From NCBI GenBank assembly GCA_020845895.1, contig JADLEX010000060.1:1-64000 (forward strand): a stretch of DNA of 64,000 nt, in the 5' to 3' direction. A model generated the notes under the pieces. The model saw nothing but the letters and a program-made list of their open reading frames with translations, was not told the DNA's origin and ran no database searches. Source of the stretch: Deltaproteobacteria bacterium (GTDB taxonomy: Bacteria; Lernaellota; Lernaellaia; JACKCT01). Position numbers and translations under genes: made by a program. Of this stretch, positions 1 through 64,000 are shown in pieces; the first letter of the stretch is position 1, and the number at the start of each line of letters is the position of its first letter.

Positions 1-123
1 GGTATCGTCCCTTCACGGCGGTCCTCCTTGGAAAAGGTCGTCCAGGTCTCGCAACCCGGACGGTAGGCAACCGCCGTTCCCTTTTCAACTTTCAACGGAA
101 TCCGGGACAGGCTCGGTCGTCAT
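1..123 (-). CDS. partial gene at left edge, possibly frameshifted
   Basis: A near-perfect Shine-Dalgarno (GAGGAGG) lies just upstream of a minus-strand ATG at 121-123. That frame (MTTEPVPDSVES) stops after 12 codons. A second frame, offset by one base, opens within the same stretch and runs off the window edge, reading KVEKGTAVAYRPGCETW onward. This is what a frameshift or sequencing error at the 5' end of a real gene would look like. The alternatives are a genuine start at the TTG near 95, or no gene at all. Too little is visible to assign a function. Confidence 0.25.
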
Positions 124-198
124 CGCGGCCTCCTCGGTTTTTTGTATCATTATTCACATTCAAGCGGGGCGCAAGAAAAACTCTCATCTCAAAGCAGT

Positions 199-300
199 CT
201 GTCATTCCGACCGGAGTGAAGCGGAGCGGAGGAATCCCTTAAGCAGTGAAATATAACGGGATTTCTCGACTCGGCCTGACGGCCTCGCTCGAAATGACAG
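199..300. repeat. dispersed palindromic intergenic repeat
   Basis: The element begins CTGTCATTCCG and ends CTCGAAATGACAG, so its ends form an inverted repeat (CTGTCATT/AATGACAG). An inner pair (GAATCCC/GGGATTTC) surrounds an AT-rich centre, so the whole unit can fold into a long stem. Imperfect elements of this style recur between genes in many bacterial genomes and are non-coding. Only one copy is present in this window, so dispersal is inferred from the form of the sequence rather than seen. Confidence 0.5.
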
Positions 301-387
301 GTCGCTTCGATCGAATCCGCGGATTTTTACGTCCTGCGAACGGGGCGCTAGAAAAACGCCTTTCGCACGCCTCGATCGCGGTCGCGG

Positions 388-415
388 CATGTGGCACAGC
401 CGCCCCCGGGCTGCG
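388..415 (+). repeat. short dispersed repeat, copy 1 of inverted pair
   Basis: The core TGTGGCACAGCCGCCCCC recurs in inverted orientation at 2013-2039. The match covers about 27 bases with one extra G. A third, diverged version (TGGCGCAGCCGCCACCGG) follows at about 436-453. The two good copies bracket the AT-rich nuclease gene. The sequence is non-coding; the odd proteins it would encode in any frame are not conserved-looking. Confidence 0.6.
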
Positions 416-477
416 ATCCAGTCGCCTTCGACACGTGGCGCAGCCGCCACCGGCTGTGGGGAACCCACTTCGCATCA

Positions 478-498
478 TCGCTCGCGACTCGCGAGCGA
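478..498. other. perfect 9-bp hairpin
   Basis: The arms TCGCTCGCG and CGCGAGCGA are separated by ACT. No T-tract follows on either strand, so this is not a convincing terminator. It sits among the short repeats in the gene-free stretch 124-840, which otherwise contains only the repeats listed here and no credible coding frame. Confidence 0.4.
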
Positions 499-619
499 CG
501 ATCGCGAAAACGCACGAGGCGAAGGCATACGGAGATTTTTCCAGCTAATTCATTATCGTGTCCGCGGAATTCCCCGGAATTTGGAATTCTCGCAATGGCT
601 TCTGGGGAGATCAAGATCG

Positions 620-635
620 GAAAGTTCGCCACTCG
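620..635 (+). repeat. 16-bp direct repeat, copy 1
   Basis: The sequence GAAAGTTCGCCACTCG occurs here and again at 750-765, exactly 130 bases apart, just upstream of the nuclease gene. Both copies are followed by diverged sequence. It may be a dispersed repeat family or a binding site; neither can be decided from this window alone. Confidence 0.5.
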
Positions 636-749
636 ACGATTTCTCTGTAAGGTTTCCCCCGTGCCGCCGGTATAGAGATGGTATGAACCGAATCGCCACG
701 AGGAACGGCCCGTCCGAAGCCCTTCTGAGATTTTCCCCGACCGCTGGGC

Positions 750-765
750 GAAAGTTCGCCACTCG
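750..765 (+). repeat. 16-bp direct repeat, copy 2
   Basis: Identical to 620-635 over 16 bases (GAAAGTTCGCCACTCG). It lies 75 bases upstream of the ATG of the nuclease gene, close enough to affect its transcription if it is a protein-binding site. Confidence 0.5.
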
Positions 766-840
766 GCGTCCGACCGACACGCCACCCGATTCGGGTCCAC
801 CTGTTCCAGAAACCGCCCACAACCCCGATTGGAGAACGAA

Positions 841-1815
841 ATGGAAGAACTCGTTTTGAGTAAATTGAGCGAAATCGCCGACTCGCTGCGCCGCATCGCA
901 GACGTGCTCGAATCACAAACAAATCAAACAAAAACTGACGTAGAGAGATCTATCGCATTGGCACCCGGCACGATAACGCGAGTTGAAATTCAACCAGTGG
1001 AAAAATCCGCATTGAGCGCAGAGGCAGATTCACCTGAGTCTGAAGGCAATCGCAGTAGCACTTCAGCGGATCGCCGAAACATCATTAGAGAGTTTTTAAC
1101 AAGTCGAAATATAAAAATTAAAACCGAGCCTGCGCAAGATTCCGCCGATGAGACACTGAACAAACTGGCGGTTTACATGGGATCAAAATACGGAGATATT
1201 GCAATGTTTTACAAAAAGATCAAGTCCGCCATGAATCAGGGAACCCCAATCAATTTAAACTTAAAGGATATGCCTCAAAGCACCATATCATCTACATGTC
1301 AATTGGCATACATGCTTCACGAAATTGCATTTCTCGAAGAGTATAAATACAAAAATGCGCCTTATTTTCAACTATTTGCAAGGCCAAGTCGTTTTCCAAA
1401 GGCGTTGAGCTTCTTTTCGGGCGGATGGCTTGAACGATACGGCGTCTCCGAGTCATACGAAGCTGCGCGTAGCGTGAACCCATCTATCGAATGCTCACAT
1501 CTCTCCAACATTCAAATTGTGTTACCTAACGGCGATGACTTTGAACTCGATCTACTGTTCGAAGCACGGGGGTCCATACATTGGGTGGAACTAAAAACGG
1601 GATCTCACCACGAGTACATCGCAAAGTACTCCAAAATGAGTAAAATACTTAAATTGGATGTAGCGCACAGCTATATGGTCCTTACAGACGTCAGCCCCGA
1701 AACAGCGAAAACCCTCTCTGCACTGTTCAAGATGACCGTCACGAGAGCGGAAAGTTTCGAAGACGCGATCAGGTCAACAATTATTCATGATCTTGCAATT
1801 GAGGAAAAATGTTAA
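841..1815 (+). CDS. putative PD-(D/E)XK nuclease-fold protein
   Basis: The 324-residue protein starts with an amphipathic helical, possibly coiled-coil region (residues 1-25). A polar linker and a helical middle domain follow, then a C-terminal restriction-endonuclease-like core. The core shows GGWLERYG, then DDFELDLLF, then a strand ending VELKTG: the spaced D...ExK pattern and the GGWLE helix seen in DUF1887/Card1-type nucleases. No CARF sensor domain is present. ATG 841 is preferred over an in-frame TTG at 829 because GGAGA sits six bases before it. Base composition is clearly more AT-rich than its neighbours and codon use differs, which points to horizontal acquisition. It stands alone, flanked by inverted short repeats. 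DNA or RNA cleavage in defence is inference. Confidence 0.7.
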   Translation: MEELVLSKLSEIADSLRRIADVLESQTNQTKTDVERSIALAPGTITRVEIQPVEKSALSAEADSPESEGNRSSTSADRRNIIREFLTSRNIKIKTEPAQDSADETLNKLAVYMGSKYGDIAMFYKKIKSAMNQGTPINLNLKDMPQSTISSTCQLAYMLHEIAFLEEYKYKNAPYFQLFARPSRFPKALSFFSGGWLERYGVSESYEAARSVNPSIECSHLSNIQIVLPNGDDFELDLLFEARGSIHWVELKTGSHHEYIAKYSKMSKILKLDVAHSYMVLTDVSPETAKTLSALFKMTVTRAESFEDAIRSTIIHDLAIEEKC

Positions 1816-2012
1816 AACATATTTAATGAGTTTTTATCGCGAGCGCCAACATCCTCGCCAATCGTCAATGGAACTGGGTGTCTCGTGATGTCGCCCCCAA
1901 AACTACATGGGTCGCAACAAGGGCGGCCGATCAGGCACGGCACGCCGCGCGAGCGACGAAGTCGATTTTTCCGCGATCCGTCTGTCGATCTGGCGCTCGG
2001 CGTTCCCGAGCC

Positions 2013-2039
2013 GCGCAGCCGGGGGCGGCTGTGCCACAT
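2013..2039 (-). repeat. short dispersed repeat, copy 2 of inverted pair
   Basis: Reverse complement of the element at 388-415, with core TGTGGCACAGCCGCCCCC. It lies in the 240-base gap between the nuclease gene and glnD, 17 bases from the glnD stop. The remainder of that gap shows no credible gene. Confidence 0.6.
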
Positions 2040-2055
2040 CCCGACACGGGATACA

Positions 2056-4614
2056 TCACCCCACCGCGGCCGACAGGTGTTCGCGAAGTTCGCGGGCGCG
2101 GCGACCCGTCACCTTTTCGCCGCCGGCGTCGGTGACGTAGAAGGCGTCGATCGCGCGGCCTGCGATGGTGTTCACCTTGGCAAGGTGGATCGTCAGGCCG
2201 AACTCGAAGATCGCGTTCGTCACGCGATAGAGCAGCCCCGGTCGATCCGCCGTCCACACCTCCACCACCGTCTTGCGTGCCGCGCCGTGGTTGTCGATAC
2301 GCACCTCCGTCGCCACGTGCGGATTCGCGCCGCGCACGAGAATCCTTTTCGCCCCCGCCGCGATCAGCTCCTCCACCGTTCGCTCACCCGACAACACCGC
2401 GCGCAGATCGATCGTCAGGCGCTTTTCCAGCGTACCCGGCTCGATGCCCTCGACGCGGGGGATGAACTGCACCGTGTCCAGCGCGAGGCCGCGCGCCGTG
2501 TTGAACGCCTGCACGCCCAGAATGTTGAGGTTCTGCGCCGCGAAGACCCCCGCCACACGCGCCAGGAACCCGGGCGCGTCCGGGGCGCAGACCGTCGCAT
2601 CCCACGGGTCATCCTCCGCTCCCGCACCGCTCTCTTTCGACGCTCCGCGAGACACCCGCACCACCGGCTCTTCCAGTTCGGCGTACGTCGCGAGCGCGTC
2701 GAGGTGGCGGCGCGCGGTCGTTTCGCTGAGCCACGCGGGGTGCTCACGCTCCATCTGCGCGAAGTAGTTGTCGCGAAGCGCCTCGGTGCCCACGTCGGCG
2801 ACGGCACTCGCCACGGCGCGCACCACGCTCTCGTGATCGCGGCGCGCGGAGCCGTGCGTCATGATCGACATGGTGTCGGCGTGCAGGGCGCGCAGCAGGT
2901 CGGCGCGCCAGCCGGTCCACACGCCGGGTCCCACCGCGCGCATGTCGCAGTAGGTGATGACGTAGAGCGCGTCCAGACTGCCCCGGTCGCCCGCCATGCG
3001 TTCGGCAAGTTCGCGGCAGACGGACGGGTCCTCGATGTCGCGGGTGTGCGCCGCGCGCGCCAGCGATTCGTGCTCGCGCACGAGACGCACCACGAAATCG
3101 GTCTCGTCTTCGGAAAGCCCGAGGCGCAGACACACCACCGGGGCCATGCGCGCGCCGCGGTCCAGGTGGCCGGGGCCGCCGACCTTGCCGGAATCGTGGA
3201 GCAGCAGCGCGAGACGCACGAGGTCGGGGCGGCGCAGCGCGGGCGCGATCTCGACCAGCGGCGACGGGCCGAGCTTCGCGCGCAGGCGGTCGAAAAATCC
3301 GATCGCGATGAGCGTGTGCTCGTCGGCGGGATAGCTGTGGAAGACGTCGTAGGGTACGAGCCCGCGAAGGTCGCCGAAGGGCGGAATGTACGCGCCGAGC
3401 AGCCCGATGGAGTGCAGCGCGCGCAGCGCGTCGCCCGCCCATTCGCGCCCGAGCAGGTCCAGAAACGCGCGCGCGGTTTCGGCGTCCTCGCGGGCGTCGT
3501 CGTCCACCGTGGCGGCGAGACCCGCGAGGCGCGACTTGGTGCGCTCCGAGAGGAATAACCCCGTTCCCGCGAGGCGCGCCATGGCCGCGAAGACCTCGGC
3601 GCGCGGCGCGCGGGCGAATCGCTCCTCGGGCAAAAACAGCAGATCGCCGCACGCGGCCGCGCCGGGGGCGATGTCGTCGCGCGGCGCGAGATCGGACGCG
3701 GGCACGTCGGCCTCGGCCACGCGATGCGCGAAGCGCGTGATGCGGTCCGCCGCGGCGAAATAATCCTTGAGCATGGCCTTGGCCGCCTCGGCCTCGCCCG
3801 CGCCCTGATAGCCGAGCAGGATTGCCGCCTCGGGCTGCACCGCCGTGCGCAGCACGTCCATCGGCCCGCGCTCGCGGAACTGCGCCTCGTGGCGAAGACG
3901 CAACAAAAAGTCCACGGCCTGACGCAGCTCGACGAGGCCCACGCGCGTCGCCGCGCCGCGCTCGATCAGCATCGCGTCGAGATCGCCGCGCCCCCAGCGC
4001 GCCTGCGCGCTCCACACGGCGATCTGGTAATCGCGCATCCCGCCGGGAGAGTTTTTCACGTCGGGCTCGAGCACGTGCACCGTGGGGGGATAGTCGGGAT
4101 CGACCGACGGCGCGGCGCGGCGCGGAATGCGTCCCGCGTAGTCGCCCGCGGCAATGGCGAGGTCGAGCCGCGCGTCGAGCGCTCGCGCGAGCGAGGCGTC
4201 GCCGGCCACGAAGTGCGCGTCGAGCAGCGCGGTGAGGGCTTCGGCGTCCTCGCGCGCGCGCTCCAGCATCTGGACAATGGTGCCGAACTGCTGCCCGGTC
4301 TTCACCTTCGCGTCCCAGAGCGGGTAGAGCATTTTTTCGGCGGCGGCTTCGGCGTCGGACTTGATTGCTGTTTCGGGAAGCAGCAGGACGAAATCGACGT
4401 CGGACCACGGCGATGCGTCGCCGCGCCCGACCGAGCCCGTCGCGCACAGCGCCGCGCCCATGGCGTCCGCGCCCGACGCGGCGAAGAGGTCGGCCAGCTC
4501 GCGCCGCCACCACCGCGCGAAGCGCGCGCCGATGGCGAAGCCGCCGTCGCCGCGCCGATGCGCCGTACGCAGCCGTTCGCGTTTGTGTTCGAGCCGCGTT
4601 CTCAGGTCGTCCAC
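2056..4614 (-). CDS. glnD: [protein-PII] uridylyltransferase / uridylyl-removing enzyme
   Basis: GlnD adds and removes UMP on the PII signalling protein in response to glutamine. The 852-residue order matches the family. It has a nucleotidyltransferase core near residues 58-80 (GSVGRGDASPWSDVD, with the two catalytic aspartates). An HD hydrolase domain lies near residue 473 (LLHDSGKVG, then the HESLARAAH segment). Two C-terminal ACT domains sense glutamine (DAPGFLARVAGVFAA and DRPGLLYRVTNAIFE). Length is close to the usual 850-930. No glnB, amtB or glnA lies nearby, so it is a stand-alone gene here. The HD motif reads HDSGK rather than the common HDIGK. Confidence 0.93.
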   Translation of the reverse strand: MDDLRTRLEHKRERLRTAHRRGDGGFAIGARFARWWRRELADLFAASGADAMGAALCATGSVGRGDASPWSDVDFVLLLPETAIKSDAEAAAEKMLYPLWDAKVKTGQQFGTIVQMLERAREDAEALTALLDAHFVAGDASLARALDARLDLAIAAGDYAGRIPRRAAPSVDPDYPPTVHVLEPDVKNSPGGMRDYQIAVWSAQARWGRGDLDAMLIERGAATRVGLVELRQAVDFLLRLRHEAQFRERGPMDVLRTAVQPEAAILLGYQGAGEAEAAKAMLKDYFAAADRITRFAHRVAEADVPASDLAPRDDIAPGAAACGDLLFLPEERFARAPRAEVFAAMARLAGTGLFLSERTKSRLAGLAATVDDDAREDAETARAFLDLLGREWAGDALRALHSIGLLGAYIPPFGDLRGLVPYDVFHSYPADEHTLIAIGFFDRLRAKLGPSPLVEIAPALRRPDLVRLALLLHDSGKVGGPGHLDRGARMAPVVCLRLGLSEDETDFVVRLVREHESLARAAHTRDIEDPSVCRELAERMAGDRGSLDALYVITYCDMRAVGPGVWTGWRADLLRALHADTMSIMTHGSARRDHESVVRAVASAVADVGTEALRDNYFAQMEREHPAWLSETTARRHLDALATYAELEEPVVRVSRGASKESGAGAEDDPWDATVCAPDAPGFLARVAGVFAAQNLNILGVQAFNTARGLALDTVQFIPRVEGIEPGTLEKRLTIDLRAVLSGERTVEELIAAGAKRILVRGANPHVATEVRIDNHGAARKTVVEVWTADRPGLLYRVTNAIFEFGLTIHLAKVNTIAGRAIDAFYVTDAGGEKVTGRRARELREHLSAAVG

Positions 4615-4709
4615 GCGCGCTCCGCGTTGCAGAGATTCTCACACATCCCATAGGGGACGGCGGCGGCGTTGGCAAGAGCGCGGCTCGGAAACGACATCGG
4701 TGGAAGACG

Positions 4710-5150
4710 CTAAGGGATCCGTACCTCGACGGAATCGACCGCGACCTTCGTCCGGTCCGCCTCGTCGTATTTCAGATTGACGCGCGCGCCGGGCTGGAAC
4801 TGCGGCAGATAGACCGGCGAGATGATCATCTTCGTCTCGGTCTCGTATGGGTCGCCGCCCTTGGGCTCGACACGCACCTTCAGAATCACCTGCGGTTGTT
4901 CGTTGTAGCGATTTCCCGTGTCCTCGATGCCGATGATCACGCCCTTCGCCTCGACGCCGGTCTTTAGCAACTCATCGCGTTCGCATTCGGGCGCGAGAAA
5001 CGAAAAGAGCGTCACGCCCACCACGGCGGCGCCGAAGAGCACGACACTCACGCCCAGCGCCACACCCCTGAACGGGCTGATACGCTTCTCGCCGGAAAGG
5101 TCGGTCGTATGGCTCTTCCCGGGTTCGATCGGTTCGGGCATGCCGGTCAT
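4710..5150 (-). CDS. single-pass membrane protein, DUF3592-like
   Basis: A 146-residue protein with a short polar N-terminus and one hydrophobic helix at about residues 28-54. The C-terminal beta-rich domain (GVEAKGVIIGIEDTGN ... YETETKMIISP ... GARVNLKYDE) has the strand pattern of DUF3592-type domains. No enzymatic motif is visible. Its ATG overlaps the stop of the upstream metalloprotease gene (ATGA), so the two are almost certainly translated together. Function is unknown. The second Met (residue 4) is an alternative start. Confidence 0.7.
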   Translation of the reverse strand: MTGMPEPIEPGKSHTTDLSGEKRISPFRGVALGVSVVLFGAAVVGVTLFSFLAPECERDELLKTGVEAKGVIIGIEDTGNRYNEQPQVILKVRVEPKGGDPYETETKMIISPVYLPQFQPGARVNLKYDEADRTKVAVDSVEVRIP

Positions 5151-6526
5151 GGGGCGGGCTCCTCGGGCGTCATGCGCAGGGTGAGGTTGTAGCGTCGATC
5201 GGTCAGCGCGTCGGCTTCGAATGCGCCGACGGGCAGGACCGTGAGAACGAGGACTTTCGATTCCCCGACGGCCAGGTCGATGACGGGATGCGCGTCCAGA
5301 TTCAACACATCGCCGTCGGCCCCGTCGCCGGGAATGATTTGCGCGGCGACGCGCGCGGATTCGTCGCCCGGGCCGCCCACTGCGACGGCCACGGCGGCGG
5401 GATCCAGGGCGCCGCGACGGATCTCGATGTACGCGGAGCCGAGCATCATCGGCGCGGGCCGAATTCGAAGCTGCGTCGCGTCGGTGCGGACACGCTGCGT
5501 CGGCGCGAGATCGGCCTCGGGCAAGAACGGGATCTGGTTTTTGTCGTCGGTCCACGCGCGGAAATGCGCGCCGTCGTCGCGCGAGCCCGCGTACCACCGC
5601 CAGCGCGCGAACGTGACGACGGAATCCAGGAAATTCGCGCCCGTGCGTTCGCCGAGCAGCGCGTCGATCGCGTCGACATAATCCGGTTCGTTGGAAAATG
5701 GATCGGGATCGTTTCGCGAACGGCGCCAGACCTCGGCGAGAAAATCGTCTTCGCCGCCGAAATACGCATCGCGCAACCCGTGCAGATACAGCGCCGCGCC
5801 GTACATGAACCATGTGCGGTAATTGTCGTAACGCAGCAGCGACCAATCCGGGTGCGCCTGAAAATCGGCGACGCATTCGGCGCAGGGAAAATCGAACATC
5901 TCCTCAATGTACGTCGCACTCATCTCGAACGACACCCCGATTTCATACCAATCGTCCGCTGCCTGGCTCGCATGATGGAATTCGTGGCCGACCAGGCTCG
6001 GCAGCAAATCGCCGCCGTACGGACCCCACGGATCCAGCAGCATGAAACTCGGCCGTCCGCCCCACGCGGTCACGATGCTCTCGGAGGCGATGTCCACGTA
6101 GCAGCCGATGTTGCCCTTCCACAAAAACACATCGAACGCGTCATCGGGGCCGCACGCGCCGCCGTCGGGGGGCGGTTCGGTGAAGCCGAGTTCATCGATT
6201 TCGAGCGCCCAAGCGTCTTCCAGAAAACGCAGCGCGTCCCGCGCGACGGGCTCCTCGTCCGGCCCGCGAAAGTGCACGATCACGGGCCGGGTGAGCGATC
6301 GGATCGAGAGCGGCCAGTACCGCGGCGCCGCGCAAGGACGCGTCCAAGGCGGAATGTCCGCGAGACCGTCGTCGTCGGTGCTCGACGTGTCGTCGTCCGC
6401 GACATCGTCATCGATGACGTCAATCACCGAGGGTGTCTCCTGATCGCCGGGTGAACGCGAGCCGTCATACGCGCACCCCGCGCAGAGTGCGAGACAAACA
6501 ACTAGCGCAACGACAACGCGGTTCAC
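5147..6526 (-). CDS. lipoprotein zinc metalloprotease, MXAN_6640-like
   Basis: A 459-residue secreted lipoprotein: hydrophobic signal, lipobox LCAGC, then a short Asp-rich linker with DDD blocks. The catalytic signature is GHEFHHASQ (HExxH) around residue 180, with a following [11 protein letters not shown] helix that can supply the third zinc ligand. This resembles the MXAN_6640 group of putative metalloproteases found in Myxococcota and relatives. The C-terminal 130 residues look beta-rich. It is coupled to the downstream DUF3592-like gene and divergent from the FHA/sigma-54 activator at 6665. Substrate unknown. Confidence 0.75.
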
Positions 6527-6664
6527 AAGGGACCTCGATCCACGCGAATGTCCTCAAGATACCCGGCTCGGCGCGACGCGCAAGTCGAACTGCTCGCGGG
6601 CGTTGTGCGCGCGGAGAAAATCGACGTAAATGGTCGCACACAAATACTTTGGAGGCGCGGCGGC

Positions 6665-8212
6665 ATGGCCCGTGTCGAAATTCGAAAGAACGGCGTTTGC
6701 CTCGGCGATGTGAACGTCGCCGATGACGGCCTCGCGATCGGCGGCGGCAAAGTCGACGACGTGCGTCTCGCGGACGTGCCGACAGGAGAGCGGATTCGCG
6801 TACTCTCGGTCGACGGGCGCGTCGAGATCGAGTCCGCGATCGGCGGCCCACGAACACTGCTCGCCGGGGAATTCGTCGCGCTCGGCCCGTACGAAATCGG
6901 CGCCGAGTCGGGCGTCGCAACGCCGCCGCGCGTGCCGACCCGCGTCCTGTCCTTCGATCCCGCGAGCCGGAAACTCACCACACGCGAGCGCGTCCTCGAA
7001 ATTCGCGAGGGCGGCTCCGCGCGCGAATGGTCGATCCCCGACGGGCGCGCGATCGCCGGAAAAGACGCCTCGTGCGACCTCGTTCTCGGCGACGCCTACG
7101 TTTCCGCGCGACACCTCGCGATCGACGCCTTCGCGGACCGCGTCGAGTTTCGCGATCTGGGCAGCCGCAACGGCACGACGCAGGGCGGCGCGCGCGTCAC
7201 GGGCGGCGAATGGGCCGCCGGCCGCACGCTCACCGTGGGCCGCACGACGCTCACGCTGCGTTCGCGCGAGAGCGGTGAGACGCTCGCGGCGGGCGATCGG
7301 CGCGTGCCGGGGCTCGTGGGCGACGACGCGGCCATCCGCGAACTGGGCGAGCTCGTGCACCGGGTCGCGCCGCTCGATGTCACCGTGCTCGTGCGCGGCG
7401 AGACCGGCACGGGCAAGGAACTCGTGGCGCGGGCGGTTCACGAACTGTCGCGGAGGGCGGCTGGACCCTTCGTCGCGCTCAACTGCGCCACCGTGCCGCG
7501 CGATCTGTTCGAATCGGAACTTTTCGGCCACGTGCGCGGCGCGTTCTCGGGCGCGGTGCGCGACCGGCGCGGCATGTTCGCCCTCGCGCACGGCGGCACG
7601 CTGTTTCTCGACGAGATCGGTGAGCTGCCGCTGGATGTGCAGGCGCGGCTGCTGCGTGTGCTCGACGATCGGCGCGTGCGTCCCGTGGGCGGCGAAACGC
7701 CGGTGGCCTGCGACGTGCGCGTGGTGGCGGCGACGCACCGCGATCTCGAACGCTTCGTGCGCGAGGGGCGGTTTCGCGAAGACCTGTGGTACCGGCTCAA
7801 CATGGTGCCGCTGACGCTGCCGCCGCTGCGTGAACGGCTGAGCGACCTCGACGCGCTGGCGGCACATCTGATGGCCCGCGAGGCCGCCGCGCAGGGCCGC
7901 GCCGCGCCGACGCTGCTTCCCGAGACGCTCGAAGCGCTTCGCCGTCACGACTGGCCGGGCAACGTGCGCGAGCTGGCGGCGGTGTTGGCGCGCGCGATCA
8001 TCCTCGCGGGCGAGGGGCCGGTCGAGCCGGGGCACGTGATGCTCTCGCCGCTGCGGCGAGACGCCGCCATCGCGATGACGCTGGAAGAGGTCGAGCGCGA
8101 AGCGGTCCGCGCGGCGCTCGCCGAAGCGCCAAGCCGGGATGCCGCCGCGAAACGCCTGGGCATCGCGCCGTCGACGCTCTACGAAAAGATCAAGAAATAC
8201 GAATTGAAATAG
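6665..8212 (+). CDS. FHA-domain sigma-54-dependent transcriptional activator
   Basis: A 515-residue enhancer-binding protein. An N-terminal beta-rich segment precedes an FHA domain at about 120-190 ([25 protein letters not shown]), which should bind a phosphothreonine partner. The AAA+ domain starts near 213 and has Walker A GETGTGKE, a sigma-54 loop reading GAFSGA instead of GAFTGA, and Walker [13 protein letters not shown]. The C-terminus is a Fis-type helix-turn-helix ([20 protein letters not shown]). ATG 6665 follows a GGAGG and is preferred over upstream in-frame starts. Such FHA activators are frequent in Myxococcota and work with Ser/Thr kinases; none is encoded in this window. Confidence 0.9.
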
Positions 8213-8253
8213 ATCGGGTGGAAGCGACTCTACCGCTCGCGCATTTCGGTCCC

Positions 8254-8601
8254 TCAGCGTGTCGGACCGCCGCCCAAAACCAGCACCATGCCGAGCGCGA
8301 GAAGCCCCATGCCGATGTACTGGTGATAGTGAAGCGTCTCTCGCAGAAGGAACTTTGACACGAGCACGACGCAGATGACGCCGGAGAACAGGTGGAACGC
8401 CGCCATTTGCGCGCCGGAGTACGTCCCGTAACCGAGGCGCGTCGCGAAAACGTTGAGAATGTACTCGGGCAACACGATCATCCAGCTCAATGCGAGAGCG
8501 ACGAGAAACCCGCGTTCGCGGATGCGCAGATGGCCGAGCCATGCCGTCGCCATGAACGCGCCCGACAGGAAGATCATGATGGGAACGGCGATCGTTCTCA
8601 T
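8254..8601 (-). CDS. DMT-superfamily small membrane protein (DUF486)
   Basis: A 115-residue protein with about four transmembrane helices. The pattern FMATAWLGHLRI, then LSWMIVLPEYILNVFATRLGYG, then LLRETLHYHQYIGMGLLALG matches the DUF486 family of single-unit drug/metabolite-transporter-like proteins. Family members are usually 110-120 residues, so it is full length. Substrate unknown. The stop lies 42 bases from that of the convergent sigma-54 activator. Confidence 0.8.
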   Translation of the reverse strand: MRTIAVPIMIFLSGAFMATAWLGHLRIRERGFLVALALSWMIVLPEYILNVFATRLGYGTYSGAQMAAFHLFSGVICVVLVSKFLLRETLHYHQYIGMGLLALGMVLVLGGGPTR

Positions 8602-8641
8602 GGTCCGGTGATTCCTCGGTTCGAATTCTGATGGGCGGGTT

Positions 8642-8839
8642 TCAGACGTCTCGAAAGCGCCAGAAGCCGATCAGGAACACCGCGAACGCGACGAACCAGC
8701 CGACGAAGAATCCCCATGGCAGTTCCCAAGAGACGATGAGTTCCAGAAAGAACGCCCATCCGACGAATGACATAATACCGGTATACCAATCGAAGAATCG
8801 GCGGCCCTTTTTTCGTTTCGCGAGGATCTCGTCCGACAT
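8642..8839 (-). CDS. small 2TM membrane protein
   Basis: A 65-residue protein with a basic N-terminus (MSDEILAKRKKGRRFFDWY), two closely spaced hydrophobic helices (about 21-38 and 44-60) and a short charged tail. The layout resembles 2TM-domain proteins. A strong Shine-Dalgarno (GGAGGTGA) precedes ATG 8839, which supports translation despite the small size. It lies 40 bases upstream of the DUF486 gene on the same strand. Function unknown. Confidence 0.65.
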   Translation of the reverse strand: MSDEILAKRKKGRRFFDWYTGIMSFVGWAFFLELIVSWELPWGFFVGWFVAFAVFLIGFWRFRDV

Positions 8840-8988
8840 CGTCACCTCCCGCGCCATTTCACGGCTCCAACCTAACATCGCCGGTTGCCGCGCGACAAGT
8901 CGAACTCCAAACGGCTTTTTTGCCGCGCCGCCATCTGGATTGTCCTTTGCGTCGGGACTATGATCCTCCACGGTTTGGAGGGAGACCC

Positions 8989-10968
8989 ATGCGGATTTCT
9001 TGCTTGACTCTGATAGCGCTGGTTGCGTTCGCCGGATTCGGCCTCGCCGGATGCGGTTGCGGCGACGACGACGATGATGACGGCGGCGGCTCGGACGACG
9101 ACCTGACCGATGACGACGCGACGGATGACGACGCGGATGACGATTCGGCCGATGACGACGTCGACGATGATACGGGCGACGACGACACGGCGGACGATGA
9201 CACAGCGGACGATGATACCGCCGATGACGATACTGCGGACGACGACACGGCGGACGACGACACGGCTGATGACGACACGGCTGATGACGACACGGCTGAT
9301 GACGACACGGCTGATGACGACACGGCTGATGACGACACCGCCGATGACGATACGGGCGACGACGACACCGTGGCCGACGACTGCTCGGTGCCGCTCGAAG
9401 ACCCCATCGACGCGGGTTCGCATACGGCAACCCTCTACGAATACGGCGACGAGACCGACCCCGACGCGCGCACCACGCCCGTCGGCGCGTATTTCTGGTT
9501 CGCCGACCCCTATGTGACCATCGTCCGCGGCATCAGGATGAGCGCGGTGCCCCTGCACGGCCTGGGACATATTCCCGACGGCGCGGGCCCGTTTCCGCTC
9601 GTGCTCATCGTGCACGGCAATCACTCGGCGTCGGAACTGTCGTACCCCGGTTATCAGTACCTCACCGAGCATCTGGCTACGCACGGCATGATCGCGATCT
9701 CCGTCGAGGAGGACTTCCTGAACGGCGGCGTGAGCGGCGAGATGGACGCGCGCGGCATCGTGCTGCTGCGTCACCTGCAACTGTTCCGCGAATGGAACGC
9801 CGATTCGGACCACCCGCTTTTCGGCAAGATCGACATGAACAAGATCGGGCTCGCGGGCCATTCCCGCGGCGGCGAAGCGGTCACCGTGGCGTGGCAGTTC
9901 AACACCACCAAGCACAACGCGGGCGATCCGCTGCACAACTTCAACTTCAACATCCGGTCGCTTTTCGCCATCGCGCCGGTGGACGGTCAGATCGGCCTGT
10001 TCAACGACATCGTGCCGCGCGACGTGGACTACTTCATCATGCACGGCAGCCACGACGGCGACGTGTCCGATTTCCAGGGCCACCAATGTTACGACCGCGC
10101 GCTGCCCGTGGACGAGGCGACGACGGGCGAAAAGGGGCTGCTGTTCGTGCAGGGCGCGAATCACGGCCAGTGGAACACCGTGTGGGCGCCGGCGGGAGAT
10201 CCGTCGCCGCCGGGCGACGTGTCCGTTCCGCTGATTTCCGCACAGGATCAACAGGACGTCGGCCAGATTTTCATGACGGCGTGGTTCCGCTGGACGCTGC
10301 TGGGCCGGGGCTGCTATCGCCACATGGCGGCGGGCGAGGTCGAGTTTCCCTCGTTCCCGTCGAGCGCGCCGCTGAATCGCCAGTATCAAAACGCCGAACG
10401 CGTCTTCCTCGACCACTATCAGGAGGACACGAGCCTCGCGACGGGCTCGTACGCGGGCGTGACCAACGCCAATCAGGACTTCGACGCCATCGCCGAGCAG
10501 GTCATGTCGTGGGGCACTCCCGGCAATTTTCCCGGCTCCACCCGCGGCCTCGTGTTCGCGTGGGATGGCGGCGGCAAGTACACCGTGACGCTGCCGACGA
10601 TCACCGACCCCGCCGTGGACGAGATGGATATGCTCGCCCTGCGTGCCGGTCAGGTGAACGAGGCGGTGGACGATTACAACACGCTCGGCGAGTCGCGCGA
10701 CTTTTCGGTGAGCGTGGTGGTGGACAGCGTCGAGAGCGACCCGGTGCTCGCGAGCGAATATCGCGACCTGATTTCGCAGGCACGGGTCGAGATGCAGTTC
10801 TGGGGCGACATCTCGATGTCGGTGCAGGACACGGTGCGCATCCCGCTGGCCGATTTCAACGGCGGCTCGGATCTGCTGCCGTCGGAAATCGAGTCGATCA
10901 TCTTCGAGTTCGATCAGGACGCCACCGGCGCCATGGGTCTCGACGAGATCCAGTTCACGAAAGATTGA
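8989..10968 (+). CDS. Asp-linker lipoprotein with alpha/beta-hydrolase domain
   Basis: A 659-residue lipoprotein with signal peptide and lipobox LAGC, then about 105 residues of Asp/Thr/Ala linker built of DDDTA repeats. The catalytic domain is an alpha/beta hydrolase: LIVHGNHS near the oxyanion site, nucleophile elbow GHSRGG, a candidate acid in HGSHDGDVSD and histidine in ANHGQWN. It resembles cutinase/PET-hydrolase or chlorophyllase-type folds. A C-terminal beta-sandwich-like domain follows. GGAGGGAG precedes ATG 8989. It is followed after 10 bases by an exported protein. A secreted esterase acting at the cell surface is the likeliest role. Confidence 0.8.
   Translation: MRISCLTLIALVAFAGFGLAGCGCGDDDDDDGGGSDDDLTDDDATDDDADDDSADDDVDDDTGDDDTADDDTADDDTADDDTADDDTADDDTADDDTADDDTADDDTADDDTADDDTADDDTGDDDTVADDCSVPLEDPIDAGSHTATLYEYGDETDPDARTTPVGAYFWFADPYVTIVRGIRMSAVPLHGLGHIPDGAGPFPLVLIVHGNHSASELSYPGYQYLTEHLATHGMIAISVEEDFLNGGVSGEMDARGIVLLRHLQLFREWNADSDHPLFGKIDMNKIGLAGHSRGGEAVTVAWQFNTTKHNAGDPLHNFNFNIRSLFAIAPVDGQIGLFNDIVPRDVDYFIMHGSHDGDVSDFQGHQCYDRALPVDEATTGEKGLLFVQGANHGQWNTVWAPAGDPSPPGDVSVPLISAQDQQDVGQIFMTAWFRWTLLGRGCYRHMAAGEVEFPSFPSSAPLNRQYQNAERVFLDHYQEDTSLATGSYAGVTNANQDFDAIAEQVMSWGTPGNFPGSTRGLVFAWDGGGKYTVTLPTITDPAVDEMDMLALRAGQVNEAVDDYNTLGESRDFSVSVVVDSVESDPVLASEYRDLISQARVEMQFWGDISMSVQDTVRIPLADFNGGSDLLPSEIESIIFEFDQDATGAMGLDEIQFTKD
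9178..9372 (+). repeat. tandem 15-bp repeat encoding DDDTA linker
   Basis: Thirteen 15-base units encode the DDDTA/DDDTG linker of the lipoprotein. Units at 9268-9327 are four perfect copies of GATGACGACACGGCT; the others differ at synonymous third positions. The array should be prone to length change by slippage or recombination, which would lengthen or shorten the surface linker. Confidence 0.9.
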
Positions 10969-10978
10969 GGGGGCGGAC

Positions 10979-11428
10979 ATGCGCAGCTTCATCGTCATCA
11001 TGATCGCGACCGCCCTGGCGCTGTCGGCCTCGTTCGCGTCGGCCAAGACCTTCGCGGCGCCCGAGTTCACGTCGGTGGACGTGGCCCTCGTCAAACTGCC
11101 CTTCGCCGTCGAACGCCCGGCCGGGCCTGCCGGCGGATCAAAATCGTACACGCACGGCTATCTCGTGCGTCTGCATGGGACGCACTTCCCCGCGACCGCC
11201 GTGGTTTGGCAGCTCTGGTTCGGCGACACGCGCATCGAGGAATACGGCTCGTTCGACGGCGGCGCGTATTTCGTGGTGTACGAACGGGCCGAGCTCGACG
11301 CGCTCGCTGGCAAACCGATTCGTGTCTCGATTCGCGCGGGCGAGTTTCACCCGTCGCCGGCGAAGCTCGTCGTTTCGGGCGTGGAGGGCGCGGCGTTGCC
11401 GTTTGACGAGGCATTGCGACGCAAGTGA
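10979..11428 (+). CDS. exported protein of unknown function
   Basis: A 149-residue protein with a clear Sec signal peptide (MRSFIVIMIATALALSASFASA, cleavage after ASA). The mature domain looks all-beta and has an IPT/TIG-like flavour (YLVRLHGTHFPATAVVWQ ... FGDTRIEEYGSF ... VSIRAGEFHPSPAKLVVSG). No catalytic motif is visible. It lies 10 bases after the hydrolase lipoprotein and is probably co-transcribed with it. Confidence 0.7.
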   Translation: MRSFIVIMIATALALSASFASAKTFAAPEFTSVDVALVKLPFAVERPAGPAGGSKSYTHGYLVRLHGTHFPATAVVWQLWFGDTRIEEYGSFDGGAYFVVYERAELDALAGKPIRVSIRAGEFHPSPAKLVVSGVEGAALPFDEALRRK

Positions 11429-11541
11429 GGACACGCATTCCTCGGATCCGGTCCTCGCGGCGCGGGCAAACGCATGATGGTCGCCTCATCCCGCGGCTTG
11501 CGTGAAATGGTCGCGTCGTGAAACCCTTGCGGGAGTGCGTG

Positions 11542-12591
11542 ATGCGCGGTGTTTGGACATCGGCGATCTGGGCGATGGTTCTAGCCGTGACGCTGGCGGC
11601 ATCGGCCGCTTCGTGTGGTGACGACGACGACGCCACCACGCTGCAAGGAGGATCGGGCGACGACGACGATGACGACGCGGGCGGCATCCCCGACGACGAC
11701 GCGACCGACGACGACGCGACCGACGACGACACCGTCGATGACGATGCGGACGACGATGACGACGACACAACCGATCCGACGCAGGTCACCGTCCAGTCCA
11801 GCGTCTTTTTCATGGGCTGCGAACCCGAGGATTCGTCGTGCGCCGACGACGAGAAACCCCGGCACGAGGTCTTCGTCTTCGAGTTCGTCATCGACGTGAA
11901 CGAGGTGACGAACGCGGACTTTCTGACGTTCCTTCTGGTCGAGAATCCCGAAAACGACTGTGATGGGTTCACGTGCGTCGGATCGGCGCACGACGGCGGC
12001 GATCCGTATCAGGGCCTGTATCTCGACGGCGAGGAATGGGCGATCGACGCGGGTTACGAAGATCGGCCCGCGGTCGGCGTGAGCTGGTACGGGGCGAACG
12101 CGTACTGCGTTGCCCAGAGCCGCCGTTTGCCGACCGAGGCCGAATGGGAGAAGGCGGCCAAGGGCGGATTCGAGCACAGAATCTTTCCCTGGAGCGACAC
12201 GTTCGAGTCGAACGCGCTCAATTACCTGTCGAACGGCGATCCATTCGAGGCGGGTTCCGCGCCGCGCACCACTCCGGTCGGATATTTCAACGGGGAGGAG
12301 CACGACGGCTATCAAACGACCGACGGACGCAGTCCCTACGGCCTTCACGACATGCTGGGGAACGCGGCGGAATGGGTCGGCGATTATTACGGCCCTGAAT
12401 ACTACAACGACACGCCCGACGGCGGCTGGCAGAATCCGACCGGGCCAGATTCCGGCGCCGAGAAGGTGATTCGCGGTTCGGCGTGGACGTCGGTGGACGA
12501 GACCATCACCCGCAGCACGCGGCGCGACCATTTCGCGCCCGAATCGCCGGGCATCTCGGCTTTCGGATTCCGATGCGTGCACAATCCGTGA
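11542..12591 (+). CDS. Asp-linker lipoprotein with formylglycine-generating-enzyme-like domain
   Basis: A 349-residue lipoprotein: signal peptide ending SAASC (a weak lipobox), an Asp-rich linker, then an FGE-sulfatase/SUMF1 fold. Family landmarks are NEVTNADFLTFL, VSWYGANAYC, RRLPTEAEWEKAAKGG, GLHDMLGNAAEWVGDYYG and the terminal RGSAWTS...FGFRCV. Members of this fold either oxidise sulfatase cysteines or act as binding proteins. No sulfatase gene is nearby and the protein is surface-anchored, so a non-enzymatic role is plausible. ATG 11542 with GGGAG is preferred over GTG 11518. Only 13 bases separate its stop from the next gene. Confidence 0.85.
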   Translation: MRGVWTSAIWAMVLAVTLAASAASCGDDDDATTLQGGSGDDDDDDAGGIPDDDATDDDATDDDTVDDDADDDDDDTTDPTQVTVQSSVFFMGCEPEDSSCADDEKPRHEVFVFEFVIDVNEVTNADFLTFLLVENPENDCDGFTCVGSAHDGGDPYQGLYLDGEEWAIDAGYEDRPAVGVSWYGANAYCVAQSRRLPTEAEWEKAAKGGFEHRIFPWSDTFESNALNYLSNGDPFEAGSAPRTTPVGYFNGEEHDGYQTTDGRSPYGLHDMLGNAAEWVGDYYGPEYYNDTPDGGWQNPTGPDSGAEKVIRGSAWTSVDETITRSTRRDHFAPESPGISAFGFRCVHNP

Positions 12592-12604
12592 CGACCGTCC
12601 CCGC

Positions 12605-13471
12605 GTGACTCCCATTCTCTTCACCATCGCCGCCAGCCTGTGCTGGGGCACGGGCACCGTCCTGCAAAAGCACGGGATGGCGACCGCGTTCCCCCACATC
12701 GCGCTGCGCGACGTCTTTCGCCGCATCGGCGAGATCCTCCGCGCCCTCGTCGCCAATCGCCTCTGGTTGGTGGGTCTGGCGATCATGCTCACGGGCAACG
12801 CCTGCTTCGCCATGGCGCTGGGATCGGGCGATATCGCGCTCGTTCAGCCGCTCACGAACGTCACGAGCGTGGTGGCGCTCGCGTGCGGGGTGATCTTTCT
12901 GCGCGAGCGCGTGCGCGGCGCCGAGGTCGCCGGCATCGCCCTCATCCTCGCCGGCGTCGTCGTCGTCACGGCCTTCGCCGGAGCGCCGTCGTCCCACATG
13001 CCCTCGACCGCCGGGCTCGCCGCCTTCGCGCTCGGGACGGTCGTGGCCGCAAGCGCCGCCGTGGCACTGCGGCGCGCGGGCGCGTCCGCCGAGTTCTCCC
13101 TTTCGGTCGCGTCGGGTATCGTTTTCGGCCTCGGCAACCTGATGGGAAAACTGCTCACCCAGCGCGCGGTGGCGGAGGCGGGCGAGCCCTTCAGCCTCGT
13201 GCGCGCGGACATCCTGATTTCCCTCCTCACCGATTTCCCGGTCTTCCTCGTCATCGCCGCGACCGCGGTGGGCGGCGTGTTCCAGCACACCGCCTACGCG
13301 CACGGTCGCGCGGGCGTGGTCACGCCCCTCGTCACGATCATGTCCAACATGATTCCGCTGGCGGCGGCGGTCACGATCTTCGGAGAGACAGTGCGTATCG
13401 AGCAGTTCGCGGGGGTCGGCGGCATCTTCGCGGGCACGTTCGTGCTCGCGCGGGCCTCTCGGTCGGCGTAA
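12605..13471 (+). CDS. EamA/DMT-type membrane transporter
   Basis: A 288-residue protein with about nine or ten hydrophobic helices in two related halves. Typical EamA features are ASLCWGTGTVLQKHG at the start, LGSGDIALVQPLTNVTSVVALACGVIFLRERV in the first half, and GVVTPLVTIMSNMIPLAAAVTIFGETV in the second. It starts with GTG 12605. The substrate cannot be predicted. The stop abuts the convergent acyltransferase stop with no gap. Confidence 0.8.
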   Translation: MTPILFTIAASLCWGTGTVLQKHGMATAFPHIALRDVFRRIGEILRALVANRLWLVGLAIMLTGNACFAMALGSGDIALVQPLTNVTSVVALACGVIFLRERVRGAEVAGIALILAGVVVVTAFAGAPSSHMPSTAGLAAFALGTVVAASAAVALRRAGASAEFSLSVASGIVFGLGNLMGKLLTQRAVAEAGEPFSLVRADILISLLTDFPVFLVIAATAVGGVFQHTAYAHGRAGVVTPLVTIMSNMIPLAAAVTIFGETVRIEQFAGVGGIFAGTFVLARASRSA

Positions 13472-14809
13472 TCAGCCGTCGCCGATTTCCTCGTCGATCG
13501 CGCGCAAATACGCCTCGACCGTTTCGGGGGCGAGCGCGCCCGCGTCGAATCCGCACGAGACCGTGAGCGTGCCGCGGTAACCGGAAACGCCCAGCACCTG
13601 TACCAGCGCATCGCCACGCGGGACCATCATCTCGGCCTCCGTCGGCGCGAGGCCGTCGAATTGAGGCACCGGCGCGAATTCCCCCATGTTCGTCAAAGCG
13701 ACGGGCGAGTTGCCGCTCGTCCACAACCACACGAGCATTTTTCGCGTGATTCGGGAATACACGCCGTGCGGCGAGCCGAGCGTGCTCAGATAGCCGCCGA
13801 GCAGGAACGGGCGGCCGATGTGGTTTTCTTTCGCGTGATCGACCTGCCTTTTCACCTCGCGGATCGTGTCGGCGAGCGTCGCGCCCACGTCACGGCCCAG
13901 GTGCACCCAGTAAAACGAGCTGAGATTGCACGGCGCGCCCGCACGTTTGCCGGGCAGATAGCGTCGCAAGTCCACGGTGCCGAGCAGCCGGTACGCCGCA
14001 TCGGGTGCGGGGTTCGGAACGAGCTTTGCGAGGGCGCGCAGCGCAGCCGCGACGAGCACGTCGTTGAGCGTCGCACGCATCGGCGCTCCCGCCCGACGCA
14101 TCGCCTCCACGCGCGACTCGTCGAGGCGCAGTAATCGATAGGCCGCGTCGCCGTTGCCGTCGCCCGCGCGCGGCAAACGCACGCTGCGAAAGGGTCGGAC
14201 GCTGGCGCGCATCTCGATGGTGTAGCGCCTGAGCACCGCGAGGAATCCGCGCCACCCGATTCCGCGGTAAACTTGACGCAACTTGCGCGAGCCGGTGTTC
14301 ACCGCCGGAACGTGCCGGGGATCGAGCGCGAGGGCGGAGTAGATCTCGGCAACGCGCAGCGCGAGTTCGCGCGAGCCGCCCGCGTCGACTACGACGTGGC
14401 CGCTCTTGAGCACGAGGCGGTCTCCGCCCGGTGCGCGGACGATCAACGCGGAGATTTGCGGATTCGCGAGTTCGTCGCGGTCGCCGATCCAATAGTCGTG
14501 TTCGATCGCGTCGGCCTCGGCCTCGTCGCGGGCGTCTTTCGTCACGACCCACGGATACGCGTCGAGCTCGGCGGGCGCGAAACGCCGCCAGTATGGAAAC
14601 GCGAAACTCGGCACGAGCCGCGCGCCGACGACCGGTTCAGCGTCGGCCAGCAGACGCAGCGCGCGAGCGAGGCGATCCGCGTCGATGCGCGCATCGAATC
14701 GGTATCGGATGTGAATGTGCGGCATGGTCAAACGGCGCAGCACGTGGTTGCCGACGTCGCCGTAGTAAGCCGGAATTTTGTCGTGGATGGCGGGCCGGCT
14801 CGCGGTCAC
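13472..14809 (-). CDS. condensation-domain-like acyltransferase (PapA5/WS-DGAT-like)
   Basis: A 445-residue protein of the CoA-dependent acyltransferase superfamily. The active-site motif reads GHVVVDAGG, keeping His and Asp of HHxxxDG but losing the first His. Other landmarks are the early IRYRFDARIDADRLARAL, the central LNDVLVAAALRALAKL, and SPVALTNMGEF (compare the SNVPG region). This pattern fits PapA5- or alcohol-O-acyltransferase-like enzymes, which make esters from acyl-CoA or carrier-bound acyl groups. It starts with GTG 14809, overlapping the acyl-CoA dehydrogenase stop (GTGA), so the two are coupled. The acceptor alcohol is unknown. Confidence 0.75.
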   Translation of the reverse strand: MTASRPAIHDKIPAYYGDVGNHVLRRLTMPHIHIRYRFDARIDADRLARALRLLADAEPVVGARLVPSFAFPYWRRFAPAELDAYPWVVTKDARDEAEADAIEHDYWIGDRDELANPQISALIVRAPGGDRLVLKSGHVVVDAGGSRELALRVAEIYSALALDPRHVPAVNTGSRKLRQVYRGIGWRGFLAVLRRYTIEMRASVRPFRSVRLPRAGDGNGDAAYRLLRLDESRVEAMRRAGAPMRATLNDVLVAAALRALAKLVPNPAPDAAYRLLGTVDLRRYLPGKRAGAPCNLSSFYWVHLGRDVGATLADTIREVKRQVDHAKENHIGRPFLLGGYLSTLGSPHGVYSRITRKMLVWLWTSGNSPVALTNMGEFAPVPQFDGLAPTEAEMMVPRGDALVQVLGVSGYRGTLTVSCGFDAGALAPETVEAYLRAIDEEIGDG

Positions 14810-15936
14810 AGGAGTTTCCAGATCACTTCTTTCATGATCTCGGTGGTGCCGCCGCCGATCGCCAGAATTCGCGCGTCGCGATAGAGCCGCTCGACACCGA
14901 ACTCCGTCGCGTAGCCGTAACCGCCGAGAATCTGGATCGCCTCGCGGCAGACGTATTCCGCCGTTTCGGCGGCGAAATTCTTGGCCATCGAGACCTCTTT
15001 CACGGCGTATTCGCCGTCGCGCAGCCGCGCGGCGAGCCGGTAGTTGTATTCGCGCGAAATCTCGACGCGCGTCGCCATGTCCACCAGCTTGTGCCGCGTG
15101 ACCTGAAATCCCGCGATCGACCGCCCGAACGCCTCGCGCTCGTCGGCGTAGCGCCGCGCGCGTCGATAGGCGAGGTCGGCGATGGCGTGACCCATGACGG
15201 CGAGCGCCAGACGCTCGTTCTGGAAGTTGCGCATGATGCCGATGAACCCCGCGCCCTCGCCGCCGAGCAGATTTTCGGCGGGTACGCGGCAGTCCTCGAA
15301 GACGAGCTCGGCGGTGTCCGACGCGCACCAACCCATCTTGTCGATCTTGCGCGACACCCGAAAACCCGGCGTGCCGCGCTCGACGACGATCAGGCTCACG
15401 CCCGCGTGGCCGGGCTCGCCGGTGCGGACCGCGACCGTCACGAGGTCGGCGCGCGTGCCGCTCGTGATAAAGGTCTTGGAGCCGCTCAGCACGTAGTGAT
15501 CGCCGTCGCGCACGGCGCGCGTGGAAAGCCCCGCGACGTCTGAACCCGCACCCGGCTCGGTGATCGCGAGGGATGCGATTTTTTCGCCCGCGAGCACCGG
15601 CGGCACGAACCGCTGCTGCTGTTCGGGCGTGCCGAGCGTCAGGATGGGCGGAATCGCGATCGCGTGGCTGCCGAGTCCGGCCACGACGCCCATCGAACCC
15701 GCGTTCATCAGCTCTTCGGTGAACACGATCATGTGGAATGGATCGCCGGGCGTGCCGCCAAGTTCCTCGGGATACCCGATCCCCAGAAATCCGGCCGCCG
15801 CCGCCTTGCGATACAACTCGCGGTCGAAGATCCCCTCGGACTCCCACGTCTCGACGCGCGGCGCGACCTCGCGCTCGGTGAACGTCCGCGCACTGGCGCG
15901 CAGCAGGTCGTGCGTCTCGTCGAAATACGACTTCAA
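14806..15936 (-). CDS. acyl-CoA dehydrogenase
   Basis: A FAD-dependent dehydrogenase that introduces a 2,3-double bond into acyl-CoA. Landmarks are GFLGIGYPEELGG, LAITEPGAGSDVAG (flavin/substrate binding), SGSKTFITSG, and the C-terminal LGGYGYATEFGVERLYRD and IGGGTTEIM. The usual catalytic Glu of IYEGT is Gly here. A Glu in NFQNERLA matches the catalytic position of the isovaleryl/long-chain type, so activity is expected. TTG 15936 follows GGAGG and begins at the family N-terminus. An in-frame ATG at 16011 would add 25 unrelated residues. It is coupled to the acyltransferase downstream. Confidence 0.88.
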   Translation of the reverse strand: MKSYFDETHDLLRASARTFTEREVAPRVETWESEGIFDRELYRKAAAAGFLGIGYPEELGGTPGDPFHMIVFTEELMNAGSMGVVAGLGSHAIAIPPILTLGTPEQQQRFVPPVLAGEKIASLAITEPGAGSDVAGLSTRAVRDGDHYVLSGSKTFITSGTRADLVTVAVRTGEPGHAGVSLIVVERGTPGFRVSRKIDKMGWCASDTAELVFEDCRVPAENLLGGEGAGFIGIMRNFQNERLALAVMGHAIADLAYRRARRYADEREAFGRSIAGFQVTRHKLVDMATRVEISREYNYRLAARLRDGEYAVKEVSMAKNFAAETAEYVCREAIQILGGYGYATEFGVERLYRDARILAIGGGTTEIMKEVIWKLL

Positions 15937-16045
15937 CCAATTCCTCCGCGAAGTTCCCGGACGCGCTCGGTGGACGCCCGGATCATTCCCCATTCCGGCC
16001 TTGTCGTCCACCGCCGGATCTTAAACGCCTTCGAGCGAGCCCCAA

Positions 16046-16074
16046 GAAAAAGGGCGCCCCAATCGGGACGCCCT
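16046..16074 (-). terminator. rho-independent terminator for the beta-helix lipoprotein gene
   Basis: On the minus strand AGGGCGTCCC, a short loop and GGGGCGCCCT form a stem followed by TTTTT. It lies 24 bases past the stop of the lipoprotein gene and just upstream of the acyl-CoA dehydrogenase, separating the two transcripts. Confidence 0.8.
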
Positions 16075-16097
16075 CTGGAATTGGGACTGATTCGGGG

Positions 16098-18158
16098 TCA
16101 GTCGACTTCGTACGCGCCGATGTCCCACGCGCCGTTGACGGGACGCGGCGATCCGTCCATGTCGTACCAAGCCCAGAACTGATCCGCGGGGGTCAGGTAC
16201 GGCATGGGGTTGATCCCCGCGTCGATCAGCGCGCTGCCGGCCTGCGGGTGGAAATCGTCCGCTCCCACGAAGTCGGGGTCCTCGTTCAGGTTGCCGCCCG
16301 CCTCGGCGCAACTGTCGAAGTCGCACGCGTTCACGTCATCGATGTCGGTCAGGGAATTGGTGCCGTCATCAACAAGTGCGTCGACGCTGCCGTCGAGGTT
16401 GTTGCCGACGAACACGACTTTGCGGAACGGCGCGCCTGAGGGAAGAAACGCCACGTAAGAGTCGCCGGCCGACGGTCCTGACCCGAAGTGATTGTTGAAA
16501 ACGAGCGGATCCTGGAGTTCCGCGCCGCTCAACGTCAGATTGAGCGCCGCGCGCGTGGTGTCGCCGCCGCCCGCGACCGCCACATTCTGTCCGATCACCG
16601 CATCGATTCCCATGCAGTAGATCGCGAAGTTCGTCCCCGGCGTATCGCCCGTGGTGATGACGTTGTTCGTGACAACGGACCGCACGCCCGGTAAGCCGGC
16701 GCTCAGGAGCAATCCGACGTTCAGGGAACTGCCCGCGTCGCCGGTGGAAATCCGTGCGCCGTCGACGACCACCTCGGATCCCATCAGGTTCATCCCGCCG
16801 CTCGTTCCGGTCGGCGTGTCGTCGAGGGCTACCGAGCCGCCGAGCCACTGTATTCGCGACATGATGGCGTAGACGCCGAATCCGGACGTCACCGCGTCGC
16901 CGATCTCCAGGGTCGTATCGACCACCGAAAACCACGACGTGTTGATCAACGCACCAACCGCTTCGTCGGCGTCTCCGACGGAGATCGAGGAATTCGAGAC
17001 GGTGCCGCTCGATGTCGTCATGTAGAGCGCATAGGCGGCGTCCGTATCCGATCCGCCGAGCGAAATCTGCGAGTCGGTGATCGAGATGTCCGCGTACAGG
17101 GCGAAAACGCCGTAGGTGGACGTGTCGGTCGACTTGCCCACGTCGATCGTCGTGCGATGGATGTCGAGCGACATGCCCTGCGCAAAGAGAATTCCGTATT
17201 TGGAGCCGGCGCCGTCGGGCACCGTGATCTTCGAATCGACGATGGCGACCTTCGCCCTGACGGGACAGGAGAGGCCGTAGGAGGCGCCGCCGGATGCTCC
17301 CTCCAGCGTCATGCCGTGGATGAGAATCGAGCCGCCCGGGGCGACCAGCAGGGGCTGCGTCGCCGTGTCGGGTTCGAGCACCGTGGGAGCCTTGACGTCA
17401 CGGGTCCACGTGCCGGGATCGTAACCGCCGTAAAAGTTGACCACGCCGTCCGCGGGAAGCTCCGCGTCCTCGGAGTACGTTCCCTCGGCGATATAAACGT
17501 TCGGCTTGGCGTCGTCCGCCGCCGCTTCGTCCATGCCTTTTTGAATCGTCGCGAAGGGATCGTCTTTCGTTCCGTCGTTGCCGTCGTCTCCGCCCGCGCC
17601 GTCGACGAAAAATCCGGCATCTTCATCGGCGAGGGCGTCGGCCTCGTCGCAGTCCTGATCGATGCCGTCGTCGGGGAAATCGACCGCGCCGGGATAGACC
17701 GTCACGTCCTCGTCGTCGCAGTCGTCGGCCTCCGTCATGTACTCGGGGGGCAGCGTGCCGCCGGTGCACAGATCGACGCCCGTGCCCGCGTAACCATCGC
17801 CGTCGGCGTCGACGAATCCCGTGACGATCGCGAACGCATTCGCATCGTTGTCGTTGCAGTCCGAGCCCGCCTCGCAGTTTTCGCCGTAGGTGTCGCCGTC
17901 GTTGTCCTCGCACTGCGGCGTGGCGTCGTCGTCGGCGTCGTCGTCGGCGTCGTCGTCGGCATCGTCGTCGGCGTCGTCGTCGGCATCGTCGTCGGCATCG
18001 TCGTCCGAATCGTCATCCGCGTCGTCGTCGCCGGAATCGTCGTCGGACGGCGATCCCGAGTCGTCGTCGTCATCGTCGTCGCCGCATCCGCAGCCCACGA
18101 CCGATGCCGCCGCGAGGGCGAGCATCAGGATCAAGAACCACCCTTTCATCCATCCCAT
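16098..18158 (-). CDS. Asp-linker lipoprotein with MopE-like motif and beta-helix
   Basis: A 686-residue lipoprotein. The signal peptide ends with lipobox VVGC and is followed by CGDDDDDDD and a linker of DDDA repeats to about residue 80. Next come MopE-type putative metal-binding repeats (DNDGDTYG, DCDDEDVTVYPGAVDFPDDG, IDQDCDEAD). From about residue 160 there is a long right-handed parallel beta-helix domain (DPFATIQKGMD near its start, many short repeats of SxI and GVxA type). It ends PQAGSALIDAG...GAYEVD, as in choice-of-anchor/pectate-lyase-like surface proteins. No catalytic residues are evident. A surface adhesin or carbohydrate-binding role is inferred. ATG 18158 with GGAGG is chosen over TTG 18164. 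Confidence 0.82.
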   Translation of the reverse strand: MGWMKGWFLILMLALAAASVVGCGCGDDDDDDDSGSPSDDDSGDDDADDDSDDDADDDADDDADDDADDDADDDADDDATPQCEDNDGDTYGENCEAGSDCNDNDANAFAIVTGFVDADGDGYAGTGVDLCTGGTLPPEYMTEADDCDDEDVTVYPGAVDFPDDGIDQDCDEADALADEDAGFFVDGAGGDDGNDGTKDDPFATIQKGMDEAAADDAKPNVYIAEGTYSEDAELPADGVVNFYGGYDPGTWTRDVKAPTVLEPDTATQPLLVAPGGSILIHGMTLEGASGGASYGLSCPVRAKVAIVDSKITVPDGAGSKYGILFAQGMSLDIHRTTIDVGKSTDTSTYGVFALYADISITDSQISLGGSDTDAAYALYMTTSSGTVSNSSISVGDADEAVGALINTSWFSVVDTTLEIGDAVTSGFGVYAIMSRIQWLGGSVALDDTPTGTSGGMNLMGSEVVVDGARISTGDAGSSLNVGLLLSAGLPGVRSVVTNNVITTGDTPGTNFAIYCMGIDAVIGQNVAVAGGGDTTRAALNLTLSGAELQDPLVFNNHFGSGPSAGDSYVAFLPSGAPFRKVVFVGNNLDGSVDALVDDGTNSLTDIDDVNACDFDSCAEAGGNLNEDPDFVGADDFHPQAGSALIDAGINPMPYLTPADQFWAWYDMDGSPRPVNGAWDIGAYEVD
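17923..18006 (-). repeat. tandem 12-bp repeat encoding DDDA linker
   Basis: Seven 12-base units (plus-strand GCGTCGTCGTCG or GCATCGTCGTCG) encode the DDDA linker of the beta-helix lipoprotein. The units differ only at synonymous positions. Unit length and amino acid (A instead of TA) differ from the array at 9178-9372, so the two linkers appear to have expanded independently. Confidence 0.85.
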
Positions 18159-18214
18159 GGCCAATGACCTCCGCGTGAGAGAGTAACCGTCGCAAAGATG
18201 TTGCGAGCGGTGTT

Positions 18215-18241
18215 ATTGTACTCCAAGTCACCGAAGGTCAA
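18215..18241 (-). promoter_or_regulatory. candidate sigma-70 promoter for the beta-helix lipoprotein
   Basis: On the minus strand TTGACC (18236-18241) and TACAAT (18215-18220) are separated by 15 bases, a short spacer for good hexamers. It lies about 57 bases upstream of ATG 18158. Confidence 0.4.
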
Positions 18242-18309
18242 GCATAATTCATATGATAGCTGTCATATTCGACCGTTGTCCGACCGAGCCCAGTCCGTGG
18301 ATCCACCGG

Positions 18310-18346
18310 AAAAGGGGATTTCCGAGGAGTCACCTCGGAGATCCCC
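18310..18346 (-). terminator. strong hairpin terminator after the 18410-19015 gene
   Basis: Read on the minus strand, GGGGATCTCCGAGG, a five-base loop and CCTCGGAAATCCCC pair at 13 of 14 positions. TTTT follows directly. It lies about 65 bases past the stop codon of the gene at 18410. Confidence 0.7.
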
Positions 18347-18361
18347 CTTCCGCGCAACCCG

Positions 18362-18396
18362 GCTTGCGGGTGTCCGCTCGGACAGTCGCCGCAAGC
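18362..18396. other. nested hairpin
   Basis: GCTTGCGG and CCGCAAGC form the outer 8-bp stem. TGTCCG and CGGACA form an inner 6-bp stem around a two-base loop. It lies between a gene stop (18410) and the terminator hairpin, so it would be in the 3' untranslated end of that message. No protein frame is credible in 18159-18409. Confidence 0.5.
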
Positions 18397-18409
18397 GATG
18401 ACTTCAGAC

Positions 18410-19015
18410 TTACCGCGCGACTCCGCCGAGCGTCTCCTTGAGCATGCCCAGCAGTTCGACAATCTCTTCCAATTCCGGATCGTCGAGCGTTTCGGCCGCG
18501 GCGGCGACTTTTTCCCGAGCCGCTTCGCAGATCGCAATCGCATCCTCCGGTTCGTCCTTCGACGCCACGTCGATCCGCTTGAGCGCTTCGGCGTACGTGA
18601 CGATCGCATCGCCCTTGAGCAGTTGATTCGCCGAGGCCGCGAGGAGTCCTTCGATCGTGAACGTCCCCTCCTCCGATTTCTCGACCAGCGAGAAGGGATC
18701 GGTGAACGTGGCGCCGAACTCGATCTCGTCCGTTCCGTTCACCAACTCTTCATCGCAGGCGACGAGATATTGGTGGTAGATCATGGCGTCGTTGGGACCC
18801 AGATGCTGCGGCTCGACCTCATCCGGGTTTTCCGAATATTCCTCGCCGTGGAATTCGTGCATGAGCAGATACCACGGCAGCGTCATCCGGGCGCGCACAT
18901 CGAGCGCCGCAACGTCCATGTTCTCATCGAATCGCGCGCCGAACGGCAGGCCGGCTCCGTCGTCGGAATCGATGAAGACGTACGCGCCCTTGCCCGCGTC
19001 CGTCACCTCGTCCAT
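18410..19015 (-). CDS. acidic protein of unknown function
   Basis: A 201-residue acidic protein with no signal peptide and no membrane segment. The first part has Asp-rich loops (FIDSDDGAG) and a mixed domain (MTLPWYLLMHEFHGEEYSENPDE). The last 70 residues are helical (DAIVTYAEALKRID ... EAIAICEAAREKVAAA style). I do not recognise the family. The reading frame stays open for 16 codons upstream of ATG 19015 and reads naturally (EGCFIFYDTL) but has no start codon. A Shine-Dalgarno and ATG at 19068 are in a different frame, so a frameshift near 19045-19050 is possible. Confidence 0.6.
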   Translation of the reverse strand: MDEVTDAGKGAYVFIDSDDGAGLPFGARFDENMDVAALDVRARMTLPWYLLMHEFHGEEYSENPDEVEPQHLGPNDAMIYHQYLVACDEELVNGTDEIEFGATFTDPFSLVEKSEEGTFTIEGLLAASANQLLKGDAIVTYAEALKRIDVASKDEPEDAIAICEAAREKVAAAAETLDDPELEEIVELLGMLKETLGGVAR

Positions 19016-19239
19016 GAGCGTGTCGTAGAATATGAAACAGCCCTCAGATTCCTGACAACTTCAGACATCTCATTCGCCCTCCGCCGTCTCGCGCCTGCGA
19101 TGGAATCGATCCGGATAGGTATAAAAGACGGGCGCGACATCTCGCGTGACAAGCACGGAGAACGCGAGGTCGACGACGAAGGCCAAGCAGAACGGTCGAC
19201 AAGTCCGGTGCTTCCACCGACTGCGGGAACGGGATTAGA

Positions 19240-22020
19240 ATGGCGGTGTCAATCTCGCCGGACTCGAAACATGGAACGCGGTGCGGCGCGTGGGGAGCGG
19301 TTTTGGTTCAGGCCGTGAGAAAAGACGATCCGGACGCCTCGACGTCCAATACCATCGCTTCGCCGAAGCGATTTTCCCGAATCTTACGCGGCACGTATCA
19401 TCACTATTCCGCCATCCTTCGACCGCCGTTCGGATTCATCGTCCGGTGGATCTGCCGGTTCCTCTTCGCGGCGTGGCGGCTCTCCGACACCGACGCGCAG
19501 ATCATCCGCGACGCGGTGAAGCGCGGCCCGGTGCTCTATGTTTCGCGCGACAAGAGCCGGCTCGAATACCTCGCCCTCGCGTGGTCGCTCGCCCGTCAGG
19601 ATCTGCCGCCGCCGCAGTTCGCGCATTACGTCTCCATGTACCCGTTTCTTCAGCTCGGTCCGTCGTTGCGCCGTCTGTTCGCCGTGATCGCGCACTGGCT
19701 CGAATTTCGTTCCTATCCGAATCCCTATCGTAACGGCTACCTCGAGGACCTGTTGGCGGTCCAGACGCCGAGTCTTCTGTGCGTCGCGCAGTTCGAGTCG
19801 ATGCCCCGGCGTTTTTCGCGCGACGGAACGGACACGCTCGCCGAGATCCTGCGCGTTTCGCGCGACCTGATGCGCCCCGTCCAGGTGGTGCCGATCGCCG
19901 TCATTTACGGGCGCGCGCCGGACCAGTCCACCGAGTCGCTCCTCGATCTGCTCTTCGGGCCCACGTCGAATCCGGGCGCGCTGCGTCGCCTGTGGCTCTC
20001 CGTGAGATATCGGCGCAGCACTTCTTTGCGCGTCGGCGAGGTCGAATCGCTGGAAACGATGGCCGCGCGCGTGACACGCCGGGGCGTCCCCGCCGCCGCC
20101 CTCGCCGCCGCCCTCGCCGCCGACGAGCTCGCGTACCACCTTCGCCGCGAACTCATTGCGCGCCTCGACGACGAGCGCCGCGTGGTGCTGGGCCCGATCC
20201 GCAAATCGCGCCCCGAAATCGTCGAGGCGGCGCTGCACAACGCGGGACTCGTGTCGTTCCTGCAGGAGTACTGCAAGGCGACGAACCAGAGCTACGTCGA
20301 GACGCGCAAACGCGCGAAGCGCTATCTGGAAGAGATGGCGGCCGACTACGACCCCGGCGTGGTCGCCATCATATCGGGGCTGCTGCGCACCTGGCTGCGG
20401 CGGAGGCAGGGCGAGCTGGTCGTCGACAAGGACGGACTGGAAAAGGTCCGTAAAACGATCCGCCAGATGCCGATCGTCTACGTACCCTGCCACAAGAGCC
20501 ACCTCGACTACCTGCTCGTCAGTTACGTGCTCTACAAGCACCGGCTCTCGCTGCCTCGCATTCTCTCGGGCATCAACCTCGATTTCTGGCCGGTCGGCGG
20601 ATTCTTCCGCAGCAGCGGCGCGTTTTTCCTGCGCCGCGTCTTCAAGGGCAAACGCGTCTATTCCACGTGCGTCGCGGTGTATATCGAAACGTTGCTGCGC
20701 GAGCGGCTCAATCTGGAGTTCTTTATCGAAGGCGGGCGCAGCCGAGTGGGCAAGGTCATTCCGCCCAAGCTCGGCTTCATCTCGATCCTGCTCGATGCGT
20801 TCCGCAAGAGCGGCCTTCACGACCTGAGCTTCGTCCCCGTTCTAATCGATTACGAGCGGGTCTTCGAGGAGAAGACCTACCTCGACGAAGCGGGCGGCCG
20901 CGACGACAAGGGCAACAAGGTCCGCACGGTGGTCGAGAATCGCAAGATGGTGAAACGGCGTATCGGCGAGGTCGTGCTCGAATTCGACGATCCCCTCTCG
21001 ATGCGCGACTTGATTCACCGTTCGGGATTCGACGCCATCCCGCCCGACCGGGCCGGGCAGATGGCGCTTGCGTCGAACATTGCCTACGAGGTGACGTGGC
21101 GCATCAATCGTCGCGCCAAGGCGCGCCCTTACGCGCTGCTTGCCACCGCGCTGCTCTCGTCTCCCAAGCGCGGCGCCCTGCTCGCGACGCTCGTCGATCA
21201 GGTGGAGCTGCTGCAGGAGTGCATCGTCAGCCGTGGAGGCGAACTGCATGACGGCGAGCGCACGGGGTCGGAGTGGATTCGCGGCGTCATCGACCGCGCC
21301 GCGCGGGACAAGGTCGTCCGAATCGAAAACGACGACGCCGACGATCCCGACGAGACGATCGTGATGGTCGATGAGGAGCAGCGGCTGCCGCTCACGCTGC
21401 ACCGCAACTCGGTCATCCACCAGTATCAGGACGTGGCGATCGCCGCGGCGGCGTTCCTCGGCGCGGACGGGCCCGCACCGGCCGACCAACTGTTCGGCAC
21501 GTTCGTCTTCATCCGGTCGGTGCTGGCCGGCGAACTCATCTACGGACCGCGCGCGACGCACGACGAAGCCCACGAGCGGCCGCGATTCGTCGAAGCCCTC
21601 GAGTATTTCACCGGCAAGGGATTCGTCGCCGAGTCGGATCGCGGCCTCATCCTGTCCGCCGCCGGACGCCAGGCCGCGTGGCTTTTCGCGAGCACGATCC
21701 ACTGCTATCTCGAAAGCTACTACGTCGTGGCGTCGACGATGTGGAAGCATCGTGAGTCTTCGTACGCGGACAAGGACTGGCTGAAGCGGATGATGAAACG
21801 CGGGCGCGTGCTCGCGGGCATCGGCGAAATCGCCTATCCCGAGGCTGTCCATCGCACGCACTTCGAGACGGCGCTGCGCCGCTTCGTCGCGATGGGCCTC
21901 GCGCGGCAGGAAGAACACGTCGGCGAGAAGTCGCGCGTCACCCGCAAGGTGATGGCGCAGGACTTCCCGGCCCTCGAATCGACGCTCGACCGCCTGAAGG
22001 TACACGTCGGACGGCTCTAG
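19240..22020 (+). CDS. plsB: glycerol-3-phosphate 1-O-acyltransferase
   Basis: PlsB transfers an acyl chain to position 1 of glycerol-3-phosphate, the first step of phospholipid synthesis, at the inner membrane. All four glycerolipid acyltransferase blocks are present: CHKSHLDY near residue 417 (HxxxxD catalytic pair), GAFFLRRVFKG, FFIEGGRSRVGK and VPVLIDYERVFE. The protein has 926 residues against about 806 in E. coli, with extra sequence at the N-terminus. The exact start is uncertain: ATG 19240 has only a weak GGGA upstream, and GTG 19315 is an alternative. The stop is one base from that of the convergent TPR gene. Confidence 0.92.
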   Translation: MAVSISPDSKHGTRCGAWGAVLVQAVRKDDPDASTSNTIASPKRFSRILRGTYHHYSAILRPPFGFIVRWICRFLFAAWRLSDTDAQIIRDAVKRGPVLYVSRDKSRLEYLALAWSLARQDLPPPQFAHYVSMYPFLQLGPSLRRLFAVIAHWLEFRSYPNPYRNGYLEDLLAVQTPSLLCVAQFESMPRRFSRDGTDTLAEILRVSRDLMRPVQVVPIAVIYGRAPDQSTESLLDLLFGPTSNPGALRRLWLSVRYRRSTSLRVGEVESLETMAARVTRRGVPAAALAAALAADELAYHLRRELIARLDDERRVVLGPIRKSRPEIVEAALHNAGLVSFLQEYCKATNQSYVETRKRAKRYLEEMAADYDPGVVAIISGLLRTWLRRRQGELVVDKDGLEKVRKTIRQMPIVYVPCHKSHLDYLLVSYVLYKHRLSLPRILSGINLDFWPVGGFFRSSGAFFLRRVFKGKRVYSTCVAVYIETLLRERLNLEFFIEGGRSRVGKVIPPKLGFISILLDAFRKSGLHDLSFVPVLIDYERVFEEKTYLDEAGGRDDKGNKVRTVVENRKMVKRRIGEVVLEFDDPLSMRDLIHRSGFDAIPPDRAGQMALASNIAYEVTWRINRRAKARPYALLATALLSSPKRGALLATLVDQVELLQECIVSRGGELHDGERTGSEWIRGVIDRAARDKVVRIENDDADDPDETIVMVDEEQRLPLTLHRNSVIHQYQDVAIAAAAFLGADGPAPADQLFGTFVFIRSVLAGELIYGPRATHDEAHERPRFVEALEYFTGKGFVAESDRGLILSAAGRQAAWLFASTIHCYLESYYVVASTMWKHRESSYADKDWLKRMMKRGRVLAGIGEIAYPEAVHRTHFETALRRFVAMGLARQEEHVGEKSRVTRKVMAQDFPALESTLDRLKVHVGRL

Positions 22021-22021
22021 G

Positions 22022-25000
22022 TCACTCGGCGGGCGGCTGCTCGGGTTCTTTCGCCTCGGCGGCGAGCCAGCAATCGGGGTACTTCTCCAGAACGATCCGG
22101 AAGGTTTCCTTCACCGCCGCGGCTTGGCCGAGCGCGCGCTGGTGATGAATCTTGTCGCCGAGAATCTGGCAGCAGACGCCCGGGTCCTGACATCGGCCGA
22201 ACGCGCGTTCCAGGTGCACGAGCGCCTGCGCCGAGTTGTTCCGCTGCTTCTCGACCTCGGCGAGGCCGAGATCGCACTGCACCTGCACGTCGTCGCGATC
22301 CGCGAATTCCTTGGCGAGGGCGTTGTAGATGTCCCGCGCCGCGTTCGCCTTGCCCGCCCGCGACTCGGACTGCGCGAGCGCGAACGCCGCCTGCGTGCGC
22401 ACGTTCGGATCGGGGGCGTTTTTGCGGATGTCGTCGAGCACGGGGCGGGCGTCGTCGGGATTCGTCTCGAATGCGAGAATCTGCCCGCGGGCGAGCCGCG
22501 CACCCCAGTACGACGGGTCGTCGCCGACCTTCTTCGCGGTCTCCTCGTATCGCTCGAAGATCGTGGACAGCACGGCGCGCACCTTCGCGTCGGATGTGTC
22601 GAGCGAGGCGAGGTTCATCGCCGACGGCGGCAGACGTTCGGGCAATGGCTCCGAAGCGATCTTACCGAGCGTCGCCAGCAGTCCGGTCTGGTCCGCCTGT
22701 AGCTGATATAGTCCCGCCGCCATGATTCGCGCCGCGAGCACCAGCGCCGGGTCGGGTTTCACCGCGTCTTCCATGCGCTTCGCCGTCGCGATCGCGCCCG
22801 GCCCGTCCTTCGCGTCCATGCGCGCCTGCGCCATGCGCTCCCACGCACTCTGGCGCACATCGGGCGGATAAGACGGTCCGGCGAGTTCCTCCCATGCGCG
22901 GTTCGCCTCGTCCTTCGCGCCGCTTTGCCACTGGTACTGCGCGAGATTGAGGCGGTGATAAGCCTTCGACGTGGCATCCGGCGTGATCGCGATGACGCGG
23001 CGGCATTCGTCGATCGCCTCGCCGAGCCGACCGAGCGCCGCGAGCACGTTCACCCGCGTGCCGCGCAGCCACTCTTCGTATGACGGCGGCATCGGCTTTG
23101 CGAGAACGGCGTCGAGTTCTTCGAGAGCCTTGGCGTTCTCGCCGCGCTGCTGCCTCATTCCCGCACGATGCGCCTGCGCCTCGAGCCAGCCTTCGCTATA
23201 GGGCGTCGCGACCGCGAGCGATTCGTCGAGCCGCGCCGCCGCCGCGTCGAACCGGTTCATTTCGAGATACACCGCGGCGAGCGCGTTGAGCACTCGCGAG
23301 CGCGCCTCGGGCGTCGTGACTTCACCGAGCGCTTCGAGCAGCTTTTTCTCGGCGCCGGTCTTGTCGCCGCGATTGCGAAGGGCCTGCGCGTCCTCGATCT
23401 TCGCCGAGAGCAAAAATTCCTTCTGCTCCGGGTATTCGCGCGCGATGGTCTCGATCGTGCGCGCGGCGTCGACCGCCCGCCCCGCGTTGCGATACGCGGC
23501 GAGCACGCCTTCGAGCAGCGTCAGGCGCTTGCCGGGATTCGCGGGCGGGATCTTCAGCAGATATTCGAAGTCCGCGATCGCATCCGCGCCGCGCGGACCG
23601 TAGATGAACGCCTGCGCGCGGGCGTAGCGGATCTCATAATCCACGCGCGGTTCGGTGCCGAGATTCGAGAGAACCACTTTCGCCACGCGGTCGATCGCGT
23701 CAAAGTCCTGCCGCGCGCCGAGCGTGCCCATGATTTCGCGCGCCACGTTGAGCTTCGGTTCCGATCCGCCGGGCAGCGCGAGCAGCCGCCCCACCGCCGC
23801 GTCGAGCCCGCCGGTCTTTCCCGCGCGCAGGTCGATCTGCGTCTCGAGGCCGATTCGCTCGTGGCGCTGATAGACCGGAAGCTGCGCCTCGTCGCCCATC
23901 GCCGCGAGCATGCGCCGCGCGCCGTCGTCGTCGCCCAGGTTTGCGTACACGGCCGCGAGCTGAAGCTTTTCCACCTCGCGCAATTCGCCGGGCTTCGCCG
24001 ACAGGTCGTGCAAATCGGCGAGCGCGGTTTCTTTCAGCGGCGTGCCGTTCAGCGTGTTGATGCGCAGCAGAAGCAGGTCCTTCACACTCTGTCGGTCCTT
24101 CGCCATCCGTTCGCGTGCGAGATCGACCACGCGCGAGAGCGTCTCGTGGCGTTGCCGCTCGGCGAGCAGCCCCACCGATTCCTGCACGGCGTTCAGCTTC
24201 GCGTCGTCCTCGACTGTCGCGTCCATGACCTCGGCGATCGCCGAGAGAAACGCCTCGTCGTTGCCTCGCGCGATTTCGAGCTGCGCCCGCTGCGACATCG
24301 CGTCCCCCCGTTCGCGGGGCTGCAAGTCGTTGCGCGCCAGCAGCGCGTCGATCTGCGCGCCCGCCTCGTCGAAACGGCCCGCGCGAATCAGGATGCGCAC
24401 GAGGTTGGTGCGTTCGCCGGGTCCCATCGACGCGACCATGCCGAGCAGGCGGTCGACCTCGGCCACCTCCGGCACGCGGCCCGGCTCGTCAAGGCGCGAC
24501 TGCGCGCGCATGACGGACAGCTCCGCGACGGCCTCGGGCTGGTCGGCGAGATTCGCGAGGGCGAGATCGAAAAGACGGTCGGCGATGTCGCGCCGCCCGG
24601 TCGGCATGACCGCGTAGAGGATCGTCACGGCCGAGTGGCGTTTCATCTCCGGCTCGGCCTTCGTGGCGAACACGCGCCGCAGCATCTCTTCGAGTCCGTC
24701 GAAGCGGCCCGCGTCGCATTCGATCTGCGCCATGAACGTGACGGCCTCGAGCAGCAGGTTCGGCTCGGTCTTCTCGCCGGCGAGCAGCGTCGTCAAAACG
24801 TCCACGGCTTCCTTCGTTTTGCCGATCCGCTGATACGCGCGGGCGAGGCCGATGCGCGTCTCGGGAATCCGTTCAGCCTCTTCCGCAAGACGCACGACCA
24901 AATATTCCGTCAGACGCGAGACGCGGTCGGTCTGCTCGCGCGCGCCCGCGCGGTCGATTTCGCGATAGAGCTTCTCCGTACCCCACCAGAGCGGATCGAA

Positions 25001-25888
25001 GTGAACCCACGCCGCCGAGCCGACGATCGCGCCGATCGTCACCGCGAGCGCGATGCGCCCCGGCCCGGTGCCCGTCAGCCAGCGCCCCGCGCGGTGGAGC
25101 AGATACCGGCTGACGCGCGCGCCACCGCCTGCGAGCGCCGCCATCGTCGCCTCGTCAAGGCCGCTCACGTAACGGAAGTTCGCCTTGCGCACGACGCACT
25201 CGGCGATCACGCACTCGCGGAATTCGCCCGTGGTGAATTCGGTCTTCGTGAGATCGCAGCGCTCGATGCGCGCCCCGCTCCACTTCGAACCCGCGAGATC
25301 CGTCTCGGTGATCCGGCAGTCGGAGAACGAGACGGCTTCGAATTTCGCGGAGAGCAGATCGGCGTACAGGATCGTGCAGTCCGTAAATACCGCGCCGCTC
25401 ACGACGAGCGACGGCGCGCGCCACGCCTCGATGTGCGCCCCCTCGAACCTTGTTGATTCCACGCGGCACTTCGACCAGTTCGACTCGAGCCACCGGCTGC
25501 CGGCGAAGCGCCCGCCGCGAAATGTCACGCCCGCGAAGGCGGTTTCCGTGAATCGCCCGCCGCGCTCATCCACCTCGGACCACTCGCCGTCGCGAATCGA
25601 CGCGCGCGAAAAGTCGCATTCGGCAAGCGTCGCGTCGCGAAATTCGCATGCATCGAAGGTCGCCGACTTGAAGACCGCTCCCTCGGCGCGAACGTTCACG
25701 AATTTCGCGCCCACGAGCTTCGCGCCGGAGAAATCCGCGCCGGAAAGATCGGCCCCGGTGAAATCGACATTCGCGAGCCGCGCCTTGCGAAAGTCCGCGC
25801 CGCGCAGATCGCGCCCGGCGAAGCTCTCGCCGTCGATCTTCGCCTTCGCATACACGGCCTTCGGGCCTTTCGGCGCATCGCTCGTCAT
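22022..25888 (-). CDS. pentapeptide-repeat / transmembrane / TPR protein
   Basis: A 1288-residue protein with three parts. Residues 18-250 are pentapeptide repeats of the A(D/N)LxX type (LRGADFRKARLANVDFTGAD and onward), which fold as a right-handed quadrilateral beta-helix. A single hydrophobic helix lies at about 277-296 (IALAVTIGAIVGSAAWVHF). The remaining roughly 980 residues are helical TPR-like repeats (RIGLARAYQRIGKTKEAVDVL and many degenerate copies). There is no signal peptide, so the pentapeptide domain should be cytoplasmic and the TPR array periplasmic. No enzymatic motif is seen. A scaffold linking two compartments is inference. It is divergent from leuS across 143 bases. Confidence 0.8.
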   Translation of the reverse strand: MTSDAPKGPKAVYAKAKIDGESFAGRDLRGADFRKARLANVDFTGADLSGADFSGAKLVGAKFVNVRAEGAVFKSATFDACEFRDATLAECDFSRASIRDGEWSEVDERGGRFTETAFAGVTFRGGRFAGSRWLESNWSKCRVESTRFEGAHIEAWRAPSLVVSGAVFTDCTILYADLLSAKFEAVSFSDCRITETDLAGSKWSGARIERCDLTKTEFTTGEFRECVIAECVVRKANFRYVSGLDEATMAALAGGGARVSRYLLHRAGRWLTGTGPGRIALAVTIGAIVGSAAWVHFDPLWWGTEKLYREIDRAGAREQTDRVSRLTEYLVVRLAEEAERIPETRIGLARAYQRIGKTKEAVDVLTTLLAGEKTEPNLLLEAVTFMAQIECDAGRFDGLEEMLRRVFATKAEPEMKRHSAVTILYAVMPTGRRDIADRLFDLALANLADQPEAVAELSVMRAQSRLDEPGRVPEVAEVDRLLGMVASMGPGERTNLVRILIRAGRFDEAGAQIDALLARNDLQPRERGDAMSQRAQLEIARGNDEAFLSAIAEVMDATVEDDAKLNAVQESVGLLAERQRHETLSRVVDLARERMAKDRQSVKDLLLLRINTLNGTPLKETALADLHDLSAKPGELREVEKLQLAAVYANLGDDDGARRMLAAMGDEAQLPVYQRHERIGLETQIDLRAGKTGGLDAAVGRLLALPGGSEPKLNVAREIMGTLGARQDFDAIDRVAKVVLSNLGTEPRVDYEIRYARAQAFIYGPRGADAIADFEYLLKIPPANPGKRLTLLEGVLAAYRNAGRAVDAARTIETIAREYPEQKEFLLSAKIEDAQALRNRGDKTGAEKKLLEALGEVTTPEARSRVLNALAAVYLEMNRFDAAAARLDESLAVATPYSEGWLEAQAHRAGMRQQRGENAKALEELDAVLAKPMPPSYEEWLRGTRVNVLAALGRLGEAIDECRRVIAITPDATSKAYHRLNLAQYQWQSGAKDEANRAWEELAGPSYPPDVRQSAWERMAQARMDAKDGPGAIATAKRMEDAVKPDPALVLAARIMAAGLYQLQADQTGLLATLGKIASEPLPERLPPSAMNLASLDTSDAKVRAVLSTIFERYEETAKKVGDDPSYWGARLARGQILAFETNPDDARPVLDDIRKNAPDPNVRTQAAFALAQSESRAGKANAARDIYNALAKEFADRDDVQVQCDLGLAEVEKQRNNSAQALVHLERAFGRCQDPGVCCQILGDKIHHQRALGQAAAVKETFRIVLEKYPDCWLAAEAKEPEQPPAE

Positions 25889-25955
25889 CAGTTCCCGTCC
25901 TTCGGTCGCGCCATTTCTTCAAAGCTTCGCGTCCGCGTCAAGCGCGCTTCGTTCG

Positions 25956-25984
25956 TTGACGGTACCCGAGGGCGTTTTTATACT
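25956..25984 (+). promoter_or_regulatory. sigma-70 promoter for leuS
   Basis: TTGACG (25956-25961) and TATACT (25979-25984) are separated by 17 bases. This is close to the housekeeping consensus and lies about 47 bases before the leuS ATG. The short leader leaves no room for a T-box. Confidence 0.65.
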
Positions 25985-26031
25985 CCGCTCCTCTTTTTGG
26001 CGGCGAAATTTTCCGAAACGACGAGGCGGCG

Positions 26032-28437
26032 ATGAGCGGATACGACCATCGGGAGATCGAGGCGAAGTGGCAATGGCGCTGGCAGGAGGCGCGCGCGTTT
26101 TGCTGCGACATGGACCGCGCCGCAAAGCCCTTCTACAACCTCATGATGTTCCCCTACCCCTCCGCGGAAGGGCTGCACGTCGGCAACGTATACGCCTTCA
26201 CGGGCAGCGACATCTTCGGGCGCTATCACCGCCTGAAGGGCTTCGATGTCTTCGAGCCGATGGGCTTCGACGCGTTCGGCATCCACTCCGAGAACTACGC
26301 TATCAAGACCGGCACGCATCCCGCGAAGCTGATTCCGGCCAACGTCCACAACTTTCGCGAGAACCAGCTCAAGCGACTCGGAGCGATGTTCGACTGGGAG
26401 CACGAGGTCGACACCACCGACCCCGATTACTACAAATGGACGCAGTGGATCTTCATCCAGCTCTTCAAGGCCGGGCTCGCGTACCAGAAGAGCGCGCCGG
26501 TGAACTGGTGCCCGTCGTGCGCCACGGTGCTCTCCGACGAGCAGGCCGAGGGCGGCTTGTGCGAACGCTGCGACTCCAAGGTCGAGACCCGCGAGATGAA
26601 GCAGTGGTTTTTCAGGATCTCGGCCTTCGCGCCGCGCCTGCTCGCGAATCTCGACTGGATCGACTGGTCGGACAAGACAAAGATCGCGCAACGCGAGTGG
26701 ATCGGCGAGTCGGACGGAGCGCACATCGACTTCGCGCTCGATGGCGGCGACCAGATCCGCGTCTTCACCACGCGGCCCGACACGCTCTTCGGCGCGACTT
26801 ATATGGTGCTCGCGCCGGAGCACGAGGCCGTCGGGCGCATCACCACTCCGGAGCAACGGGCCGCTGTCGACGCCTACGTGGCGCGCGCCCGCGCGATGAC
26901 GAAATTCGAGCGGAGCGAGAGCAAGGCGAAGACGGGCGTGTTCACCGGCGCGTACGCCATCAATCCGGTCAACGACACGCGCATCCCCGTGTGGATCGCC
27001 GACTACGTGCTCACGGGCTACGGCACCGGGGCGATCATGGCCGTGCCGGCGCACGACACGCGCGACTTCGAGTTCGCCAAGGAATTCGGCCTGCCGATCA
27101 TCGAGGTCATCACACCCGACGGCGAGCGCCACGACCTCGCCGAGGCGTACACGGGCGAGGGCACGATGATCCACTCGGGGCCCTTCGACGGCGTGAATTC
27201 GCTCGACGCCATCGCCGCGATCACGGACTACGTCGCGAATAAGGGCGCGGGCGAGGCAACGAAAACGTATCGCCTACGCGACTGGTGCATCAGCCGGCAG
27301 CGCTATTGGGGCCCGCCGATCCCGATGATCCACTGCGAAAAATGCGGCACCGTGCCGGTGCCGGACGCCGATCTGCCGGTGGTGCTGCCGGAAATGAGCG
27401 ACATCACGCCCGACGGCTCGGGACTGTCGGTGCTCGCGCGAAACGCCGCGTTTGTGAACGTCGCTTGCCCGAGTTGCGGCGGCGCGGCGAAGCGCGACAC
27501 CGACGTCAACGACAACTTCCTCGATTCGGCGTGGTACTTCTTCCGCTATCCGTCCACCGACTTCGCCGACCGCGCCTTCGACCGCGAGCGCACGAAACGC
27601 TGGCTGCCAGTGGACGCTTACATCGGCGGCAACGAGCACGCGGTGCTTCACCTCATGTACACGCGCTTCATCACCATGGCGCTGCACGACATGGGCCTGA
27701 TCGATTTCGAAGAGCCATTCAAGAAATTCCGCGCGCACGGCCTGATCACCAAGGACGGCGCGAAGATGAGCAAGAGCAAGGGCAACGTCGTCAATCCCGA
27801 CGCGTTTCTCGACGAGTTCGGCGCCGACGCGTTCCGCATGTACCTGATGTTTCTCGGGCCCTATCAGCAGGGCGGCGATTGGCGCGACGCCGGCATCATC
27901 GGCGTGCGTCGTTTCCTCTACCGCGTGTGGCGCTACGTCGCCGAGTCCGATCTCGCGCCCGGCCTGCCGGGGGATCGCGAACTCGTCGGCGCGATCCACC
28001 GCACGATTCGCAAGGTGACGCGCGATCTCGACGAGCTGTCTTACAACACCGCCATCGCGGCGATGATGGAACTGATGAACGAGCTGGAGCGCGCGCCGGC
28101 CTCGCGCGAGGCCGCCGACATCCTCGTGCGGCTCATCACGCCGTTTTCGCCGCACATCTCCGAGGAACTCTTTGAGCAACTCGGCGGCGAGGGCTTCGCG
28201 TCGCACGCGCCGTGGCCGACGTGGGACGAGTCGCTGTGCGAACGCGCGACCGTGACCATCGCCGTACAGGTGAACGGCAAGCTGCGCGGCACGATCGAGG
28301 CCGCGGTGGACGCCGACGCGGCGTCGATCATCGCGGCAGCAAAGGCCGTGGCCAACGTCGCCGAGCATCTGGCGGGCAAGACGATCGTGAAGGAGGTCGC
28401 CGTACCCGGCCGTCTCGTCAACTTCGTCGTGAAATGA
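26032..28437 (+). CDS. leuS: leucyl-tRNA synthetase
   Basis: A class I aminoacyl-tRNA synthetase that charges tRNA-Leu. The HIGH signature reads HVGN in FPYPSAEGLHVGNVYAF, and KMSKS is intact (KMSKSKGNVVNPD). The editing domain is present (FTTRPDTLFGATY). A zinc-type cluster appears in WCPSCATVL and CERCDSK. The 801 residues are shorter than E. coli LeuRS (860). The HVGN variant with GFDAFGIHSENYA occurs in one known bacterial LeuRS subgroup and is not damage. The stop overlaps the next start (ATGA), coupling it to a lipoprotein gene. Confidence 0.96.
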   Translation: MSGYDHREIEAKWQWRWQEARAFCCDMDRAAKPFYNLMMFPYPSAEGLHVGNVYAFTGSDIFGRYHRLKGFDVFEPMGFDAFGIHSENYAIKTGTHPAKLIPANVHNFRENQLKRLGAMFDWEHEVDTTDPDYYKWTQWIFIQLFKAGLAYQKSAPVNWCPSCATVLSDEQAEGGLCERCDSKVETREMKQWFFRISAFAPRLLANLDWIDWSDKTKIAQREWIGESDGAHIDFALDGGDQIRVFTTRPDTLFGATYMVLAPEHEAVGRITTPEQRAAVDAYVARARAMTKFERSESKAKTGVFTGAYAINPVNDTRIPVWIADYVLTGYGTGAIMAVPAHDTRDFEFAKEFGLPIIEVITPDGERHDLAEAYTGEGTMIHSGPFDGVNSLDAIAAITDYVANKGAGEATKTYRLRDWCISRQRYWGPPIPMIHCEKCGTVPVPDADLPVVLPEMSDITPDGSGLSVLARNAAFVNVACPSCGGAAKRDTDVNDNFLDSAWYFFRYPSTDFADRAFDRERTKRWLPVDAYIGGNEHAVLHLMYTRFITMALHDMGLIDFEEPFKKFRAHGLITKDGAKMSKSKGNVVNPDAFLDEFGADAFRMYLMFLGPYQQGGDWRDAGIIGVRRFLYRVWRYVAESDLAPGLPGDRELVGAIHRTIRKVTRDLDELSYNTAIAAMMELMNELERAPASREAADILVRLITPFSPHISEELFEQLGGEGFASHAPWPTWDESLCERATVTIAVQVNGKLRGTIEAAVDADAASIIAAAKAVANVAEHLAGKTIVKEVAVPGRLVNFVVK

Positions 28438-29627
28438 TGCGCGCCACGCCGCGAACGCGGTACGTTCCGACGATCGTCGTTCTGTCGATCCTCGTCGCAG
28501 TGATCGGGTGCGGGCGAAGGGTGGCGGAGCAAGGTCCGGCGTCGCCCGCCGTCGCCGCATCGCCTGCGCCGTCCGAGGCTGCATCAGCCGCAGCCCCCAC
28601 CGAAAAACACCTCGTCATCTGCGGCACGGCCGAAGCGCCGCATTTCGGATCGGACACGGTGTATCGTCTGCGCGACGCCGGATTCTCCCGCGCCCTGGTC
28701 GCCGATACGAACCGCTACGCGGGTCTGACCCCCGACCTTTTCGTCGTGATCGCCGACGCGCTCGAGACGGCCGACGCGGCACCCGGCGCCGTCGCGAAGG
28801 CGAAGGAAGCCGGCATCGAGTGCTACGCGAAACCCGCGACGGCAAAACCCGCTCCCGGCGATGCGCCGACGGTGTTCCTCGGCGTTGGACAATTCATGTG
28901 GGGCTGCCTCGAACCGGGCGTCGGTTTCCGGCCCTACCCCGTTTGCCGCGAAAAGTTCGAAGACGGCGCAGCCGTGTTGCGCGCGGCGCAGGGCACGCAG
29001 GTCTGCACGTGGGCCAACGATCCGAATTGCCGAAGCGAAATCGAAAAGGGGCTCGAGCGCGTTCGCGCGACCGGCGTTCGCAAGGTGGTGTCGGAAGAGC
29101 CCTGCGGCGACTACGCCTCATTCGAAAACGCGGATGCGACGGGAATGGCCGCGACACCTGCGATGAAACGGATCGATCTGGACGACAAGGCTCTGGCGCC
29201 GGTTCGAAAGACACTCGAATCCAAATACGGCGCCAAGTTCCCCTCGCTGCGGCTGCGCAACGGCATCGACATCGACCTCGACGGCGACGGGCAGACCGAG
29301 CGCGTCCTCGATCTCATTGCGGGTTATCGCGCCACCGAGAATATCGACGAGCAGATTGCGGGGGACATCCTGCAGCACGTGGCGATCTGGAAGGACGGCA
29401 AGCCCGTCGCGGAGCTGTTCACGCAGTTCGCGCCGGCCAAGGTCGCACGCGAGGAATACTACGTCGGCCACATCTACGGCTCGCTGACCACGCTGGCCGA
29501 TCTCGACGGCGACCGGCTCGTCGAGATGATCGTCGTCTCCGGCTATCACGAAGGCGAGGGCATCGAGGTGTACGTCTACCGCAAGGGCCGTCTGACGCGC
29601 CTCGTCTCGGAAGGCTGCGGCGCCTGA
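28434..29627 (+). CDS. lipoprotein of unknown function with Ca-binding-like loop
   Basis: A 397-residue lipoprotein with lipobox VIGC near residue 26 and a Pro/Ala/Ser-rich linker. The first domain shows alternating helix and strand (HLVICGTAEAPHFGSDTVY, LFVVIADALETA). The second contains DIDLDGDGQTE and LADLDGDRLVE, which resemble the Asp-rich loops of FG-GAP or EF-like repeats. Several cysteines in the mature part (WGCLEPG, PVCREKF, CTWANDPNC) could form disulfides. Start ATG 28434 overlaps the leuS stop; ATG 28437 is equally placed. I do not recognise the family. Confidence 0.65.
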   Translation: MMRATPRTRYVPTIVVLSILVAVIGCGRRVAEQGPASPAVAASPAPSEAASAAAPTEKHLVICGTAEAPHFGSDTVYRLRDAGFSRALVADTNRYAGLTPDLFVVIADALETADAAPGAVAKAKEAGIECYAKPATAKPAPGDAPTVFLGVGQFMWGCLEPGVGFRPYPVCREKFEDGAAVLRAAQGTQVCTWANDPNCRSEIEKGLERVRATGVRKVVSEEPCGDYASFENADATGMAATPAMKRIDLDDKALAPVRKTLESKYGAKFPSLRLRNGIDIDLDGDGQTERVLDLIAGYRATENIDEQIAGDILQHVAIWKDGKPVAELFTQFAPAKVAREEYYVGHIYGSLTTLADLDGDRLVEMIVVSGYHEGEGIEVYVYRKGRLTRLVSEGCGA

Positions 29628-29630
29628 CGT

Positions 29631-29663
29631 AAAACGGGCCGGTGCACCATGGCCCCGGCCCGT
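29631..29663 (-). terminator. terminator of the rplU-rpmA operon
   Basis: ACGGGCCGG and CCGGCCCGT form a 9-bp stem around a 12-base loop. On the minus strand the stem is followed by TTTT. It lies 24 bases after the rpmA stop and also faces the end of the convergent lipoprotein gene. Confidence 0.75.
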
Positions 29664-29686
29664 CGAATTCGATCACGATTTCGGTT

Positions 29687-29968
29687 TTAGGCTTCGACCT
29701 TCGATCCCGGCTGCTCGATCGGGTACACGCTGACCTGCTTGCGCTTCTTGTCCTTGCGCTCGAAGGTCACGAGGCCGTCCACCTTGGCGAAGAGCGTCCA
29801 GTCCTTGCCGACGCCGACGTTACGCCCGGGGTGAATCACCGTGCCGAGCTGCCGGATGATGATGGTGCCCGCGGAGATGAACTCGCCGCCGTAGGACTTC
29901 ACGCCGTAGCGCCGTCCCGCCGAGTCGCGTCCGTTCCGCGAAGATCCGCCCGCTTTTTTGTGAGCCAT
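29687..29968 (-). CDS. rpmA: 50S ribosomal protein L27
   Basis: A 93-residue L27 starting [16 protein letters not shown], the classical N-terminus that reaches the peptidyl-transferase centre. No Firmicutes-type cleavable N-terminal extension is present. The conserved [15 protein letters not shown] and [15 protein letters not shown] segments are intact. It follows rplU after 17 bases, the standard L21-L27 order. The usual third member (obg) is not adjacent. Confidence 0.98.
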
Positions 29969-29985
29969 GGTTTACCCCGAGTCCG

Positions 29986-30297
29986 TCAGCCCGCGATGCT
30001 CTTCACGCGGATCTTGGTGTAGTATTGGCGATGGCCGTTCTTCTTCTGGTAGCCCTTGCGTCGCTTGTATTTCACGACGTAGACCTTGGGCCGCCGTTCC
30101 TGCTCCAGAATCTCCGATTCGACCTTCGCGCCGTTCACGAACGGAGCGCCGATGCGGCACGCGTCATCCGAGCGCACCATCAGCACCTGGTCGAAATTCA
30201 CGGTCTGGCCGACCTCGCCTTCGATCTTCTCGATCTTGAGCGTGTCGCCGACCTTGGCCTTGAACTGTTGCCCGCCCGTAACAAATACGGCGTACAT
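29986..30297 (-). CDS. rplU: 50S ribosomal protein L21
   Basis: A 103-residue L21 with MYAVFVTGGQQFKAKVGD at the start and the signature KYKRRKGYQKKNGHRQYYT at the end, both diagnostic. ATG 30297 follows a GGGAG. It heads the rplU-rpmA operon and has its own consensus-like promoter about 130 bases upstream. Confidence 0.98.
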   Translation of the reverse strand: MYAVFVTGGQQFKAKVGDTLKIEKIEGEVGQTVNFDQVLMVRSDDACRIGAPFVNGAKVESEILEQERRPKVYVVKYKRRKGYQKKNGHRQYYTKIRVKSIAG

Positions 30298-30430
30298 GAT
30301 CGTCTCCCTCGGCCTTTGTCTTCGGTCAAGCCCTCGCGCTTCGTCCGATCGTCGTCCGCGGTTGCGCCTCTCACACCCCTGCGGGCTCGTGCGCAAAACG
30401 ACGCGTCCCCTCGACGCGGATGGGGCGCAC

Positions 30431-30460
30431 CGTATACCCGTAAAGCCGAGAGACTGTCAA
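30431..30460 (-). promoter_or_regulatory. promoter of rplU-rpmA
   Basis: On the minus strand TTGACA (30455-30460) and TATACG (30431-30436) are separated by 18 bases. The predicted message would carry a leader of about 125 bases before rplU, long enough for leader-based control; no known L21 leader fold could be confirmed by eye. Confidence 0.65.
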
Positions 30461-30586
30461 GTCGGATTTGGTCCGCGCGATCCGAGGATTTTCGCGCGTG
30501 GCGAAACCTGCCACGAAAGGTTTTCGCGTTGACGCCCCAATGTTCGCGGTGCTAGTGGTGAGACGATTCCGACGGGGGAGCGCGCA

Positions 30587-31018
30587 ATGATCGACCCGAA
30601 ATTCGTGGGGCGGACTTATGGGCCCGTCAAGTACGTGGTGGGGCTCGAAAAAATCCGCGAGTTCGCGAACGCCACCGGCGACCTGAACCCGGCCTACCTC
30701 GACGAGGAAGCCGCGGCCAAGGGACCGCTGGGCGGGATCGTCGCGCCGCCGATGTTCGCGGTGGTCTATCAGAAGGACATGATGGGCGCGGCGCTCTTCG
30801 ACCGCGAGCTCGACCTGAACCTCGCCATGCTCGTCCACGGCGAGCAGGATTTTCGCTTCCACTTCCCCGCCCGGCCCGGCGACGTGGTCGTTTCGCTCGG
30901 GCGAATCTCGAACATCGAACGCAAGGACGACAAGGACATCATCTCGATCGAGGTGGAGTCGAAGGTCGGCGGGCGCCTACTCACGACCGGCACGTACACC
31001 TTCGTGGTGCGGGGGTAA
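30587..31018 (+). CDS. hot-dog-fold dehydratase subunit A (HadA-like)
   Basis: A 143-residue MaoC-N-type hot-dog protein (FVGRTYGPVKYVVGLEKI ... FANATGDLNPAYLDEE ... GGIVAPPMFAVVYQ). The usual catalytic His of the hydratase motif is missing (NPAYLD rather than NPIHxD), as in the stabilising, non-catalytic subunit of mycobacterial HadAB. It is separated by three bases from the catalytic-type subunit at 31022. Together they probably dehydrate a (3R)-hydroxyacyl thioester. No ketoreductase lies beside them. Confidence 0.8.
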   Translation: MIDPKFVGRTYGPVKYVVGLEKIREFANATGDLNPAYLDEEAAAKGPLGGIVAPPMFAVVYQKDMMGAALFDRELDLNLAMLVHGEQDFRFHFPARPGDVVVSLGRISNIERKDDKDIISIEVESKVGGRLLTTGTYTFVVRG

Positions 31019-31021
31019 CGC

Positions 31022-31426
31022 ATGAAACGCAAAGCCGTTGAGGTGAAAGCGGGCGATATATTCTGTGCGACGAGCGGTGTCGGGCGCTATCAGCCGATCT
31101 ACTACGCGGGCGCGTCGGGCGACTTCAACCCGATCCACATCGACGCCGAGTTCGGCAAGATGGTGGGGCTCGGCGGCGCGATCCTGCAGGGCCTGTGCAC
31201 GATGGCGTTCACCGCCAGAGCGCACACCGACTGGGCGGGGGACCCGACCGCGCTGCGCAGGCTGAAGGTGCGTTTCGCGAAACCGGTCTATCCCGAGGAC
31301 GACATCACCACCGCCGCGACGATTGCGTCGGTCGAGGGAAACACCGTCACGACGCAGTTCGTTTCGAAGAACCAGAACGGCGTCGAAGTCATCACGCGGG
31401 CCGTCGCGGAATTCGAACTCGACTGA
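31022..31426 (+). CDS. MaoC-like (R)-specific dehydratase subunit B (HadB-like)
   Basis: A 134-residue MaoC-type hot-dog protein with the hydratase-2 motif intact: YYAGASGDFNPIHIDAEF, containing the catalytic Asp and His, and GLGGAILQGLCTMAF. It partners the preceding HadA-like subunit and probably supplies the active site of a heterodimeric 3-hydroxyacyl-CoA/ACP dehydratase. The length is typical for a single hot-dog unit. Confidence 0.85.
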   Translation: MKRKAVEVKAGDIFCATSGVGRYQPIYYAGASGDFNPIHIDAEFGKMVGLGGAILQGLCTMAFTARAHTDWAGDPTALRRLKVRFAKPVYPEDDITTAATIASVEGNTVTTQFVSKNQNGVEVITRAVAEFELD

Positions 31427-31524
31427 ATCCCCGGCACGGTCGCCGATGCGCGTGACCTTCCCCGACCGCGCGCTCCGGGAACGCCCGGTCGCGCCGCGCG
31501 GGATACGAAGAGCATGAAGTTGGA

Positions 31525-32583
31525 CTAGGCTGGCGCCGCGGTTTTCGACGCGAGATATGCATCGACGAGCACGAGGGCGACCATGGCCTCGGCGACCGGC
31601 ACCACGCGCGGCGCGATGCACGGGTCGTGGCGGCCCTCGATGCGGATCTCGCGCTCCCGGCCTTCGGTGTCCACGGTGCGCTGTTCGCGCGAAATCGAAC
31701 TCGTCGGCTTGACGGCGATGCGCGCGACGATCGGCGCGCCGTTGCTGATGCCGCCCTGGATTCCGCCCGCGTGGTTGGTCACAAATCCGTCCGTGCCCAT
31801 GGCGTCGTTGCTCTCGCTGCCGCGCAAAAGCGCCGCGTCGAACCCGTCGCCGATCTCCACGCCCTTGATCGCGCCGATGCTCATGAGCCCGAACGCGAGG
31901 CGCGACTCGAGTTTTTCGTAGATGGGATCGCCCCACCCCACGGGCACGCCCTCGGCGATGACCTCGACCACCGCGCCCAGGCTGTCGCCCGCGGCCTTCG
32001 CGGCTTCGATCGCGACCGCCATCCGCGCCGCCGCGTCGCCATCCGCGCAGCGAACGGGGTTCTGCTCGATCGCGTTCGCATCGAAACTTTCGGCGAGGAT
32101 GTCGGCGACGCGCGTCACGTGGCCCGTGATCTTCACACCCAGCGGCGCGAGAATCTGTTTGGCCACGGCGCCCGCCGCGACGCGCGCCGCGGTTTCGCGC
32201 CCGCTGCTGCGTCCCCCGCCTCGCGGATCGCGAATGCCGTATTTTTTGAACCACGTGTAATCGGCGTGGCCGGGGCGGAAGATCTCGGCGATGGACGAGT
32301 AATCCTTCGAGCGCTGGTCCTTGTTGAAGATCACGAGCGCGATCGGCGCGCCGGTGGTCTTGCCCTCGTACAGCCCGCTGAACACGTGGACGATGTCGTC
32401 CTCGGCGCGCTGCGTGGTGACGGCCGACTGCCCGGGCTTGCGACGGTCCATCTCGGCCTGCACCGCGTCGAGATCGAGCGCCACGAGCGGCGGCGCTCCG
32501 TCGATCACCACGCCGATCGCGTGGCCGTGACTCTCGCCGAAGGTCGTGATCCGAAAAATTCTGCCGAAACTGTTGGCCGACAT
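31525..32583 (-). CDS. aroC: chorismate synthase
   Basis: Last step of the shikimate pathway: 1,4-elimination of EPSP to chorismate, FMNH2-dependent. The 352-residue protein shows the three family signatures: GESHGHAIGVVIDGAPP near the start, GGGRSSGRETAARVAAGAVA, and FVTNHAGGIQGGISNG. ATG 32583 with GGAG is chosen; longer in-frame extensions upstream are not family-like. It is a stand-alone gene, divergent from rlmE. Confidence 0.97.
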   Translation of the reverse strand: MSANSFGRIFRITTFGESHGHAIGVVIDGAPPLVALDLDAVQAEMDRRKPGQSAVTTQRAEDDIVHVFSGLYEGKTTGAPIALVIFNKDQRSKDYSSIAEIFRPGHADYTWFKKYGIRDPRGGGRSSGRETAARVAAGAVAKQILAPLGVKITGHVTRVADILAESFDANAIEQNPVRCADGDAAARMAVAIEAAKAAGDSLGAVVEVIAEGVPVGWGDPIYEKLESRLAFGLMSIGAIKGVEIGDGFDAALLRGSESNDAMGTDGFVTNHAGGIQGGISNGAPIVARIAVKPTSSISREQRTVDTEGREREIRIEGRHDPCIAPRVVPVAEAMVALVLVDAYLASKTAAPA

Positions 32584-32718
32584 GATGCTCCGTCGCATTT
32601 GTCCGTTCGTGAAACGAGCCGTGATCTTAGCCCGAAGCGCGCCGCGCGGCGAGACGGGGATTCGACTTCGAGTTGCCCGTCCGGACACGACCGGCTAGGC
32701 TCGTACGTCGGAGTCACC

Positions 32719-33351
32719 ATGGTTTCCAGCAACAAACGCGAGCGGCGGCGGCCCGACCACTACACCGACAAGGCCAAGAAGGCCGGTTTTGCGGCGCGAT
32801 CGGTCTTCAAGCTTGAAGAACTCGACCGGCGGCATCGGATTCTCGCGCCGGGCATGTCCGTGCTCGATCTCGGGTGCGCGCCGGGGTCGTGGACGCAGTA
32901 CGCCGCGCGTGCGGTGGGCAAGTCGGGAAGCGTGGTCGGCATCGACATCACGCCGATGACCGCCCCCGCGTCAAACGCGATGATCCTGACCATGAGCATC
33001 TTCGACGCACAGGGCGAACTCGCGCGGATCGCCGAGGCGGGGTTCAACGTCGTGTTGTCGGACATGGCGCCTTCCACCACCGGCATCAGCGACGTGGACG
33101 AGGCGCGGAGCCTGGAACTCGCGCGCGCCGCGATGGCGGCGGCTGAGGCGCATCTGCGCGCGGGCGGCGATTTCCTGTGCAAGGTCTTTCAGGGCGGCGA
33201 CACCAAAAAGTGGCTCGACGAAATCCGCCGATCGTTCAAATCCGTCGATCTCGTCCGCCCCGACGCGGTGCGCCGGGACAGCCGGGAAATCTATGTGCTG
33301 GCGCGGGGGTTCAAGTTGTTCGTCGATGTCCGGCGCGTTTCTCCCGACTGA
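32719..33351 (+). CDS. rlmE: 23S rRNA 2'-O-methyltransferase
   Basis: RlmE (RrmJ/FtsJ) methylates U2552 of 23S rRNA with SAM. The 210-residue protein has the catalytic tetrad K-D-K-E visible: SVFKLEEL, LSDMAP, FLCKVFQG and SREIYV. The SAM-binding loop is VLDLGCAPGSWTQ. Length matches the family (about 209). It is monocistronic between aroC and a toxin-antitoxin pair. Confidence 0.96.
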   Translation: MVSSNKRERRRPDHYTDKAKKAGFAARSVFKLEELDRRHRILAPGMSVLDLGCAPGSWTQYAARAVGKSGSVVGIDITPMTAPASNAMILTMSIFDAQGELARIAEAGFNVVLSDMAPSTTGISDVDEARSLELARAAMAAAEAHLRAGGDFLCKVFQGGDTKKWLDEIRRSFKSVDLVRPDAVRRDSREIYVLARGFKLFVDVRRVSPD

Positions 33352-33358
33352 ATACATC

Positions 33359-33410
33359 TTGCCACGGCCGGCGGAATCAGGTACCCTCAATTATCCCTCA
33401 CTAATGAGGG
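33359..33410 (+). promoter_or_regulatory. promoter and candidate operator of the toxin-antitoxin pair
   Basis: TTGCCA (33359-33364) and TACCCT (33382-33387) are 17 bases apart. Directly downstream, CCCTCA and TGAGGG (33395-33410) form a palindrome just before the antitoxin ribosome-binding site. This is the expected place for autoregulation by a ribbon-helix-helix antitoxin. Confidence 0.45.
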
Positions 33411-33418
33411 AGAGAGGT

Positions 33419-33772
33419 ATGTCAACCATGAGGCTTGAAGCCACCATCCCGGACAATCGAGGCGACGCCATTATTCAGCTGGCGAAACAGCTGGGACTGA
33501 GCCGGAGCCAGATCATCGATGAGGCGCTGGCCTTGTTTCTCAAGGCTGTGCTTGAGGTTCGACGAGGGCGTCGCCTCTTCACAAAGGACCCGGGTTCAAC
33601 GTCTCCCGCCTGCGAGATTGCGACGCCAACACTCGCGGCGCTCGAGTGGGCTCAGAATCCGATGAGACTCGAACTGCCGACCGACGCGATCGAGACGATT
33701 CAGGCGCTCAACGTCAGCCCGCCCAACGCCGGCCCGCGCCTGCGTCGCGCAGCGAGTCGCATCGAACGCTAA
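33419..33772 (+). CDS. ribbon-helix-helix antitoxin (DUF1778/TacA-like)
   Basis: A 117-residue protein whose N-terminal half is a ribbon-helix-helix DNA-binding domain (MRLEATIPDNRGDAIIQLAK, then QLGLSRSQIIDEALALFLKA). The C-terminal half is flexible and proline-rich, as expected for the toxin-binding tail. ATG 33419 follows GAGAGAGG. It is immediately followed (TAAATG) by a GNAT toxin, the standard layout of TacA-TacT-type modules. It probably represses its own promoter. Confidence 0.75.
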   Translation: MSTMRLEATIPDNRGDAIIQLAKQLGLSRSQIIDEALALFLKAVLEVRRGRRLFTKDPGSTSPACEIATPTLAALEWAQNPMRLELPTDAIETIQALNVSPPNAGPRLRRAASRIER

Positions 33773-34318
33773 ATGGACGAGCCGAGGAAGCAACGCACGG
33801 TCACGCCGATCGAGATCGGGGACACCGAATCGGATTTCTCGTGCGGTCGACCGGAACTCGATGTTTACCTCATCCGTCACGCGTTTCCAAACGAAGCCAG
33901 GGGAATCGATCGCACTTACGTCCTGAGGCGAAGAGATGACGAGCCCGAATTGCCGCGTATTCTTGGCTTCCACACGCTCGGCATGGCCCTCATCGAATCC
34001 GCACATGTCGCGGATATCCTTAAGGGGAAACTCCCGAAGTATCCGCTTCCCGTGGCACTCATCGGCCGTCTCGCGGTGGATTTACGAGCGCAGGGGCGTG
34101 GATTCGGGGAACTCCTCCTCATGGACGCCCTTCGGCGGGTCGTGAATGCCGCCGCGATCCTTGGATGCGTCGGGGTCATCGTGGACGCGAAGGACCAAGC
34201 TGCCGCGTCGTTTTACGCGAAATACGACTTCGTCCCCGTCGGCGTGGACGCCTTGCCCAGACGATTGTACCTTCCGATGTCCACGATTCTGTCGGCCTTC
34301 GAAAATCGACCCGGTTAG
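33773..34318 (+). CDS. GNAT-family toxin (TacT/AtaT-like)
   Basis: A 181-residue acetyltransferase matching toxins that acetylate aminoacyl-tRNA. The opening FSCGRPELDVYLIRHAF, the GFHTLGMALIE strand and the acetyl-CoA loop RLAVDLRAQGRGFGELLL are typical. So are the late segments AASFYAKYDFVPV and PRRLYLPM, the latter holding the conserved Tyr region. It abuts the ribbon-helix-helix antitoxin. Target amino acid of the acetylated tRNA cannot be read from the sequence. Confidence 0.82.
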   Translation: MDEPRKQRTVTPIEIGDTESDFSCGRPELDVYLIRHAFPNEARGIDRTYVLRRRDDEPELPRILGFHTLGMALIESAHVADILKGKLPKYPLPVALIGRLAVDLRAQGRGFGELLLMDALRRVVNAAAILGCVGVIVDAKDQAAASFYAKYDFVPVGVDALPRRLYLPMSTILSAFENRPG

Positions 34319-34532
34319 CGAAATCGTCGAGGCGACCGCGCCTTGCGTTCGGGATGCCACCGTGTTAAAGAAGCGCCGCTTTTGACTTCGTCAAACGCGT
34401 CTTGTGTCACGAAAACGCCCATAAATCGGGCCATTACACACACTTCGGGACCGCCGCATCGGTGCCTAGCACGCCTTGGCGTGGGGTTTTGCGACCGGGT
34501 TGAACGAAGTGGAGGAAAAACCGGAGGATCCC

Positions 34533-35432
34533 ATGATCACGATGAAGCAGATGCTCGAGGCGGGAGTCCACTTCGGTCACCAGACCAGCCGGTGGAATCC
34601 CAAGATGAAGCCGTTCATTTTCGGCGACCGGAACGGCATTCACATCATCAATCTGGAGCACTCGCTCCGCAAATTCACGGCCGCGTACCGTTTCGTCGCC
34701 GAGCAGGCCGCCCAGGGCGGAACGATCCTGTTCATCGGCACCAAGCCGGCGGCGCAGACGGTGATCGCGGAGCAGGCGTCGCGCTGCAAGATGCCGTACG
34801 TGAACAACCGGTGGCCCGGCGGCCTCCTGACAAACTTCCAGACCGTGCAGATCTCCGTCACGAAGCTCAAGAAGCTCGAGGACATGGCCGCGAAAAGCGA
34901 CTGGGGCCAGGCGACGAAAAAAGAGATTCTGCTCATGGAAAAGCAGCGCGTGAAGATGCTCAAGAGCTTCGGCGGCATCAAGGAAATGCACGGCCTGCCG
35001 ACCGCGGTCTTCATCATCGATCCGCGCAAGGAGCACATCGCGGTGGACGAGGTGACCTCGCTCGGCCTTCCGATCGTCGCCGTCGTCGACACCAACTGCG
35101 ATCCGTCGCGCATCACCTATCCGATTCCCGGCAACGACGACGCGATCCGCGCGATCACGCTCTTCTCCACCGCCATGGCCGATGCGGTCATCGAGGGACG
35201 CCGCTTCTTCGAGGAGCGCATCCGCGCCGAGGATCGTGGCGACCAGGCGTCGAAGGGCGCGCCCTCCCGGTCCTCGCGGCCGGTGGAGCAGTTGGTTCAG
35301 GAAGAGCCCCTGCCCGGCGTTGAGGTCAAGGTGCGTCACCGCAATGTGGTGCCCGGGGAGGAAGGCGAAGAGGCCGAACACGCCGCCGAGCCCGCCGCGG
35401 AAGCCGAAGCGGACAAGGATTCGGACGCCTGA
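34533..35432 (+). CDS. rpsB: 30S ribosomal protein S2
   Basis: A 299-residue S2 ([31 protein letters not shown]...), first gene of a long operon. The conserved [13 protein letters not shown] and [20 protein letters not shown] segments are intact. The C-terminal 40 residues form an acidic tail ([25 protein letters not shown] in character) that extends the usual length of about 240. ATG 34533 with GGAGG is chosen. The 214-base gap upstream holds no gene. A TTTGAC/GTCAAA hairpin lies in it near 34383. Confidence 0.97.
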
Positions 35433-35507
35433 ACGAGGCGAATTTCGACAACACGGGCGATCGCCGTTGATCGCCCTCCACGATTTTGACAGCTTGAGGA
35501 GAAGACC

Positions 35508-36107
35508 ATGACGATTTCCGCAGAGATCGTGAAAAAACTGCGTGAACAGACCGGCGTCGGGATGATGGACTGCAAGAAGGCGCTGGAGGAAACCGCCGGC
35601 GATTTCGACGCCGCGGTCGATTACCTGCGCAAGAAAGGCATCGCCAAGGGCGCCAAACGCGCGGAGCGCACCGCCGCCCAGGGCGTCGTCGGTCACTACA
35701 TCCACACCGGCGCGTCGATCGGGGTGATGGTGGAACTCAACTGCGAGACCGACTTCGTGGCGCGCAACGAGGAATTCCTGCACGTGGCCAAGGACATCGC
35801 GATGCACATCGCGGCGTCGAGTCCGAAGTGGGTGAAGCCCGAGGATGTGCCCGCGGACGTGATCGAGCACGAGAAGTCGATCTACATGGAAGAAGCTCGG
35901 CAGAGCGGCAAGCCCGAACAGGTGCTGGTCAAGATCGCCGAGGGTAAGCTCCACAAGTTCTACGAAGACAACTGCCTGCTCCAGCAGAAGTTCGTGAAGG
36001 ATCAGGAAAAGACGATCAACGATCTCGTCGCGGACCTGCTGGCCAAGATGGGCGAGAAGATCGAAATCTCCCGCTTCATCCGCTTCAAGGTCGGCGAGGT
36101 CGGCTGA
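35508..36107 (+). CDS. tsf: elongation factor Ts
   Basis: A 199-residue EF-Ts, the nucleotide-exchange factor for EF-Tu. The N-terminal signature LREQTGVGMMDCKKALEE and the core VELNCETDFVARNEEF are intact. It is the short form, like that of Thermus, rather than the 283-residue enterobacterial form. It follows rpsB by 75 bases, the conserved order. AGGAG precedes the ATG. Confidence 0.97.
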   Translation: MTISAEIVKKLREQTGVGMMDCKKALEETAGDFDAAVDYLRKKGIAKGAKRAERTAAQGVVGHYIHTGASIGVMVELNCETDFVARNEEFLHVAKDIAMHIAASSPKWVKPEDVPADVIEHEKSIYMEEARQSGKPEQVLVKIAEGKLHKFYEDNCLLQQKFVKDQEKTINDLVADLLAKMGEKIEISRFIRFKVGEVG

Positions 36108-36110
36108 CCC

Positions 36111-36842
36111 ATGCCGGGATCGGGCCAGACGCGCCGGGTCCTTCTGAAGCTGTCGGGTGAAGCCCTGATGGGCGACACCGGCTACGGCATCGATCCGGCG
36201 GTCATCGAACGCGTCGCGGGCGAAATCCGCGATGTGCACGACCGGGGCGTGGAACTGGCGGTCGTCATCGGCGGCGGAAATATCTTTCGCGGCGTCGCGG
36301 CCAGCTCGAAGGGCATGGACCGCGCCACCGCCGACACGATGGGCATGCTCGCGACGGTGATGAACTGCCTCGCCATGTCCGACGCGCTCGGACGGCTCGG
36401 CATCCCCACCCGCGTGATGACCGCAATCGAGATGAAGCAGATCGCCGAGCCCTACATTCGCCTGCGCGCCCGAAGGCACCTGTCCCACAAGGTCGTCGTG
36501 CTGCTCGCCGCCGGAACCGGTTCGCCGTTTTTCTCGACCGATACCGCCGCCGCCCTGCGTGCCGCCGAGATCGGCGCGTCATGCCTGTTCAAGGCCACCA
36601 AGGTGGACGGCGTGTACGACTCCGATCCGGCGAAAAATCCCGCCGCGGTGCGCTTTGACTCGCTGAGTTATGACGACGTGCTGCGAAAACACCTGCGCGT
36701 CATGGACGCCACCGCGATTTCGCTGTGCGCCGAGAACAAGACGCCGATCAACGTGTTCAACATGTCCGTGCCGGGAAACATCGTGCGCGCCCTGTGCGGC
36801 GAGCCGATCGGCACGACGATCGGAGAGACCGATGACGAATGA
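36111..36842 (+). CDS. pyrH: uridylate kinase
   Basis: A bacterial hexameric UMP kinase of the amino-acid-kinase fold, 243 residues. Landmarks are [54 protein letters not shown] and [13 protein letters not shown]. It provides UDP for nucleotide and sugar-nucleotide synthesis. Its 3' end overlaps frr by 11 bases. Confidence 0.97.
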
Positions 36843-37389
36843 AGTGCTCGAAAGTCTCGACGACGGCCTGAAGAAGGCGATCGACGCGTTCAACCGAGAA
36901 CTCGCCAAACTGCGCACCGGACGCGCGAACCCCGCGCTGCTCGAGGGCATCCGGGTGGACTACTACGGCACGGCGACGCCGATCAATCAGATGGCGTCGG
37001 TCAGCGTGCCCGAAAACCGGCTGATCGTAATCGTGCCCTGGGATCAGGGGCAGGTCGGAGCGATCGAAAAGGCGATCCAGAAATCGACGCTCGGCATCTC
37101 GCCCGCCAGCGACGGCAAGGTCATTCGCATCGCGTTTCCGCCCCTGACCGAGGATCGCCGCCGCGACATCGTCAAACAGCTCAAAAAGCTCGCCGAGGAA
37201 TGCAAGATCCAGGTGCGCATGGAACGCCGCGACGCGATCGAGACGCTCAAGTCCTTCGAGAAGGACGGCGACATCGCCGAGGACGACTCGCGCCGCGCGC
37301 AGGAAAAGGTGCAGAAGGCGCACGACGATTACATCCGCAAGGTGGACGAGATCACGGAGCGCAAGGAAAAAGAGGTCATGGAGATCTGA
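36832..37389 (+). CDS. frr: ribosome recycling factor
   Basis: A 185-residue RRF, the same length as in E. coli. Conserved segments are [33 protein letters not shown] and [17 protein letters not shown]. It splits post-termination ribosomes with EF-G. The start ATG lies inside the pyrH reading frame, implying translational coupling. Confidence 0.97.
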
Positions 37390-37461
37390 ACGGGTCCGTT
37401 TGGGTCGCCCGCATGGCGGCGCGATCATATGGGATTCGTTTTTCACTCTCGGGGGAATCGC

Positions 37462-38226
37462 GTGCTCACACGTCAGCAGGTGATGGAGCTTCCCCCGGAA
37501 CGCCGGCCCCGGCACATCGCGGTCATCATGGACGGCAACGGGCGCTGGGCGAACGAGCGCGGGCGGCATCGCCTCTTCGGACATCGCAAAGGGATCATCG
37601 CGGTCCGCGAAACCGTCCGCGAGTGCCACCGCCTCGGCATCGGCTGGCTCACCCTCTACGCATTTTCCACCGAAAACTGGAGCCGCCCCGCCGGCGAGGT
37701 CTCGGGCCTGTGGCGACTGCTCAAGAGCTACGTGAAGTCCGAGCTGCCCGAACTGCTGGAAAACGGCGTGCGCCTGAACGTGATCGGCGCGCTCGACCGC
37801 ATCCCCAAGGACACGCGCGACGCGATCGACGAGACGATCCGCGCCACGGCGCACGGACGCAATCTCGTGCTCACCATCGCACTGTCGTACAGCGGGCGTG
37901 ACGAGATCGTGAACGCCGCGCGCAAGCTGGCCGAACGTGCGAGAGACGGCTCGCTCATTCCGTCCGCCATCGACGAGTCGGCATTCAATTCGGCGCTCGA
38001 CACGCACGACATGCCCGATCCGGACCTGCTCGTACGCACCAGCGGCGAGTTTCGTATTTCCAATTTCCTGCTCTGGCAGCTCGCGTATTCGGAGATTCAC
38101 GTGACGCCGACGCTGTGGCCGGATTTCGGCCCCGCCGAGCTTCACGCCGCGATCTTCGATTATTCGCGCCGGGAGCGCCGATTCGGCAAGACGGGCCAGC
38201 AGATCCGCGCCGAATCGGCGAAGTGA
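37462..38226 (+). CDS. uppS: undecaprenyl diphosphate synthase
   Basis: A cis-prenyltransferase making the C55 lipid carrier. Motifs present are HIAVIMDGNGRWANERG (catalytic Asp), GHRKG, LYAFSTENWSRP and LLVRTSGEFRISNFLLWQ. GTG 37462 follows GGGGGA and yields 254 residues, the usual size. ATG 37429 would add 11 residues without a good Shine-Dalgarno. Together with dxr and cdsA it forms the lipid part of the operon. Confidence 0.95.
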   Translation: MLTRQQVMELPPERRPRHIAVIMDGNGRWANERGRHRLFGHRKGIIAVRETVRECHRLGIGWLTLYAFSTENWSRPAGEVSGLWRLLKSYVKSELPELLENGVRLNVIGALDRIPKDTRDAIDETIRATAHGRNLVLTIALSYSGRDEIVNAARKLAERARDGSLIPSAIDESAFNSALDTHDMPDPDLLVRTSGEFRISNFLLWQLAYSEIHVTPTLWPDFGPAELHAAIFDYSRRERRFGKTGQQIRAESAK

Positions 38227-38237
38227 GGAACGGTTTC

Positions 38238-39068
38238 ATGGCGATGGACAAGAAGAAGATTGTTGCGGCGCTCGCGCTGATTCCTTTTTTTGCGTGGCTC
38301 GTCGGCTGGGGAAAGCCCGAGTATTTTCTCGCGCTCGCGTTGCCGCTCGGCGCGCTGGTCGGCGCGTACGAACTCGGTCGCTTGACGATGCCGGGCCAAA
38401 AATTTGAGCAGGCACTTCTGGTGATGGCGAGCGTTTTCGCATGCATGGCTTCCCAGACGGGCGAGATGGAAGCGACGGTGGGCGCGGTCTGCGCCATCGT
38501 TGTGCTCACGTTGTCGGCACTCCTGTTCAAGGAGCGCGATCTGGCGGCGATCTATACGTCCACCGCGAAGATCGTTTTCGGCGCGGTCTACGTGGGGTTG
38601 CTCCTGGGCGTGGTCGTCGCCATCAAGAGGCTCGAACCCGGCCTGGGCAATACCAAACTGCTCTTTCTGCTGTTTGCCCTCACGTGGGCCGGCGACGCGG
38701 GCGCGTTTTTCGCGGGCAGCCTGTGGGGCAAACGCAAGCTGTGGCCCGCCGTCTCCGCGGGCAAGACCTGGGAAGGGCTCGTCGGCGGATTCGTCTGCAC
38801 GATCGCGTTCGCCCTCGGCGTGGCGTGGTTTTCCAAAGTCTGGATCTGGCAGGACGGCCTGATTCTCGGCGCGCTCGTGGGCGTCTTCGGGCCCATCGGC
38901 GACCTGGTGGAGTCGGCGATCAAGCGCGGCGCGAACGTCAAGGATTCGGGCGTTTTCCTGCCCGGGCACGGCGGCGTGCTGGACCGGATCGACTCCATCC
39001 TCTTCACCGCGCCCATCGTGTATTATTACGCTCTTTTGTATGGACCTTTGCGCATCGCCGCGCAGTGA
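38238..39068 (+). CDS. cdsA: phosphatidate cytidylyltransferase
   Basis: CDP-diacylglycerol synthase, an integral membrane enzyme of 276 residues with about seven or eight helices. The signature KDSGVFLPGHGGVLDRIDS is intact. DAGAFFAGSLWGKRKL and KTWEGLVGG are also conserved. It supplies CDP-diacylglycerol to PssA, encoded downstream in the same operon. ATG 38238 has GAGG 9 bases upstream. Confidence 0.95.
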   Translation: MAMDKKKIVAALALIPFFAWLVGWGKPEYFLALALPLGALVGAYELGRLTMPGQKFEQALLVMASVFACMASQTGEMEATVGAVCAIVVLTLSALLFKERDLAAIYTSTAKIVFGAVYVGLLLGVVVAIKRLEPGLGNTKLLFLLFALTWAGDAGAFFAGSLWGKRKLWPAVSAGKTWEGLVGGFVCTIAFALGVAWFSKVWIWQDGLILGALVGVFGPIGDLVESAIKRGANVKDSGVFLPGHGGVLDRIDSILFTAPIVYYYALLYGPLRIAAQ

Positions 39069-39074
39069 GAGCGC

Positions 39075-40262
39075 ATGAAACGGATTTCCATCCTCGGCAG
39101 CACCGGCTCGATCGGGGTCAACGTCCTCAACATCGTCCGCGCCCATCCGGGGCGCTACGTCGTCAGTGCCCTGGCGGCGGGCGGACGCGTGGATCTCGTC
39201 GCCGAACAGGTGCGTGAGTTCCGCCCGCGCCTCGTGAGCCTGCGCGACGCCGACGACGCCGCGCGCCTTCGGGACCTGCTCGGCGCCGACGCGCCGCGCG
39301 TGGTCTGCGGGGAATCGGGGATCCGCGAGGTCGCCACGATCGCCGAGGCCGACATGGTCTTTTCGGCGGTCGTCGGCGCGGCGGGTATGCAGCCGACGTG
39401 GGCGGCGGTCGATGCGGGCAAACCCGTTGCGCTCGCCAACAAAGAGACGCTGGTGATGGCTGGCCGCCTGATTCTCGCCCTCGCGAAACTGCGCGGCGTG
39501 CCCTTGCTGCCGGTCGATTCCGAGCATTCCGCCATCTTCCAGAGCCTCGTCGGCCACAACCGCGACGAGATCGAGCGGATCATCCTCACGGCGTCGGGCG
39601 GCCCGTTCCGCGGACGCACGGCCGCGTCGCTCGAAACGGCGACGCTCGACGAGGCGCTCGCGCATCCCACGTGGAAGATGGGGCCGAAGATCACCATCGA
39701 CTCCTCGACGCTGATGAACAAGGGACTCGAGGTCATCGAGGCGCACTGGCTCTTCGGCCTGCCGCCCGAGCGCATCGACGTCGTGATCCACCCCGAGTCG
39801 ATCATCCATTCGATGGTGGAGTTTCAGGACGGCCAGGTGATCGCCCAGCTCGGCGTGCCCGACATGCGCGGACCCATTGGATACGCGCTGAGCTACCCCG
39901 CGCGGCTCGTCGGCGTGATGCCGCGCCTCGATCTCGCGCGCGTGGGGCGACTGAACTTCATGGACGTCGATCGCGATGCCTTCGCGTGCCTCGACCTCGC
40001 CTACGACGCCCTGCGCGGGCCGGACGACGCGCCTGCCGTGCTCAACGGCGCGAACGAAGTCGCCGTCGCGGCCTTTCTCGCGGGCCGCATCTCGTGGCAG
40101 GATATCGCGAAGATCAACCGACAGTGCGTGGAAACCGTATCGGGCCGCGCGCTGTCCACCCTCGACGACGTGATGGAGGCCGACGCCCGCGCGCGGGAAT
40201 TCGCCGACCGACTCGTCGCCGAACGCGGACCCGCCGAACGCGCGTCCGCGGCCCATGCCTAG
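39075..40262 (+). CDS. dxr: 1-deoxy-D-xylulose-5-phosphate reductoisomerase
   Basis: Second step of the non-mevalonate isoprenoid pathway. The NADPH loop reads ILGSTGSIGVNVLN. Catalytic and metal-binding segments ANKETLVMAG, LPVDSEHSAIFQ and HPTWKMGPKITIDSSTLMNK are present. The 395 residues match the family. The product ultimately feeds UppS. It lies 6 bases after cdsA. Confidence 0.97.
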   Translation: MKRISILGSTGSIGVNVLNIVRAHPGRYVVSALAAGGRVDLVAEQVREFRPRLVSLRDADDAARLRDLLGADAPRVVCGESGIREVATIAEADMVFSAVVGAAGMQPTWAAVDAGKPVALANKETLVMAGRLILALAKLRGVPLLPVDSEHSAIFQSLVGHNRDEIERIILTASGGPFRGRTAASLETATLDEALAHPTWKMGPKITIDSSTLMNKGLEVIEAHWLFGLPPERIDVVIHPESIIHSMVEFQDGQVIAQLGVPDMRGPIGYALSYPARLVGVMPRLDLARVGRLNFMDVDRDAFACLDLAYDALRGPDDAPAVLNGANEVAVAAFLAGRISWQDIAKINRQCVETVSGRALSTLDDVMEADARAREFADRLVAERGPAERASAAHA

Positions 40263-40274
40263 ACGGAGACATCG

Positions 40275-42062
40275 ATGGATCTGATTCTGTCGCTGGGACA
40301 TAAGATTTTTTACTTCATCGTGCTGATCTCGGTGCTCGTGATCGTGCACGAGTGGGGACACTTCATCGTCGCGCGCTGGTGCGGCGTGCGCGTCGAGGCG
40401 TTTTCGCTCTTTTTCGGCAAGGTCCTGTGGAAACGCATGTGGCGGGGCACCGAGTGGCGCCTTTCGGCCATCCCCTTCGGCGGATACGTCAAGATGCTCG
40501 GCCAGTCGGATCTCGGCTCCGACCAGAACGAGGCGATGTATCGCGAAAAGGCGCTGGAGGAGCTCACGGGGAAGCCGCACGAGGAGATCACCGAACACGA
40601 CGCCGCGGCCCTGGACGCCTCCGCCATCGCCGAGCGCGCCGCGCAGCTCAAGTCCGTCTCTTTCGCGCACAAGTCGGTGTGGCAGCGTTCGGCGATCGTC
40701 TTCGCCGGGCCGCTCATGAACGTCGTGCTCACCGTGGTCATCTTCACGGCGATGTTCTTCGCCGGCTACCCGACCATCACCACGCTCGTCGGCGACGTGA
40801 CCGACGGCGGCGCGGCCGATCTCGCGGGCCTTCGCCCCGGCGATCGCGTGACCGCCATCGACGGCCGCGAACTCACGCGATGGGACGACATGTCCCAAAT
40901 CGTCGAGGAATCGGCGGGCAAGCCGCTCGTCTTCGACGTCGCGCGCGGCGACGAAAAGTTGTCGCTCACCGTGACGCCCGAAGCGGGACGCAAGAAGAAC
41001 GTCTTCCAGTTCGAGGAGGACGCCGGCGTCATCGGCATCGCGCCCGACGGTTACATGCCCGTCATCGGCGTGCGCGACCCCGCGTCGCCCGCGGCGATGG
41101 CCGGGCTGCGCACGGGCGATCTGGTGAAATCGGCGAACGGGCATCCCGTGCGTTACCTCGACGACTTCGAGCGCGAACTCGCGCGGACGAACGGCGAGAT
41201 GACGATCGTGGTCGAACGCGGCGGGCTCGCCCTGGAAGAGAAGGATCGCAAGCCCGAGTCCGCCGAGGTCCGCCTCGCCGTCGCGGCGGGATCGAGCCTC
41301 GCGGCGCTGGGCATCGAACGCGGCGACCTGTACGTCTTCGAGATCGTGCCCGACTCCGCGGCGGTGAAGGCCGGCGTGCAAACTGGCGACCGAATCGTGT
41401 CGATCGACGGTGCGCCGATCGACGACTGGTCGGCCTTCAGCAAAAAGGTGAAGGAGAGCGCGAACAAGCCGCTCGACATGGTCGTTGAGCGCGCGGGCGT
41501 GGCGACGTCGCTGTCGATTACGCCGGACGTGAAACAGGAAAAGGATCTGCTCGGAGACGTCATCACGTACGGTCGCGCCGGCATCTATCCGTGGATCAGC
41601 CATTCGGCCGCGGAGATGGTGGACGAGCGGTACGTGAATCCGTTCAGGGCCGTCGCGCGCGGCGTCGAGATGACGGCGTACTGGAGCGTGCTGACGGTGC
41701 AGGGCTTCGTGTACCTCATGACCGGCGACGTTTCCGTCAAGTCGCTCGGCGGCCCGATCATGATCGCCGATCTCGCGGGCAAGAGCGCGGAGGTCGGCAT
41801 CTTCTCGTTCCTGTTCACCATCGCGATCCTGTCGATCAACCTCGCGATCCTGAACCTGCTGCCCATCCCCGTCCTCGACGGCGGGCACCTGATGATTTTC
41901 ACCGTCGAGGCCATCTTCCGGCGCCCGCTGCCCGAAAAGGGGCTGCGCTGGGTGACGAATTTCGGCCTGGCGCTCGTCGGCGGGCTCATGCTCACGGTGA
42001 TCTTCAACGACATCGCGCGGATCTTCCCGGGGTTGCGAACGCTCTTCGGACTGCTGGAATGA
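40275..42062 (+). CDS. rseP: RseP-like site-2 protease with three PDZ domains
   Basis: An intramembrane zinc metalloprotease of 595 residues. The active site is HEWGH at 25-29, and NLLPIPVLDGGHL at about 527-539 supplies the Asp ligand. Between them are three PDZ-like units: about 170-235 (GGAADLAGLRPGDRVTAIDG), 262-318 (PAAMAGLRTGDLVKSANG) and 353-415 (SAAVKAGVQTGDRIVSIDG). The family normally has one or two PDZ domains and about 450 residues. A charged insert at about 85-125 also precedes the second helix. It likely cleaves an anti-sigma factor or signal peptides; no anti-sigma gene is nearby. Confidence 0.93.
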   Translation: MDLILSLGHKIFYFIVLISVLVIVHEWGHFIVARWCGVRVEAFSLFFGKVLWKRMWRGTEWRLSAIPFGGYVKMLGQSDLGSDQNEAMYREKALEELTGKPHEEITEHDAAALDASAIAERAAQLKSVSFAHKSVWQRSAIVFAGPLMNVVLTVVIFTAMFFAGYPTITTLVGDVTDGGAADLAGLRPGDRVTAIDGRELTRWDDMSQIVEESAGKPLVFDVARGDEKLSLTVTPEAGRKKNVFQFEEDAGVIGIAPDGYMPVIGVRDPASPAAMAGLRTGDLVKSANGHPVRYLDDFERELARTNGEMTIVVERGGLALEEKDRKPESAEVRLAVAAGSSLAALGIERGDLYVFEIVPDSAAVKAGVQTGDRIVSIDGAPIDDWSAFSKKVKESANKPLDMVVERAGVATSLSITPDVKQEKDLLGDVITYGRAGIYPWISHSAAEMVDERYVNPFRAVARGVEMTAYWSVLTVQGFVYLMTGDVSVKSLGGPIMIADLAGKSAEVGIFSFLFTIAILSINLAILNLLPIPVLDGGHLMIFTVEAIFRRPLPEKGLRWVTNFGLALVGGLMLTVIFNDIARIFPGLRTLFGLLE

Positions 42063-42087
42063 GACCGGAGCCGGCGACGGGCACACG

Positions 42088-42774
42088 ATGATCGTCCTGG
42101 CCATCGACACGTCGGGCCCGTGCGCCGAAATCGCCCTCCGCGATGGCGACGAGCGGCTCGCGACGACCTCGCTGCGCGGCGCGGCGCACCACTCCGAGAC
42201 GTTGATCGTCGCGCTCGACGCCTTGCTCGCGCACCTGCGCCTGGGCGTGAACGACATCGACCTGTTCGCATGCACGATCGGGCCGGGATCGTTCACCGGG
42301 CTTCGCATCGGCATTTCGACCGTGCTCGGTCTCGCCGAGGCGACGGGTAAGGCGGCGATCGGAGTCACCACGTTGGAAGCGGTCGCTTTCCCTTATCTCA
42401 ACGGTGCGTGGCCGGTGGCCGCCTGTCTCGACGCCAAACGGGGGCAGATCTACGCACAGGTGTTCCGGGGAGGCTTCGGCCTTGCCGATTCGGACGGGGA
42501 CCCGCGCGCCTGGAAACCCGCCGATTTCGCCGCGTCGCTGGCCGAACCGACGCTCGTCGTCGGAGACGGCGCGGATGCGTATCGCGACGTGCTGCGCGAT
42601 TCCTCGAACGGCCGCGCGGTGCCGGTCGCTCCGGGACTGTGCTACCATCTCGCCGAATCGGTCGCGATGATCGCCGAACGGCGCGCGGCAACTGACGCGG
42701 TGACGACCCCGCCCATCCCGCTATACGTTCGTTCCTGGGACTCCGGCGACGCCGCCGATCCCGGGCCGCGATAG
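42088..42774 (+). CDS. tsaB: tRNA t6A biosynthesis protein TsaB
   Basis: TsaB is a Hsp70/actin-fold paralogue of TsaD needed for threonylcarbamoyladenosine at tRNA position 37. The 228-residue protein shows VLAIDTSGPCAEIAL, HHSETLIVALDALL and the diagnostic GPGSFTGLRIGISTVLGLA. The C-terminal part is variable, as in the family. The gene sits between rseP and pssA in the operon. Confidence 0.93.
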   Translation: MIVLAIDTSGPCAEIALRDGDERLATTSLRGAAHHSETLIVALDALLAHLRLGVNDIDLFACTIGPGSFTGLRIGISTVLGLAEATGKAAIGVTTLEAVAFPYLNGAWPVAACLDAKRGQIYAQVFRGGFGLADSDGDPRAWKPADFAASLAEPTLVVGDGADAYRDVLRDSSNGRAVPVAPGLCYHLAESVAMIAERRAATDAVTTPPIPLYVRSWDSGDAADPGPR

Positions 42775-42786
42775 ATCGGAGACGCT

Positions 42787-43650
42787 ATGTGGTTTCAGGA
42801 GAAAAAGCCGGGACAGCAGACCAGTCCGCGATTCCTGCGGCGGGCGCGTCGTATCGGCGCGTCCAAGACGCAGGGCACCCGCAGGGGATTCTACCTCTTC
42901 CCGAACCTCGTCACCTCCGGCTCGCTGCTGCTCGGGTTCTACGCCATCACGAAGTCGTTTCAGGGCGATTTTCTGAAAGCCTCCTGGGCCATTTTCGCCG
43001 CGACGTTCCTCGATGGGCTCGACGGCAAGATCGCGCGTCTCACCAACTCCGCCTCGCCATTCGGCGCGCAGTACGACTCGCTCTCCGATCTCGTCACCTT
43101 CGGCGTCGCGCCGGGACTCATCATCTTCAACTTCGCCCTGGCCCATTCGGTGTCGCCGCGCCTGGGCTGGACGGTGGCCTTCCTGTACGTGGTATGCGGC
43201 GCGCTGCGTCTCGCGCGATACAACATCCGGCCGACGAGCTCGAAGCGCTACTTCGAAGGGTTTCCGATCCCCGCGGCCGCGAACGTCATGATCTTCTCGG
43301 TGATCTTCTCGGTCCACATGGGCCTCGTGCGCGACGACCGCACCATCTCGTCGATTCCCAATCTGATCCTGCTGCTGACGCTGTTCGTCGCCGGGCTGAT
43401 GGTGAGCACGTTCCCGTATTACGGGTTCAAGGACGTGGACATGTTCCGGCGGCACAAATTCGGAACGCTCGTCTTTTTTGTCGGCCTACTGGTGTTCATT
43501 TTCCAGGAACCCGAGACGATGCTGTACCTGCTCATCATGGCGTACGCGATTTCGGGTCCCATCGTGTGGTATGTGACGCGCCAGTCGGGTACGCCCGAAC
43601 CGCCGGCCGCGCCTCCGGCTCCCGCGCCGGAAGCGGCGCCCGCGCCGTGA
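42787..43650 (+). CDS. pssA: CDP-diacylglycerol-serine O-phosphatidyltransferase
   Basis: A CDP-alcohol phosphotransferase of 287 residues with about eight membrane helices. The signature DGxxAR...GxxxDxxxD is intact: DGLDGKIARLTNSASPFGAQ, then YDSLSDLVTFG. It uses CDP-diacylglycerol made by CdsA to form phosphatidylserine. A Pro/Ala-rich tail ends the protein. No phosphatidylserine decarboxylase is adjacent. Confidence 0.94.
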   Translation: MWFQEKKPGQQTSPRFLRRARRIGASKTQGTRRGFYLFPNLVTSGSLLLGFYAITKSFQGDFLKASWAIFAATFLDGLDGKIARLTNSASPFGAQYDSLSDLVTFGVAPGLIIFNFALAHSVSPRLGWTVAFLYVVCGALRLARYNIRPTSSKRYFEGFPIPAAANVMIFSVIFSVHMGLVRDDRTISSIPNLILLLTLFVAGLMVSTFPYYGFKDVDMFRRHKFGTLVFFVGLLVFIFQEPETMLYLLIMAYAISGPIVWYVTRQSGTPEPPAAPPAPAPEAAPAP

Positions 43651-43796
43651 GCGACGGCGCACCAATCGCCGTCCCACTTGGAAATCCGGGTCTGTTCGGC
43701 AATGGCGTGTTCGGTTAGGATTCGCGGAATTTTCGGGCGGCGTTTTCGGTGCGATCAAATCGCCGATCGCCGCCTTTTCGGGGAGTGAAAATCGAG

Positions 43797-44816
43797 ATGT
43801 CCAAAACCTTTCATGTGGCCGTGGTGGGCGCGACCGGCGCCGTCGGCGAGCAGATGCTCGCCGTGCTCGAGGAACGCAACTTTCCGGTCGGCAAGCTGAC
43901 GCTGCTCGCCTCCGCCCGGTCGGCGGGCGAAAAAATCCTCTTCAAGGGCAAACCCGTCACCGTTCAGGAACTGACGGAAAAAAGCTTCGAGGGCGTGCAG
44001 ATCGCTCTGTTCTCGGCCGGCGGAAAAATCAGCGAGAAATTCTGTCCCATCGCCGCGCAGGCCGGCGCGGTGTGCGTGGACAATACGAGCGCGTGGCGCA
44101 TGGACCCCGAGGTGCCGCTCGTGGTGCCCGAAGTCAACGCGCACGCGATCGCCGACTACACGAAGTCCGGCATCATCGCGAACCCCAACTGCTCGACGAT
44201 CCAGATGGTGGTGGCGCTCGATCCCCTGCACCGCCGCGTGCCGATCAAGCGCGTGGTCGTCTCGACGTACCAGTCCGTCAGCGGCGCGGGCCGCCGGGCG
44301 ATCCGCGAGTTGGCCGATCAGTCCGTCGCGATCTTCAACGCGAAGCCCGTGGAGCGATCGGTCTTCGCTCACCAGATCGCGTTCAACTGCCTGCCGCAGA
44401 TCGACGTCTTCCTCGCCAACGCCTACACGCGCGAGGAGATGAAGATGGTGCACGAAACGCGCAAGATCATGGAGGTCCCCGAGCTGCGTCTGACCGCCAC
44501 CACGGTGCGCGTGCCGACCTTCAACTGCCACTCCGAGTCGGTCAACGTGGAGTTCGAGAGCGATCTGTCGCCCGAGACCGCGCGCGAGATCTGGTCGAGC
44601 GCGCCGGGCGTGTTGGTGATGGACGACCCCGGCAAGAGCGAGTACCCCCTGAACGTGGCGGCCGTGGGACGCGACGAAACCTTCGTGGGGCGCATCCGCC
44701 GCGACGAATCGGTCGAGCACGGTCTGAACTTCTGGTGCGTCGCCGACAACCTGCGCAAGGGCGCGGCGACGAACGCGGTGCAGATCGCGGAAGTCCTGGC
44801 CGAGAAGTACCTGTAG
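43797..44816 (+). CDS. asd: aspartate-semialdehyde dehydrogenase
   Basis: Reduces aspartyl phosphate to the semialdehyde for lysine, threonine, methionine and diaminopimelate. The NADP loop is VAVVGATGAVGEQM, the catalytic Cys is in NPNCSTIQM, and the substrate-binding HSESVNVEF segment follows. Length is 339 residues. ATG 43797 begins at the family N-terminus. GTG 43785 in frame is possible. It is the last gene before the bidirectional terminator. Confidence 0.97.
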   Translation: MSKTFHVAVVGATGAVGEQMLAVLEERNFPVGKLTLLASARSAGEKILFKGKPVTVQELTEKSFEGVQIALFSAGGKISEKFCPIAAQAGAVCVDNTSAWRMDPEVPLVVPEVNAHAIADYTKSGIIANPNCSTIQMVVALDPLHRRVPIKRVVVSTYQSVSGAGRRAIRELADQSVAIFNAKPVERSVFAHQIAFNCLPQIDVFLANAYTREEMKMVHETRKIMEVPELRLTATTVRVPTFNCHSESVNVEFESDLSPETAREIWSSAPGVLVMDDPGKSEYPLNVAAVGRDETFVGRIRRDESVEHGLNFWCVADNLRKGAATNAVQIAEVLAEKYL

Positions 44817-44836
44817 TTCTTCGCCCAAAAACACGT

Positions 44837-44861
44837 GCGGGGCGGTTTTTTACCGCCCCGC
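44837..44861. terminator. bidirectional terminator
   Basis: GCGGGGCGGT and ACCGCCCCGC form a perfect 10-bp stem, with GTCGTTTTCG on one side and ACGTGTTTTT on the other strand. It closes both the rpsB-asd operon and the convergent outer-membrane protein gene. Confidence 0.9.
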
Positions 44862-44891
44862 GTCGTTTTCGATCGAACTCGCGAAGAAGGA

Positions 44892-46079
44892 TTACTTGAA
44901 GCGGTACGCGCCCTGCACGCCGAGCCGAATGTCCTGGTACTTGGCGTCGTCGTCGTCGTTGACCTCTTCCTTGCCCGTGAAGTAGCCCAGGTTCATGTCG
45001 ACGTCGAACTCCTTGCTCACGTCGGCGCCCGCGCCCACGCACAGCCCCAGCGTACTCAGCTTGCCGTCGCCGCTCTCGTCGGCCTTGTTCAGACCGCCGC
45101 GGATCGTCCACATCCCATTGATCGGATAGTTCGCGCCCACCGCGAAGGTCTGGCGTCGGAGCACGACGTCGATGTCGTCCTTCTCCAGGTTTTGACGCTG
45201 AATGTAGTCGCCCGTGAGCTGCAGGTTGTCCGCCTGCTTGATGATGTACGCCGTGCCAAGACCGAACTGGGCGGGGTACGCGCGGTAGATCTTCGTCTTG
45301 TCGTCCACCTTCGCGCCGTTTTCGTTTTCACCCTTGATCTTGATCTTGGGATTGTCCGACGCCCCGGCCTCGTACCACAAGCCGATCGTCCAGCGATTGA
45401 TGGGTTCGACCACCGTTCCGAGCTCGAACGCGAACAGACCCGAGCCGGGATCGCCCGACGACTTGAGCTTGTTGTCTCCCGTTTTCTGATTCAATTCGGG
45501 CGTGTCCATCAGCAGGAAACGGAATCCCGCGCCGAGGCCCCACTGTTCCAGAATGCCGTACGAACCGCCGGCGCGAACCGAAAGCACCGACCGGGTGAGC
45601 TCGGTGTTCTGGTCGCCGTTGTTCCCCTTGCCCTTGGCGTCGACCTCCGACTTGTCGTTTACGTAGTCGATCTCGCCCAGGATCACGCCGCGACCCTTGT
45701 ACGACTTGCCGCTCTTGTTGCCGAACGGATAGGTGATGAGGGCGTGCGGGTTGATCCACGTGCCCTTGGCGGTGACGTCCACCGCGTCGTTGTCCCAGTC
45801 GTCTTTTTGCAGGAGCGTGACGGGGATATCGAGCGAACCCTCCGCGCGATTCGTCTGCACTACGTTGCCGATGTTCTGGATCGTCGGGAAGTGATTGCCC
45901 GACTGGAAGACGCTGCCGCTGTAAGCGAGTCCGCGCGAAAGCGCCGTGTGCGGATCGGGCATGATGAGGATCAAACCGTGACCGCCGGGATAGCTCTGCG
46001 CCCACGCGGCGGACGCCCCTCCCATCGCGAGGATCAGGCAAATCGCCAGCAACACACGCATCGAAGCCACCTTGGACAT
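44892..46079 (-). CDS. outer-membrane beta-barrel protein
   Basis: A 395-residue protein with a cleavable signal peptide (LLAICLILAMGGASAAWAQ). The mature part consists of alternating amphipathic strands (GSYGILEQWGLGAGFRFLLM, FAFELGTVVEPINRWTIGLW, AGADVSKEFDVDMNLGYF) and ends in a terminal aromatic-containing strand (LGVQGAYRFK). This resembles FadL-like or general porin barrels, but no family signature is clear. It starts at ATG 46079 with GGAGG. It is driven by a near-consensus promoter, so it is probably abundant. Confidence 0.75.
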   Translation of the reverse strand: MSKVASMRVLLAICLILAMGGASAAWAQSYPGGHGLILIMPDPHTALSRGLAYSGSVFQSGNHFPTIQNIGNVVQTNRAEGSLDIPVTLLQKDDWDNDAVDVTAKGTWINPHALITYPFGNKSGKSYKGRGVILGEIDYVNDKSEVDAKGKGNNGDQNTELTRSVLSVRAGGSYGILEQWGLGAGFRFLLMDTPELNQKTGDNKLKSSGDPGSGLFAFELGTVVEPINRWTIGLWYEAGASDNPKIKIKGENENGAKVDDKTKIYRAYPAQFGLGTAYIIKQADNLQLTGDYIQRQNLEKDDIDVVLRRQTFAVGANYPINGMWTIRGGLNKADESGDGKLSTLGLCVGAGADVSKEFDVDMNLGYFTGKEEVNDDDDAKYQDIRLGVQGAYRFK

Positions 46080-46125
46080 GTCCAACCTCCATGAGATCCA
46101 GGCCAGATCAAGTTCGGTTCGCGGC

Positions 46126-46156
46126 ATTATACGTGCGCGCATGTCGCCGTTGTCAA
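46126..46156 (-). promoter_or_regulatory. near-consensus sigma-70 promoter of the outer-membrane protein
   Basis: On the minus strand TTGACA (46151-46156) and TATAAT (46126-46131) are both perfect hexamers. The spacer is 19 bases, two longer than ideal. It lies about 47 bases upstream of ATG 46079. Confidence 0.7.
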
Positions 46157-46231
46157 ACGATTTTTCCGCTGACGGACGTGGACACGCACCGCTGCCTGTT
46201 ATATGAGGGACGGGCAACCAAACGGACTCGC

Positions 46232-46942
46232 ATGAACGACAAGCACCCGACCCTGCTGGTGGTGGCGGCGCACCCGGACGACGAAGTCTTGGGCTGCGGG
46301 GCCACGGTCGCTCTGCGCGTCGCCCAGGGATGGGTCGCCCACGTGGCGTTCATCGCGACGGGGATCTCTTCGCGTTTTGCCGACGCGAACGCCGACCGCG
46401 CCCGGATCGAGGCCGAGATCGCGACGCTGCGCGGTCAGTCGTCCCGCGCCGCCGGCGTCATCGGATTTTCCACGCAACGCTTCTTCGACTTTCCCGACAA
46501 CGCTCTCGACACGGTGGGGCGACAGCCGATCGCGAGGGCGATCGACGAATTGCTTGACGAATTCCGCCCGCACACCGTTTTTACGCACCATCCGGGGGAC
46601 TACAACTGGGATCACGGCGTGGTCTTCGACGCGGTGATGATGGCCGCGCGGCGTAGCCCGGGCGAGTTCGCGCCCGCCGAGGTCCTCGCTTTCGAGGTGG
46701 CGTCGTCCACCGAACGCGCGTTCGCATCGCCCGCGCGTGCGTTTTGCCCGAATGTGTATGTGGACGTCGGCCGCGCCATCGACAAGAAGAAGCTCGCGAT
46801 GCGCTATTACGAGGGCGAGGCACGGCCGTACCCGCATCCGCGCAGCCCCGAGGGCATCGAATACGCGGCGCGGCATCGCGGGCTTGAGATCGGCGTGGAA
46901 TACGCCGAGGCGTTCGAACTGATCCGCCGCGTGGAGACTTAG
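46232..46942 (+). CDS. PIG-L/LmbE-family deacetylase
   Basis: A 236-residue zinc-dependent N-deacetylase. The N-terminal signature is VVAAHPDDEVLGCGATVA (His-Pro-Asp-Asp), with HHPGDYNWDHGVV providing the later metal ligand. Such enzymes remove N-acetyl groups from sugars such as GlcNAc-phosphatidylinositol or sugar intermediates. It heads a surface-glycan gene run and is followed after 25 bases by a formyltransferase. Deacetylation followed by N-formylation of the same sugar is a reasonable inference. Confidence 0.85.
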   Translation: MNDKHPTLLVVAAHPDDEVLGCGATVALRVAQGWVAHVAFIATGISSRFADANADRARIEAEIATLRGQSSRAAGVIGFSTQRFFDFPDNALDTVGRQPIARAIDELLDEFRPHTVFTHHPGDYNWDHGVVFDAVMMAARRSPGEFAPAEVLAFEVASSTERAFASPARAFCPNVYVDVGRAIDKKKLAMRYYEGEARPYPHPRSPEGIEYAARHRGLEIGVEYAEAFELIRRVET

Positions 46943-46967
46943 CGATGGATCGCGTGGAGGTTTGACG

Positions 46968-47633
46968 GTGGGCCGCGTCATCGTCATCGGCGGCATCGAG
47001 AGCACGTACGCCAACGCGCAGACGCTCTGCGACATGGGGCTCGACATCGTCATGTTCTACACGCGCGGCGAGCGCTCGCCGGGCTGGGAGGGCGTGGCGA
47101 TGGTGGACGAGTCGCGCTTCCCCTTCGCCGCCGCGGTGCCGCGCACGATCGTGCAGGGCAACATCAACGAGCACGTCGGACAGATGCGCGACCTGCGTCC
47201 CGACCTCATCTTCTCGCTCGGCTGGCAACAGATCTATCGACGCGACCTGCTGTCGGTGTGCCCCGTCATCGGCATCCACGAGAGCCTGCTGCCCGAGGGC
47301 GCGGGCGCGGTGCCCATCGCCAACGCGATCCTGCACGACCGGCCCATCACGGGCGTGACGCTCTTCGAGATCGACGCCGGAATGGACACCGGGCCGATCA
47401 TCGGGCAACTGCGCGGACGGCTCGATCCGCGCACCGCCACGGCGACGCAGCTCTACGAGGAGGCAATGGCGCTGGAGCGCACGCTGCTGCGCGTGTTCGT
47501 GCCCATGCTGCTGGACGGCGCCGCGCCGCGAATTGGGCAGGATTTCTCGCGGCGCATGGTCTACGATAAAATCGACTGGGATGCCTGGCCCGCGGACAAG
47601 GTCCGCCGCGCGCGCACCTACCCCTATGCGTGA
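46968..47633 (+). CDS. formyltransferase-family protein
   Basis: A 221-residue single-domain protein of the methionyl-tRNA/sugar formyltransferase fold. The catalytic region reads SLGWQQIYRRDLLSVCPVIG, then IHESLLPEGAGAVPIANAIL, then TGVTLFEIDAGMDTGPII, keeping the His of HxSLLP and the Asp of DxGxDTG. It lacks the C-terminal domain of Fmt, so it is not the initiator tRNA enzyme. GTG 46968 sits 7 bases after GGAGG. The 3' end overlaps the next gene by 8 bases. A sugar N-formyltransferase using formyl-tetrahydrofolate is most likely. Confidence 0.78.
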   Translation: MGRVIVIGGIESTYANAQTLCDMGLDIVMFYTRGERSPGWEGVAMVDESRFPFAAAVPRTIVQGNINEHVGQMRDLRPDLIFSLGWQQIYRRDLLSVCPVIGIHESLLPEGAGAVPIANAILHDRPITGVTLFEIDAGMDTGPIIGQLRGRLDPRTATATQLYEEAMALERTLLRVFVPMLLDGAAPRIGQDFSRRMVYDKIDWDAWPADKVRRARTYPYA

Positions 47634-49179
47634 CGGGAAGATTCAATTCGAGCGCGCGAGGCCCATCGATCCCGATGCGCGGCTCGTGCTCGCATGGCGA
47701 AACGATCCGGCCACGCTCGCGCAGTTCTTTCATCAGACTCCGAAAGAGTGGGACGATTTTCGGCGCGAGTTCCGCGACGAATATTTCCGGCACGCGCATC
47801 TGCCGCCGCTCTTTGCCGTGATGAACGGCGAGCGCGTCGCGTTTCTGCGTTTTCTTCCCTACGGCGGCCGGCGCGCGGCCTGCGACGTGTCGATCAATGT
47901 CGCGCCCGATCGGCGCGGGCAAGGCATCGGCGCGGCGTTGCTGCGCGCCGTGCAGGATGTATTGCGTTCGTCGGGCATCGACGAAATCGTGGCGGAGATC
48001 CGACCGGGCAACGTCGCGTCGCGGCGCGCGTTCGAATCGGCGGGCTTTTCGTTTTGGGACGAAACGCAAAAGAGTCTCGTCGATCTCGACGATCCGATCG
48101 ATATCGTGCGCTATCGTCGTTCACTTCGGGAGCCGTCGATGGGTGACAGGGTTTTCATCATCGCCGAGGCAGGATCGAACTGGCGCTGCGGCTCCCCCGC
48201 GCGCGACATGTCGATGGCGAAGACACTCATCGACGTCGCGGCCGAGGCGGGCGCGGATGCCGTGAAGTTCCAGACCTATAGGGCCGAAACGGTGTACGTG
48301 CCCAACGCGGGGGACTCCGAATATCTCGCCGAGGCGGGAATCCGCGAGTCGATCACGGACATCTTTCGCGACCTGTCGATGCCCTACGAGATGATTCCCG
48401 AGCTGGCCGCGCACGCCGCGAAGCAGGGGATCGAGTTCATGTCCACGCCGTTTTCCGTCGCGGACTTCGACGCGATCGATCCGTTCGTCGCGCGGCACAA
48501 GATCGCGTCATACGAGATCTGCCACCTGCGTTTGCTGCAACTCGCGGGACGAAGCGGCAAGCCGCTGATTCTCTCGACGGGCGCGAGCGACGAGGCGGAT
48601 ATCGCATGGGCGATGGAGACGTTTCTTGCCGCCGGCGGTCGCGAGTTGACGTTGCTCCAGTGCACCGCGAAGTACCCCGCGCCGGTGGACGCGATGAACC
48701 TTCGCGCGATCGGCCGCCTCGCGAGGCGATTCGGCGTGCCGGTCGGGCTCTCCGATCACAGCCGCCATCCGACGTGGGCGCCGCTCGCCGCCGTGGCGCT
48801 CGGCGCCACGGTGATCGAAAAACACTACACGCTCGACAATCGCCTCCCCGGCCCCGATCATTCGTTCGCCCTCACGCCGGGTGAGCTCGCCGAACTCGTG
48901 CGGGCCGTGCGCGCGGCGGAGATGATGCTCGGATCAGGAGAGAAACATGTCCTCCAGGTCGAGGGTGAGCTGCGCGACTTTGCCCAGCGCGCGATTCAGG
49001 CGACGCGCGACATCCGCGCCGGCGAAACGCTCGCCGAGGGCGTGAACATCGACATTTTGCGCCCCGGCAATCGGGCGCGGGGGCTTCACCCGCGACGGAT
49101 CGGCGAGATCGAAGGGAGCAGGGCCGCGCGCGACATCGCCCTCGGCGACGGCATTCGCGAGGGAGACTGGATCCCGTGA
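47626..49179 (+). CDS. GNAT acetyltransferase fused to NeuB/PseI-type sialic acid synthase
   Basis: A 517-residue fusion. Residues 1-168 are a GNAT domain (VAPDRRGQGIGAALLRAVQD acetyl-CoA loop; NVASRRAFESAGF), like PseH/SpsD-type sugar acetyltransferases. Residues 172-517 are NeuB-like: FIIAEAGSN, DAVKFQTY, EFMSTPF, KIASYEI, LLQCTAKYPAP, GLSDHS, IEKHYTLD, then a C-terminal SAF domain (RDIRAGETLAEGVNIDILRP). NeuB enzymes condense phosphoenolpyruvate with an N-acyl hexosamine to make nonulosonic acids. An internal ATG at 48139 with GGGAG could also start a separate NeuB. The start overlaps the formyltransferase gene. Confidence 0.88.
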   Translation: MRDGKIQFERARPIDPDARLVLAWRNDPATLAQFFHQTPKEWDDFRREFRDEYFRHAHLPPLFAVMNGERVAFLRFLPYGGRRAACDVSINVAPDRRGQGIGAALLRAVQDVLRSSGIDEIVAEIRPGNVASRRAFESAGFSFWDETQKSLVDLDDPIDIVRYRRSLREPSMGDRVFIIAEAGSNWRCGSPARDMSMAKTLIDVAAEAGADAVKFQTYRAETVYVPNAGDSEYLAEAGIRESITDIFRDLSMPYEMIPELAAHAAKQGIEFMSTPFSVADFDAIDPFVARHKIASYEICHLRLLQLAGRSGKPLILSTGASDEADIAWAMETFLAAGGRELTLLQCTAKYPAPVDAMNLRAIGRLARRFGVPVGLSDHSRHPTWAPLAAVALGATVIEKHYTLDNRLPGPDHSFALTPGELAELVRAVRAAEMMLGSGEKHVLQVEGELRDFAQRAIQATRDIRAGETLAEGVNIDILRPGNRARGLHPRRIGEIEGSRAARDIALGDGIREGDWIP

Positions 49180-49841
49180 CCGCGCGTGTGCGAGCGCTGT
49201 TCGTGGATCTCGACGGCACGCTCGCCGACAGCATCGAAGCGATGTACGACGTGTATCGCGTGTTCGTCGAACTCCACGGCGGTGCGGCGAGCCGCGACGA
49301 GTTCGACCGTCTCAACGGTCCGTCGCTGCGCGAAGTGGTGGCCGATCTCGCCCGCACGCACAGGATTTCCGGAGACATCGATTCGCTGTATCGCGACTAC
49401 ATCGCGGCTGTGGACGGCGCCTACGCGACCGCCGTCCGCCCGAATAACGGCGCGAACGAATTTATCGACACGGCGACGGACCTCGATATCGATCTCGTGC
49501 TCGTGACCGCGAACCATCGCGGCGCGGCCGAGGCGTTTCTCGCCGCGCACGGCTGGCGTGAGCGATTTTCCGCGCTCGTGACGGGTGACGACGTGTCGGT
49601 CGGAAAGCCCGATCCCGCCCTCTATCATCACGCCCTCGCCGCCGCGTGCATCGACAATCCCGCGCACACGCTCGCCGTCGAAGATGCCGCGAACGGCATC
49701 GAGGCGGCCATCGGGGCGGGCGTGCCGACGATCGCGCTGCGCCGTGACGGACGACCGCCCATTCCGCATTCGCTCGTCGTGGCGACCGCCCGGAATCTGC
49801 ATGATGCCGCGCGGATTCTTCGGGAGACGTGCCGTGTTTGA
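49176..49841 (+). CDS. HAD-superfamily phosphatase
   Basis: A 221-residue HAD IA-type hydrolase with motif I FVDLDGTLADS, motif II LVTANHRG, motif III/IV GKPDPALYHHALAA and VEDAANGIEAA. GTG 49176 overlaps the NeuB-fusion stop. Given its place it may remove phosphate from a sugar intermediate, for example the 9-phosphate of a nonulosonic acid, although HAD specificity cannot be read directly. Confidence 0.85.
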   Translation: MTARVRALFVDLDGTLADSIEAMYDVYRVFVELHGGAASRDEFDRLNGPSLREVVADLARTHRISGDIDSLYRDYIAAVDGAYATAVRPNNGANEFIDTATDLDIDLVLVTANHRGAAEAFLAAHGWRERFSALVTGDDVSVGKPDPALYHHALAAACIDNPAHTLAVEDAANGIEAAIGAGVPTIALRRDGRPPIPHSLVVATARNLHDAARILRETCRV

Positions 49842-50580
49842 GCCGTGCGTGCCGGTCGCAATTCCGACGGACGTTCGCCTCGTCGTGGCCGACGACCCGC
49901 TTGTGCTCGGCGACGAACTCGAACGAGTTGTTGACGGGGAGTGGGAACGCGAACAGAGCGAGCGCGGCGTCCGACTCGTGAACAATCCCATCCTCAGCTA
50001 TCTCGGCTTCGACGGTCATGCGATCCACGGGCGGTTTGTGGAGTACCGCCACTACATCGCCTCGCGCCGCCGGCCCGACCTGTTTCCGCCTCGGCTCGTC
50101 TGCGCCATGGGCATCAGCGGTCTGACGCTGGTCGCGGGCGGCGTGGTGTTCGCACAAAGGTCGGCGCGCGTGACGTGTTATCCAAATCTGTGGGAGCTCG
50201 TCCCTTCCGGGTCCATCGACCTCGTCGGCTTGCGTGACGACGGCACACTCGACTTCCGCGCCGCGCTCGCGGCCGAACTCGCGCAGGAGGTCAACATCGA
50301 AGTTCCCGATCTCGTGGCGCTGCGTCCCTACGCTCTCATCTACGATCCCAACATCCGCACGTGCGACATCGCGCTCGCGCTCGCCACCGGTCTCTCACCG
50401 GACGCGTTTTTGGAGCGCGCCCGCGAGCGCCACGAGGACGAATATCAAGCGGTCGAGTGCGTGACATTCGATCATCTGGACGACTTCGTCCGGCGCGTCG
50501 GCGACACGATCATTCCCGTGTCGCACACCATGCTCGAACCGGCGTGGCTCGGCCGTGCGCTGGATGCCCTCGATGGCTGA
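49834..50580 (+). CDS. Nudix-fold-like protein
   Basis: A 248-residue protein. The central part (LTLVAGGVVFAQRSARVTC, YPNLWELVPSGSIDL, RAALAAELAQEVNIEVPDL) follows the strand and helix order of a Nudix domain, but the box GX5EX7REUXEEXGU is degenerate: the REUXEE part reads LAAELAQEVNI. GTG 49834 overlaps the HAD gene by 8 bases and has GGGAG at the right distance. It may hydrolyse or bind a nucleotide-sugar-like compound in this pathway; activity is uncertain. Confidence 0.6.
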   Translation: MFEPCVPVAIPTDVRLVVADDPLVLGDELERVVDGEWEREQSERGVRLVNNPILSYLGFDGHAIHGRFVEYRHYIASRRRPDLFPPRLVCAMGISGLTLVAGGVVFAQRSARVTCYPNLWELVPSGSIDLVGLRDDGTLDFRAALAAELAQEVNIEVPDLVALRPYALIYDPNIRTCDIALALATGLSPDAFLERARERHEDEYQAVECVTFDHLDDFVRRVGDTIIPVSHTMLEPAWLGRALDALDG

Positions 50581-52297
50581 CGTCGATCGCATCGAATCGC
50601 CGCGGATTCCGGTCGCACATTTCGCGTGGGTCTTCGCCGTCGCGGCGACGGTATGGGCGATTTTCTTCTGGGCGAACTTTCACGCGCTCACGGCGCCCGA
50701 TTCGCTCAAATACGCTCAGGCCGCGCGCAATTTCCTGCGCGGCGACGGCTTCGCCATCGAAATGCGTCACGCGTCGGATTTCGCGCTTTACGCCGACGGC
50801 GACCGCATGGAGCGCATCGCTGTCGCGCACCGGTTTGGGTACTTCATCGCGCCCGCGTGGACGGCTCTGTGGTTCGCCCTGCTGGGCGAGGAGGATTGGG
50901 TCGCGGCATTCGCGACGGGCTGGTGGTACGTCCTCGCCGTTCCGTTGATGTTCGCGCTCGCGCGCGAGATCGCTCCGAGGAGCGCGTGGCTCGCCACGCT
51001 CTTTTTCGCCCTTCACGCGGGCGTGCTCGCGCTCTCGGTTTCGGGCCTCACCGAGCCGGCGTACCTCGCGGGCGTCATTGCCTCGATGTACGGCCTCGCC
51101 CGCGCACGACGCGATTTCGCGGGCGTTCTCGTCGCGGCAGTCGCCCTCGCCGTCACGTGGTACACGCGCGACCTCGCCCGCGTCTTCGTCGGCGTCGCGC
51201 TCGTCGGTGCGCCGTTTCTGATCTCGCCGGGCAAGGTGAAGCGATGGGCGACGCTCATCGTCCTGACGTGCGTGATGGTCGCCGCGCTCGGTCAGGTCGA
51301 GCAGCGTCTGAATCGCGTCACTTACCCGCCCGGCACGCGCGGCGGCCACCTCGACGTCGCCGCGGAGCTGCGTTCGCTCGAACCGGCGCCGACGCGCCTG
51401 GGCCGATGGCTCGATCGCTACGGACGCATGACCGTCACGCAGTTCACCGAGGCGTTCCCCGGCCACAGCCGCGAACGCACTCTTGATCCCGTGCGCGAAT
51501 CGGATGTCTACGGCAGAGACCCCGGCCTCATCCGGCGCAAGTGGGCGACGAACTTGCGTCTCACCATGCGTCACATCTTTATCGGGGCATTCGGGCCCGT
51601 GCTCGTCCTCGCCTTCCTCGGTTTCGCCGCGTTTGCGCGAAAGGCCGATGGTGGTGCGCGCATTTTTTACGGCTGGTCGCTCGTCGTGCTGGCGGCGCAC
51701 GCTGCCGTGTGCGTGCTGATGCTGTCGATGTCGCGCTACCTGCTCGCGGCACTGCCGCTCGCTTGCGTCTTCGCGGCCGAGTTCGTGGCGCGCGTTCGCG
51801 AGGCGTGGAAAGGCACCGCCCCCATCGTTCGCGACGCCTCGGTCGGTGCGCTTGCCTTCGCTTGCCTGTATCCGTTTTCCTTCGCGACACTGGTTCCGCA
51901 GCTCGCGCCGCTGGCCGGCGACGAGGTACGGGAGCTGCGCGAGGTCAGCCCCGAGGCGCTTGTTGCCTTCGAGGAGTTTCTGAAAACCAACACCACGCGC
52001 GACGAGGTGGTCGTCTGCGATGTGCCCTGGGTCAGCATGTGGCGCGGCGACCGCACCTCGATCTGGCTGCCGCTGAATCCGGAACAACTCATCGTCCTCG
52101 CCCGCCGCGTCGACGTGGACGCTGTCGTCATCACGTTCCAGACGCGCGAGGACATGAGCGCATGGCGAGAGTGGTTACGCGGGTTCGCCGAGGCGCCCGG
52201 TGGCGCGCGCGACGGATGGCGGATTGCGGCGGCATTGCGTCAAGGGCCGACCACGGTGTATCTGCTGCGCCCGGACGACATGTCGGGCACCCCCTGA
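50573..52297 (+). CDS. membrane glycosyltransferase, GT39/ArnT-like
   Basis: A 574-residue polytopic membrane protein with about ten hydrophobic helices. An early periplasmic loop carries acidic residues (LTAPDSLKYAQAARNFLRGD), as in polyprenyl-phosphate-dependent GT-C enzymes such as ArnT. The C-terminal 120 residues are soluble and periplasmic in this model. It probably transfers a sugar from a lipid carrier outside the inner membrane. ATG 50573 overlaps the preceding stop by 8 bases. Confidence 0.7.
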   Translation: MADVDRIESPRIPVAHFAWVFAVAATVWAIFFWANFHALTAPDSLKYAQAARNFLRGDGFAIEMRHASDFALYADGDRMERIAVAHRFGYFIAPAWTALWFALLGEEDWVAAFATGWWYVLAVPLMFALAREIAPRSAWLATLFFALHAGVLALSVSGLTEPAYLAGVIASMYGLARARRDFAGVLVAAVALAVTWYTRDLARVFVGVALVGAPFLISPGKVKRWATLIVLTCVMVAALGQVEQRLNRVTYPPGTRGGHLDVAAELRSLEPAPTRLGRWLDRYGRMTVTQFTEAFPGHSRERTLDPVRESDVYGRDPGLIRRKWATNLRLTMRHIFIGAFGPVLVLAFLGFAAFARKADGGARIFYGWSLVVLAAHAAVCVLMLSMSRYLLAALPLACVFAAEFVARVREAWKGTAPIVRDASVGALAFACLYPFSFATLVPQLAPLAGDEVRELREVSPEALVAFEEFLKTNTTRDEVVVCDVPWVSMWRGDRTSIWLPLNPEQLIVLARRVDVDAVVITFQTREDMSAWREWLRGFAEAPGGARDGWRIAAALRQGPTTVYLLRPDDMSGTP

Positions 52298-52335
52298 CCA
52301 CGCGAGGGGAGTCCCCGCCATCGCGGAGAGTGCGT

Positions 52336-53496
52336 TTGCGCCCGTCAGATTACGAACTCGTCGAGCCCCGCTTTCGCCGCGCGCTGTGCGTGATCGACGC
52401 GCTAGGCGCGGCCACGTGGGGGTTGCGGGGGCTCTTCGCGCCTCGACGGCGAATCGACCCCGACGAGATCCGCCGCATCCTTGTGCTCGGCACCTACGGC
52501 CTCGGCGACGCGATCCTCGCCACGGGATGTTGGCGCGCGCTGCGCGATCGATTCCCGAACGCGATCATCGACGCCATGTCGAGCCCGCGCAGCGACGTGT
52601 TGGTGCGGATGCTGCCGTATTTCGATTCGGTCACGATATTCGACAATCCCGTCTACCGCGTGCGCGAGAGCAAGCCGGGCAACTGGGCGGCGGCGCGATC
52701 CGCGATTCGCGCACTTCGCGCGCGGCGCTACGACCTGTGCCTCGACGTCATCGGGGATCTGCCGAACTGCGCCCTCGCCGCGGCGACCGGCGCGCGCATT
52801 CGCATCGCCCATCCCACCATGGGCGGCGGCTTCTTTCTCACGCACCCCGTTGCGCGCGATACCGCGAACACGCACCAGCGCGCGATCCTCGCCGAAACGC
52901 TCGCACCACTGGGCATCGACGCGCGGGCGCATTCGATGGAGCTGCCCGTTTCTGAAGCCGACTTGGCCGAGGCGCATCATGTGATCGCGGAGCGCATCGA
53001 CGGACCGTGGGCGGCGATTTCCCCCGGCGCGCTGACGTCCGCGAAGACGTGGCCGGCCGAGCGGTTCGCGGCGCTCGCGGCGCGACTGAAGGAACGATTC
53101 GGCTGGTCGTCGATCCTGCTCGGTGCGCCGTCGGAGAAGGACCTCGGCACGCGTATCGCCGACGCATCGCACGGTGCGGCGGTGAGCCTATGTGGCGAGT
53201 TGGCGCTGGGCACGGTGTTCGGCGCGATCGCGCAGGCGCGCGTCTTCGTCGGCAACGACAGCGGGCTGACGCACGCGGCGGTCGCGCTCGACGTCCCCGC
53301 GGTGCAGCTCTTCGGGCCCGGCCTGCCGGATCGTTTCGGACACCGCGATGCGCGCCGCGAGATCCTATTCGACAATGACTGCCGGTTTCACCCGTGCTCC
53401 ACGTTTCGGTGCAAGGTGCCCGACGCGTGGTGCATGGAGCGACTCCACGTGGACGCGGCGGCGGACGCCGTCGCACGCGTGACGGGCGCCGCATGA
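52336..53496 (+). CDS. glycosyltransferase family 9 (heptosyltransferase-like)
   Basis: A GT-B enzyme with the GT9 landmarks RRILVLGTYGLGDAILATGC at the N-terminus, ISPGALTSAKTWPAERFAAL in the nucleotide-binding half and VFVGNDSGLTHAAVALDVPAVQLFGP. GT9 members add heptose or related sugars to LPS core. The start is unclear: TTG 52336 lies 6 bases after GGAGAG, and GTG 52330 is in frame. A Cys-containing tail (FHPCSTFRCKVPDAWCMERL) is typical of this family. The stop overlaps the next gene (ATGA). Confidence 0.88.
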   Translation: MRPSDYELVEPRFRRALCVIDALGAATWGLRGLFAPRRRIDPDEIRRILVLGTYGLGDAILATGCWRALRDRFPNAIIDAMSSPRSDVLVRMLPYFDSVTIFDNPVYRVRESKPGNWAAARSAIRALRARRYDLCLDVIGDLPNCALAAATGARIRIAHPTMGGGFFLTHPVARDTANTHQRAILAETLAPLGIDARAHSMELPVSEADLAEAHHVIAERIDGPWAAISPGALTSAKTWPAERFAALAARLKERFGWSSILLGAPSEKDLGTRIADASHGAAVSLCGELALGTVFGAIAQARVFVGNDSGLTHAAVALDVPAVQLFGPGLPDRFGHRDARREILFDNDCRFHPCSTFRCKVPDAWCMERLHVDAAADAVARVTGAA

Positions 53497-54677
53497 GCGA
53501 GCGCCTTCTCTACGTCGTGCTCGGCAACGGGATCTACCGCAGCCCCATCAAAACCAGCAAACAGATGGTGGCGCGGTCGCTGGCGCGGTCGAACGACGTG
53601 CTCTACGTCGAGCCCGCGCCGCTCACGCTCGACCCGCTCGTCAAGCCCGCCGAGCGTTCGCGTTACTTCGAGTATCGGCACGGGATTCAGGACCTCGGTC
53701 CCGGCGAGCCGAAGCTGCTCGTCCCGCCGCCGTTTCGTCAAGCGATGGACACGCGATGGGAGTTTCTCGACCGATGGAACCAGCGTCGTTTCGGCCGATA
53801 CATTCGCGAGGCGATCCGCGCGTTCAAATACGACCGGCTCGTGCTGATCAGTTTCGGCTACAACGCGGCGATCATCGCGGACGAACTGCGGCCCGACGTG
53901 TTCGCGTATTACTGCGTGGACATCCACAGCGAGCTTCGCATTCCGTATGCCAAGGCTGAAACGGTCGACCGCGTCGAGGCACAAACGGTGGCCCGCGCCG
54001 ACCTCGTCTTCGCGATTTCCAAACCGCTCGCCGAGCGCCTGCGCGCGCGGCATGGGTGCGTAATCCACGCCCCGCACGGCGTCGAGTCGGCCCTCTTTGC
54101 ACGTACCGCCGAAGCCGGACCGATTCACGCCAATCTCGCGTCGATCCCCACGCCGCGACTCGGGTTCGTCGGCGTTCTCGCGCACTGGCTCGACTATGAA
54201 CTCCTGACAGGCATCGCCCGCGTGCGCCCCGACTGGCATCTGTGCCTGATCGGCCCCGTCGGCCCGCACGTAAACATCTCACCGCTCCGCGAATACCCCA
54301 ACGTCCATCTGCTCGGCCAACGCGACCGCGACGAGTTGCCCGCGTTTCTGCGCGGGTTCGACGTCTGTCTCGTGCCCTTTCTCGTGAACGAACTGACCGT
54401 CAATTCCAGCCCACTCAAGGCGTACGAGTACGTCGCCGCGGGACGCCCGGTGGTGTCATCGCGCCTGCCCGAACTCGCCGACCACGCGCCGCCGATTCGT
54501 ATCGCGGACGGGCTTGACGGATGGATACGCGAGATCGACCGTGCGTTGCGCGAATGGACCGCCGAGGACGCCGCGCGCAGCGTGGCGCTCGGCGCGACAC
54601 TTTCGTGGGACGGTCGCGTCGACCGCGCCCTGGCGCGCATCCGCGAGTTTCTCAACACACGCAGCATCACGGAGTGA
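53493..54677 (+). CDS. glycosyltransferase, GT4-like
   Basis: A 394-residue GT-B enzyme. The donor half has VGVLAHWLDYELLTGIAR, LCLIGPVGPH, NVHLLGQRDRDELPAFLRGF and FLVNELTVNSSPLKAYEYVAAGRPVVS, the C-terminal EX7E-like region of GT4 enzymes. The N-terminal half has the usual acceptor-binding Rossmann pattern. It is coupled to the GT9 gene by an ATGA overlap and followed by a second deacetylase after 3 bases. Confidence 0.85.
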   Translation: MSERLLYVVLGNGIYRSPIKTSKQMVARSLARSNDVLYVEPAPLTLDPLVKPAERSRYFEYRHGIQDLGPGEPKLLVPPPFRQAMDTRWEFLDRWNQRRFGRYIREAIRAFKYDRLVLISFGYNAAIIADELRPDVFAYYCVDIHSELRIPYAKAETVDRVEAQTVARADLVFAISKPLAERLRARHGCVIHAPHGVESALFARTAEAGPIHANLASIPTPRLGFVGVLAHWLDYELLTGIARVRPDWHLCLIGPVGPHVNISPLREYPNVHLLGQRDRDELPAFLRGFDVCLVPFLVNELTVNSSPLKAYEYVAAGRPVVSSRLPELADHAPPIRIADGLDGWIREIDRALREWTAEDAARSVALGATLSWDGRVDRALARIREFLNTRSITE

Positions 54678-54680
54678 ACG

Positions 54681-55472
54681 ATGCCCGGCCCCGTTCTCGT
54701 GCTCACCGCTCATGCCGACGATTCCGAATTCTTTTGCGGCGGGACCATGGCGAAATTCGCCGCCGAGGGCCGCGAGGTCTACGAAGTGATCGCAACCGAT
54801 AACGGGCGCGGCAGCTTCGATCTCGACACCTCGACCCTCGTCACGCAAAGCCGCGACGTGGAGGCGCGCGAGGCGGCGCGCGTCATCGGCAAGAAGGACA
54901 TCTTCTTCCTCGGCTACCCCGACGGATTTCTCGGCGACACACCGCTCAACATCCTGCGAGAGCAGTTCATGCGCTTCATTCGCCGAATCCGACCCGCGAC
55001 GCTCATGACATTCGACCCGTGGGCGCCCTACGAGACGCACCCCGATCACCGCGCCGTGGCTATGGCCGCGGTCGAGGCGTACGGCTTCGCGAACATGCCG
55101 CTCTTCCACCCCGAGCACCGCGAAGCCGGGCTCGCGCCGCACGTCCCGGCCGAGTTGTTCCTCTTCGCCAAGCATCCGACGAACGTGAACCGCGTCGAGG
55201 ACATCGGCCCGTACGTGACGACGAAGATCGACGCCCTGTGCGCGCACCACAGCCAGATGCGCCTGATGATTCAGGATCTTCGCCAGTCGATGGCCGCGAC
55301 GGGCGACGATCCCGACACGGTACCCCTGCTCGATCCCGACAACTACCGCCCCGCGATCGAGATGTTCGTGCGTTCGTGGGGCGAGCGCGTCGGCGCGGGC
55401 CACGGCCTCGAATACGCCGAGGAATTTCGTTACGAGCGCCAGGGCGATCTGATCCGCCAGATCATGGGGTAG
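54681..55472 (+). CDS. PIG-L/LmbE-family deacetylase (second copy)
   Basis: A 263-residue deacetylase-fold protein. The metal motif reads LTAHADDSEFFCGGTM (AHADD in place of AHPDD) and YETHPDHRAVAMAAVEA gives the later ligands. The sequence differs markedly from the copy at 46232, so the two probably act on different sugars. It is the last gene of the glycan run. The 236-base gap after it holds two copies of a GC-rich repeat. Confidence 0.85.
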   Translation: MPGPVLVLTAHADDSEFFCGGTMAKFAAEGREVYEVIATDNGRGSFDLDTSTLVTQSRDVEAREAARVIGKKDIFFLGYPDGFLGDTPLNILREQFMRFIRRIRPATLMTFDPWAPYETHPDHRAVAMAAVEAYGFANMPLFHPEHREAGLAPHVPAELFLFAKHPTNVNRVEDIGPYVTTKIDALCAHHSQMRLMIQDLRQSMAATGDDPDTVPLLDPDNYRPAIEMFVRSWGERVGAGHGLEYAEEFRYERQGDLIRQIMG

Positions 55473-55492
55473 GCGCCCGCACCGCCCGCAAC

Positions 55493-55520
55493 GCCCGCGC
55501 GCCGGCGCTTGCGGCACGGA
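55493..55520 (+). repeat. GC-rich direct repeat, copy 1
   Basis: The sequence CCCGCGCGCCGGCGCTTGCG and a few following bases recur at 55600-55627 with about three differences in 28. It lies between the last glycan gene and the TetR gene. Confidence 0.5.
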
Positions 55521-55599
55521 CAACGCACCGCTTCGCCCGTCAGTGCCGCAAACGAAGTCCCGAGTGCATCCGAGGGACGATAGTGCGCGGGCAAGCAAC

Positions 55600-55627
55600 A
55601 CCCGCGCGCTGGCGCTCGCGGCACCGA
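55600..55627 (+). repeat. GC-rich direct repeat, copy 2
   Basis: Second copy (CCCGCGCGCTGGCGCTCGCG and following), about 107 bases after the first. No gene is credible in 55473-55708. Confidence 0.5.
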
Positions 55628-55708
55628 CGTCGCAACTTCGCAATCCTCACTTGACTTCGCTCCCGGTGCGGCGCTCACTACCGAAAGGTCTTCCTCAAGG
55701 GGCCTTTC

Positions 55709-56332
55709 ATGGCTCGAAATCACGATCCCGAGGCAACGCGAACGGCGATTCTGGAGGCCGCGGAGCGGCTGTTCGCCGAACGGGGATTTTCCGCCACGTC
55801 GATGTCCGACATCGCGGACGCGTCGGGCGTGACCAAGAGCCTGATCCACCACCATTTCCAGTCGAAGCGCAAACTCTGGCAGGACGTGAAATATCGGCGG
55901 TTTGCCCGCGACTACGCCGGCGTGCAGATGAACCTGCTGACGAATCCTCCGGGCGGCGACACGATCGGGATGATGCGCGCTTCGATCGGCGAATACTTCG
56001 GGTTTCTGCGCCACAATCCTCGTTTCGTGCGCCTGATTTCGTGGATCATCATGGAGGGGCACGCCGAACTCGAACAGGAGCGCGGCCCCGATGAGGAACT
56101 TCTGAAGATCGGCGCAGGGCGGATTCGCGAAGCGCAGGAACGCGGAGAGGTCCGAGCCGATATCGAACCGGCGTTCGTCATCACCGCACTGCTCGCGCTG
56201 TGCCTGCACTGGTTCGAAAGCGAATCGTTCTTCAAGAGTCAAATCGACTACGGCGACGCGACAAACCTTCACGAGCGCTATCTCGATCATATTCAGAAGA
56301 TTGTCTTCGAGGGCATCCTGCCGCGCCCGTGA
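55709..56332 (+). CDS. TetR-family transcriptional regulator
   Basis: A 207-residue repressor. The helix-turn-helix is typical: AILEAAERLFAERGFSATSM, SDIADASGVTKSLIHHHFQS, KRKLW. The C-terminal ligand-binding part is all helical. GAAAGG and CCTTTC flank the bases just before its ATG (55683-55708) and could be an operator half-pair. It precedes the CoA-transferase/GNAT gene by 30 bases and likely controls it, perhaps in response to an acyl-CoA. Confidence 0.9.
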   Translation: MARNHDPEATRTAILEAAERLFAERGFSATSMSDIADASGVTKSLIHHHFQSKRKLWQDVKYRRFARDYAGVQMNLLTNPPGGDTIGMMRASIGEYFGFLRHNPRFVRLISWIIMEGHAELEQERGPDEELLKIGAGRIREAQERGEVRADIEPAFVITALLALCLHWFESESFFKSQIDYGDATNLHERYLDHIQKIVFEGILPRP

Positions 56333-56362
56333 CGCGCGGACCGCCGAACCTCCGGAGCCGAC

Positions 56363-58270
56363 ATGAATCGCCCCCACGATCGCGCCGAAACGTGGCGCGC
56401 CAAGGTCGTCGAACCCCGCGACGTGCTCGATCGCATCGAGCCGGGCATGAGCGTGTTCCTCTCGACCGGCGTCGCCGAGCCCCGGCGCATTCTGCGAAGC
56501 CTGCTCGAGTCGCAGGCGTCCAACCTGCAAGACCTGGAACTCGTGCAGATCGCCAGCTTCGGCGAGGCCCTGCGCCCGAGCCCCACGCCGTGGTCGAAGT
56601 TTCGGCTCAAGACCTTTTTCGCGGGCTGGGTGGCGAGCGACGCCATCACCACGGGCCGCGTGGACCTCGTGCCGAGCCCGTTCTCGCGCATCCCCCGGTT
56701 GATCCGCGCCGGAATGATGCGCGTGGATATGGCCGTCATCCAGATCTCGGCGCCCGACGAGGACGGCTACGCGAGCCTTGGCGTCTCGGTCGATGCCGCG
56801 CGCGAGGCGATGCGCGCCGCGCGATACCGCGTCGGCGAGATTTCGAGCCGCGTACCGCGCACGCTGGGAGACACGTTCGTGCATGTGCGCGATTTCGACG
56901 CGCTCGTCATGTCGGACGAGGAGCCGATCACCTGGGGTCGGTGGGATGTGGACGAGGCGATGGAAAAGGTCGCCGTCAACGTCGCATCCCTCATCGACGA
57001 CGGGTCGTGCGTCGCGTTTTCGCTCGGTCCGCTTTTCGAGGCGCTCTCGCGGCAGCTTGTGCGCAAGTCCGACCTCGGCGTGCACTCGCCGCTGTTCACT
57101 GACGCGCTCATGGATCTGGTGCAAAGCGGCGCGGTGACCAACCGACAAAAGGCGACATTTCGCGGCAAGTGCCTGACAAGCTACGCCATGGGCACGCGGG
57201 CGCTGATGGACTGGCTCGACCGCAACCCGCTCGTCGAATTCCAGAGCGTCGAGGTCGTCACGGCGCCCGAGCAGATCGCGCTCAACGACCGGTTCGTCGC
57301 GGTGATGTCGGCGCGCAAGATCGACCTGACGGGGCGCGTGGCGCTGCATTTCGGCAAGAGCAACGTGGCCGTCGGGCCGGTGGAGGCGCTGGAGCTGTTC
57401 ACCGGGGCGTCGCTGTCGCGCAACGGCCGGACGGTCTTCGGACTGCCGAGCCGAAACCTGCGGGGCGAACCGAATATTGTGCTGTCGGTGGAGGAACTAC
57501 CCAACCCATTTCCGTACCGCGAACTCATCGACGACATCGCGACCGAATGGGGCGTGGCGTCGCTCACCGGGCGGACGGTGCGCGAACGGGCCCAGGCGAT
57601 CATCGACATCGCGCACCCGGACGACCGCGAGCGTCTCGTTCAGACCGCCAAGGACGCGCACATCCTTTATCCGGATCAGATTTTTCTCGCGGACGCCGGT
57701 CATCTCTACCCTTCCGACCTCGCCTGTACGCACGTCTTCAAGGGCGGCGTGCGCGTCGCGTTTCGGGCGATCAAGCCGTCGGACGAAGAGGAGATGCGCC
57801 GCCTGTTCTACCGGTTCTCGGATCAGGCGGTTTACTATCGGTATTTCAGCCCGATCACGACGATGCCCCACACGAAGATGCAGACCTACGTCAACGTCGA
57901 TTACCGGCGCACCATGTCGATCGTCGGCTTTCTCGACGACGGCAGCGGCCGCCTCATCGCCGAAGGCCGATACGTGCACGGGAAAACGCGCCCGTTTCCC
58001 GACGTGGCGTTCGTCGTGGACGAGGAATATCAGGGGCGCGGGATCGCCACCTTTCTGTTCTACCTTCTGGTCCAGGCGGCACGGGAGCGCGGGGCGCGGG
58101 GGTTTTCGGCGGACGTGCTGGCAACGAACAAGGCGATGATGAAGGTGTTCGAACGTTCGCCGTTTCCCATCGAGGCTCGCGTGGATTCGGGCGTTTACGA
58201 GCTGACGATCCCCTTCGACGATCCGAAAACCGGCGCTTCGGTAGGGGGAATCCGCTTCGTCCGGTCGTGA
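56363..58270 (+). CDS. acetyl-CoA hydrolase/transferase-like protein fused to GNAT domain
   Basis: A 635-residue fusion. Residues 1-430 follow the acetyl-CoA hydrolase/transferase family (MSVFLSTGVAEPRRIL, AVIQISAPDEDGYASLGVSV, DDGSCVAFSLGPL, SARKIDLTGRV). Residues 460-620 are a GNAT domain (AFRAIKPSDEEEMRRLFYRF, YQGRGIATFLFYLLVQAA). The catalytic Glu expected after DLTGQVN in CoA-transferases is not seen: the segment reads DLTGRVALHFGKSN. The fused family is known in environmental bacteria. The protein may be an acyl-transfer regulator rather than a CoA-transferase. Confidence 0.82.
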   Translation: MNRPHDRAETWRAKVVEPRDVLDRIEPGMSVFLSTGVAEPRRILRSLLESQASNLQDLELVQIASFGEALRPSPTPWSKFRLKTFFAGWVASDAITTGRVDLVPSPFSRIPRLIRAGMMRVDMAVIQISAPDEDGYASLGVSVDAAREAMRAARYRVGEISSRVPRTLGDTFVHVRDFDALVMSDEEPITWGRWDVDEAMEKVAVNVASLIDDGSCVAFSLGPLFEALSRQLVRKSDLGVHSPLFTDALMDLVQSGAVTNRQKATFRGKCLTSYAMGTRALMDWLDRNPLVEFQSVEVVTAPEQIALNDRFVAVMSARKIDLTGRVALHFGKSNVAVGPVEALELFTGASLSRNGRTVFGLPSRNLRGEPNIVLSVEELPNPFPYRELIDDIATEWGVASLTGRTVRERAQAIIDIAHPDDRERLVQTAKDAHILYPDQIFLADAGHLYPSDLACTHVFKGGVRVAFRAIKPSDEEEMRRLFYRFSDQAVYYRYFSPITTMPHTKMQTYVNVDYRRTMSIVGFLDDGSGRLIAEGRYVHGKTRPFPDVAFVVDEEYQGRGIATFLFYLLVQAARERGARGFSADVLATNKAMMKVFERSPFPIEARVDSGVYELTIPFDDPKTGASVGGIRFVRS

Positions 58271-58378
58271 GCGAAAAGCCCTTCGTTGCTTGACGGTAGG
58301 GGGTTTTTTCGTTATGAGTCACGTCGATTTGATCACGTCCAGGCTCCCTCGCGTGGCGGATTTCGTTGGAGCGTGCTG

Positions 58379-59452
58379 TTGAATTACCGGCTGGGCGCCT
58401 TTTGTCTCTCCCTGCTGCTTCTGGCCGGTGCCGGAGCCGCGCACGCGGAGATCACTGTCACCATTACGGGGATTGTCCCGGTCGACGGCCACGTCGGTGC
58501 GGGCGAAACCGCGACCATCGCCTGGAAAATCGAGGGCGGCAGCACCTCTGGCACCTATGAGGTCGTGGTCGGCGGCGACGGCACGCCCGACACCGGCGAA
58601 CAGGTCACCGACGACAACGGCAGCGGATCCTTCACCGGCACCGCCACCGGCACCACACAGATTTCGGCCGATCAGGATCTGGGCGAAGACGGCGAATACG
58701 TCATTTACGTCGTTGCGGTAAACAGCTCGGACGAGGCCGACTACGGCTCGGCCAGCACGACCATCACCTACGACACGCCGCCCGAGTCCGTGACCGGCGT
58801 CTCGGCGGGCAGCGGTGACCAGCGGGTTTTCGTGACGTGGGCCGCCCACGAAGACGAGGACATCGACCACTACATCGTTTACTACGGAAACAGCTCCGGT
58901 TCGGACAAGGAAGACTACATCGGCGCGGACGCCTCGGAGGGCACGAGCCCCATCGATGTGGGCAATGTGACCGAGGCGCTGCTCTCGGGCCTGTCGAACA
59001 ACGTGAAGTATTACATGCGCGTCTCGGCGGTCGACACCTCCGGCACCGAGAGCCCGCTTTCGGTCGAGGTCTCGGCCACGCCGACCGACGCCCAAGGTGC
59101 GGCGGACCTGTCCGAAGACACCGACGGGTGTTTCATCGCCACCGCGGCGTTCGGTTCGTACGATCACGCGCGCGTGAAAACGCTGCGCGCATTTCGCGAC
59201 GATGTGCTCAAGAAGACCGCGTGGGGCCGCGCGTTCGTCGCGGCATACTATCGCGTGAGCCCGCCCATCGCCGAGCACGTTGCGGCGCATCCCGCCCTGC
59301 GTTTCGCGGTGCGCGCCGCGCTCGTTCCGGTCGCGTTCGCGGCGGACGTCCTGATGTCCGGACACGCGTCGATCATCGCCTCGGCGCTCGGCATGGCCGT
59401 GCTGGGCGCGTTCATGCGGCTGCGCCCGGGCCGCCGGGGGGATCGCGCATGA
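58379..59452 (+). CDS. exported fibronectin-III protein with CFI-box-like C-terminus
   Basis: A 357-residue protein. A signal peptide (LGAFCLSLLLLAGAGAAHAE) precedes two beta-sandwich regions. The second (about 145-240, SVTGVSAGSGDQRVFVTWAA ... SPLSVEVSATPT) is a fibronectin-III domain. The C-terminus carries DTDGCFIATAAFGSYDHARV, then LRAFRDDVLKKTAWGRAFV and YYRVSPPIAEHV, the CFI-box-type C-terminal domain. A hydrophobic helix and a basic tail (RPGRRGDRA) follow. This layout suggests a sorting or anchoring signal. TTG 58379 follows GGAG. The stop overlaps the beta-barrel gene (ATGA). Confidence 0.75.
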   Translation: MNYRLGAFCLSLLLLAGAGAAHAEITVTITGIVPVDGHVGAGETATIAWKIEGGSTSGTYEVVVGGDGTPDTGEQVTDDNGSGSFTGTATGTTQISADQDLGEDGEYVIYVVAVNSSDEADYGSASTTITYDTPPESVTGVSAGSGDQRVFVTWAAHEDEDIDHYIVYYGNSSGSDKEDYIGADASEGTSPIDVGNVTEALLSGLSNNVKYYMRVSAVDTSGTESPLSVEVSATPTDAQGAADLSEDTDGCFIATAAFGSYDHARVKTLRAFRDDVLKKTAWGRAFVAAYYRVSPPIAEHVAAHPALRFAVRAALVPVAFAADVLMSGHASIIASALGMAVLGAFMRLRPGRRGDRA

Positions 59453-60129
59453 ACATCCGCATCGCACTCGTCGCCGCTCTTGTTCTCGGTGTCGCGGGAC
59501 TCGCATCCGCCCAGGAAACCCGTCCGCAGGACGACCCTCACTGGTACGAGACCCCGCGCAACTTCGAAATCGGCTTCAACTTCGGTATGGTCATTCCCTT
59601 CGACCAAGACATCCAAGACGTTTACGGCGACAAGGGCGACGCCATCTACACGCTGCAGGCGGGTTGGCGCATGGTGCACGAACTGACGCTGCACGCCGAG
59701 ATGTCGTACTACTTCTTCGAGGGCAACGGCATTTCGTCCACGGGCGATTCGACGAGCGAGAAGTACAAACTCCACGTCGCACCCGCTGAACTCGGTCTCG
59801 CGTACCGGTTCGCGTTCGTGCCCGATCAGGTGGTCGTGCCGTTCATCGGCGCGGCCGGCAGCTACACCTACTGGTTCGAGGAACGGCTCGATTCGTCGGT
59901 AAAGAATCGCGGCCTGCTCGGCGGCCTCACGGGCCAGGCCGGGCTGATGTTCCTGCTCGACGGCATCGAGCCGCGCACCTCCGGGCGCCTCGAGGGCGAG
60001 TGGGGCATCAACAACACGTACTTCTTCTACCAGTTCAAGTACTACTGGCTGAACGATTTCGGTGACGACACCGAAAAGCTCGACCTGTCCGCGCAGGGCC
60101 ACACCCTGGGCATTCTGTTCCAGTTTTAG
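59449..60129 (+). CDS. outer-membrane beta-barrel protein, OmpA/OmpW-like
   Basis: A 226-residue protein with signal peptide (IALVAALVLGVAGLASA) and about eight predicted amphipathic strands (FEIGFNFGMVIPF, IYTLQAGWRMVHELTLHAEM, VVPFIGAAGSYTYWFEERL). It ends with a strand whose last residue is Phe (TLGILFQF), the outer-membrane sorting signal. It is translationally coupled to the CFI-box protein, so the two may act together at the outer membrane. Confidence 0.78.
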   Translation: MNIRIALVAALVLGVAGLASAQETRPQDDPHWYETPRNFEIGFNFGMVIPFDQDIQDVYGDKGDAIYTLQAGWRMVHELTLHAEMSYYFFEGNGISSTGDSTSEKYKLHVAPAELGLAYRFAFVPDQVVVPFIGAAGSYTYWFEERLDSSVKNRGLLGGLTGQAGLMFLLDGIEPRTSGRLEGEWGINNTYFFYQFKYYWLNDFGDDTEKLDLSAQGHTLGILFQF

Positions 60130-60150
60130 CGCCGGCTACCGCCGGGGCCG

Positions 60151-60927
60151 ATGCCCAATTACCTGCTGACCTTGTCCTACGACGGAACCGATTTTCACGG
60201 CTGGCAATCCCAGCCGTCGGACCGGACCGTGCAGGACGTGCTGGAATCCGCACTCGCAAAGCTGTTCGAGCCCGGTATCCGCGCCACCGCCGCGGGACGC
60301 ACCGACGCCGGCGTTCACGCCCTCTGCCTGCCCGTCAATTTCCATGCGGCGCGCGAACGCGATCCCGATCTCGTGCGTCGCGCGCTCTCGGCGCTGCTGC
60401 CGTACGACGTCGAGGTGCGTTCGTGCCGAATCGTGCCCGGCGAATTTTCCGCGCGGTTTTCGGCCCGGTCGCGGATCTACCGCTACCGCATCGAAACGGG
60501 GCGATTTCGCGATCCCATCACGCGCCGATTCGCCTGGCAAATCCCCATTGAACTCGACACGGACGCGATGCAGAATGCGCTCCCGTTGCTGGCCGGGGAA
60601 CACGATTTCGGTTCGTTCCGGTCCGCGGGGTGCGTGGCGAAATCGCCCGTGCGGACGATCCTGCGCGCCGAGCTGAAGCGGCCCGAACCCCGGCGATGGG
60701 AACTGGGGTTCGAGGCCACGGGGTTTTTGCGCGGGATGGTCCGCGCCATCGTGGGAACGCTCGTCGAGGTGGGGCTGGGCCGCCGGCCCCCGCAGGAAAT
60801 CGAAGACCTGTTGCGCTTGCCGGACAGGGCGCGCGCGGGACGATCGGCGCCCGCGTGCGGTCTATTTTTTACCGGCGCCAGGTATGGGGACTCGTATTCA
60901 GAGGTGACCGAATGCGTCTGGGAATGA
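60151..60927 (+). CDS. truA: tRNA pseudouridine(38-40) synthase
   Basis: TruA makes pseudouridine at positions 38-40 of the tRNA anticodon stem. The 258-residue protein has the catalytic GRTDAGVHA motif and the opening LLTLSYDGTDFHGWQSQP, and EFSARFSARSRIYRYRI and GFLRGMVRAIVGTLVEVG are conserved. Its last 16 bases overlap the next gene. Confidence 0.95.
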   Translation: MPNYLLTLSYDGTDFHGWQSQPSDRTVQDVLESALAKLFEPGIRATAAGRTDAGVHALCLPVNFHAARERDPDLVRRALSALLPYDVEVRSCRIVPGEFSARFSARSRIYRYRIETGRFRDPITRRFAWQIPIELDTDAMQNALPLLAGEHDFGSFRSAGCVAKSPVRTILRAELKRPEPRRWELGFEATGFLRGMVRAIVGTLVEVGLGRRPPQEIEDLLRLPDRARAGRSAPACGLFFTGARYGDSYSEVTECVWE

Positions 60928-63065
60928 TCGTAATCGCGGCGGCGCTGATTCTGGCGTCGGTTTTCGCTCCCGCCTTCGCGCACGCCGAACCCAAGGTCAT
61001 CATCCTCGGGTTCGACGGCATGGACCCCGTGCTCACGCAGAAGTTCATGGACGAGGGGCTCATGCCCAACGCGTCCAAACTCGCGGCGCAGGGACACTAC
61101 TCCAAGCTCGCCACGTCGAACCCGAGCGCGTCGCCGGTCGCGTGGTCATCGTTCGCGGTGGGCGGCAACGCCGCGCGGCACGGCATTTTCGACTTCCTGC
61201 GGCGCATGCCGGGCAGCTACTACCCGGAATTCGCCATGGTCACGCCGTCGGAAAAACCTCTCCTGCCAAGTCAGGGACTTCGCTACGGCATCGGGATCGG
61301 CGCGGGCCTCCTGGCCTTCTTCCTCATCTTCGTGCTGCTTCGCTTCGTCGCGAAGAGCACGCCGATCCGACTCGGCGTCGCGCTCGTCGTCGGCGGCGTG
61401 GCGGGCGGATTCGCCACCTTCGCCATCCTGACCTGGGTGCCGTCGTCGCTGCCCATTCCGATCTTCAACCGATTGGGCAATGCATTTTGGGAGATTGCGG
61501 GCGAGGCGGGAATCAAGACGACCGCGATCCGCATGCCCAATACGTTTCCGTCAAAGGCGACACCGAACGTCAAGCTGCTCGCGGGTCTCGGCATTCCCGA
61601 CGTGCGTCAGACGAACGGCACCTACACGATGTATTCGTCGGAGAAAGAGGCGTCAGGTGACACCGAGATGGGCGGACGGCTCGTGCCGGTGTCCGTGCTC
61701 GGCGACCGCGTGGAATCGAAGATCCTCGGCCCTAAAAATTTCACAATGAAGGACAAGCCCGGCGTGAAGTCGCTGCCCGACACGACCGCGCCGTTCACGG
61801 TCAAGATCGACCGCGCTTCGAAATCCGCGCAGATCACCGTCCAGGGTGTGACGCAGCGCGTGGAGATGGGCAAGTTCAGCGACTTTTTCACCGTTGAGTT
61901 TACCCTCAATCCGCTGCTCAAACTGCAGGGCATCGCCAAGTTCGCGTTGATCGCGATCGAGCCCGAGTTCCGGCTCTATCTCACGCCGGTCAATTTCAAC
62001 CCGGCCAAGATGCCGCCGAACGTGCGCATCTCGAATCCGGCGAATTTCTCGGCGCAGCTTGCCGGGGCGAACGGCCTCTACAAGACGCTGGGCTGGCAGG
62101 AAGAGACGTGGGCGCTCAACGAGCTTCAGATCACCGAGGAACTTTTCCTCGACGACCTGTATCGGATCATGGGACGCATCGAGAAGATCATCGTATCCGA
62201 GCTGGAGAAAAAGGACTCGCGGCTTTTCGTCGGCGTCTTCGAGGGCACCGACCGGCTCCAGCACATGTTCTGGCGTTACTGGGACGAGAAGCATCCCCTT
62301 TACGACAGCACCGACGCGCAAACGCACCTCGGGGAATTTTCGAAGATGTACCGCGAGGTGGACCGCATCATCGGCGTCGTGATGAACCGCTTTGTCGATG
62401 ACGACACGCTCTTCATGGTCGTGTCGGACCACGGCTTCCAGTCGTTCCGCAAGGCCGTAAACATCAACACCTGGCTCGTCGAAAACGGCTTCATGACGCT
62501 CAAGGGCCAGGAGAACGTCCGCGACCGCAACCTCGACGACCTGTTCGGCCAGGGTGAGTTCTGGCCCAACGTCGATTGGTCCCGGACGAAGGCGTACCAC
62601 CTCGGCCTTGGCCAAGTGTACATCAACCTCTTCGACCGCGAGCCCGAGGGCTCGGTCATGAAGACCGACTACGAGGCGCTGCAAAACGAGCTACGCCAGA
62701 AAATGCTGGCCTTCCTCGACCCCGAGGACGGCACGCCGGTTTTCAAGGACGTGTATCGACGGCAGGACATCTACAAGGGCCCGGCGTACGATTTCGCGCC
62801 CGACATCATTCTCGGGTTCAATGAGGGCTACCGCGTCTCGTGGCAGAGTTCGCTCGGCGGCATTCCCAAGGGCCTCATCGCCCCCAACGACCGCAAGTGG
62901 AGCGGCGATCACTGCTCCGTCGATCCGTCGCTGACCGCGGGCATCATTTTCACTAACCGTAAAGTGACGAAAGCGGAGCCCTCGATCTTCGACATCGCGC
63001 CGACGGTGCTCCAGACGTTCTCTCTAAAGGGCGGGGACGACATCGACGGAAAACCGCTGTTCTGA
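60912..63065 (+). CDS. alkaline-phosphatase-superfamily phosphodiesterase with membrane insert
   Basis: A 717-residue exported protein: signal peptide, then ILGFDGMDPVLTQ (first metal site), SNPSASPVAWSSFAVGG (nucleophile region), EGTDRLQHMFWRYWDEKHP and SDHGFQSF (second metal site). This is the type I phosphodiesterase/nucleotide pyrophosphatase pattern. Two hydrophobic helices at about 125-145 and 155-180 are inserted between the nucleophile region and the rest of the domain. GAGGTGA directly precedes ATG 60912, inside truA. Substrate is unknown; a membrane-lipid or glycan headgroup is possible. Confidence 0.82.
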   Translation: MRLGMIVIAAALILASVFAPAFAHAEPKVIILGFDGMDPVLTQKFMDEGLMPNASKLAAQGHYSKLATSNPSASPVAWSSFAVGGNAARHGIFDFLRRMPGSYYPEFAMVTPSEKPLLPSQGLRYGIGIGAGLLAFFLIFVLLRFVAKSTPIRLGVALVVGGVAGGFATFAILTWVPSSLPIPIFNRLGNAFWEIAGEAGIKTTAIRMPNTFPSKATPNVKLLAGLGIPDVRQTNGTYTMYSSEKEASGDTEMGGRLVPVSVLGDRVESKILGPKNFTMKDKPGVKSLPDTTAPFTVKIDRASKSAQITVQGVTQRVEMGKFSDFFTVEFTLNPLLKLQGIAKFALIAIEPEFRLYLTPVNFNPAKMPPNVRISNPANFSAQLAGANGLYKTLGWQEETWALNELQITEELFLDDLYRIMGRIEKIIVSELEKKDSRLFVGVFEGTDRLQHMFWRYWDEKHPLYDSTDAQTHLGEFSKMYREVDRIIGVVMNRFVDDDTLFMVVSDHGFQSFRKAVNINTWLVENGFMTLKGQENVRDRNLDDLFGQGEFWPNVDWSRTKAYHLGLGQVYINLFDREPEGSVMKTDYEALQNELRQKMLAFLDPEDGTPVFKDVYRRQDIYKGPAYDFAPDIILGFNEGYRVSWQSSLGGIPKGLIAPNDRKWSGDHCSVDPSLTAGIIFTNRKVTKAEPSIFDIAPTVLQTFSLKGGDDIDGKPLF

Positions 63066-63099
63066 GGCGCGCGCGACGTCGCCCGGACCCCTTTCAAAC

Positions 63100-63128
63100 T
63101 TGACACCCCCGGTCAAACCGGATATGAG
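63100..63128 (+). promoter_or_regulatory. promoter of tRNA-Cys
   Basis: TTGACA (63100-63105) and TATGAG (63123-63128) are 17 bases apart. It lies about 35 bases before the first base of the tRNA. Confidence 0.7.
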
Positions 63129-63162
63129 CCAAAACGTCTTTGGGAACGGGTCTTTTCGACAC

Positions 63163-63234
<72 letters not shown>

Positions 63235-63272
63235 TCCTCGCGACCATCAGCTTTTTCGCGGCCGTCGCGCTC

Positions 63273-63959
63273 ATGGTCATGCCGGCGGGCGGAGCACTCG
63301 CCGCGGACAAAAAACCGTCCCTCGTCACCCTCGACAAACTCATCTGCACGCTCGGCAACTCGGCGGTGACGCTCGAGCAGATCGAGGTGGAGAGGACGCT
63401 GCTCGCCCACTCGCGAGACTCGCTGCTGTTTCCCGGACGAGAAGAAAGTCTCGGCGTCGAGGAGATTTTTCTCGAGCTCTTCACGCGCAACCTGCTTCGA
63501 TTCCAGACCGTTCGCATGGGCTTCACGGATGTCGACCCCAAGGCCGTGGACGCCGCGGTGGAGGCCACACGCAGGTCCTTCGGCAGCGAAGCGGAATATC
63601 GAAAATTCCTGATCAAATTTCAGCTCAACGACGAGTCGATCGAGGGGCTGGTGCCCAATGGCGAGGTCTTCGCCGACATTCGCGGTCGGTTCCGCACCAC
63701 CGTCATGGTCCATCAGTTCGTCGACAAAAAACTCGACCTTCAGGTGCGTCTCGCCACGCAGGACGCGCTCGCCCAGCAGGGATTCGATCCGGCGACCAGC
63801 GACCCGAATTCCGACGACGAGGCGGTGAAAACCGTCCGCGAACAGATCCGCCAGCAAAAACTGCGGGAGTGGATCCGCGACCTCGCCGCTCGCACGACGA
63901 TCACGATCACGGACGAAAACTATCGGCCTGCGATCAACGCATTCCTCTCCGCGCGCTGA
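63273..63959 (+). CDS. exported SurA-like chaperone-domain protein
   Basis: The mature domain (from about ADKKPSLVTLDKLICTLGNS) resembles the helical N-terminal chaperone part of SurA/PrsA: TLEQIEVERTLL, FLELFTRNLLRFQTVRMG and EYRKFLIKFQLND. No parvulin isomerase domain follows. The first ATG outside the tRNA (63273) leaves a signal peptide too short. The full hydrophobic stretch (FLATISFFAAVALMVM) starts right at the tRNA 3' end, and the frame stays open back to a GTG at 63177 inside the tRNA. The true start is unresolved. It probably helps fold exported or outer-membrane proteins. Confidence 0.7.
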   Translation: MVMPAGGALAADKKPSLVTLDKLICTLGNSAVTLEQIEVERTLLAHSRDSLLFPGREESLGVEEIFLELFTRNLLRFQTVRMGFTDVDPKAVDAAVEATRRSFGSEAEYRKFLIKFQLNDESIEGLVPNGEVFADIRGRFRTTVMVHQFVDKKLDLQVRLATQDALAQQGFDPATSDPNSDDEAVKTVREQIRQQKLREWIRDLAARTTITITDENYRPAINAFLSAR

Positions 63960-64000
63960 TTTTCCGAATTCTATCGATCGAATTGACTCTAATCACCTAA

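Follow-up and report, generated by a model that had tools for sequence, protein, structure and literature searches.

The nuclease gene and its setting

The window analyzed here, a stretch of 64,000 nucleotides that starts at the first base of contig 60 of the assembly, carries near its left end an intact open reading frame for a protein of 324 amino acids (Table 1). A TTG codon at 829 lies in frame and is a possible alternative start. The GC content of the gene is 0.443, whereas 33 long ORFs of the window average 0.649 (sd 0.044); its GC3 is 0.46 compared with 0.70. Both values are in line with the first-pass annotation, which had described the gene as AT-rich and unlike its neighbours. The motifs quoted there, GGWLERYG, FELDLLF and VELKTG, are all present in the protein.

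Only 840 bp are visible 5' of the gene and the upstream neighbour is out of view. In two related genomes (G001 and G002) the glnD flank adjoins other sequence and a copy of the gene is absent, and among seven genomes searched from the same phylum the gene is present only in that of the window. Searches for Rfam families and tRNAs in the surrounding sequence gave no match, and promoter and terminator predictions in the same region gave matches that were not above chance.

Table 1. Position of the nuclease gene, its predicted parts and the repeat copies around it in the window.
Feature	Position	Strand	Basis
REP-like dispersed repeat, first copy (context, outside gene)	385..409	+	Repeat comparison, genome search
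REP-like repeat, second copy, orientation as first (context)	435..456	+	Genome search, window chance test
CDS, CARF-less Card1/Can2-type PD-(D/E)XK nuclease, 324 aa	841..1815	+	ORF, homologues, family profile against PDB, fold
Amphipathic/coiled-coil-like helix, residues 2-39, "LLERIAxALERIAD" type	844..957	+	AlphaFold, alignment
Disordered linker, residues 41-70	961..1050	+	pLDDT below 50
Helical/winged-helix-like middle region, residues 73-182	1057..1386	+	Model, PADLOC alignment, Foldseek
PD-(D/E)XK nuclease domain, residues 186-324	1396..1812	+	Profile against PDB, AlphaFold model, Foldseek
GGWLE motif, G194-E198 (G194, W196 and E198 invariant)	1420..1434	+	44-sequence alignment
E235-L-D237, equivalent to catalytic E276/D278 of Can2	1543..1551	+	Invariant; aligned to Can2 SNELDVVF
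E250-L-K252, ExK motif	1588..1596	+	Invariant in 44-sequence alignment
REP-like repeat, third copy, opposite orientation (context)	2016..2043	-	Repeat comparison, genome search, window chance test

Nuclease core and active site

Searched as a single sequence, the protein reaches 11.5 bits against Pfam PF09002 (Card1_endonuc), under the gathering cut-off of 26.4, matches Can2 with an E-value of 0.03 and aligns over residues 71-273 to the PADLOC CARF4-PDDEXK model (E 2.6e-7). A family profile built from six sequences matches Can2 (2.6e-6), Cdn1 (7e-6), VC1899 (8e-6) and Card1 (2.8e-5) in the PDB. The AlphaFold model has a mean pLDDT of 89.4, and the best Foldseek matches are VC1899 (3.1e-10), Cdn1 (1.7e-9) and Can2 (7.8e-9); all 19 PDB fold matches at E<=0.001 are one of these three proteins. 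Two matches below 0.001 in a viral structure library had low TM-scores (0.22-0.28 by query length) and were set aside.

Eight residues (Y170, G194, W196, E198, E235, D237, E250 and K252) are invariant in an alignment of 44 homologues that spans bacteria and one archaeon. Joint mutation of E276 and D278 in Can2, the residues that align with E235 and D237, abolishes activity (PMC7969007). By fold model and sequence, the C-terminal half is a nuclease of the Card1/Can2 type. Such a core had been proposed from motifs, and both checks suggested at the time were run: the fold search recovers the restriction-endonuclease-like core, and the homologues keep the D...ExK residues.

The N-terminal half

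The first helix is modelled with a pLDDT of 86-96 up to residue 30 and gives a weak match to Amphi-Trp (E 0.013). The Foldseek alignments extend over about 250 columns, exceeding the length of the nuclease domain alone. Can2 and VC1899 contain an additional four-helix, two-strand motif (PMC7969007), and residues 73-182 of the model are probably its equivalent; a helical/winged-helix region of this kind would appear to be common to Card1-type proteins. Profile searches of the N-terminal half revealed no CARF domain, and the model shows only helix and disorder before residue 73. The absence of a CARF sensor, noted earlier, is thus upheld by profiles and model alike. The accompanying idea that an unidentified sensor sits in this half is not, since neither profiles nor model show a recognizable sensor fold there and the region is accounted for by the helix, the linker and the apparently Card1-type middle part.

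The window protein therefore shares with Can2, Card1 and Cdn1 (DUF1887; PF09002) the nuclease fold and the catalytic motifs, including a PF09002-type domain with its catalytic residues, and probably the middle helical region, but has an N-terminal helix in the place of their cyclic-oligoadenylate-binding CARF domain. The same difference separates it from its best fold match, VC1899 of Vibrio cholerae (PDB 1XMX), which has a CARF domain. Nor does the gene lie within or next to a type III CRISPR locus, where those of Card1/Can2 effectors are found. Because the CARF domain that defines those effectors was tested for and is absent, the gene is a CARF-less Card1/Can2 variant outside that group. Among curated defence systems, the PADLOC models for CARF-PDDEXK and Csx1 resemble it, and these only in part.

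Repeats flanking the gene

Inverted copies of one repeat bracket the gene on both sides (385-409 and 2019-2043; 25 nt, 96% complementary), as had been reported, and the repeat occurs in the window more often than expected by chance. Such an arrangement could suggest that a transposon-like element, with these repeats as its ends, carries the gene as cargo. However, a search of the 4.98 Mb genome gave 87 matches to the repeat compared with 6 for a reversed control, and the closest neighbouring copies are often +/- pairs 35-41 bp apart, as in REP/BIME elements. Copies are also uneven around the gene, with two on the left and one on the right, no transposase lies between them, and there are no specific terminal inverted repeats of the kind that delimit a transposon or MITE. 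The bracketing element is a dispersed REP-like repeat and no boundary of the gene; because it is genome-wide and paired in the REP/BIME manner, it says nothing specific about the gene. The inverted repeats are real, while their reading as marks of a transferred unit falls away, and the transposon explanation, already largely refuted, hardly deserves any credence.

Relatives and their front ends

A direct scan of the genome contigs with the window protein alone gave no match. The first true relatives came from whole-genome searches, and the six-sequence profile then found 74 loci in the genome contigs. About 80 relatives have the nuclease core in common and differ in their front ends; some of them (L005, L053 and L062) exceed the gathering cut-off of PF09002. 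Relatives in Thermaceae have a HicB-like front end (UPF0150, Pfam 8e-13 to 8e-15), those in cyanobacteria a predicted transmembrane segment and coiled coil, and one (L006) a CxxC...CxxC Zn-ribbon recognized by inspection. Three Chloroflexota relatives (L043, L047 and L058) have a front end modelled as a TIR fold, with matches at 6e-4 to 8e-4 to TIR structures, among them plant RRS1, human SARM1 and a Bacillus cereus TIR protein. These TIR and HicB-like front ends resemble prokaryotic TIR effectors and UPF0150 proteins, respectively; the window protein itself has neither.

The small size of the nuclease, its foreign composition and the HicB-like domain of the Thermaceae relatives would fit a toxin that is paired with an antitoxin. 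A conserved adjacent antitoxin gene is the mark of such pairs, and none was found: among ORFs of at least 70 aa near the homologues, none recurs as a partner, the upstream side in the window being visible for 840 bp, and the DNA shared across phyla (see below) is a single ORF. We regard a toxin role as very improbable.

Some relatives are broken. L021 has an in-frame TAG at 8325-8327 and L006 an in-frame stop, both genes being otherwise complete, while L069 and L095 are truncated; these four may be pseudogenes or reflect sequencing errors. The genome of Meiothermus taiwanensis encodes both a helix-type and a HicB-like-type protein (L023 and L074). One candidate, L007, was discarded as a false positive, the match lying in a type II secretion/pilus gene.

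Neighbours and transfer between phyla

No cluster of neighbours is common to relatives from different phyla, and recurrent neighbours are limited to close kin. In Thermus, the gene is flanked at a conserved position by a LytR-type gene and murJ, and in Caloramator relatives it lies among homologues of secA, prfB, comF and recD2 (gene names by inspection in both cases). PADLOC matches were few among the 100 nearest neighbours at 28 loci, and a scan based on 20-mer spacing found no CRISPR-like arrays in the homologue loci. A neighbour cluster shared by 11 loci was rejected as linkage, being a mix of histidine kinases and response regulators at scattered distances.

The family tree mixes phyla. 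The window protein groups with sequences from Myxococcota, Acidobacteriota and Cyanobacteriota, a Chloroflexaceae copy is nested within Thiotrichaceae, and copies from Meiothermus, Spirochaetia and Gloeomargarita form one cluster. Within this last cluster, which spans three phyla, the DNA is 76-82% identical, and both edges of the similarity fall no more than about 20 bp from those of the ORF. At least some members of the family have moved between phyla as a lone gene. The stand-alone, transferred gene of the first-pass annotation is supported, with low GC, phyla mixed in the tree, shared DNA that ends at the ORF and no neighbour kept across phyla; the search for conserved neighbours of homologues proposed alongside it turned up none that recurs between phyla. 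Because the gene appears to travel alone, it seems to need no dedicated partner.

Other branches behave differently. The HicB-like Thermaceae branch and another branch in Caloramator relatives look vertically inherited, and these branches would also suit a housekeeping nucleic-acid enzyme, acting for example in repair, RNA decay or the handling of incoming DNA, with ordinary gain and loss behind the patchy distribution. The settings in Thermus and in Caloramator relatives, as well as the lack of a partner gene kept across phyla, agree with such a role. Against it, the family is rare: matches were found in seven of the 386 genomes sampled as relatives, a false and an interrupted one included, and in two of 281 Chloroflexota genomes, one of which is the seed genome. 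In addition, phyla are mixed in the helix-type branch, that of the window protein, and some copies are broken. A housekeeping role is conceivable, most of all in the Thermaceae, whose branch looks vertical, and unlikely as a general explanation, though it is the strongest of the alternatives considered here.

Relation to type III CRISPR systems

The earlier statement that the gene has no CRISPR neighbour holds for the locus, as no CRISPR gene lies within the first 4.7 kb of the contig. It does not hold for the genome, in which a type III-B locus is present on contig 45 (7061-14562) with two Cmr1 genes, a Cas10 with an intact GGDD motif, Cmr3, Cmr4 and Cmr5. None of nine proteins scanned from this locus matched a CARF effector, and Cas3_HD had no match in the host genome. 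At 11-455 of the sequence record of this locus (L092), a 36-nt direct repeat is present in two identical and several partial copies, a putative CRISPR array at most.

A Cmr locus in which no CARF effector was matched raises the possibility that our gene serves type III CRISPR as an accessory effector without being linked to it, a CARF protein or some other partner recruiting it in trans. Two further results point the same way. Cas10 (E<1e-20) is commoner in carriers of the family than in background genomes (23 of 49 compared with 55 of 372, Fisher p 9e-7, uncorrected for kinship, habitat and genome size), with a weaker excess for Cas3_HD (20 of 49 compared with 87 of 372), and a Methanobrevibacter relative (L037, 7821-11548) adjoins two Csx1/Csm6 (CARF-HEPN) genes. 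On the other hand, the protein has no CARF domain, the gene and the cmr locus are on different contigs, and 27 of the 28 neighbourhoods examined are free of type III effector genes, L037 being the exception. The Cas10 comparison is exploratory, its cut-off having been chosen after weaker matches proved to be probable GGDEF proteins, and carriers in Chloroflexota are just the two noted above. Because habitat and kinship are uncontrolled, the Cas10 excess is a lead and no evidence of a functional link. We consider the accessory-effector explanation improbable.

Proposed function

The reading we favour, and hold to be reasonably probable, is that of a self-contained, metal-dependent PD-(D/E)XK nuclease corresponding to the effector half of Card1/Can2, its helical/winged-helix region together with the nuclease domain, in which a short oligomerizing helix replaces the CARF domain and which is used conditionally, in defence or stress. 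The helix would assemble the protein and so pair two or more nuclease domains, by analogy with the CARF dimers of Can2. In Can2, the paired domains cut after the CARF dimer binds cA4; here the same cutting would be brought about through the helix, with the assembled domains nicking or degrading DNA, RNA or both by means of E235, D237, E250, K252 and a divalent metal. Because the CARF domain is absent, control must come from elsewhere, which could be expression, the substrate or another ligand of the front end. Activity would then be triggered by the front-end module or the substrate and not by a cyclic oligoadenylate bound to a CARF domain of its own.

A defence or stress role for the gene is plausible. 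Against defence stand the single neighbourhood with type III effectors among 28 and the searches of phage, plasmid and viral collections, which at the sensitivities used found no homologue and hence no sign of a phage- or plasmid-borne gene. Solo Cas4 belongs to a different PD-(D/E)XK subfamily. It offers a parallel as a CRISPR-type nuclease that likewise occurs outside CRISPR loci (PMC5704561).

For the family as a whole we tentatively suggest, with somewhat less than even confidence, that CARF-less Card1-type nucleases are undescribed single-gene immune effectors. The sensor would have been swapped for exchangeable modules (oligomerizing helix, HicB-like domain, membrane segment with coiled coil, TIR or Zn-ribbon), so that one core may answer different triggers and spread between phyla alone. 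A literature search for DUF1887 and CARF-less Card1 proteins, with partial journal coverage, found no description of them. In the accepted view, Card1 and Can2 are receptors that do not cut until a CRISPR alarm molecule has bound their CARF domain; a widespread relative that kept the cutter and exchanged the receptor raises the question of what controls the core when that signal plays no part. The natural TIR, HicB-like and membrane-bound fusions provide material for testing such control, and the gene would be a further candidate, compact and complete in one gene, among possible anti-phage effectors.

Sequence features upstream of the gene

Two further features were observed to the left of the gene. 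A 40-nt stretch at 199-238 of the window (CTGTCATTCCGACC...GGAATCCC) is present there in one copy, and we take it to resemble dispersed repeats of other genomes. A 19-nt direct repeat, GAAAGTTCGCCACTCGRCG, is found at 620-638 and again at 750-768, with no further copy in the window (0.11 expected); it is a possible operator.
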